In this document: piece after piece, positions 1-33,007 of the stretch
Layout of the letters: the number at the start of each line of letters is the position of its first letter
Position numbering within the stretch: position 1 is the stretch's first letter
Assembly: GCA_019695345.1 (NCBI GenBank)
Contig: JAIBAE010000049.1
Location: 1 to 33,007 of the forward strand
Direction: 5' to 3'
Length of the DNA stretch: 33,007 nucleotides
From: Bacteroidota bacterium
GTDB taxonomy: Bacteria; Bacteroidota; Ignavibacteria; Kapaibacteriales; NICIL-2
Position numbers and translations under genes: made by a program
The notes under the pieces: generated by a model
What the model was told of the DNA's origin: nothing
Databases searched by the model: none
The model's input: the letters and a program-made list of their open reading frames with translations, nothing else

Positions 1-332
1 CACCAAAATCTAAAGCAATTGATATTGCTCCAACTACTGATGATAAAAAACAACCTGAAAAAACAACACCTGCAACCAATGCAAAAGCAAATGCAGCCGG
101 TTCGGCAGGGAAAAAGTGGGGATTACAAATAGGAGTATATTCTACCCGCCAAACCGCAGAGGATGAAGCTAAGAAGTACTCGGAACAAAAATTACGCGTT
201 GAGATAGTTGATAAAGGTGATAGCAAATTTGCTGTGATTATTGGTAACTATAACACACGCGAATCTGCTGAAAAAAGTAAAGAAGTTGTACAGGCACAAT
301 GCCAGTGCACTCCGTATATCATGGAAAAGTAA
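1..332 (+). CDS. SPOR-domain protein, C-terminal part (5' end outside window)
   Basis: The open frame enters from the left edge and stops at 330-332, giving about 109 residues. The first 35 or so are a low-complexity Ala/Thr/Lys/Pro linker. From about position 108 the peptide reads KKWGLQIGVYSTRQTAEDEA, then a second half with FAVIIGNYNTRESAEKSKE. This is the repeated alpha/beta half-motif of a SPOR fold (xQIGxYxxxxxA... VxxGxYxxxxxAxxxK). SPOR domains bind denuded peptidoglycan glycan strands at division sites, so the missing N-terminus probably holds a membrane anchor or lipoprotein signal, as in other SPOR proteins. The next gene starts 8 bp downstream, so the two are probably co-transcribed. 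The domain call is by eye, without a profile search. Confidence 0.75.
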   Translation, partial: PKSKAIDIAPTTDDKKQPEKTTPATNAKANAAGSAGKKWGLQIGVYSTRQTAEDEAKKYSEQKLRVEIVDKGDSKFAVIIGNYNTRESAEKSKEVVQAQCQCTPYIMEK

Positions 333-340
333 ATTGAAGT

Positions 341-1102
341 ATGAAAAGCGTCATGAAAGCATACACGTTGTTATGGTTCACGACGCTTTTTTTATTTCTT
401 GGAAGTTCAACAGTTACCTTACATTGCCAAACCGTTACAACTGATACAGCCAAAGGATTAGTAGGTGATGTTTGTGCAATACGATTTACCATTACAACTG
501 CTCCTACCTCGCATGTTGATGTTTTAGGTAAGTTCAGATTAAGCAACCCTACGGTCTTTTATCCATCCTATTTTAATTCGGGAGTTCAATCAGATACACT
601 AACGTTTAAACTCCAACGCTTGAATGATTCTGTGTATACATTTGCCTGTTCTTTGTCCCGCGCATTACAGGATTCAATACACAACATTTATCTGTATGGC
701 GAAACTTTAGCAGGTTCGGATTCCATTTGTACTGTATATTATGATAGCGTATCATGTAATTCAAATCCTGTACAGAATTTTGTGGGTGTGATAAAATCTA
801 CATCCATTGGTACTCCATTGCCGTATGTTCGATTTGCATCGTTAGAAGTTGGATATCCAAACCCTTCGCCTAAATTCAGAACTATTACATGGGCGTATAG
901 GACAGACAAAGAATCGGATATTACGTTTACCATCTACAATATCCTTGGCAAACGAATAACAGAAGAAACAATACTCAAGCAACCACTGGGAGTTCACCTT
1001 TATAGTATCATTCCTGATTTAGAATTTCCCACCGGTGCATATACAATTCACATGAAAACAAACTCCGGCACAGCCCAACAACGCTTTGTGATATTTGATT
1101 AA
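341..1102 (+). CDS. Secreted protein with type IX C-terminal sorting domain
   Basis: The 253-residue product begins MKSVMKAYTLLWFTTLFLFL, a basic start plus a hydrophobic core ending near LHCQT, which is a plausible Sec signal peptide. The middle (about 30-160) is a Ser/Thr-rich beta-type region resembling a cohesin/immunoglobulin-like domain but not assignable. The last 85 or so residues carry the hallmarks of a Por/T9SS type A sorting domain: YPNPSP, then ITFTIYNILGKRI, then LEFPTGAYTIHM and a terminal FVIFD strand. Such proteins are exported by Sec, then moved across the outer membrane by T9SS with loss of the C-terminal domain. It lies 8 bp after the SPOR gene. It ends 11 bp before the end of the opposing fibre gene, leaving almost no room for a separate terminator. 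The function of the mature part is unknown. Confidence 0.75.
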   Translation: MKSVMKAYTLLWFTTLFLFLGSSTVTLHCQTVTTDTAKGLVGDVCAIRFTITTAPTSHVDVLGKFRLSNPTVFYPSYFNSGVQSDTLTFKLQRLNDSVYTFACSLSRALQDSIHNIYLYGETLAGSDSICTVYYDSVSCNSNPVQNFVGVIKSTSIGTPLPYVRFASLEVGYPNPSPKFRTITWAYRTDKESDITFTIYNILGKRITEETILKQPLGVHLYSIIPDLEFPTGAYTIHMKTNSGTAQQRFVIFD

Positions 1103-1113
1103 TCTTAGTATTT

Positions 1114-3504
1114 CTATTGTACAGCCACTTCAAATAATGTAATTATATTATATGATGTTGCACCAGTATTTGATGTTTGATTAACTTTTATAACTATATA
1201 CTCACCCGGACTAATCGTTGTATTTGCATTGTTTAATGATAACGTTGTCCATGAACCGCTATTTAACTGAATAGTATTACCTATTAGTACAGAAAGAGGT
1301 GCATTTAATACATCTACACATGATGTGTTTGAATTTACAAATTCTGTTAAGGCTGCATTACAGTTACACTTTTGTACCTGAATAGTCATATCATTTTGTC
1401 CGGAGATCGTTCCACTACCTACAGCGGTGTTAGCAGTAATGTTCTGAAAGTTGTTTGACGGAAAATAATACTTGATACTTGAAATAGTTTTAGTGGTTGA
1501 AAAATGTGTGATACTTCTGATAAATCTGGAAGGGGTGAGATTTGCATTTGATGAATTGTTAGTAGATAATGTCAAAATGTTTCCACCGGCAATTGCCCGC
1601 CATGGTCTAACTAAAAAACCATTCGTTGTATTCCCATCTATTGTTGGTTCAAATTGAAGGACTGAAGTGCTACCACCGCTACCACCTGAAGGTGCTGACC
1701 ATGAAGGTATATTGCCATTTACGGTTAACACATCACCAGAGCTACCTATCGGTAATCTTGTATAGTCTGTTCCATTGAAATACATAACATCACCTGCAGC
1801 ATCCGAGCCCATTGCAATTTTAGTTCCATCTACAGCATTATTACTAATCTTGGATGTAGTTACAGAGCTACTTGTTAAATCGCCGGCAACAATACTATTA
1901 CTGACGTTCAGTTTACTGTATGCAATTGCAGCAGTTGCGCTAATATCAGCATTGGTAATTGTACCATCGGCAATCTTTGCACTTGTAACAGCATTAGCAC
2001 CAATTACCGGATTAGGGTAGGATCCGGATAAATCTCCCCCTGCGTTACCGGTAGGAGAACTCCCACTTGGTGTTGACCAAACTACATTGGTACCATTATA
2101 TGATAAAACATCACCAGAACTCGCTCCTGTTGAGTTAATCTTGGATAAAGTTATAGCATTATTCGCAATTGTTGGATTTGGGTATACACCGCTTAAATCT
2201 CCACCTGCTGAGCCATTAGGAGGTAAACTAGTTGGCGCACCACTTAATTTGCTATAGCTTAAGCCATTAGCGATTTTTACATCGGTTATTGAGCCATCAG
2301 ATACATCACCTGTTACAATACTATTTGTTAAACTCAATTTGCTGTATGTAATTGCTGCAGTTGCGCTAATATCAGCATTGGTAATTGTACCATCGGCAAT
2401 CTTTGCACTTGTAACAGCATTAGCACCAATTACCGGATTAGGGTATGCACCTGTTAAATCTCCACCCGCCGAACCGGTTGGTGGTAAACTAGAAGGAGTT
2501 CCACTTAACTTACTATAGCTAATTCCATTTGCCACCTTAGCATCTGTTACCGATGCATCAACGATATCGCCTGTTACAATACTGTTTGTTAGGTTCAATT
2601 TGTTATAGTCAATTGCAGCTGATGGAGCTATATCTGCATCAACAATACTTCCATCGGTAATCTTTGCACTATTCACTGCTCCATTTGCAATGGTGTTGTT
2701 CCCGGAACTTCCCGTTACATCTCCAAGCATTGTCACACTTGTTGTTGAGGGTGGTGTTGCCCAAACTATACTTGAACCATTATAAGTTATTACCTTGCCA
2801 TTTGTTGCACCGGTTGTTGAAATCTTCCCTAATCCTAATGAGTTATTGTTTATGGTCAAATATCCACTTCCGGTAATAGTACCATTAATATTTAATGTCC
2901 CGCCTATTTCCGGACCGGCATTGTAGATAAGGTTCTGAAGTTTGTTGCCATTCTTATCAACAGTGTTACTCGGTGTGTTTGTGCTGATTGTTATCTCATT
3001 CCCCTTTTGTTCTACGGTAATACCATCACTCCCTTTTATCGATACATTACCCGTAGCATTGTTTACACTTTGAACTACTTTAGCATCGGATGATAGTGAT
3101 TTAGCAACCTCTGCGGTTCCTGCGTTCTCTGCATACAGAGAATTTGGTGATGGCGTTAACATGGTTCTTGGTGTTAACTCTTCACTATTGTTAACTCTTA
3201 TTCCAACATAATAATTGTTCTTAAATGAAATGCCAGAAGGGAGTTGTTTTACACTACCAATCAGGATGGTAAATGCTCCGTTTACAACATCAACATTGTG
3301 TGTTTCCTGAAATAAAGGAGTGGTTGAAGAAGGTGTGGTATATAACGCAACGGTAATTTGCTGTACACCTGTAATATTAACGGTAGATTGAGCCTCATTG
3401 AGCACGCCATGAAATGAAAACACATGATGTAGTTGTGCGGTAGCTATACCAGATAGAATGTAAAAAATGAATAATAATTGGCAAATGCGAGTTATATTTT
3501 TCAT
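1114..3504 (-). CDS. Fibre-like secreted repeat protein (conserved head, GGDLxGxYPNP stalk, unique tip)
   Basis: 796 residues with a signal peptide (MKNITRICQLLFIFYILSGI, ending near ATAQ). The head (about 25-175) matches two other proteins in this window (26985 and 30254), with shared blocks such as GVLNEAQSTV..., TPRTMLTPSPNSLYAENAGT and AEVAKSL. The stalk (about 190-600) repeats GGDLxGxYPNPxIxxNAxTxxKI and ITNADISATAAIxYSKL, a pattern typical of fibrous tail-fibre or adhesin-like proteins of Bacteroidota. The last 175 or so residues form a distinct tip with no counterpart in the paralogs; it includes a short Cys cluster (QKCNCNAALTE). No sorting domain is obvious at the C-terminus. It lies 44 bp after the end of the small secreted gene at 4049-3549, with which it forms a module. 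A role in surface attachment is inference. Confidence 0.7.
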   Translation of the reverse strand: MKNITRICQLLFIFYILSGIATAQLHHVFSFHGVLNEAQSTVNITGVQQITVALYTTPSSTTPLFQETHNVDVVNGAFTILIGSVKQLPSGISFKNNYYVGIRVNNSEELTPRTMLTPSPNSLYAENAGTAEVAKSLSSDAKVVQSVNNATGNVSIKGSDGITVEQKGNEITISTNTPSNTVDKNGNKLQNLIYNAGPEIGGTLNINGTITGSGYLTINNNSLGLGKISTTGATNGKVITYNGSSIVWATPPSTTSVTMLGDVTGSSGNNTIANGAVNSAKITDGSIVDADIAPSAAIDYNKLNLTNSIVTGDIVDASVTDAKVANGISYSKLSGTPSSLPPTGSAGGDLTGAYPNPVIGANAVTSAKIADGTITNADISATAAITYSKLSLTNSIVTGDVSDGSITDVKIANGLSYSKLSGAPTSLPPNGSAGGDLSGVYPNPTIANNAITLSKINSTGASSGDVLSYNGTNVVWSTPSGSSPTGNAGGDLSGSYPNPVIGANAVTSAKIADGTITNADISATAAIAYSKLNVSNSIVAGDLTSSSVTTSKISNNAVDGTKIAMGSDAAGDVMYFNGTDYTRLPIGSSGDVLTVNGNIPSWSAPSGGSGGSTSVLQFEPTIDGNTTNGFLVRPWRAIAGGNILTLSTNNSSNANLTPSRFIRSITHFSTTKTISSIKYYFPSNNFQNITANTAVGSGTISGQNDMTIQVQKCNCNAALTEFVNSNTSCVDVLNAPLSVLIGNTIQLNSGSWTTLSLNNANTTISPGEYIVIKVNQTSNTGATSYNIITLFEVAVQ
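1931..2445. repeat. Internal 89-bp exact direct repeat in fibre stalk
   Basis: The segments 1931-2019 and 2357-2445 are identical over 89 bp and lie 426 bp (142 codons) apart, in frame. They encode the stalk unit containing ITNADISATAAI and the following spacer. Exact DNA identity among otherwise diverged stalk units suggests recent duplication or gene conversion. It could allow the stalk to change length by recombination. Confidence 0.85.
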
Positions 3505-3548
3505 AGTGGCTTTATTTCAAAAAGTGTGTAAATAATGTTGAAGAGCTA

Positions 3549-4049
3549 TCAATGTTCAATCACTACTGTTGTGTTGTATGAGGCTGTTGCTGTAGTTACT
3601 TTTATGTAGTAATATCCATCAGGAATCATGCTTACATCAATATGTATTTCGCTGCCGATGTTCTTATGGGTTATACTTATTACCTTAGCGGAGAGTTGTT
3701 GTCCTTTCAAATCAAAGAACTTTGTAGAACTTTCAGATTCAACAATATCGTTGATATGTATCTTTGCTATATCTATAACCGGTAGAGGTGAAACTTCAAT
3801 AGGTTCCAATTGAGTTACAACATTTTTATAGTGTTGGGAAGGTTGTTGTACATTAAACCAAAAGTTTGTAAGTCTCACATCTGCTATTCCATTCACCAAT
3901 GGTAGGTATTGATTTGAAAGTAGTACCGTACCGGAAATAGTTAATGTTTTGCATTGTGCAGACCCATTTGTTTGTAGTAAACGTACTTGTCCAAAACTTT
4001 GTTGGCCTGTAAGTAAGAAACTACATATCAAAAACAGTATCGGTTTCAT
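3549..4049 (-). CDS. Small secreted protein with sorting-domain-like C-terminus
   Basis: The start chosen at 4049 (MKPILFLICSFLLTGQQSFG) begins a good signal peptide. AGGAG lies at 4062-4058 on the minus strand, 8 nt before it; an upstream in-frame start at 4085 would add 12 residues before the signal and has no such support. The product is 166 residues. Residues after the signal (TNGSAQCKTLTISGT ... TNFWFNVQQ) align in layout with the two 171-residue proteins at 26299 and 29610 (SNGG...TLGQ...GFWY). The C-terminal part (SPLPVIDIAKI, KFFDLKGQQLS, MIPDGYYYIKVTT, VVIEH) has the order of a Por secretion sorting domain. It is followed 44 bp later by the long fibre-like gene, so the two are probably one operon. 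The function is unknown. Confidence 0.65.
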   Translation of the reverse strand: MKPILFLICSFLLTGQQSFGQVRLLQTNGSAQCKTLTISGTVLLSNQYLPLVNGIADVRLTNFWFNVQQPSQHYKNVVTQLEPIEVSPLPVIDIAKIHINDIVESESSTKFFDLKGQQLSAKVISITHKNIGSEIHIDVSMIPDGYYYIKVTTATASYNTTVVIEH

Positions 4050-4190
4050 AGTTTTTACTCCTGTTTGAAAAACTCGTAACCTCAACTTATCTCTGTTCTT
4101 ACGAATGGTGTGAGTAAAGTTTGTAACTGATGGATGGTAACTAATAAGTGAGGCGTTTGAAAGGGTAAGTGAAGTTTAGTATTCCAACTA

Positions 4191-4250
4191 CTGCCGTAGC
4201 AACCGAACTGCGCCGTCACACGGGCGGGAAAAAACGGTTCAGCGTCGCAG
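4191..4250 (+). repeat. 60-bp intergenic GC-rich repeat, copy A
   Basis: This is one of seven copies of the same element in the window. It begins CTGCCGTAGCAACC and ends AGCGTCGCAG. It shares the internal block GCGCCGTCACACGGGCGGG with copy C (9952). The ends are imperfect inverted repeats (CTGCCGTAGC versus the complement CTGCGACGCT). It fills much of the 329-bp divergent gap 4050-4378 between the small secreted gene and the propeller gene; nothing else was recognised in that gap. Confidence 0.8.
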
Positions 4251-4378
4251 TTAATTTATTTAGCGGATAGTATGGAAGCCATTTTGTACTTAATGAAATT
4301 TGAAATGGCATTGTATTGATTCCGTAATTGTTCCTATTTTTACCACGTAGTTTTTATTCATCCTTGTTGGATAACAGT

Positions 4379-7210
4379 ATGAAATACCTTCTCTCCATTA
4401 TAACGTTTCTGACTTTCCTCCAATTAATCACGTTAATGGCTCAGCCGGATAACGGGTGGCGTCCACTTGGTAAACAAGGTATGCTTGGCGCGCACGTGTT
4501 AGGGTTTACACAAGCAAAAGGTGGCGATATGATGTTGCTTTCCCGCCAAACGGTGTACCGTAGTACCAACATGGGCGGGCAGTGGTTTGTAAGTAATAAA
4601 GGTCTGCCGTATGGTAAGGATAGTGTGTATTGTATAACATCGAACAAAAACGGTGATGTGTTTATTGGTACGGGCGATGGTGTGTACCGCAGTATTGATA
4701 CGGGCAATACATGGCAACGTGTTTCCAATGGCATAGCAAAGATAAAAGTGCGCACAATTTTCCCTGATACCAATGGAGTGTTGCTTGCCGGTGCGAATGG
4801 ATTGATATTCCGTTCAACCGATAACGGCGACAGCTGGACAGAAGTAGGTTTGGAAATCCCGGCAGAATATAAAAAAGGTGTACCGCAATTTGTGTATAGT
4901 TATAAAGATGGTATAAAGGTTTCGTTTGGTTCGTGGTATTATGCCTCGTTAACACTTGGTGCAACGTGGAAGAATATTTCTATTGGGATAGATCCGGATA
5001 CATACTACAAAAGGTTTATTGCCTATGATGTAAAAAGCACCATGGAGGCAAAGGTATTTTTTGATAATGAATGGATTGTTCGTTTAAATAGAAAGAGCGA
5101 TGGCTTAAGTACCGGATGTAATTTGGGGCTGACCTTCTCCTTTGTGTATCACCGTTTTGCATGTCAGATATTTCCTTATACCGATGATGGGTTTTATCAA
5201 GGATTTGCATTTGTAAGTAAAGATTCTGTTTTAATGGGAAGTTATGATCATGGAATACACAAAATAGCTTTGTGCAACTTCTGTAGTAATGACTCAAATA
5301 ATGCAACGGGAAGATTTGTTAATTATGGCTTAAAAAATTTAAGTATAACTTCATTGTATAAATCATCGAATGGTAGAATATTTTGTGGCACACGAGGAGG
5401 AGGTGCATATTACTCTACTAACAATGGAGAAAGTTGGGTTGAATCGGTAAGTGGTTTGTATGAACCGAGTATCTATAACATGTTACTACCTAAAAAAGGG
5501 GAAAGTACGTATTATTCAGCCACGGCTACAGGTGTATATATATCAACAGACAGCGCAAATACATGGAATAGAAGAGTAAACGGCTTAGAGAATGTTTATG
5601 TTATATCTCTGATGTTGTCAAGAAAAGGTGTTTTGTTTGCCGGAACACAAAATGGCATGTATAGATCTGTTGATAACGGTATACAATGGAAGTTTATTGC
5701 CACACCATCGGTTAAAACTGATTTAGTATCTGCAACTACAAGTATAGCAATATCTGATATAAAAGAATTGAAAGACGGAAGTTTGATTTGCAGTACTGTT
5801 GGAGGATTATTGTTTGCATCTAAAGATGATGGAAAATCATGGACACAGACAGCTGCAATTGTATTAGACCACGAGAGATACAAAAATCAAATTATGGAAC
5901 TGGCCTATGATTCAATTAATGGGAACATTCATGTTGCAGCAGTACGATATATACTCAGTACATCGGATAACGGGAAAACATTTACTGACTATTTTACAGG
6001 TGGGTACATGAGTAGTATTGCGTTATCAACAAATAGAAAAACTTTGTTTTGTGGTGGATTTAATAATCTGGTAAGCAAAAACACTTCAATTACATCAACA
6101 GATTTAAGCACAATTACCGGCGATTTATCTAGAAATGTATTTCCCGACTATACTATTAACTCAGTTAAGACTGACCCACTTAACAACTTGATGTTAGCAA
6201 CACTTGGAAAAGGAGCATACTTCTCCGATAACAATGGGTTGAATTGGAAGTTATGTAACAAGGGATTACCCGATGGCGATTTGCTAAACTTTGTACAGGA
6301 TGATAAGTATTATCTTTATGCATGTACAGCAAACAATGGAATTTATATTTCGGAAAAACCTACAGCAATGTTGCAAGCACCTGTTCTTGTTACCCCAAAG
6401 CACGATAGCACCGATGCTGTAACAGATATTACCTTTACGTGGAAACCTGTTCTGAACGCACAGAAATATCAACTTCAGATTTCAAAAGATTCATCGTTCG
6501 CATCTCCCGCTTTTGATGTGCAACAGTTAGTTACCACCAACAAAGCAGTAACATTACAAAGCGGAGTAACGTATTATTGGCGAGTGCGAGGAACCTCGGA
6601 TGGTTTGATTGGCGATTGGTCGGAAATACGAACATTATCAACACTTGCCATACTGCCCGAAAAACCTTTGCTTAAAACACCGGTGAACGATTCCATTCTA
6701 CCAACCTCTACCGTGCAATTTGAGTGGATGCAAAGTAAACGAACCGATACATACACCATTCAGTACAGCACCGATAGTTTATTTACAAACTCAAAAAGTG
6801 AAATAGCCGGTGTAACAATCTTATCGCAAAGTTCAACAAGCTTGCAACCTAACACCACATATTATTGGCGTGTGCAGGGAGTTAATACTATTGGTGTTGG
6901 TGAGTGGAGCGATGTATGGAAATTTACAACCGGGCATAGTACTGATGTGGCTGATAATGAAGACAGCAGATTAATAACAATATCACCGATACCAACTTCC
7001 GATGCACTTGTGATTAATGGTATTGGAGATGTGATTAATGGTATTGGAGATGAGGATATAACCGTGAAGTTGTATGATACTCAGGGTAAACTATACCTTG
7101 TGTCTTCAGGTACCAAAGTGAATACTAAAGGGTTGGCATCTGGGGTTTATAACTGCATAATTATCATCAAGAATAAACTAATACAGAAACAAATTGTGAT
7201 AACTCGATAA
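4379..7210 (+). CDS. Secreted Asp-box beta-propeller protein with two FN3 domains and type IX sorting domain
   Basis: The start at 4379 (MKYLLSIITFLTFLQLITLM, ending AQPDNG) gives a normal signal peptide and 943 residues; an in-frame start at 4328 would place 17 residues before the signal. Residues about 30-650 hold repeated Asp-box/BNR motifs of form SxDxGxxW: SIDTGNTW, STDNGDSW, STNNGESW, STDSANTW, SVDNGIQW, SKDDGKSW and SDNNGLNW. These indicate a Ycf48/sortilin-like beta-propeller. Two fibronectin III-like domains follow at about 665-755 and 760-850, each ending with YYWRV...GxWS. The last 80 or so residues (ISPIPTSDALVI, VKLYDTQGKLYL, GLASGVYNCII) form a sorting domain. A clear paralog lies at 10090. 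The ligand is unknown; no sialidase catalytic residues could be assigned. Confidence 0.8.
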   Translation: MKYLLSIITFLTFLQLITLMAQPDNGWRPLGKQGMLGAHVLGFTQAKGGDMMLLSRQTVYRSTNMGGQWFVSNKGLPYGKDSVYCITSNKNGDVFIGTGDGVYRSIDTGNTWQRVSNGIAKIKVRTIFPDTNGVLLAGANGLIFRSTDNGDSWTEVGLEIPAEYKKGVPQFVYSYKDGIKVSFGSWYYASLTLGATWKNISIGIDPDTYYKRFIAYDVKSTMEAKVFFDNEWIVRLNRKSDGLSTGCNLGLTFSFVYHRFACQIFPYTDDGFYQGFAFVSKDSVLMGSYDHGIHKIALCNFCSNDSNNATGRFVNYGLKNLSITSLYKSSNGRIFCGTRGGGAYYSTNNGESWVESVSGLYEPSIYNMLLPKKGESTYYSATATGVYISTDSANTWNRRVNGLENVYVISLMLSRKGVLFAGTQNGMYRSVDNGIQWKFIATPSVKTDLVSATTSIAISDIKELKDGSLICSTVGGLLFASKDDGKSWTQTAAIVLDHERYKNQIMELAYDSINGNIHVAAVRYILSTSDNGKTFTDYFTGGYMSSIALSTNRKTLFCGGFNNLVSKNTSITSTDLSTITGDLSRNVFPDYTINSVKTDPLNNLMLATLGKGAYFSDNNGLNWKLCNKGLPDGDLLNFVQDDKYYLYACTANNGIYISEKPTAMLQAPVLVTPKHDSTDAVTDITFTWKPVLNAQKYQLQISKDSSFASPAFDVQQLVTTNKAVTLQSGVTYYWRVRGTSDGLIGDWSEIRTLSTLAILPEKPLLKTPVNDSILPTSTVQFEWMQSKRTDTYTIQYSTDSLFTNSKSEIAGVTILSQSSTSLQPNTTYYWRVQGVNTIGVGEWSDVWKFTTGHSTDVADNEDSRLITISPIPTSDALVINGIGDVINGIGDEDITVKLYDTQGKLYLVSSGTKVNTKGLASGVYNCIIIIKNKLIQKQIVITR
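7010..7051 (+). repeat. 21-bp tandem duplication inside the sorting domain
   Basis: GTGATTAATGGTATTGGAGA plus T occurs twice back to back, adding seven residues (VINGIGD twice) in the first strand region of the sorting domain. The duplication is exact at DNA level, so it is recent. The paralog at 10090 has a single equivalent (VRINGVDE). Confidence 0.9.
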
Positions 7211-7220
7211 AGGTTCTGAT

Positions 7221-7280
7221 TGCGATAATATATAGTTGGGTTCGGACCGGGTTGCCGCGCTGGCGCGGTCGCTTCGGCAG
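7221..7280 (-). repeat. 60-bp intergenic GC-rich repeat, copy B (inverted)
   Basis: Read on the minus strand it begins CTGCCGAAGCGACC, runs through GCGCGGCAACCCGGT, and ends TTATCGCA. It aligns end to end with the other copies, although the last 15 bases have drifted. It starts 11 bp after the propeller gene stop and lies before the terminator of the opposing E1 gene. Confidence 0.75.
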
Positions 7281-7313
7281 GTGAGGGAGACAACAATCCT
7301 ATTTAAAACAAAA

Positions 7314-7346
7314 AATCCTCTTTACAGATGTACCATAAAGAGGATT
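7314..7346 (-). terminator. Rho-independent terminator of the E1 gene
   Basis: AATCCTCTTTA (7314-7324) and TAAAGAGGATT (7336-7346) form a perfect 11-bp stem with an 11-nt loop. On the minus strand the stem is followed by TTTTTTG, giving the U-tract expected for transcription arriving from the E1 gene, which ends at 7364. Confidence 0.85.
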
Positions 7347-7363
7347 AGAATTATCGTAATTGC

Positions 7364-9790
7364 TTAGAAGAACTTTGGAAATTTGGTTGGTTGTGCCTCG
7401 TGCATAATGGAGTACACAGCATCAAAAATATGTTCTGCTTCGGGTTTGCTCCAGTAGTTGCCATCGGTACCATACGCAGGGCGGTGTGGTTTTGCCGCAA
7501 GAGTTGATGGTAGGGAATCCAGATATTTATAGCCACCTTGTTTTTCTAAAACTTCTTGCATCATGTATGCTGTTGTACCACCCGGTACATCTTCATCTAC
7601 AAAAATAATACGTCCTGTTTTTTGTAACGACTGACATATCATCCCGTGAACATCAAATGGAAGAAGTGTCTGTACATCTATTAACTCTACTTCAATTCCG
7701 CATTGTGCAAGCATATCGGCTGCTTTTTGTGCAACACGGCAAGTAGCACCGTATGTTACCATAGTAATATCATTTCCGCTGCGTAACACTTCTGGCACGC
7801 CAAGTGGAACGGTGAACTCACCAATGTTATCGGGCAATGTTTCTTTTAAGCGGTAACCGTTGAGAACTTCAACAATAAGTGCAGGGTCATCGCTACGTAA
7901 TAATGTGTTATAAAATCCTGCGGCTTGCGTCATGTTACGCGGAACACACACATACATACCACGAACAAGATTAATTATTCCCGCCATTGGCGAACCACTA
8001 TGCCACACACCTTCCAAACGGTGACCGCGCGTGCGCACAATTACCGGAGCTTTCTGTCCGCCTTTTGTACGCCACTGCACTGTTGCCAAATCATCGCTCA
8101 TCAATTGAAGCGAGTACAACAAATAATCGAGGTATTGAATCTCCGCAATAGGGCGTAGTCCACGCATTGCCATACCAATTGCCTGACCAAGAATTGTACA
8201 CTCGCGAATTCCGGTATCGCTTACACGCAACACACCGTGTTTTGCTTGCAGTCCGCTGAACCCTTGGTTTACATCACCAAGCTGACCAACGTCTTCGCCA
8301 AATGCAACAACACGTGGGTCTTTGGTTAGCCAGTAATCAAAGTTTGCGTTTAATACTTCAAAGCCAACCTTAACAGCAGAGCTCTCGGTATAGAGTGGCT
8401 TTACCTCTGCAATCTTCATTGCATTTGCTTGTGTTTCGGTATGCAGGTACGAACTATATCTATCCTCCTGCGTTGCTTGCATTGCGTTACGCCATTGCAA
8501 TAATGTTTGTGTTGATGGTAAATTCTCAGTGCGAACAACGCGCAACACACTATGGATTGCCGTGAAGTAATCTGCACGGAATGGCTCGCGTATGGAAAGC
8601 AATTCGTTTTTAATTGACGTAAGTTGTTCTTTGTGTGCCGATTCACTAATAATCACATCAAGCATGGTTGCAATCTGCAGGATCTCTTCTTTAATGGGAT
8701 TCATATACGCATCCCATGCACGTTGCTTTGCTTGCTTAACCGACTCAACACATTCTGCTTCAAGTGTATCAAGTTGTTCGGCAGTTGCAATACCTTTTGC
8801 AATCATCCATTCGCGCATTTTAAGCAAGCCGTCAAATTCCGATTCCCATTGTAATCGTTCTTTCGATTTATAGCGTTCGTGCGAACCGGATGTTGAGTGA
8901 CCTTGAGGTTGTGTAACTTCAATAACGTGAACAATAGCAGGGAAACCACTTTCGCGAACTCTATGTGCGGCACGTTTATAGGTATCAACCAAAGCCGGGT
9001 AATCCCAACCTTTAACGGTATATATATCGTATCCGGTCTTATCGCCATTCTTCCGTTGGAAGCCGGTTAACAACTCACCTACATTTCCTTTAGTGTGTTG
9101 AAATTCATTTGGAACGGAAATACCATAACCATCATCCCAAATAGAAACAATAACCGATGCTTTCAAAACTCCAATCGCATCTATGGATTCCCAGAACATA
9201 CCTTCGGCTGAACTTGCATTACCAATGGTGCCCCAGGCAATCTCTTTACCACCGTGCGAAAAATTAGTAAGGTGTTGTAATTCATTCAATTCTCTGTATA
9301 ATCTTGACGCATATCCCAACCCAACTAAGCGCGGCATTTGCGAGCCCGTTGGCGAGACATCGGCAGAGGAGTTGTATTCTTCCATCAGGTTACGCCATGT
9401 GCCATCGGGGTTAAGGAAGCGTGTTCCAAAGTGACCGTTCATAGAGCGGCCAGCACTTGATGGCTCGGCATCAACATCGGTATGTGCATATAACTGCGCA
9501 TAAAACTTCTGAACATCCGAAATCCCCAACGCAAACATAAACGTTTGGTCGCGGTAGTACCCGGAGCGAACATCACCTTTCTTAAAAGCGCGCGCCATAG
9601 CAAGCTGAGCTACTTCTTTTCCATCGCCAAAAATCCCGAACTTAGCTTTACCGGTTAATACTTCTTTTCTTCCTAATAAACTTGCCTGACGGCTTTCAAA
9701 ACCAATTCTATAATCTTCAATAATGCGCGCAGTATCAGCCATCCAGCCGGCCGAGCCATTGCTATGCGTTGTATCTTGAACATCAGGCAT
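7364..9790 (-). CDS. Fused E1 alpha/beta subunit of a 2-oxoacid (probably branched-chain) dehydrogenase
   Basis: This is a thiamine-diphosphate E1 component with both subunits in one chain of about 808 residues. The E1-alpha half (about 20-390) includes KAKFGIFGDGKEVAQLAMA, the cofactor region GTIGNASSAEG and IWDDGYGISVP, and a GHSTSGSHERYKS loop. The E1-beta half (about 450-800) includes VVAFGEDVGQLGDVNQGFSG, QYLDYLLYSLQLM and RGHRLEGVWHSGSPMAGI. E1 decarboxylates 2-oxoacids and passes the acyl group to lipoyl-E2 in the cytoplasm. No E2 or E3 gene is adjacent. The usual GDG...NN thiamine motif is replaced by GNA...DD, which I recall from other fused Bacteroidota E1 proteins. The start is uncertain: the first ATG is at 9790, with in-frame GTG at 9820 and TTG at 9832. 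The substrate cannot be fixed from sequence alone. Confidence 0.88.
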   Translation of the reverse strand: MPDVQDTTHSNGSAGWMADTARIIEDYRIGFESRQASLLGRKEVLTGKAKFGIFGDGKEVAQLAMARAFKKGDVRSGYYRDQTFMFALGISDVQKFYAQLYAHTDVDAEPSSAGRSMNGHFGTRFLNPDGTWRNLMEEYNSSADVSPTGSQMPRLVGLGYASRLYRELNELQHLTNFSHGGKEIAWGTIGNASSAEGMFWESIDAIGVLKASVIVSIWDDGYGISVPNEFQHTKGNVGELLTGFQRKNGDKTGYDIYTVKGWDYPALVDTYKRAAHRVRESGFPAIVHVIEVTQPQGHSTSGSHERYKSKERLQWESEFDGLLKMREWMIAKGIATAEQLDTLEAECVESVKQAKQRAWDAYMNPIKEEILQIATMLDVIISESAHKEQLTSIKNELLSIREPFRADYFTAIHSVLRVVRTENLPSTQTLLQWRNAMQATQEDRYSSYLHTETQANAMKIAEVKPLYTESSAVKVGFEVLNANFDYWLTKDPRVVAFGEDVGQLGDVNQGFSGLQAKHGVLRVSDTGIRECTILGQAIGMAMRGLRPIAEIQYLDYLLYSLQLMSDDLATVQWRTKGGQKAPVIVRTRGHRLEGVWHSGSPMAGIINLVRGMYVCVPRNMTQAAGFYNTLLRSDDPALIVEVLNGYRLKETLPDNIGEFTVPLGVPEVLRSGNDITMVTYGATCRVAQKAADMLAQCGIEVELIDVQTLLPFDVHGMICQSLQKTGRIIFVDEDVPGGTTAYMMQEVLEKQGGYKYLDSLPSTLAAKPHRPAYGTDGNYWSKPEAEHIFDAVYSIMHEAQPTKFPKFF

Positions 9791-9853
9791 AATGGTAATA
9801 TCCGAAGTTGATGTTTTCACGTCCGTATTCAAAAGTTGTTAAAATCCGAAGCG

Positions 9854-9861
9854 CAAAAATA
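9854..9861 (-). promoter_or_regulatory. Candidate Bacteroidota-type -7 element for the E1 gene
   Basis: TATTTTTG on the minus strand fits TAnnTTTG. It would place transcription initiation near 9848, just before the possible E1 starts (9832, 9820, 9790). No convincing -33 TTTG was found at the usual spacing. Confidence 0.35.
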
Positions 9862-9951
9862 CGAAAGTAGCGCAAGCTATACGGTTACCAAGTGATAATG
9901 AAATGGAAATGGGGAAAACTGAGAATTTTACAAGAATATTGTTCCCCGCCA

Positions 9952-10010
9952 CTGCCGAAGCAATCCTACTGCGCCGTCACACGGGCGGGATAGAACGGTA
10001 CAGCGGCGCA
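9952..10010 (+). repeat. 59-bp intergenic GC-rich repeat, copy C
   Basis: It begins CTGCCGAAGCAATCC and ends CAGCGGCGCA. Internal TGCGCCG and terminal CGGCGCA are perfect complements, so the right two thirds can fold as a hairpin. It is most like copy A (shared GCGCCGTCACACGGGCGGGA). Both copies sit 80-130 bp before paralogous propeller genes. Confidence 0.8.
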
Positions 10011-10089
10011 AGTTAAAATTATATTGTAGCGTTAGGTAAATGTTGCTAAGTTGCTTAAAAATCTTTTGCATTCTCTACGTAACATCCAC

Positions 10090-12822
10090 ATGATAAAAAG
10101 TATTACCCTCGCAGTTGTAGTTATTTTGCTTGGAACTTTTTCCATAAACGCCCAAGAACCTGTTGCCCAGTGGGAAAATATCACCACCTCTTCTATCGAA
10201 GGAACTCGTACAACATGTATGGCAGAAGGTAAGAACGGCGCAATTATGCTTGGTTCAATTGGTGGTGTATATCGTTCCGACGATATGGGAAGCTCATGGA
10301 AGAAAGTAAACAATGGTATTCCTGTTAAACCAACCCTTGCAATGTGCGCTACGCCTGATGGCGTTGTATATATATCTGTAGATACAAGTGTTTTCCGTTC
10401 GATTGATAACGGTGATTCGTGGGTGCGTGTAACAAACAATATTAACCCTAAACCGGTTGGCTTTTTATATGCATACAAAGATGGTCGTGTGTTTGCCGGA
10501 CCGTGGGGTGCATTATTTGTTACAAAGGATAGTGGTACTACATGGCAATCTTACGATACCTATATGCCACGAAACAATAATGAAAATCCAAACTGCTACG
10601 GTTGCATTGCCTTTGGGAAATATAATAGAATTTTTGCCACTATAGGATATGGAATGCAAATATCCACCAACGATGGCGCAAGTTGGAGTATATGGAAAGG
10701 TTTTAAATACGCCGTTACAACCGAGAAATCAGATTACTTGATAATAGAAGGGCATACACTTTACGCTAACGATCTTTCCGGTTTGTCTGATCTTGGAAGT
10801 ATTGCGAATGGTTCTAAGTCATACATTATTACTCCATTGCTATATACCCAACAGATACCCGGCTATGCTTGTAATATGCGGGATGCGTTTTCTGGATTTT
10901 TTCGTTCTACATTATTATTAGATAGTGGTAAGATGTTAGTTGGACTAATTAATTATGGTATAGATGGAGTATATACTAATTCAACAAACACGAGAATATT
11001 TTGGTTGAACTATAAAAATAACGGACTTAATTGCAGGATAGTTAATGAAATATTTCAACATAGTTCAGGTTCAATATTTGCCGGTACTTTAGGTGGAGGG
11101 GTGTATAGAAGTGATGATAAAGGAAGTTCGTGGACAGAAGGAAAATCTGGTTTAACAGATGCCTATATTACATATATCCACAACGACACAAAACGGAATA
11201 GAATATTAGCAGCAACGGCATGTGGATTGTATTATACCACGGACAAGGGTAGTTCATGGACTAATTGTTCTAAAGGGTTAGAGAACTATAGTATATTTAA
11301 AATTGCTCAAAGTAGCACTCATTATTATGCATTAGGATGGACGGGGTTATACAAATGTAGAATTGATAGTTTAGTGTGGTCGAGAGTATTTGTAGTAGGT
11401 GAGCACGACATTACTTATTTTAATGATGTTACCGTTGGAACTAAAGATTCCGTTGTAGTTGGGATTGAATATCAAGGAGCATATATAAGTACGGATAATG
11501 GTGTTAAATGGAAAAAGTTTCTTTACGACACAACAGTGAGTGTTTATGGTGTTTATAATAGTGTTGCACAAAAATCTTGGTATACTGGAGTTGCTTTAAT
11601 TTCTAAAACTACAAATGGAGGGATAGATTGGAGTTTACTAACTGATGGTACACTTGGTGGGTCGCCAGCTCGGTTATTCAAACATGATGCTGATAACCGA
11701 TTTTATACTATGTGTTCAAAAGGTTTTACATGGCTGGATGAATCGTTTGATCCCCCAAAATTCACATCGTTAACTGGAAACAGTCCAAAAAAAATCTTTG
11801 ATTATTATTCAAACAATCTATCACAGATATACGCCCTGAATAATGTTGGTATCTACCGTATGTGGAACGCTGATGCCGACTGGAGGAATTATGGCGTAAA
11901 CTTACCTTCAACACAATGCGCGACTTTAGCTTTAGATAACGATGGGTATTTATACGTTGGTACTATGGGCAAAGGAATATACAGGACAAAGGAGACAACT
12001 GATAAACTCTATCCTGCTGCACAACGTTTTCCCGTAAACAAAGCAAAAGAAATTATTACAAATACTGTGAAATTTGAATGGGATTCTATTGTCTCTGCTA
12101 GAGCTATACATTTGCAGGTATCACTTACTTCGGATATGAGTAATCCCGTTGTCAATGATTCAGCAATCAAAGGATTAACAAAGAACGTATTAGGATTACG
12201 CTCCAATAAGGAGTATTTCTGGCGAATAAAATCTAAACACAAAACATATTCCAGTGAATGGTCGCCGGTATGGAGTTTTCTAACAGCATCTAAAGTACCT
12301 GCAAAAATTCAATTAGATTCACCTCCAACACTAAACAAAGTAACTCCTACAACAATAACATTAGCATGGCATCCGGATGACAATGCAGAACGTTACCATG
12401 TGCAGGTAACAGATATAGATGCCAAACAAATAATTCTGGAAGATTCAACTATAACAGACACAACAGTTCAAGTTACTGTAGTACCCAAACACAGTTATCA
12501 ATGGAAAGTTAGTGCGATTGGAAGTAAAGGAAAAGGCGTATGGTCTGATACTTGGATGTTTACAGCAGAAGAAATGACTGAGGTTGGTAGTGAAGAAACA
12601 TCCCAAATATATGTATCACCCTCTCCTGCCACAGATATAGTTCGCATTAATGGGGTTGATGAATATGTATTTTCTTATACAATCTACAACAGTATCGGAA
12701 AAATAGTTTTAACCGGAACTACATCAATTATACCTATTCAATCTTTACCAAGTGGACATTATACTTGTGAATTAACTTTGAAACAAAAGAGCATTTACAG
12801 AACCTTTACGGTTAGCAAATAA
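10090..12822 (+). CDS. Secreted Asp-box beta-propeller protein with two FN3 domains and type IX sorting domain (paralog of 4379)
   Basis: The start at 10090 (MIKSITLAVVVILLGTFSIN, ending AQEP) gives a signal peptide and 910 residues; an upstream in-frame start at 10051 would precede it by 13 residues. Asp-box motifs include SDDMGSSW, SIDNGDSW, TKDSGTTW, STNDGASW, SDDKGSSW, TTDKGSSW and STDNGVKW, spread over residues about 25-635. FN3-like domains follow at about 641-730 and 735-830, with EYFWRIKS...EWSPVWSF and YQWKVSA...VWSDTWMF. The C-terminal 70 or so residues (VSPSPATDIVRI, YTIYNSIGKIVL, LPSGHYTCEL, FTVSK) are a type A sorting domain. The architecture and domain order are the same as at 4379-7210, but sequence divergence indicates an old duplication. 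Function beyond cell-surface or secreted localisation is unknown. Confidence 0.8.
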   Translation: MIKSITLAVVVILLGTFSINAQEPVAQWENITTSSIEGTRTTCMAEGKNGAIMLGSIGGVYRSDDMGSSWKKVNNGIPVKPTLAMCATPDGVVYISVDTSVFRSIDNGDSWVRVTNNINPKPVGFLYAYKDGRVFAGPWGALFVTKDSGTTWQSYDTYMPRNNNENPNCYGCIAFGKYNRIFATIGYGMQISTNDGASWSIWKGFKYAVTTEKSDYLIIEGHTLYANDLSGLSDLGSIANGSKSYIITPLLYTQQIPGYACNMRDAFSGFFRSTLLLDSGKMLVGLINYGIDGVYTNSTNTRIFWLNYKNNGLNCRIVNEIFQHSSGSIFAGTLGGGVYRSDDKGSSWTEGKSGLTDAYITYIHNDTKRNRILAATACGLYYTTDKGSSWTNCSKGLENYSIFKIAQSSTHYYALGWTGLYKCRIDSLVWSRVFVVGEHDITYFNDVTVGTKDSVVVGIEYQGAYISTDNGVKWKKFLYDTTVSVYGVYNSVAQKSWYTGVALISKTTNGGIDWSLLTDGTLGGSPARLFKHDADNRFYTMCSKGFTWLDESFDPPKFTSLTGNSPKKIFDYYSNNLSQIYALNNVGIYRMWNADADWRNYGVNLPSTQCATLALDNDGYLYVGTMGKGIYRTKETTDKLYPAAQRFPVNKAKEIITNTVKFEWDSIVSARAIHLQVSLTSDMSNPVVNDSAIKGLTKNVLGLRSNKEYFWRIKSKHKTYSSEWSPVWSFLTASKVPAKIQLDSPPTLNKVTPTTITLAWHPDDNAERYHVQVTDIDAKQIILEDSTITDTTVQVTVVPKHSYQWKVSAIGSKGKGVWSDTWMFTAEEMTEVGSEETSQIYVSPSPATDIVRINGVDEYVFSYTIYNSIGKIVLTGTTSIIPIQSLPSGHYTCELTLKQKSIYRTFTVSK

Positions 12823-12999
12823 TTTGTCGCTTCTTTCACTTAAGAAGTACATTACGCTTAACTTCAATGCTAATGGTGTAATCGAAACATTGCGGTTTTC
12901 TAAAACAGGCGGCATTTTCATTCAAGGTTCTTTACTTCTAAACATCAACTTGATGTAATATGTTACCGTAACTTATAATACTTTGTTTTTGTAATTGAT

Positions 13000-13057
13000 T
13001 GCGAAGCAGAAGGAACGGTTCGCACCGGGTTGGCGCGCTGGCGCGGTTGCTTCGGCA
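13000..13057 (-). repeat. 58-bp intergenic GC-rich repeat, copy D (inverted)
   Basis: Read on the minus strand it begins TTGCCGAAGCAACC, contains GCGCCAACCCGGTGCGAACC and ends TGCTTCGCA. The two ends are near-complementary (CCGAAGCA against TGCTTCG). It lies in the 327-bp gap 12823-13149 between the propeller gene and clpX. Apart from this repeat and the clpX promoter, nothing else was recognised in that gap. Confidence 0.8.
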
Positions 13058-13114
13058 AAAGCGGGTAACACAAATTTCTTCTTTTCTCTTTCATCGGTCA
13101 GCCGAAGCAATTTG

Positions 13115-13122
13115 TATCTTTG
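13115..13122 (+). promoter_or_regulatory. Bacteroidota-type -7 promoter element of clpX
   Basis: TATCTTTG is a full match to the TAnnTTTG -7 consensus. A degenerate TTTC at 13089-13092 could be the -33 element, with a 22-nt spacer. Transcription would start near 13128, leaving a leader of about 20 nt with GGGA (13140-13143) six bases before the ATG. Confidence 0.6.
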
Positions 13123-13149
13123 TAACGAGATTTATTAACGGGAAAACTA

Positions 13150-14433
13150 ATGGCTAAGAAACACTCCGCAGACGAACCGGAATTAACATGTACATTTTGC
13201 AACAGACGTCAGAATGAAGTAACTACACTGATAACATCACCCAATGGCGCAAACATCTGCGACTTGTGTTTGGTGAATTCGTTAATTCTGATGCAACAAA
13301 ACCAAAAGACAGAAGCACCGAACGAACCACGACAGTATTCTGCACAACTTCCCAAACCTTCGGAGATTAAAGCCCGTTTAGAAGAATATGTGATAGGTCA
13401 GGACAAAGCAAAACGCTCGCTTGCAGTGGCTGTGTACAACCATTACAAGAGAATTTTATCGCAAGAGATGGTTGGAATGTTTGAGGATGTTCAGATTGAG
13501 AAAAGTAATATCCTGATGATTGGTCCAACAGGAACTGGAAAAACTTTACTTGCACAAACACTTGCCCGAGTATTGGATGTTCCGTTTGCCATAGCCGATG
13601 CAACTACGATTACCGAAAGCGGCTATGTTGGCGACGATGTTGAATCTATTGTTGCCAACTTGATTCAGAACGCAGAGTTTAATATCAAACGTGCTGAAAT
13701 GGGGATTATCTACATTGATGAGATTGATAAGATATGCCGAAAAGGGGATAGCGCAAGTATTACGCGCGATGTTAGCGGAGAAGGTGTTCAACAAGGGCTA
13801 TTGAAATTATTAGAAGGAACTATTGCGGGTGTTCCACCACGCGGCGGGCGCAAACACCCCGAACAGCCTTTATTACAAGTGAACACAAAGAATATTTTGT
13901 TTATTGTTGGTGGTGCGTTTGATGGTTTAGAAAAAATTATTGCCCGCAGAATGAAATCAGCTACAATTGGTTTCCATAATGAACTAACAGACAATGTAGA
14001 AGAATCGTTTGAGTTGTTGCAATACACAGAACCGGATGACTTGTTGAAGTTTGGGTTTATACCTGAGTTTATAGGCAGGTTGCCGGTGTTTGCTCCGTTA
14101 CACCCTCTCAGCGATGAAGCCATGCTGGACATTCTTACTAATCCAAAGAACGCTTTGGTTAAGCAATACCAAAAGTTGTTCTTTATGGAAGGCGTTGAGT
14201 TAGAATTTGAACGTGAAGCGTTGTTAGCTGTTGTTCAGATGGCAAAAGAACGCAAAACAGGTGCGCGTGGATTACGTTCAATTATGGAAGGTACGATGCT
14301 ACCAATTATGTACACTCTTCCGGATAAACAAAATCTCCGCAGAGTTATCATAACGGTAGAAACAGTTCGTGATAATGCCGAGCCAATTTATATCTATCAC
14401 AAAACACACAGAACAATTGCTGATGTGGCGTAG
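13150..14433 (+). CDS. clpX: ATP-dependent Clp protease ATP-binding subunit ClpX
   Basis: A 427-residue AAA+ unfoldase that feeds substrates to ClpP in the cytoplasm. The N-terminal zinc-binding domain has C14, C17, C37 and C40. The AAA+ core has Walker A GPTGTGKT (125-132), Walker B IIYIDEID (about 186-193), the pore-1 loop GYVG (158-161) and the RKH pore motif (in GRKHPEQ, about 235). The ClpP-docking tripeptide IGF (274-276) and the sensor region KTGARGLRS are present. Length and order are those of a full ClpX. The ATG at 13150 is preceded by GGGA at 6 nt. clpP is not adjacent in this window, so the gene seems to be transcribed alone from its own promoter. Confidence 0.97.
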   Translation: MAKKHSADEPELTCTFCNRRQNEVTTLITSPNGANICDLCLVNSLILMQQNQKTEAPNEPRQYSAQLPKPSEIKARLEEYVIGQDKAKRSLAVAVYNHYKRILSQEMVGMFEDVQIEKSNILMIGPTGTGKTLLAQTLARVLDVPFAIADATTITESGYVGDDVESIVANLIQNAEFNIKRAEMGIIYIDEIDKICRKGDSASITRDVSGEGVQQGLLKLLEGTIAGVPPRGGRKHPEQPLLQVNTKNILFIVGGAFDGLEKIIARRMKSATIGFHNELTDNVEESFELLQYTEPDDLLKFGFIPEFIGRLPVFAPLHPLSDEAMLDILTNPKNALVKQYQKLFFMEGVELEFEREALLAVVQMAKERKTGARGLRSIMEGTMLPIMYTLPDKQNLRRVIITVETVRDNAEPIYIYHKTHRTIADVA

Positions 14434-14437
14434 GTAA

Positions 14438-15860
14438 TTATGGAATTAAAGGGACATCTGATGCTTTTCTATCAAGGGTGAGTTCTACAATAGTAACTGC
14501 ATCATCCTGTAGTTTTTCAGGAACATGGATTGCTAAACCACCCCACCATGCTTTTGTGACTGAGATAGGTGTTCCGTTGAGTAGTTTGGATGATACAATG
14601 TTTGCTTGGATGTTGTTTATGTCAATGGTTTCTCTGCCATCGAAGTTATGAATCATTAAATAGACTTTGTTATCCTTATAGGTAGAATAAACAAACTTGC
14701 TTGGCATATATGGTCCGCCACGGGTGCCATAAATTGCCTTAGCATTATTTTTTACCCAATATCCTATTTCCTGTAAACGTTGAACTTGGCGCTCCTCGAT
14801 TGTACCATCAGGTCGGGGGCCAACTCCAAGTAGAACATTTCCGTTACAAGCAACATGATGTGTAAGAAGTTTAATACAATCAGTTGTTGATTTAACGGAA
14901 GCATTTGGAATCCATGACCAACCATCGGAAGCCAATTTGAAACATCCTTCCCACATGGTTGAGTTATCAAAGTTGGTTGAAACAAAAACCATCTTCCTTT
15001 GAAATAAAGTCACCGGCTAAATTTCCCGGACCATGACCCCAACGTTCGTTAACAATTAAGTTGGGTTGCAATTGGGTCATAATTGAACGTAATGTATGTG
15101 AATCCCAGTCTTGTACTGTACCACCTAAATCATCAAACCAAAGGATGTCGATATTCCCATAGTTGGTAAGCAGTTCTCTTATTTGGTTTTGATAGTAGAT
15201 TATATATTGTGAGTGTGTACTGGTTCTGTAATCGGGATTATACCAATCGCATAAGGAATAGTATAACCCAAAGCGTAGTTGGTATTTTTGGCAAGCATCA
15301 GCTAATTGGCGCACTATATCTTTTCTATAAGGGCTATTGGGGCTAGTAATTTTGTAATTAGTATACTTAGTGTTGAAGTTACAGAAGCCATCGCAGTGTT
15401 TAGCTGTGAACACTATATACTTCATGCCATAACTTTTTGCGGCTCTGGCAATTGCCTCGGCATCAAAGTTAGTAGGGTTAAATTGTGTATATAAACTGTC
15501 GTAAATCTCAGTTGGAACCTCACCAACAGTATCAGCAAGACCGGGTATTTTTTGTCGCAAAGCACTTCTCCTACTCCAACTGATTTCTTTGCCTATTACA
15601 CTTACCGGTCCCCAATGAATAAACAAACCATACTTTAAATCCTGAAAAACATCTCTAATAGGTTTGTGGTATTCATCTGCAGTGTTAGTGTTCTCAGAAA
15701 CTGGTATGTTGGGTTCTTGCTGATTGTTAGAAGTACATCCGTAAAATGAAAGTATATAAAGTAAAATTGTTCCTGTTAGCATCCATAATAATACCTTACT
15801 AATCAGTTTAAGTTCATGTTTATAAAACGATGTCGGTCTTGAAACATGTAATCTCATCAA
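14438..15860 (-). pseudogene. GH29 alpha-L-fucosidase family gene, broken by a one-base frameshift
   Basis: Two overlapping minus-strand frames (15860-14967 and 15013-14438) are the two halves of one glycoside hydrolase family 29 protein. The first half has a membrane or lipoprotein-like leader with a Cys at about 42, then YGLFIHWGPVSV, the substrate-loop FTAKHCDGF and the nucleophile strand IDILWFDDLGG. The second half has NSTMWEGCFKL, NVLLGVGPRPDG and a C-terminal beta-domain. Removing one A from the run of five at 14984-14988 joins them as ...ISKEDGF-VSTNFDNS..., giving about 473 residues, normal for the family. The enzyme would release L-fucose from glycans. The gene may be a true pseudogene or carry a sequencing indel; I cannot tell which. 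It ends 5 bp from the clpX stop. Confidence 0.85.
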
Positions 15861-15919
15861 GGGCTCCGGTATGTTGTTTATTTAACTTACACTGCAAACA
15901 TAGAATTTAAAATGGTTGT

Positions 15920-15941
15920 AAAATCTTAGCAAAATCTTAGC
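15920..15941. repeat. 11-bp perfect tandem repeat between the fucosidase gene and prfA
   Basis: AAAATCTTAGC occurs twice in direct succession (15920-15930 and 15931-15941) in the 95-bp gap between the prfA stop and the fucosidase start. The adjacent minus-strand TATGTTTG at 15902-15895 resembles a -7 element for the fucosidase. The repeat could be an operator or just slippage. Confidence 0.6.
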
Positions 15942-15955
15942 AAGGCACTTTTTGA

Positions 15956-17044
15956 TTACAGTTGTTCACCTTCTTGTTTTAGCAGTTCGGCTTGTTCCTG
16001 AATGCGGAGTTGTTCAATAATATCATCAACTTCTCCATCAATAACTTGTTGTAAAGGGTAGTTCTTTGCGTCTCCCTCTAATCGGTGGTCTGTTACACGG
16101 TTTTGTGGATAGTTGTAGGTTCTGATTTTATCGGAACGGTCACCACTTTTAACTAAACTCTTTCTGGTGCTTGATAACTCACTACTACGCTTTTCTACTT
16201 CTAATTCATACAGCTTTGCTTTCAGCATTTTCATAGCACGCTCTCTGTTTTGTAATTGCGAGCGCTCTTGTTGGCAGGCAACTACAATCCCCGATGGGCG
16301 GTGTGTTAATCGAACTGCGGTCTCAACCTTGTTTACGTTTTGTCCGCCTTTACCACCGGAACGGTACGTATCCATATCAATATCTGCGGGGTTAACTACA
16401 ATGTTAATATCGTCATCAACTTCCGGCAACACAGCAACGGTAGCTGCTGAGGTATGAATACGACCATTGGCTTCTGTTTCAGGAACTCGTTGAACTCTAT
16501 GCACACCACTTTCAAACTTTAAGAATCCGTATGCACCTTCTCCATTAACCTCAAAACTGATTTCCTTAAATCCGCCACGTTCGCTTTCGTTTTCATCTAA
16601 GAGTGCTAACTTCCATCCCATACGTTCACAATAGCGCATATACATACGGAATAAATCACCCGCAAAGATTCCGGCTTCGTCTCCTCCTGTACCAGCACGT
16701 ATTTCCATTATACAGTTTTTTGTGTCGTTGGGGTCTTTAGGAAGTAATAGGATTTTTAGTTCATCTTCAATCTTTTCTTGCTGTTCCTGCAAACTGTGCA
16801 AATCTTCGTAGGCTAATTCACGTAGTTCAGGGTCGGTAGATGCATCTGCAATCAACTCTTTCGTGCTTACAACATCATTAATAATCTTAATATACCTGCT
16901 ACCTGTTTCAGCAATGGGTTGTAAGTTTTTATACTCTTTGTTGATGTTTCTATATACAGTCATGTCGTTAGCAATATCCGGGTCGTTCAGTTGGTTTTCA
17001 ACCGCGTGAAATCTATCCAATATCGAGCGTATTTTATCTTCCAT
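15956..17044 (-). CDS. prfA: Peptide chain release factor 1
   Basis: A 362-residue class I release factor that reads UAA/UAG and hydrolyses peptidyl-tRNA. The GGQ motif is at 233-235 within [11 protein letters not shown]. The codon-recognition tripeptide is PET at 188-190 ([17 protein letters not shown]), the PxT form of RF1 rather than the SPF of RF2. The N-terminal domain (about 1-105) is helical and the [11 protein letters not shown] segment is standard. The start at 17044 ([12 protein letters not shown]) matches the family. An in-frame extension to 17137 adds 31 residues that do not resemble RF1 and was not used. No prmC methyltransferase is adjacent. Confidence 0.96.
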
Positions 17045-17246
17045 TGTTGTGATGCTTGTTAATATCGTTCCTGAATTGAACCACAAAACTACGGACTTAT
17101 TGGTATTTTTCTGTTGCTTTCGCAGACCGCATCGCACCTCCGTTACAAAAATTACTGTTTGCTTGCGGGAAAGTATCTCATCCTAAATACTTTACCATTA
17201 TCGTTAGAAAGTGATAAACGTCAGTTTTTACAGGTAGTGAATTATG

Positions 17247-17254
17247 TATTTTTG
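17247..17254 (+). promoter_or_regulatory. Candidate -7 promoter element for the NTF2-like/ATL pair
   Basis: TATTTTTG matches TAnnTTTG, 45 bp before the start at 17299. A T-rich stretch (TTTTTA, 17225-17230) is the only -33 candidate and its spacing is poor. Confidence 0.4.
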
Positions 17255-17298
17255 TATTGCATACAATAACCATGTTTTATTTTCACGGAAGGGGACGT

Positions 17299-17643
17299 AT
17301 GTATCAGCAAATTACATTAGCACAACATCAGCTTGATGCTTATAACGCCCGCGATATAGACCGTTTTTTGGAATGTTATGCAGAGAATATTCAACTCATG
17401 AATTTTCCCGATAACACTGTTTTTTGCTCCGGCAAAGAGGAAATGCGCGCCCGCTACGGAAAAATGTTTGAAGATAAACAATCATTACATTGCAGATTAG
17501 TAAAACGTATTGTTTGTGGCGACTTTGCTATTGATGAAGAAGAAGTGGATGGATTGGTTGATGGAAGAATAGTTCACGCAACTGCTATCTATGAAGTGCG
17601 CGATAATCTAATTCAAAAGGCTTGGTTTATTCGTGGCGAATAA
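17299..17643 (+). CDS. NTF2-like / SnoaL-like small protein
   Basis: The start at 17299 is set by a strong purine-rich ribosome site (GGAAGGGG, 17287-17294) just before ATG; an in-frame ATG at 17257 lies near the likely transcription start. The product is 114 residues, typical for a nuclear transport factor 2-like fold. It has an N-terminal helix (QHQLDAYNARDIDRFLECYA), a central FCSGKEEMRARYGKMF segment and a final strand pair HATAIYEVRDN-IQKAWFIRG. Many such proteins are uncharacterised or bind small hydrophobic ligands, and some are steroid isomerase-like. No catalytic residues can be assigned. It ends 11 bp before the alkyltransferase-like gene, so the two are likely co-transcribed. Confidence 0.75.
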   Translation: MYQQITLAQHQLDAYNARDIDRFLECYAENIQLMNFPDNTVFCSGKEEMRARYGKMFEDKQSLHCRLVKRIVCGDFAIDEEEVDGLVDGRIVHATAIYEVRDNLIQKAWFIRGE

Positions 17644-17654
17644 TGGAGTACTAC

Positions 17655-17984
17655 ATGCCTAAGCAGCAGCATCTGGATTTTTTTGAACGTGTATATATGA
17701 TTGTTCGGAAAATTCCCAAAGGGAAGGTTACAACGTACGGACATATTGCAGCAGCACTTGGCGCTAAATCGTCAGCCAGAATGGTTGGTTGGGCTATGAA
17801 CGCATCGCATGGAGATTCTTCCATTCCTGCACACAGAGTAGTAAATCGCACGGGTGCACTTACCGGTAAAATGCATTTTGAAACCCCCACCTTAATGCGC
17901 GAACTTTTGGAAATGGAAAACATACAATTTAATGGTGATGTTGTAGACATGAAAAAACACCTTTGGATTCCACCTGTTTTATAA
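17655..17984 (+). CDS. Alkyltransferase-like protein (ATL), MGMT family without the active-site cysteine
   Basis: A 109-residue protein with the DNA-binding domain of O6-alkylguanine-DNA alkyltransferases: KIPKGKVTTYGHIAAALGAK, SARMVGWAMN, then IPAHRVVNRTGALTG. The methyl-acceptor motif PCHR of MGMT/Ada is PAHR here, so the reactive Cys is Ala. ATLs of this kind (PWHR in E. coli YbaZ) flip alkylated bases and flag them for nucleotide excision repair instead of removing the alkyl group. The start at 17655 is preceded by GGAG at 6-nt spacing; in-frame starts at 17643 and 17622 overlap the gene upstream. It is a likely operon partner of the NTF2-like gene. Confidence 0.88.
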   Translation: MPKQQHLDFFERVYMIVRKIPKGKVTTYGHIAAALGAKSSARMVGWAMNASHGDSSIPAHRVVNRTGALTGKMHFETPTLMRELLEMENIQFNGDVVDMKKHLWIPPVL

Positions 17985-18004
17985 TTCTAACCCCTAATTC
18001 AAGG

Positions 18005-18036
18005 GCAACTGCTTAATGCAGTTGCAAGGTTCTTTT
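18005..18036 (+). terminator. Probable terminator after the ATL gene
   Basis: GCAACTGC (18005-18012), loop TTAAT, then GCAGTTGC (18018-18025) form a perfect 8-bp stem, followed by AAGGTTCTTTTT. The T-run begins a few bases after the stem, so the signal is moderate. The rest of the 314-bp gap 17985-18298 holds the fusA promoter and leader. Confidence 0.6.
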
Positions 18037-18166
18037 TAGCAGTTCTTTTCTGACGCCGCTGCAAATGGGTGTTTATTAATTTTCGGTTTGGGACGGCTTG
18101 GAACAGAAAATTATTCAATGAATTACCGTTTTTCAGTCAAAAAGTATAAAACTTTGGTAAAAAACA

Positions 18167-18196
18167 TTGTTGTTCGCTGTTCAACCGTTATTTTTG
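18167..18196 (+). promoter_or_regulatory. Bacteroidota-type promoter of fusA
   Basis: The -7 element TATTTTTG (18189-18196) is preceded by TTG (18167-18169) with a 19-nt spacer, close to TTTG-N19-21-TAnnTTTG. It implies a fusA leader of about 95 nt. The leader contains a small perfect inverted repeat, GATGCA-N8-TGCATC (18215-18234). Confidence 0.6.
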
Positions 18197-18298
18197 TAGT
18201 CTATGTAACTTATGGATGCACAAAAACATGCATCGTTTGATATATAGATTAGTAAAGACATTACTGTTTTATTTATAGTTGTTTAACGGAGCGGCACA

Positions 18299-20398
18299 AT
18301 GGCTGACATTACAAAGGTTCGCAATATTGGTATCAGTGCACACATTGATTCCGGTAAAACCACACTTAGCGAACGTATCCTGTTCTATACAGGAAAGATT
18401 CACCAAATCATCGAAGTACGCAGTAAAGGCGGAAACGGTCCTACCATGGACTCCATGGATTTGGAACGTGAAAAAGGTATTACAATCCAATCGGCTGCTA
18501 CATACTGCCAATGGAAAGATTACCAAATTAACCTTATCGATACACCAGGTCACGTTGACTTTACCGTAGAGGTAGAGCGTGCTTTACGTGTGTTAGATGG
18601 AGCTGTATTGGTATTATGTTCTGTTGCGGGAGTACAAAGTCAGTCCATTACAGTTGACCGCCAAATGCGTAGATATAATGTACCACGTTTAGCTTTCATT
18701 AATAAAGCTGACCGTTCGGGTGCAAATCCTTACCGTGTAGTTGACCAATTACGCGAGAAGTTGAATCACAACCCAGTTATGCTTACCATACCTATTGGTA
18801 TGGAAGATAACTTTAAGGGGGTTATTGACTTATTAAAAATGAAAGCAATCTATTTTGATGGTGATAACGGTGAGTTGATTCGCGAAGAGGCAATCCCAGC
18901 GGATATGACTGAACAAGCAAATGAATACCGCCATAAAATGATTGAGTCAATTGCTGACTTCAATGATGTTATTGCAGAGAAATTCTTGATGGAAGAAGAA
19001 GTTACTGCGGATGAGTTAATTCCGGTAATTCGTAAAGCAACCATCGAAATGAAAATTACTCCGGTGTTTGTTGGTACTGCTAAACAAAACAAAGGTGTTC
19101 AGACCTTACTTGATGGCGTTGGTTTGTTTTTACCAAACCCAAGTGAAATTAACAACGAAGCATTAGACCGCGATAAGAACGAAGAAAAAGTTGCCTTAGA
19201 ATCAGACGGAAGCAAACCATATGTTGGTCTTGCTTTCAAACTTGAAGATGGACGCTTTGGTCAGTTAACATACATGCGTATTTACCAAGGTTCAATCAAA
19301 AAAGGCGATACAATCTTTAACACAGCAAATGGTAAAAAGGTTAAGATTCCACGTCTTGTACGTATGCACGCAAGCGACATGCACGAGATTGACGAAGCTT
19401 CGGCAGGTGATATCGTAGCAATGTTTGGTGTTGACTGTGCTTCCGGTGATACATTTACCGATGGCAGTGTTAACCTAACAATGACCTCGATGTTCGTACC
19501 AGAGCCGGTTATTGAGTTGGCTGTTGCACCTAAAGAAAAAGCAGGACAAGTAAACTTCTCTAAAGCTTTAAACCGCTTTACAAAGGAAGACCCAACATTC
19601 CGTGTTTACCGCGATGAAGAAAGCGGCGAGACAATCATTAAAGGAATGGGTGAGTTGCACCTTGAAATTTACATTGAGCGTATTAAACGTGAATACAATT
19701 GCGAAGTAGTTGTTGGTCGTCCGAAAGTTGCTTTCCGCGAGACAATTACCAAACGCACAGAGTTCAACTACACACACAAAAAACAAACTGGTGGTTCGGG
19801 TCAGTTCGGTCGTGTTGCCGGATATTTTGAGCCAATTACCGAAGAAGGTAATAACGAAAATTACGAGTTTGTTGATGAAATCGTAGGTGGTGTTATTCCA
19901 CGTGAATACATTCCTGCATGTGATAAAGGTTTCCGCGAGCAGTTAACCGATGGTCAGTTAATTGGTCAGCCGGTTGTTCGTACCCGTGTTGTATTGAACG
20001 ATGGTCAGTATCACCCGGTTGACTCCTCGGAAATGGCGTTCAAGGTTGCGGCTATGACAGCAGTGCGTGAGTTCTATCACAAAGCTGCACCGGTAATTCT
20101 CGAGCCAATCATGAAACTTGAAGTTAGTGCTCCGGAAGAATTCCAAGGTGTTTGTATGGGGCAGGTAAACCAACGCCGTGGTATTATTGTTGGAACAACA
20201 CAAGAAGCAGGTTACGTTACTATCGAATCTGAAGTTCCGCTTAGCGAAATGTTTGGTTACTCAACCGACATCCGCAGCGTTACACAAGGTAAAGGCGAGT
20301 TCACCATGGAATTCTTAAAGTACGCTCAAGTTCCAAAGAACGTACAAGAAGAAATGGTTAAAGAATACCAAAAGAAACGCGCTGAAGGTAACAAGTAA
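18299..20398 (+). CDS. fusA: Elongation factor G, mitochondrial EFG1/spdEFG1-like type
   Basis: A 699-residue translocation GTPase. G1 is AHIDSGKTT, the switch region is [21 protein letters not shown]3 is DTPGHVDF and G4 is NKAD. Domains II-V follow in normal order, ending at [15 protein letters not shown]. Several stretches resemble mitochondrial EFG1 and the spirochaete/planctomycete spdEFG1 class more than common bacterial EF-G: Ser in [40 protein letters not shown] and [14 protein letters not shown]. The ATG at 18299 has GGAG at 18288-18291 with 7-nt spacing. No rpsL, rpsG or tuf is adjacent, unlike the usual str operon; the gene has its own promoter and a strong terminator. Confidence 0.95.
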
Positions 20399-20420
20399 TT
20401 CTTATAAGCAATTTAAAATG

Positions 20421-20456
20421 ATGGGTGTTTGTACTATACAGACACCCATTTCTTTT
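20421..20456 (+). terminator. Rho-independent terminator of fusA
   Basis: ATGGGTGTTTGT and ACAGACACCCAT pair over 12 bp with one G-U wobble and a 5-nt loop (ACTAT), followed by TTCTTTT. It begins 22 bp after the fusA stop. Confidence 0.85.
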
Positions 20457-20468
20457 GGTACCGGTCAG

Positions 20469-20528
20469 TTGCCGAAGCGACCCAAACAGCACCGCAACCC
20501 GGTCGGGGTCAAACCTTCATCGTCGCTG
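20469..20528 (+). repeat. 60-bp intergenic GC-rich repeat, copy E
   Basis: It begins TTGCCGAAGCGACCC, contains ACCGCAACCCGGTCGGGG and ends ATCGTCGCTG. It faces copy F, 80 bp away in inverted orientation. Together the two fill most of the 320-bp gap 20399-20718 behind the fusA terminator. Confidence 0.75.
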
Positions 20529-20608
20529 TTTAGTTAGTTGGTATATAGAAAAAGATAAGGTGATAGTACAATCCACTTTGTTACTTTTGAAACATATAAA
20601 CTCCTATT

Positions 20609-20667
20609 GAGCGCAGCAGAAGGATTGGTTCGCACCGGGTTTGCGCGCTTGAGGCCTGCTTCGGCAG
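20609..20667 (-). repeat. 59-bp intergenic GC-rich repeat, copy F (inverted)
   Basis: Read on the minus strand it begins CTGCCGAAGCAGGCC, contains GCAAACCCGGTGCGAACC and ends CTGCTGCGCTC. The block GGTTCGCACCGGGTT on the plus strand is identical to copy D (13018-13032), so D and F are a close pair. Confidence 0.75.
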
Positions 20668-20718
20668 GAGAGAGTAACCAATAACTCAAAATCTATACAT
20701 ATAATTCTTGAAATTGTT

Positions 20719-21042
20719 ATGGAAATTCCCAAAAGTAGTTTTACAGTAGAGACATTCACTCCACATATAGGTGAAGAGTTTATAGTTGATATTGAGAATC
20801 AAAAATTCTCGTTGAAGTTGATTCTTGCTGAAGCCTCAGTGTTACACCCACGTGATGGAAGAAGTCTGGGTAAAAGCGGTTTCGTTAGAACCGATCCGTT
20901 TTCTTTGTTGTTTGAATGTAATCAATCATTACCCCAAATGTTATATGAAATGAATCATGCTGTTATTGGGGCTTTCCAAATTGGATTAGTGCCGGTTGGA
21001 CCTACAAATAATGGGTGGGGGATGGAAGCAGTTTTTAATTAG
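20719..21042 (+). CDS. DUF6916-like small protein
   Basis: 107 residues. The C-terminal half, DPFSLLFECNQSLPQMLYEM and HAVIGAFQIGLVPVG followed by a terminal EAVFN, is the pattern I associate with the DUF6916 family. That family is of unknown function and often encoded near MdpB-type tail-collar proteins. There is no signal peptide or membrane segment. The gene converges with the GNAT gene, leaving only 5 bp between stops, and sits at the edge of the tail-collar cluster, where such a gene would be expected. The ATG at 20719 has no obvious Shine-Dalgarno. The family name is recalled from pattern and was not checked by search. Confidence 0.6.
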   Translation: MEIPKSSFTVETFTPHIGEEFIVDIENQKFSLKLILAEASVLHPRDGRSLGKSGFVRTDPFSLLFECNQSLPQMLYEMNHAVIGAFQIGLVPVGPTNNGWGMEAVFN

Positions 21043-21047
21043 TAGAT

Positions 21048-21542
21048 TCACATTGCTAATTTTTTGGGTCGCTCCATGTAGATGTGAGTGCCGATATCCT
21101 TAGTAGTAACAAAACCGTATGAACTATAGAGCTTCTCTAAGTATGGTTTAGTTTTCTCAAAGTACAACGAAGAAGTGATATTCTTTTGGTCTAATTCGTT
21201 GGTGATTTGAGTCATGATATAATGACCAATACCCTGTTTGCGGTATTCCGGCAAAATGATAACATCCACGCAATGTACGTGGCTATCTGTTCTGTGTAAA
21301 ACCAACCTGCCTATATCGGTACTATGTAGTACCACTATATCATAGTTAAGGTTATCGTAGTTGTTTAGGAAGTGTAGCTGTTGTGCCTCAAATTGTTGAT
21401 TAAAGAACTTGGTTCGTTCTTCTGAGTTAACCCACTCAACGTATTGAAATTCTTCATCGCGAGATGTTTCGTACAGTAGTTTTAGAAAGTCTGTATCTGT
21501 ATCTTTTCGTGGACGTAGTGATAAATGAGAAGTGTACTTCAT
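21048..21542 (-). CDS. GNAT family N-acetyltransferase
   Basis: 164 residues. Motif A of the GNAT fold is clear: VDVIILPEYRKQGIGHYIMT, with R101-K-Q-G-I-G106 forming the acetyl-CoA pyrophosphate loop. A later YLEKLYSSYGF segment fits motif B. GNATs transfer an acyl group from acyl-CoA to an amine; the acceptor cannot be predicted here. It is the last gene of a minus-strand run behind the three tail-collar genes, with 55 bp to the upstream binding-protein gene. It could act on a collar protein or on an unrelated metabolite; position alone suggests the former. Confidence 0.82.
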   Translation of the reverse strand: MKYTSHLSLRPRKDTDTDFLKLLYETSRDEEFQYVEWVNSEERTKFFNQQFEAQQLHFLNNYDNLNYDIVVLHSTDIGRLVLHRTDSHVHCVDVIILPEYRKQGIGHYIMTQITNELDQKNITSSLYFEKTKPYLEKLYSSYGFVTTKDIGTHIYMERPKKLAM

Positions 21543-21597
21543 TCTGTTTTCTTTATCTATGTTAGTTCAGTACAAATCTATTTGTATATGGTGGTTC

Positions 21598-22755
21598 TTA
21601 TGCCATTAAATATGGAGAAAGATTACCACTTTGCATAGTATGTATGCCTTTAAGTGCATATACTACATCCTGTGTTTCAGTTGATAATCTTGATATAACT
21701 GATGTTGGGAATCCACGTCCATTAAAAAATTGATTGTCAATCTTGCTCACTATAAACTTATTCTGGGTATTAACCTGCATAAGTTCGGAAGTTATTGTTT
21801 GTGGCTGTGTATTGGCTATGATGTGGGCAATATTGTTACCCAATAACTCGAACAGATTCCAAGAACTGATTGCATTAGATGTAAATCGACTACTTGTGTT
21901 CTGAAACAAGTCAGGAACTACCGTAGTAACTGGAACTTTATCTAACAACTTCTTAACTGTTGTGGTTGCTTCTGAAATTGATTGATATGAAGCAAATATT
22001 GGAAGGTTAATATTGTTTTGAGCAACAAACGATAGGGATTTCTCGAGATTTGTACCAGTGCAATGAAGCAATATACAATCTATGTAAGGTTGTTGAAATG
22101 CATTAAATACTGTAGTTGATAATTGCGAGTGTTCTAAACCCGATATTGAGGTATCTGCATCAGCAATAATTATGCGTTCAATAGTACCACCAGGCTCTGT
22201 ATAGCCATGAATTAGACTTTGAAAACAATCATAACCAGAATCAATTTGTGAAGTAATTACTACGGCATTTTTCCCCGCTGAAGTATGTGCATAATTACCA
22301 AGGGTATAATTTGATTGCCATGATTGCAATGTATACGCTTGGGAATCGGAAAGTGCATTATGGATTTTCTCGCCTAATGATAGATTCACTATGGGAATTT
22401 TGTTAGCAACAACTTGCCGTATCAATGTAGAATCGGAATCTACCGATGAAAGTAATAAAATAATATCGGGTGAATGTTGAGCTAAGTAGTTTTCAATCTT
22501 TGTTTTCTTCTCTGTATTATTTGCTGGTAAGGTTAGAGTGGAGTAGTTGGTTCTTATGCAATTAACACGCAAACCCTTTAAAAAAGATGTTACAGATGTT
22601 TGTGATATGTTCCTAGCTGAAAAAACAGCCACATGAGGAATTACTGTGGTTGGATTTACTACTCTGTTAATAGTTCCTGATATAAGATTGCGCGGATTAA
22701 TAGCCGCTAACGACCCTAATCCCAATGTATATTTGAGTACATCTCTGCGTACCAT
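21598..22755 (-). CDS. Tat-exported periplasmic-binding-protein-like (type 1 fold) protein
   Basis: The start chosen at 22755 (MVRRDVLKYTLGLGSLAAIN) gives a twin-arginine leader (RRDVLK, then a hydrophobic segment) and 385 residues; the in-frame start at 22782 would precede it by nine hydrophobic residues. The mature part has alternating strands and helices of a type 1 periplasmic binding fold: VAVFSARNISQTSVTSFLKG, SPDIILLLSS, KIPIVNLSLGE, GTIERIIIADAD, IDCILLHC and NLPIFASYQS. This resembles ABC substrate-binding or LivJ-like receptors. No ABC permease or ATPase is nearby, so transport is doubtful and a sensing or carrier role is possible. It lies between the collar genes and the GNAT, 54 bp after the third collar gene. 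Confidence 0.6.
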   Translation of the reverse strand: MVRRDVLKYTLGLGSLAAINPRNLISGTINRVVNPTTVIPHVAVFSARNISQTSVTSFLKGLRVNCIRTNYSTLTLPANNTEKKTKIENYLAQHSPDIILLLSSVDSDSTLIRQVVANKIPIVNLSLGEKIHNALSDSQAYTLQSWQSNYTLGNYAHTSAGKNAVVITSQIDSGYDCFQSLIHGYTEPGGTIERIIIADADTSISGLEHSQLSTTVFNAFQQPYIDCILLHCTGTNLEKSLSFVAQNNINLPIFASYQSISEATTTVKKLLDKVPVTTVVPDLFQNTSSRFTSNAISSWNLFELLGNNIAHIIANTQPQTITSELMQVNTQNKFIVSKIDNQFFNGRGFPTSVISRLSTETQDVVYALKGIHTMQSGNLSPYLMA

Positions 22756-22809
22756 GCTAATAAAAAGTAAAAGTGAAAACAAACAAGCTTTGTAACGTTC
22801 CGTGTTATG

Positions 22810-23331
22810 TTAATTTCGTGAAGGAAAAATACCTTGTAAGGCAATGCAATAGTTTACTACCAAAGAAGGCATAATATTGTTATGAGGTTGGCTGCCACCT
22901 GAGTTACTAATCATAGTAGGATTCATCATCCCTGTAGGTTTATTGCCAAACTGTAGTGAGCGACTAAGCCCATCTTTGGCAGGAAATCTATTTCCCGGTG
23001 TAGTACCACTTCCTGTAGTGTTATTTGCATTTACAAGGTGATTGTGTGATGGAATCTGTGACTGATTTAGACTAACAGTTTCAGATCCGGACATTTCCCC
23101 TTGAGTTCTAGGTGTTAACCCCGGTCCTTGTCCCATGTGTAAAGGGATGCGGCTACGTAAATCAGGTAAGCCAAACGTTGTGCGTCCGTCGCCACCATAG
23201 GTAGTGCCTAACAAAGAAAATAGGGCTGTATTTTGTTGAATAGAAAGTAATTGTCCGGCGCAATAAGCATAGTTTCGTGGTGCAAAGTTAAACCCAGCCA
23301 TTATAATTTGTCCTATAAAAGGTTCAGCCAT
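22810..23331 (-). CDS. Tail-collar (MdpB/COG4675-type) protein, third of three
   Basis: 173 residues of the phage tail collar type. It begins MAEPFIGQIIMAGFNFAPRN, then YCAGQLLSIQQNTALFSLLG, YGGDGRTTFGLPDLRSR, a His-x-His pair H96-N-H98, PHNN and a final CIALQGIFPSRN. In T4 short tail fibres the analogous HxH binds metal at the trimer axis, so a trimeric, metal-stabilised collar is a reasonable inference. It is the most diverged of the trio (AGQ instead of DGQ/NGQ, NYAY instead of GYAS). AGGAC precedes the ATG by 8 nt. There is no signal peptide. Biological roles of this family in bacteria are not established. Confidence 0.88.
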   Translation of the reverse strand: MAEPFIGQIIMAGFNFAPRNYAYCAGQLLSIQQNTALFSLLGTTYGGDGRTTFGLPDLRSRIPLHMGQGPGLTPRTQGEMSGSETVSLNQSQIPSHNHLVNANNTTGSGTTPGNRFPAKDGLSRSLQFGNKPTGMMNPTMISNSGGSQPHNNIMPSLVVNYCIALQGIFPSRN

Positions 23332-23377
23332 GGTAACGTCCTATTGATAAATTATTAAATGTAGCAATCAACAATTA

Positions 23378-23905
23378 TTAATTCCTGGATGGAAATATTC
23401 CCTCTAATGCAATACAAAAGTTAATAACTAAATACGGTTGCATATTATTATGGGGTTGGTTACCACCAATACTACCTAACATTGTAGCATTCATTACTGT
23501 ACCGTCCGAAGAATCGCTATAATTTTGAACACCAATTGGGCTTGCATCTTTGGCAAGAAAACCGTTTGTAGGGTTTGTATTTCCTTGCGCATTATTATTT
23601 GCCGTAATAGTATGTGAGTGCGCAGGTAAATCCCTCACCAAAAGGTTCATATTTTCTTCTCCGGCAGACTCACCTATGGTATAGTTAGATAACCCGGGAC
23701 CTTGTCCTTGATGCAATGGTGTTCTACCACGTAAGTCAGGTAATCCAAAAGTGACCCGCCCATCTCCTCCATATTGTGTGCCAAGTAAGGAGAACAATGC
23801 GGTGTTCTGAGCAATAGGTAATAACTGACCATTACACGAAGCGTAACCCCTAGGTGCAAAATTAAAACCTACTTGTATTATTTGTCCGATAAAAGGTTCT
23901 GCCAT
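23378..23905 (-). CDS. Tail-collar (MdpB/COG4675-type) protein, second of three
   Basis: The start at 23905 (MAEPFIGQIIQVGFNFAPRG) matches the two paralogs exactly; an in-frame extension to 23944 adds 13 unsupported residues. The product is 175 residues with YASCNGQLLPIAQNTALFSL, TFGLPDLRGR, H96-S-H98, a variable loop (about 101-148), PHNNMQPYL and the C-terminal CIALEGIFPSRN. The fold is that of the phage tail collar domain. The variable loop differs from its neighbours, while both ends are almost identical, suggesting a shared scaffold with a differing exposed region. It is separated by 46 bp from the third gene and 72 bp from the first. Confidence 0.88.
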   Translation of the reverse strand: MAEPFIGQIIQVGFNFAPRGYASCNGQLLPIAQNTALFSLLGTQYGGDGRVTFGLPDLRGRTPLHQGQGPGLSNYTIGESAGEENMNLLVRDLPAHSHTITANNNAQGNTNPTNGFLAKDASPIGVQNYSDSSDGTVMNATMLGSIGGNQPHNNMQPYLVINFCIALEGIFPSRN

Positions 23906-23977
23906 AAGCGGTTTCTTTCTAATGTAAACTTTCAAACAAAACAAAAATTAACAAGGTATACATACATATCTATTATG

Positions 23978-24499
23978 TTAATTCCTTGAAGGATATATAC
24001 CTTCTAACGCAATGCAAAAATTAATAACCAGGTACGGTTGCATATTATAATGTGGGTTATTACTACCGGAGGTAGATAACATTGTTGGATTCATATTTGT
24101 ATTAGGCAGGGAATCGGTATAGGGAGTAGCACCGGATGTATCTGTGGCAAAATAATTACCGGATGGAGATTGACTTGTGCCAGCAATTGATGAGGCATAT
24201 ATTGAATGGGAGTGAATTGGCATTTCAGATGTTGTTAATGTATGGTTTTCTTCTCCAATTGATTCACCCATTGTCATATTCCTTAAACCAGGACCTTGGC
24301 CTTGGTTCATAGCAGCTCTTCCACGTAAATCCGGTAACCTAAATGTAGTGGTACCATTTCCGCCATATGTGGTTCCAAGTAAGGAAAATAGGGCAGTATT
24401 TTGTGAAATATCTAACAACTGTCCATCACAACTTGCATAACCTCGTGGTGCAAAATTGAAACCCGTTTGTATGATTTGTCCAATAAAAGGTTCTGCCAT
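23978..24499 (-). CDS. Tail-collar (MdpB/COG4675-type) protein, first of three
   Basis: 173 residues: MAEPFIGQIIQTGFNFAPRG, YASCDGQLLDISQNTALFSL, FRLPDLRGRAAMNQGQGPGL, H96-S-H98, a variable Ser/Thr-rich loop (about 101-145), NPHYNMQPYL and CIALEGIYPSRN at the C-terminus. It is the first gene of the minus-strand run. AGGG lies 8 nt before the ATG. A possible -7 element (TAATTTTG) occurs on the minus strand at 24603-24596, implying a leader of about 90 nt. No capsid, portal, terminase or other tail gene is present, so this is not a recognisable prophage. Confidence 0.88.
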   Translation of the reverse strand: MAEPFIGQIIQTGFNFAPRGYASCDGQLLDISQNTALFSLLGTTYGGNGTTTFRLPDLRGRAAMNQGQGPGLRNMTMGESIGEENHTLTTSEMPIHSHSIYASSIAGTSQSPSGNYFATDTSGATPYTDSLPNTNMNPTMLSTSGSNNPHYNMQPYLVINFCIALEGIYPSRN

Positions 24500-24708
24500 A
24501 AATATGCCCTTTAATTTAGTTTACTTCTTGGTTAATATGTGTAAGCATCTTAATATGTTACAACTCATGTTACCAATTTACCTTCACAACTTAATCAAAA
24601 TTACTGTGTTCCACTTTGAATATTTTGTAAGTACAGTTAATATTGATAAATTTTGACATTATAAAAATATCACACGATTTTTAAACCTACATCAGTAAAA
24701 CTACAGAA

Positions 24709-25218
24709 CTATTCTCTCAGCCATTTAATCATAGCAGGAAATGGAAGTGTGTGATTTTCTTTGGCTCTAATTTCATCAAAACATAAGCCAATCCACTGTA
24801 ACATCGGGACTCCAATAAATCTGCCTTCCTTAAAGTTATCTACAATATTAGAACCACCTCCCTGATAGCCATTATCATGAAATACAATGCCTGGACTTAT
24901 GCCAATGTATAACGCAGCGGCATAACTCCATGGTATCGCCATTAACTCTCCGGCCATTTCTAAATCTATTTTCGGGTCTATTGCTCCATTGGCAGTAGTC
25001 CGCATATTAGGAGGCATAACAGCAAGGTGTCCGGCCTCATGTAATATATCCCCGGGATACAGTAGTTTGTTCGTATCAATCAATAAGCCGCCATTGAACA
25101 AATCAATGCCTGGTAAAACTGTTTCATAATTAATTGGCCCAAACACAACATGAATACCAATATCATTCAAAAAATTACATATCAAAGTAACAGTTTTGTT
25201 TTTGTCTTCAGTTTCCAT
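24709..25218 (-). CDS. Hypothetical protein with HEXXH zinc-protease-like motif
   Basis: 169 residues, not assigned to a family. H60-E-A-G-H64 in GDILHEAGHLAVMPP is the gluzincin/zincin signature, placed after a helix-like segment. A downstream acidic stretch (IDLEMAGELMAIPWSYAAAL) supplies candidate third ligands. There is no signal peptide, so it is probably cytoplasmic. The product could be a small metallopeptidase or an inactive relative. The gene follows the dioxygenase gene by 22 bp on the same strand, so the two are almost certainly co-transcribed. It is 209 bp upstream of the collar trio in the same direction. The motif is seen directly; proteolytic activity is inference. Confidence 0.6.
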   Translation of the reverse strand: METEDKNKTVTLICNFLNDIGIHVVFGPINYETVLPGIDLFNGGLLIDTNKLLYPGDILHEAGHLAVMPPNMRTTANGAIDPKIDLEMAGELMAIPWSYAAALYIGISPGIVFHDNGYQGGGSNIVDNFKEGRFIGVPMLQWIGLCFDEIRAKENHTLPFPAMIKWLRE

Positions 25219-25240
25219 TGGATTGTTAGTAGTGTTGATA

Positions 25241-25939
25241 CTATAATTGAGTTCGTAACTTATCCGCTAAGTCGATCGCCGTCTGAGTCCCTTGTTGCAG
25301 TAGTTCTTGAATAATTTTCTGAATGGTTTCTTTGTCGAATTGTTCGTTTTTTACTGTAGTGGTTTGTGTGATTACAGACGTATTCAACATTGCTCGCAGC
25401 CAATCATTTACTTTTCCATCTATTACTAAATGTACTCTGTCAGTTTTACCGTTGTTACTAACTCGGTGACGTAAACTTAAGTTAAGATACCAGCATTCAC
25501 CTTCATTCATAATTATACGCTCATCCTGTACATAAAATTCAACATTGTCATTTGTTATTATCGGGATGTGTAATCTTACCTCACCTTCTTCAAAGGATAG
25601 TTGGTAATCCATGTGTTCTTTAATAATTGACCCTGCATTCAATTTCATTAAGCGTACTGATTGTAACGGAAATTGGAATGATTGAATTACTTCCAGTAAG
25701 TATGGACATTGTTGCAAGTAAACAGTGGGCTCGTAGTGTAAGTTAGCTGCATTTTCTGCGTGAACAGACAGAATACTCTCTGCTTTGCCTCCCAAAGAAT
25801 ACAAGGGTATTACAGTCCAGCTACCTTCAAAGTTTTGAGCGTTATAGTGTTTTTGCCACAATTGTTGTTCTAAACGAAAAACATCATTCTGCATTTCGTG
25901 AACATTAAATACCAATGGGAGTTTACTATATAATAGCAT
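25241..25939 (-). CDS. Aspartyl/asparaginyl beta-hydroxylase-like Fe(II)/2-oxoglutarate dioxygenase
   Basis: The start at 25939 (MLLYSKLPLVFNVHEMQNDV) gives 232 residues and has AGGA 8 nt upstream. The open frame continues to 26062, but that extension runs through intergenic repeat G and is not credible as protein. The core has H109-M-D111 (KEHMDYQLS), R122-L-H-I-P, WYLNLSLRHRVSN and R168-V-H170-LVID. This is the HxD...H iron triad plus the Arg that binds 2-oxoglutarate in the Asp/Asn hydroxylase domain family. It would hydroxylate Asp/Asn side chains of a protein or peptide using O2. A C-terminal helical tail (about 195-232) is extra. The partner gene with HEXXH follows after 22 bp. Confidence 0.82.
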   Translation of the reverse strand: MLLYSKLPLVFNVHEMQNDVFRLEQQLWQKHYNAQNFEGSWTVIPLYSLGGKAESILSVHAENAANLHYEPTVYLQQCPYLLEVIQSFQFPLQSVRLMKLNAGSIIKEHMDYQLSFEEGEVRLHIPIITNDNVEFYVQDERIIMNEGECWYLNLSLRHRVSNNGKTDRVHLVIDGKVNDWLRAMLNTSVITQTTTVKNEQFDKETIQKIIQELLQQGTQTAIDLADKLRTQL

Positions 25940-26018
25940 ATCACGTTCCTGAATTCTTACCCAAAATACGGAGGACAAATAAAATAGGTAATAAAGTATT
26001 GAACAGGAATACCCACAA

Positions 26019-26077
26019 CTGCCGTAGCAACTCATCCTGCGCCGCAACCCTGTCGGAGCCAAACGTTCAGCGTCGTG
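26019..26077 (+). repeat. 59-bp intergenic GC-rich repeat, copy G
   Basis: It begins CTGCCGTAGCAACTC, contains CTGCGCCGCAACCCTGTCGG and ends AGCGTCGTG. It shares CTGCCGTAGCAAC with copy A. It lies in the 359-bp divergent gap 25940-26298 between the dioxygenase and the small secreted gene. A TACATTTG (-7-like, 26259-26266) later in this gap may serve the downstream gene. Confidence 0.78.
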
Positions 26078-26258
26078 TATTTACATGATTATGTGGAGAA
26101 TTGCACGTTGTAAATTGTATATTCCTCATGTTTAGTCCTCATGGTTAGGTTCCGAGGTGTCTACCACTATTATGGATATTCAAAAAAACAAGGACATGGT
26201 AGTTCCATTTGCTTCATGCATAAATTTTTGTATGCTATGTGCTATTTAATATTTAACT

Positions 26259-26266
26259 TACATTTG
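26259..26266 (+). promoter_or_regulatory. Candidate -7 element for the 26299 module
   Basis: TACATTTG fits TAnnTTTG and lies 32 bp before the ATG at 26299. No -33 element at the normal distance was found. Confidence 0.4.
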
Positions 26267-26298
26267 TTGTAAAGTATCCATTTATTAGGGGAGTATAC

Positions 26299-26814
26299 AT
26301 GAGGTATATACATGTTGTTTATTTACTAATTACGGCATTTGTATTTTGCAAAACTCAAATATATGCGCAAACTGTAACTCGAAATGTAATTAGTAATGGT
26401 GGCATCATCTCTCAAAACGCTGAAGTACAATTACAAGGAACACTTGGGCAGGGAGTTATTGCACCAGTATCAGACTATGAAACATCCATTACTCAGGGTT
26501 TTTGGTATATAGCAACCGAAGAACAAGGGTATAATGATAATACAATGTTATCATATGGAAGTAATATGCTCAATATCCACCCTCATCCTGTAACCAATCA
26601 ATCAACAATAAATTATACTGCCAAAGAATACACAAGCATCCGAATAGAATTATATACCATACTCGGTGAATTTGTTAAAGAACTCTATAATTCTCCAAAT
26701 CAAGGTTTACTGGAAATACCTCTTAATACCGATGAGTTGAGTAGCGGACAATACAATGTACGTGTAACAACTGATCAACAACAGCAAAGCATCATGATTA
26801 TCGTACAGAAATAA
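26299..26814 (+). CDS. Small secreted protein with sorting-domain-like C-terminus (module 2)
   Basis: 171 residues with a signal peptide (MRYIHVVYLLITAFVFCKTQ, ending IYAQT). The N-terminal half carries SNGGIISQNAEVQLQGTLGQ and ITQGFWYIATEEQ; the C-terminal half is a sorting-domain-like sequence (MLNIHPHPVTNQS, IRIELYTILGEFVKELY, LSSGQYNVRVTT, MIIVQK). AGGGGAG precedes the ATG. It is highly similar to the protein at 29610 and has the same layout as that at 4049-3549. Each of the three is followed by a long fibre-like gene. The GTLGQ..GFWY block is common upstream of sorting domains in FCB bacteria; its role is unknown. It could be a secreted partner or assembly factor of the fibre, by inference. 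Confidence 0.7.
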   Translation: MRYIHVVYLLITAFVFCKTQIYAQTVTRNVISNGGIISQNAEVQLQGTLGQGVIAPVSDYETSITQGFWYIATEEQGYNDNTMLSYGSNMLNIHPHPVTNQSTINYTAKEYTSIRIELYTILGEFVKELYNSPNQGLLEIPLNTDELSSGQYNVRVTTDQQQQSIMIIVQK

Positions 26815-26984
26815 TCAGCAAATACCTTTTGGTAATTGTTTTAACATTATAAACAGTTGTTTTAGAGTTTTTACACTTTACGTTGTGTTTATAGGTTAAT
26901 AAATGCCCGAATCCGATAACGTAATCCTATAAATTAGAATCAATAAAATCAGTTAAGTTACTTATTAAAACAGAGGAGAATTCG

Positions 26985-28844
26985 ATGAAGAATCTACTAT
27001 GGTTTGCAATGTGTTGTGTAATTATCGCAACAGCAACCAAACTGTATTCCCAAGGAAGCGTACCCCATGCGATGTCGTATCAGGGTGTATTAGCCGACCC
27101 GTCAACAGGTAAGTTTTTACCCGACGGTAACTATAAGATAGTAGTACGGTTGTATGAGGGAATCAATGAAGAAGCGGTAATTTATTCCGAGACACAACGG
27201 GTAGTAGTAGTACGTGGTGTGTTTAATATGATAATCGGGAGTGTAAATCCATTTCCAAGTACAATGAAGTTCGACCGTGCCTACTTTTTGGGTGTAAGTG
27301 TAAATGGAGGAGAGGAGATGAAGCCACGGACAGCATTAACAGCATCGCCGTATGCAATGTATGCAGAGAATGCCGGAACAGCAGAGGTAGCGAAGTCATT
27401 ATCACCCGATGCAAGTGTGGTAACAGGAATTAACAATGCCAATGGAAATATCACGTTGAAAGGTGATAATGGAATTAATGTAGCACAGAAAGGCAATGAA
27501 ATTACAATTACAGCAGATCCGGCGTTGATACAGTTTGATAAAAGTGGAAATAAATTACAAAATACAATCTATAATTCCGGACCGGAGATTGGTGGAACAC
27601 TACTCATGAATGGAACAGTAAGTGGAAATGGGTATTTGACATTAAATAATAATTCTATAGCCTTAGGAAAATTGAGCACTACAGGTGCAGCAAATAATAA
27701 AAGTATAATCTATAATGGATCTTCTATTGTTTGGGGAAATCCATTGCCAGGGGGTACTGCAAGTGGCGATCTAACTGGTTCTTACCCTAATCCAACAATC
27801 GCAGCAAATGCTGTAACTACAACTAAGATAGCCAATGGAAATGTTACTCTACCTAAAATCAGCACTGCTGGAGCTGGTACCGATCAGGTAATCAAGTTTG
27901 ATGGAACTGATGTTGTTTGGGGAAATGGGTTTGTTCTTCCTTATTCTAACTCCGTAAACTCAGCATCTACGTTGTTTGATATTACACAAACTGGTAATGG
28001 TAGCTCTGGTAGGTTTGCAATAAATAATAGTGGTAACGTATCATCAGCATTAAATGCCACTACAAATGGAATAGGTAACGGTGTTTCCGTTCAACTTACT
28101 AATGCCAGTAACGGAGCGCGCGGTGTAGATGTAATGCAAGCAGGTGTTGGACCCGGTGTATTTGCAACGAGTGCAGGTGGTAATGCCGTTTGGGGTATTA
28201 CCTCTTCTATCTCGGCAGCAGGTGTAATAGGTGATAATACATTTGGCGAAGCAGTTGTAGGCCGTAACCGTGGTGGTAACGGAGTTGGTGCTGTTGTTGG
28301 TAGAAATGACTCTTCCGGATATGGTTGTAGAGGTTTCAATACAAAGGATGGCATAGGAGTACTTGGTCAAGCTGGTATTAGTGGGGGTACGGGTGTTGGT
28401 GGTAGATTTGAAAATGTGAATGCTGCAAATGGTAATGATGCTTTACAGGCTGCAACTAATGGTACAGGTTGGGCTGGCAATTTTACCAATGCTAACAACT
28501 CATCGGCATCCAGAGGTATTCGTATTTCTACTACTGCAGGTCAAGGTGGAAATGCCATATCTATAGCAAATGGTACTTTATCACTATCTCGCCAGCATCC
28601 TTACACAAGTAATACTACTATAGATGATAATATACTTGTTGTTACTGCAGCAGGAAATACTACTATTCCAACAGGTGCACCCTTGGTTGATGGTGCAACT
28701 GTCTGGGTGATTAATAATGCTGGAGCAGTAGTTACAATAACAAATACAACAGTTGGTAGCTTTAATGTAGATCCCGGGAGGGCAGTTCAGTTGTTATTTG
28801 TTTCTACAGTAAGTGGTGCCAATTGGATACCTGTTCAACCATAA
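26985..28844 (+). CDS. Fibre-like secreted repeat protein with glycine-rich shaft (module 2)
   Basis: 619 residues. The start is supported by AGAGGAG 6-10 nt upstream, and the signal peptide is MKNLLWFAMCCVIIATATKL, ending YSQG. The head (about 25-180) shares long stretches of identical DNA with 30254 and includes YQGVLADPSTGKFLPDGNYK, PRTALTASPYAMYAENAGT and NGINVAQKGNEIT. A short stalk has [19 protein letters not shown]. Then a Gly/Asn-rich shaft (about 320-530: GVGGRFENVN, GTGWAGNFTNAN and similar) suggests a beta-helical or trimeric fibre. The tip (about 540-619) ends NWIPVQP. It differs from both paralogs beyond the stalk. It follows the 171-residue gene by 170 bp and is followed closely by a small secreted gene. 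Confidence 0.72.
   Translation: MKNLLWFAMCCVIIATATKLYSQGSVPHAMSYQGVLADPSTGKFLPDGNYKIVVRLYEGINEEAVIYSETQRVVVVRGVFNMIIGSVNPFPSTMKFDRAYFLGVSVNGGEEMKPRTALTASPYAMYAENAGTAEVAKSLSPDASVVTGINNANGNITLKGDNGINVAQKGNEITITADPALIQFDKSGNKLQNTIYNSGPEIGGTLLMNGTVSGNGYLTLNNNSIALGKLSTTGAANNKSIIYNGSSIVWGNPLPGGTASGDLTGSYPNPTIAANAVTTTKIANGNVTLPKISTAGAGTDQVIKFDGTDVVWGNGFVLPYSNSVNSASTLFDITQTGNGSSGRFAINNSGNVSSALNATTNGIGNGVSVQLTNASNGARGVDVMQAGVGPGVFATSAGGNAVWGITSSISAAGVIGDNTFGEAVVGRNRGGNGVGAVVGRNDSSGYGCRGFNTKDGIGVLGQAGISGGTGVGGRFENVNAANGNDALQAATNGTGWAGNFTNANNSSASRGIRISTTAGQGGNAISIANGTLSLSRQHPYTSNTTIDDNILVVTAAGNTTIPTGAPLVDGATVWVINNAGAVVTITNTTVGSFNVDPGRAVQLLFVSTVSGANWIPVQP
27072..27481 (+). repeat. Head-coding segment with blocks identical to 30344-30753
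   Basis: Two exact blocks, 27072-27161 (90 bp) and 27331-27481 (151 bp), recur at 30344-30433 and 30603-30753 at a constant offset of 3272 bp. The intervening DNA is slightly diverged. The flanking small genes and downstream stalks are much less alike, so the head has been copied or converted recently. Confidence 0.9.
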
Positions 28845-28876
28845 TGTTATCATATTGTTCATTTGGAGTAAATAGT

Positions 28877-29245
28877 ATGAAAGTAATAATTATATTTCTT
28901 GTTTGCCTTGTAAATACTACTGCCTTTTCTGGTAATAACTGTTGCACGGGTAAGAAAAAAAATTCCACAACAAAAAATTCTGAAGACACTAAAACTGCAT
29001 CTGCTAATGTGGTACCAGCTGGAGTAACAGTTAGCCAGCATGCAAATAATAGTCCAGTTGTTTCTTCTGGACTACCATCAGACCAAGCTTCGGTTACTAC
29101 AAAAGCAGTGGAAGTGTCTGGTAAAACTCCCATCTTGCAAGGTACAACAGTATTACCTTCAGATGCTCCAGTAAGTATTGCACCAAATGCTAAGACTACT
29201 AATGTTACAACACAGCAGAAATCAAAGTCATCTAAACAGAAGTAG
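28877..29245 (+). CDS. Small secreted Ser/Thr/Lys-rich protein, unknown function
   Basis: The start at 28877 (MKVIIIFLVCLVNTTAFSGN) gives a signal peptide and has GGAG at 28865-28868, 8 nt upstream; an in-frame start at 28823 overlaps the previous gene. The product is 122 residues. After the signal comes NCCTGKKKNST, then a disordered-looking stretch of Ser, Thr, Val, Pro and Lys ending QQKSKSSKQK. No known domain was recognised. It starts 32 bp after the fibre stop and is followed by a strong terminator, so it is the last gene of module 2. Modules 1 and 3 show no equivalent within the window. Confidence 0.6.
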   Translation: MKVIIIFLVCLVNTTAFSGNNCCTGKKKNSTTKNSEDTKTASANVVPAGVTVSQHANNSPVVSSGLPSDQASVTTKAVEVSGKTPILQGTTVLPSDAPVSIAPNAKTTNVTTQQKSKSSKQK

Positions 29246-29300
29246 CCCGCTAAAAAGAATTATATTGGTGTTTCTATTGTTAGCTATTTAATAACAAATT

Positions 29301-29336
29301 AAAGAGTATCTATGTTACTATAGATACTCTTTTTTG
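29301..29336 (+). terminator. Strong Rho-independent terminator of module 2
   Basis: AAAGAGTATCTAT (29301-29313) and ATAGATACTCTTT (29320-29332) form a perfect 13-bp stem with loop GTTACT, followed by more T (TTTTTTG). The remainder of the 364-bp gap 29246-29609 is AT-rich with no recognised feature. Confidence 0.88.
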
Positions 29337-29609
29337 TTACCTACTACTGCTGTAGAAAAACATACTGAGCTGTGAAAATTATGATTCCTATCTCATAACT
29401 TATTTACAGTATAGTTTTTTACAATTTTTAATACAGATGTTTGAACTGGATCTGATAACTACATCATTGAACTATTAGTTATTAGAACGATAACAATTTT
29501 ACGAACTATTAAATGTGCGTCAAACATTTCCTAAATAAAATTAGGTATTAGCTTTAATTAACATTAAGTTGCATCAATAATTCAATACACGTTATTCTGG
29601 GGGGAATAA

Positions 29610-30125
29610 ATGAAGAGTAAACATCTGTTTTGCTTTACAGTAGGGATCATTGCCTTTTTTGGTTTAGAAGCTTCTTCTCAAATTATTTTAAAATCGGTCA
29701 CAGGCAATGGAGGGAGTGTATCTCAAAATACGGAAGTGCGATTGTGTAGTACGGTAGGGCAAAGCGTCATATCACCAGTTAGTGATTACGAATCAACGAT
29801 ATCGCAGGGTTTTTGGTACATAGCCACAGAAGAACAACAGTATAATGCAATAACTCCATTGGCTTATGGAAGCAATATGCTGAATATCCATCCTCATCCT
29901 GTAACACATCAATCAACTATAAACTATACAGCTAAAGAGTATACAAGCATACGAGTAGAACTATACACTATGCTCGGTGAACTTGTAAAAGAGCTCTATA
30001 ATTCACCAGATCAAGGTTTAGTAGAAATACTTCTCAATACCGATGAGTTGAGTAGCGGTCAGTACAATATTCGTGTTACCACAGAACAACAACAACAAAG
30101 TATCATGATTATTGTTCAGAAATAA
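29610..30125 (+). CDS. Small secreted protein with sorting-domain-like C-terminus (module 3)
   Basis: 171 residues, same length as the protein at 26299. The signal peptide is MKSKHLFCFTVGIIAFFGLE, ending ASSQ. NGGSVSQNTEVRLCSTVGQS and ISQGFWYIATEEQ match the 26299 protein, and the C-terminal half from about residue 90 (MLNIHPHPVTHQS, VELYTMLGELVKELY, LSSGQYNIRVTTEQ) is nearly identical to it. The N-terminal 40 residues differ most. A G-run (GGGGGG, 6 nt upstream) serves as ribosome site. It is followed after 128 bp by the third fibre gene. It is a tandem paralog; its role in secretion or assembly of the fibre partner is inference. Confidence 0.7.
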   Translation: MKSKHLFCFTVGIIAFFGLEASSQIILKSVTGNGGSVSQNTEVRLCSTVGQSVISPVSDYESTISQGFWYIATEEQQYNAITPLAYGSNMLNIHPHPVTHQSTINYTAKEYTSIRVELYTMLGELVKELYNSPDQGLVEILLNTDELSSGQYNIRVTTEQQQQSIMIIVQK

Positions 30126-30253
30126 TCTTCTATACCTTATTCCGATTTTATCTGTGCATCCGTTACTAATACAATCGGGATACCATCCATTTTAGCTATA
30201 TAAAAACACAAGTTAATTAAGTAGGTAAATTCATAAAATAAATGGAGTACTCA

Positions 30254-32985
30254 ATGAAGAAACTTCTTTTTGCATTAGTGGCATGTTGTGTAATGATGAC
30301 AACATCAGGAGTTGTACTTTCTCAAAGTGCAATACCACATGTAATGTCGTATCAGGGTGTATTAGCCGACCCGTCAACAGGTAAGTTTTTACCCGACGGT
30401 AACTATAAGATAGTAGTACGGTTGTATGAGGGAGTTAATGAAGATGAAGTGGTGTATAGTGAAACACAACGAGTAGCAGTGGTACGTGGTGTGTTTAATA
30501 TGATAATCGGGAGTGTAAATCCATTTCCAAGTACAATGAAGTTCGACCGTGCATATTTCATGGGAGTAAGTGTAAACGGCGGCGAAGAGATGAAGCCACG
30601 TACAGCATTAACAGCATCGCCGTATGCAATGTATGCAGAGAATGCCGGAACAGCAGAGGTAGCGAAGTCATTATCACCCGATGCAAGTGTGGTAACAGGA
30701 ATTAACAATGCCAATGGAAATATCACGTTGAAAGGTGATAATGGAATTAATGTGGCTCAGAAAGGCAATGAGATAACCATAAGTGCAACTTCATCAGGTA
30801 CCGGATTAGATAAGGGTGGTAATGGGTTACAGAATGTAATTTACAACTCGGGTACAGAAATCGGAGGGACATTAAACTTAGCTGGAACCGTATCCGGTAC
30901 AGGCTACCTAACATTGAATAACAACTCAATAGGGTTAGGTAAGCTATCATCTACAGGAGCAACAAATGGCAAAGTTATAACCTATAACGGTTCGAGTATC
31001 GTATGGGCAACACCACCTGTAACTACATCAGTAACAATGGGTGGAGATGTAACCGGAAATTCAGCAAGTAATACAATTGCAAGTAATGCCATAACAAGTG
31101 CAAAGATTGCAGACGGTAGTATAGTTAATGCTGATGTTTCATCCTCTGCTGCAATAGGATATAGTAACTGAATTTATCTAACAGTATCGGTACGAGTGAT
31201 GTAACAGATGGCGCTATTACCGATGCTAAAGTAGCTAATGGAATTAGCTATAGTAAGTTAAGTGGAGTGCCAACAAGTTTACCTCCAAATGGTTCTGCAG
31301 GTGGAGATTTATCGGGAATCTATCCAAATCCAACCATTGCAAATGATGCTGTAACAAGCGCAAAAATTGCAGATGGTAGTGTAACAATCCCAAAGTTAAG
31401 TGCAACAGGAACAGCTGATAATACAACATTCCTGCGTGGTGATGGAACATGGTCCGCTGCAAGTGGCGGTTCGGTTACTACTAATGCTACGTTATCAGGC
31501 GTTGGAACCGGTGGCTCGCCATTAGGAATTAATCTTGGAAATAGTAATACATGGACTGCCAACCAAACTTTTGGCGGAACATTCTTGATAACGGCAAATT
31601 CAAGAATTGCTATGACAAATAGTGATAATAATGCACGGGATATACGCCAACAAGAGCCAAGTGGTACCGGCTCGCAATACATCGGGTGGCGCGCACCTTC
31701 GGTATCAAATAATGGTAACTATGTATGGCCAGCTGTTGTTGGTTCGGTAGGACAGGTATTAACGCTGTCAACTTCGAATGGAATAGATTCTGCATCAACC
31801 TATTGGTCAACACCTTCAGCAACGCCAACTGGCTCAGCAGGAGGAGATTTAAGTGGTTCATATCCTAACCCAACTATTGCAAACGATGCTGTAACAAGTG
31901 GACATATTTCAGACGGCACCATTGTAAATGCCGATGTTTCCACATCAGCGGCAATTGCTTATAGTAAGTTAAATTTAGTGAATAGTATACAAAATGCAGA
32001 TGTACAAGCAAATGCAATCACAACCAGTAAAGTTGCAAATGGTACGGTAACAACAAGTAAACTTGCAGATAGTGCGGTAAGTGGATTAAAATTGTTGACA
32101 TCTGCTGTACAAACTCCGCATATAGCAAATGGTGCCGTAACAATGCCTAAACTTAGTGCTACTGGTACAGCCGATAATACAACCTTTCTCAGAGGCGATG
32201 GGACGTGGTCTACACCAAGTGGTGGTACACCAAGTGGATCAGCTGGTGGCGATTTGTCCGGTTCGTATCCAAACCCAACAATAGCAAATAGTGCTATTAC
32301 AACTACACACTTGTTAGATGGTACTATAGTAAATGCTGATGTTTCATCATCTGCGGCAATTGCTTATAGTAAATTAAATTTAGTGAATAGCATACAAAAT
32401 GCTGATGTACAAGCTAATGCAATCACAACCAGTAAAGTCGCAAACGGAACAGTAACAACAAGTAAGATGGCAGATAGTGCAATAAGCGGATTAAAGCTGT
32501 TAACGTATGCAGTTACAAATAGGCATTTAGCAAGTAATGCAGTAACAACTGAAAAAATAGACCCAACAGGAGCAGCTTCAGGTGACGTGTTAACATACAA
32601 CGGTTCGTCAGTTGCTTGGGCTGCACCAAGTGGTGGTGGTGGTACTTCTATTGCAACATATTCTATAACAGCTGATGCAGCTAATAGTATAACTGTTTCA
32701 AATACTTCTGCAACTCATCACAGATTAGATTTTTCAGGATCATCCGGAACAACAACTACAATTACTATTACTTTAGCAAATCCTTCTTCATATACATCTC
32801 CCAAACAATTGAATTTTTACGTTACAACTGGAACAAATGGTGGAAACAGTCCAACTATAACCTTAGTTACTCCGACTGGTCCATATTATCATTTCACAAG
32901 TGGAAATAGTTCTGCATTTTCTCTTGGTGCGATATCATTGTTTTCTATTATGACCGACGGAACTAACTATTATCGGGTACCATAA
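30254..32985 (+). pseudogene. Fibre-like secreted repeat protein (module 3), interrupted by a one-base frameshift
   Basis: The start at 30254 (MKKLLFALVACCVMMTTSGV) has GGAG 6 nt upstream. The frame runs to a stop at 31169-31171 in ...AAIGYSN. Adding one A after AGTAA (31164-31167) restores [11 protein letters not shown], the expected stalk repeat, and the frame continues to 32985 for about 910 residues. The head (25-180) is nearly identical to 26985. The stalk has [37 protein letters not shown] and [17 protein letters not shown], each repeated. The tip (about 800-910, [12 protein letters not shown] to YYRVP) is unique. It may be a pseudogene or carry a sequencing or assembly error; the downstream frame shows no further damage, which favours a recent event or an error. 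Confidence 0.8.
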
Positions 32986-33007
32986 GAAAAAGTATGTTGA
33001 TATAGAT

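Follow-up and report, generated by a model that had tools for sequence, protein, structure and literature searches.

Soil and marine bacteria commonly encode COG4675 proteins, which carry the annotation 'microcystin-dependent' or 'tail fiber' protein, are detected in metaproteomes and lack a function. The tips of T4 gp12 (1ocy) and T4 gp37 (2xgf) have in common with the bacterial collar proteins described here both the fold and the site of an HxH motif, where the T4 proteins hold a metal ion at the axis of the trimer. Chromosomal phage-fibre-like trimers likewise act as bacterial surface binders in Bdellovibrio, whose mosaic adhesive trimer (MAT) fibres combine shaft and tip in one protein and bear a signal peptide, with neither a collar trio nor terminal-modification enzymes; the word 'collar' is absent from that report (PMC10769870). 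Bacterial collar-domain proteins with a proposed role in interaction include RhiB of RhiABC (Rhizobium leguminosarum) and MrpB/MdpB (COG4675); of these, RhiB is a lone collar protein that occurs with RhiA and RhiC under quorum-sensing control, and the accessible portions of these accounts do not mention a GNAT, DUF6916, AspH or HEXXH protein (PMC13133039; PMC4949626). On the enzyme side, L-proline cis-4-hydroxylase (4p7w) and the aspartyl/asparaginyl hydroxylases represent the HxD...H dioxygenase family PF05118, the known targets of which are free amino acids, EGF-like domains or lipids. To our knowledge, the C-terminal Asn of a protein has not been described as a target of this family. The N-terminal acetyltransferases RimI, Ard1/SSO0209 and 6wqb are also relevant, being among the closest solved relatives of the GNAT examined here.

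The locus lies in a window of 33,007 nt, by which we mean the whole stretch of DNA that was analysed (Table 1). A sequence-only reading had listed eight genes, from the DUF6916 gene to the AspH gene, and interpreted them as a domesticated fibre system; all eight are present, and the cluster is real. In contrast to the T4 fibres, the locus has no shaft, baseplate or phage and instead encodes three separate collar paralogues together with dedicated GNAT, DUF6916, AspH and HEXXH partners. The three collar proteins matched PF07484 above the cut-off in profile searches (E 9e-27 to 2e-27), and they are the only collar genes of the whole genome. The DUF6916 gene converges on the GNAT gene with 5 bp between the two stops, 22 bp separate AspH from HEXXH, and the 209-bp gap upstream of the collar genes was confirmed. 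The earlier statement that no other phage gene is present holds inside the interval, but the parts of the window on either side of it encode phage-fibre-like secreted proteins with a sub-cutoff match to the Bdellovibrio MAT N-terminal domain and/or DUF5907 repeats, the MAT domain scoring 33.4 and 32.2 bits in the window fibres against a cut-off of 60. Pattern scans of the window found no Bacteroidetes-type promoter, and sigma-70-like and terminator scans did not exceed shuffled sequence.

Table 1. Features of the locus and its flanks, in positions of the 33,007-nt window.
Feature	Position	Strand	Remarks
AspH (2OG-Fe(II) dioxygenase)	25241..25939	-	PF05118, E 1.3e-20
HEXXH protein (HEAGH)	24709..25218	-	No Pfam or NCBIfam family; AspH partner
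Collar protein 1, 173 aa, MAEPF...GIYPSRN	23978..24499	-	PF07484; T4 gp12-tip fold; HxH 96/98
Collar protein 2, 175 aa, MAEPF...GIFPSRN	23378..23905	-	PF07484
Collar protein 3, 173 aa, MAEPF...GIFPSRN	22810..23331	-	PF07484
Tat-leader protein (MVRRDVLKYTLGLGSLAAI)	21598..22755	-	Distant Peripla_BP_6 relative; weak leader
GNAT, module-specific	21048..21542	-	Predicted acetylation of the collar Ser/Ala N-terminus
DUF6916, six-stranded barrel	20719..21042	+	PF21880, 3.4e-18; core module member
MAT-like secreted fibre	26985..28844	+	NF053851 below cut-off; DUF5907
Phage-fibre-like secreted protein	30242..31171
Phage-fibre-like secreted protein	31267..32985
Phage-fibre-like secreted protein	1114..3504

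The cluster is one instance of a conserved module that spans at least eight phyla, and the association of its genes is beyond chance. Among 79 collar-anchored named loci searched within a 3.5-kb radius, a GNAT was found near the collar genes in 53 loci and a DUF6916 gene in 45, compared with 2 and 1 matches, respectively, in 695 kb of control flank; the neighbours of collar genes thus do not vary at random, and random variation is what would have counted against the sequence-only reading. Nearly all Pseudomonadota loci anchored on DUF6916 also contained collar genes. Across 296 Bacteroidota genomes, collar genes were present in 8/8 genomes with DUF6916 and in 7/7 with the module GNAT, and all 7 of the latter fell within the 8 DUF6916 genomes (p 2e-13). 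Additionally, large secreted repeat proteins adjoin the collars in 48 of the 79 loci as opposed to 17% of control points, and the slot occupied here by the MAT-like fibre holds a large secreted protein in most relatives; this fibre is likely to belong to the module. Our literature searches found COG4675 in two papers, no mention of DUF6916 and no report joining a tail collar with an acetyltransferase, an operon and an adhesin. COG4675 proteins are now tied to a fixed set of partners. Co-expression agrees with such a set, since in Acaryochloris the genes AM1_3686-3690 (an acetyltransferase, a hypothetical protein and three collars) fall together in expression (PMC11633204).

The predicted collar model (pLDDT 83.9) aligned with 1ocy over 92 residues (Z 10.0, 2.5 A) and with the gp37 tip 2xgf at Z 9.6, and the HxH motif (H96, H98) was invariant in 67/67 collar sequences. 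Of 91 collar runs, 59 comprise exactly three genes, and for 124 of 180 collars the nearest outside relative occupies the same trio position; three ancient collar paralogue lineages are shown to persist.

Whether AspH and the HEXXH protein belong with the collars had been left open, and genome-level co-occurrence places both within the system; neither was individually enriched to a significant degree in the 3.5 kb around collars across the cross-phylum loci, and their membership rests on the genome-level measure. In the 296 Bacteroidota genomes the HEXXH protein was confined to collar-bearing genomes (15/15; genus-level p 6e-4). Collars were also present in 16/16 Bacteroidota genomes with a short-type AspH (genus-level p 2e-4), a class drawn post hoc with the E-values already seen, and in 18/24 genomes when all PF05118 genomes were taken without this split (p 3e-7). 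These data show that GNAT, DUF6916, AspH and HEXXH depend on collars at the genome level. AspH and HEXXH form a pair of their own that is at times encoded far from the collars, so that the 209-bp gap is not a functional boundary. The H109/D111/H158 triad and R168 of AspH were invariant in 24 relatives, and its best solved match was the free-amino-acid (proline) hydroxylase 4p7w. The HEXXH protein is a putative metallopeptidase in which HEAGH, E91 and H114 were invariant in 12 relatives, E91 and H114 being further possible ligands; structure searches returned no solved relative. A sulfotransferase-like protein recurs as an alternative partner of AspH.

What is new here is that the termini of the collars, at both ends, covary with the enzymes. 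A C-terminal Asn was present in 23 of 24 collars with AspH in cis compared with 84 of 258 otherwise, and in 17/17 Bacteroidota genomes with AspH compared with 7/32; the association persisted when stratified within families (p 6e-4), and three genomes (G221, G250 and G320) each carry one collar set that ends in RN and another that does not. Similarly, a start of M[SATG] was found in 194 of 211 collars with a GNAT in the locus versus 12 of 31 otherwise (75/86 versus 4/17 at the locus level). This terminal covariation was the strongest among 1,730 tests, and all three window collars bear both signatures (MA...PSRN). RN ends also occur in 5/28 Bacteroidota genomes without AspH, several GNAT-less collars start with Ser/Ala, and the signatures at the two ends may simply be those of collar subtypes that accompany the enzymes. 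The Ser/Ala preference of the protein N-terminal acetyltransferases matches the collar N-termini; these are housekeeping enzymes with many targets, whereas the window has a single dedicated GNAT gene next to what is presumed to be its substrate. The proposal that collars are hydroxylated and acetylated thus gains evidence that is specific yet indirect, the C-terminal Asn following AspH and the N-terminal Ser/Ala following the GNAT.

The Tat-leader protein of the window has an RRDVLK motif and a hydrophobic stretch below the set threshold, and its binding fold is visible solely through distant relatives, Peripla_BP_6 proteins that adjoin collars in 7 other loci; this qualifies the earlier description of a Tat-leader binding protein, and the leader is weak. 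The notion of an exported 'receptor' is not supported as such, as the slot is filled by Tat-leader proteins of several folds, including second copies of DUF6916 (a Tat-leader DUF6916 was found in 15 of 18 two-copy loci). Signal peptides are absent from the three window collars; in several other loci the collars themselves bear Sec or Tat leaders. No clear relative of DUF6916 emerged from fold searches; the best comparison, with a PilZ/YcgR-N-like barrel, reached Z 8.6 (85 residues at 4.2 A), and the best Foldseek E was 0.2.

Taken together, these results suggest a widespread, undescribed system that would chemically finish a tip borrowed from phages at its two ends. We regard as evenly balanced the general proposition that this is a chromosomal, non-phage system in which a fibre-tip trio has its ends finished and is placed outside the cytoplasm as a binding tip. 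Points against it include the proline hydroxylase as best solved match of AspH, the lack of signal peptides on the window collars and the weak Tat leader. Three paralogous tip proteins would be made, each a single gp12-like collar plus head with no shaft; the GNAT would acetylate the collar N-terminus once Met is removed, AspH would oxidise, most likely beta-hydroxylate, the C-terminal Asn of ...P-x-R-N-COOH, and the HEXXH protein or the sulfotransferase-like protein would act upstream or downstream of AspH. Collars 1-3 may then assemble as a heterotrimer, with signal-less collars exiting by riding with a Tat-leader partner, yielding a metal-stabilised trimeric tip probably on or with a large secreted surface protein whose gene is adjacent. 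The more detailed version, comprising a three-tip heterotrimer with GNAT-acetylated N-termini, a hydroxylated C-terminal Asn, folded export via Tat and an AspH/HEXXH/sulfotransferase set by which Asn is sulfated or processed in some lineages, is put forward tentatively, as possible but short of probable. The sequence-only reading is partly supported; the association of the genes is shown, and the chemistry, export route and target are what we infer. The modification idea is now sharpened to two predictions, an acetyl-Ser/Ala start and a hydroxy-Asn last residue; if true, it would provide the first functions for DUF6916 and the unnamed HEXXH family and a route for phage tips to become cell-surface parts.

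An explanation that we consider somewhat unlikely accepts a real and extracellular system, in which the enzymes target the secreted or MAT-like fibre, a surface glycan or a lipid rather than the collars, and collar termini vary among subtypes for structural reasons. The secreted repeat proteins beside the collars fit such targets, PF05118 covers LpxO-type as well as free-amino-acid hydroxylases, and the sulfotransferase-like partner recurs; however, the covariation extends to the last and the second collar residue and splits collar sets within one genome. It is very improbable that the locus is the degraded remnant of a prophage or tailocin, accompanied by bystander genes, even though the collar is a phage tail domain with weak similarity (<=38%) to phage minor tail proteins. 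Conserved non-phage partners occur across many phyla, only 56 of 50,697 phage records contain collars, all distant ones, and DUF6916 had no match in these records (E 0.1). A remnant was rejected, the interval having no other tail, baseplate or morphogenesis gene and the relatives being non-phage also, and the domesticated fibre-tip system is well supported by its conserved neighbourhood and gp12 fold.

We judge it quite unlikely that the collars act in stress or signalling inside the cytoplasm, as MdpB/RhiB-type proteins, in a module with no surface role. Most collars have no signal peptide, COG4675 proteins were found in soil metaproteomes (PMC5579227), and the Acaryochloris set is co-regulated with light-harvesting genes (PMC11633204). 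Against this stand the Sec/Tat leaders on collar relatives, the Tat-leader DUF6916 copies, the linkage to secreted giants and the detection of a collar protein in the R. pomeroyi exoproteome (PMC4949626). It is also rather improbable that hydroxylation, trimming or sulfation is the sole real modification, the GNAT having its target elsewhere and the Ser/Ala bias reflecting collar clades. The GNAT-less loci are few (17) and in part of one lineage, and MSTEPF collars of the Flavobacterium type are present in genomes that lack the module GNAT; in G221 and G250, however, the GNAT-linked collars start with MA (one of three with MD), whereas the unlinked collar sets of the same genomes start with ME or MD.

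We confirmed the eight-gene cluster proposed in the sequence-only reading, with two corrections. The contig comes from a Bacteroidota genome of 4.56 Mb whose only collar genes are the three in the window, and the DUF6916 gene ends 5 bp from the GNAT stop. The claim that no other phage gene is present needed amending, as the flanks hold phage-fibre-like secreted proteins with sub-cutoff matches to the N-domain of the Bdellovibrio mosaic adhesive trimer (MAT) fibre and/or DUF5907 repeats; the whole genome contains ten MAT-domain matches. The binding fold assigned to the Tat-leader protein was seen through its relatives only, namely Peripla_BP_6 proteins adjoining collars in other bacteria (phmmer E 1e-11 to 1e-8). 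Secreted fibres are abundant across the window; they include two tandem copies of a pair in which a MAT-like fibre gene follows the gene for a small T9SS-sorted protein.

Genes of the collar cluster and flanking fibre-like genes
Feature	Coordinates	Strand
AspH (PF05118 dioxygenase)	25241-25939	minus
HEXXH protein	24709-25218	minus
Collar gene 1	23978-24499	minus
Collar gene 2	23378-23905	minus
Collar gene 3	22810-23331	minus
Tat-leader protein	21598-22755	minus
GNAT	21048-21542	minus
DUF6916	20719-21042	plus
DUF5907-repeat protein	1114-3504	minus
T9SS-sorted protein, first pair	26299-26814	plus
MAT-like protein, first pair	26985-28844	plus
T9SS-sorted protein, second pair	29610-30125	plus
MAT-like protein, second pair	30242-31171	plus
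DUF5907-repeat protein	31267-32985	plus

The module of collars and partner genes is almost certainly real. A collar-anchored scan of named genomes resulted in 79 loci spanning Bacteroidota, Pseudomonadota, Acidobacteriota, Actinomycetota, Chloroflexota, Planctomycetota, Myxococcota and Bacillota, among others. Within 3.5 kb of the collars, GNAT was present in 53 and DUF6916 in 45 of these loci, with only 2 and 1 matches, respectively, in 695 kb of farther flank; because the anchor was the collar, both counts are free of own-query bias. DUF6916 occurred in 8 of 296 Bacteroidota genomes, adjoined by collar genes in every case, and the module GNAT (E < 1e-60) in 7, all within those 8 (p = 2e-13). 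Starting instead from DUF6916 in 249 genomes of Pseudomonadota, we found collars no more than about 8 kb away at all but a handful of loci. Additionally, a secreted protein of at least 900 residues adjoined the collars in 48/79 loci versus 17% of control points. The domains and secretion signal of these large proteins vary by phylum, and a few of them, from GC-rich genomes, could be false reading frames. Giant secreted proteins just upstream of collars in several lineages (L097, L103, L113, L117, L123 and similar loci) have a common C-terminal tail like F.GGAAC..P, possibly a docking or sorting tail. Another genome from the window's taxonomic order has 12 collar genes with varied C-termini in tandem (L188, G016:C23:5000-24000), with no GNAT or DUF6916 adjoining the run.

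The predicted fold of a window collar (pLDDT 83.9) matches the receptor-binding tip of T4 gp12 (Z 10.0; 92 residues aligned at 2.5 Å) as well as the tip of gp37 (Z 9.6). H96 and H98 were invariant across 67 diverse collars; HxH motifs of phage tips hold metal on the trimer axis. Exactly three genes made up 59 of 91 collar runs. The nearest relative of a trio member from another locus held the same position in 124/180 cases, and the nearest relative was a sister in its own trio for only 15/180, so three old collar lineages have been kept together, a persistence that would be expected of a hetero-oligomer. Within the window's trio, collars 1 and 2 are closer to each other.

Whether AspH and HEXXH belong had been left open on account of the 209-bp gap before the collar genes; genome-level co-occurrence places both in the collar system. 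Whereas collars were present in only 79 of 296 Bacteroidota genomes, they accompanied the HEXXH family in 15/15 (p = 9e-10; genus-collapsed, 6e-4) and the short AspH type in 16/16 (p = 2e-10; genus-collapsed, 2e-4), a type separated from canonical PF05118 after scores were seen, the unsplit family giving 18/24. The partner gene of AspH is HEXXH or sulfotransferase-like, and the pair lies beside the collars or elsewhere in the genome; dependence on collars thus needs no adjacency, and the gap is not decisive. Individually, AspH and HEXXH were too rare within 3.5 kb of collars for significance. An asparagine-synthase/lasso-cyclase-like gene lies just upstream of the collars in L082 (7633-9537), and a same-size gene takes that place in L193, both with AspH and sulfotransferase-like genes; the protein may have some relation to the C-terminal Asn of collars.

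Both collar termini track the enzymes, the C-terminus AspH and the N-terminus the GNAT. When collars from loci containing AspH were compared with those from other loci over 1,730 residue-column pairs, the last residue ranked top, being Asn in 33/34 versus 87/265 (p = 9e-14); a recount of true C-termini in the cross-phylum set gave 23/24 versus 84/258. All collars ended RN in 9 of 11 loci with AspH and 20 of 100 without (p = 7e-5). In Bacteroidota, an almost separate test in which AspH may lie elsewhere in the genome, a collar ended RN in 17/17 short-AspH genomes versus 7/32 others; with stratification by family, the exact p was 6e-4. Three genomes (G221, G250, G320) each have one collar set ending RN and another not. 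At the other end, Met-Ser/Ala/Thr/Gly starts were found in 194/211 collars of GNAT loci versus 12/31 of GNAT-less loci, which start mostly Met-Glu or Met-Asp (locus level, 75/86 versus 4/17; p = 3e-7). GNAT-linked sets in G221 and G250 start MA (one of three MD), versus ME or MD in unlinked sets. All three window collars read MA...PSRN, fitting the presence of both enzymes, and solved relatives of the GNAT include N-terminal acetyltransferases.

Most collars have no leader; Sec leaders occur on about eleven relatives and Tat leaders on collars of L250, L261, L267 and L270. Tat-leader genes were enriched beside collars (17/418 versus 4/513), and 15 of 18 two-copy DUF6916 loci pair a plain copy with a Tat-leader copy (L086, L090, L092, L112, L113, L117, L128, L132, L136 and others). 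The window's own Tat leader is weak. Three Paenibacillus loci (L125, L148, L151) share, beside the collars, a divergent Tat-leader protein roughly 550 aa long. The R. pomeroyi exoproteome includes a collar protein (PMC4949626). Folded collars probably leave the cell with a Tat-leader partner.

The module, its co-occurrences and the terminal signatures are observed directly, and the mechanism that we build on them has, as a whole, about an even chance of being correct. Three gp12-tip paralogues would assemble around metal, presumably as a heterotrimer, with the dedicated GNAT acetylating their Ser/Ala N-termini, AspH hydroxylating the C-terminal Asn, and the HEXXH or sulfotransferase partner acting on the same end or on the assembled collars. 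The product would be exported by Tat hitchhiking and serve, together with a large secreted protein, as a binding tip for a putative target.

Each domain is already catalogued, and the function of the system is predicted. A search of non-subscription literature found no published description of the module or of another system with this core. MAT fibres and RhiB are the nearest functional analogues and differ in parts and build. In independent studies, soil metaproteomes contained COG4675 proteins (PMC5579227), the collar paralogues of Solibacter were reported to be under positive selection (PMC3174227), and in Acaryochloris marina an acetyltransferase (AM1_3686), a hypothetical protein (AM1_3687) and three phage tail collar genes (AM1_3688-3690) drop jointly in expression (PMC11633204).
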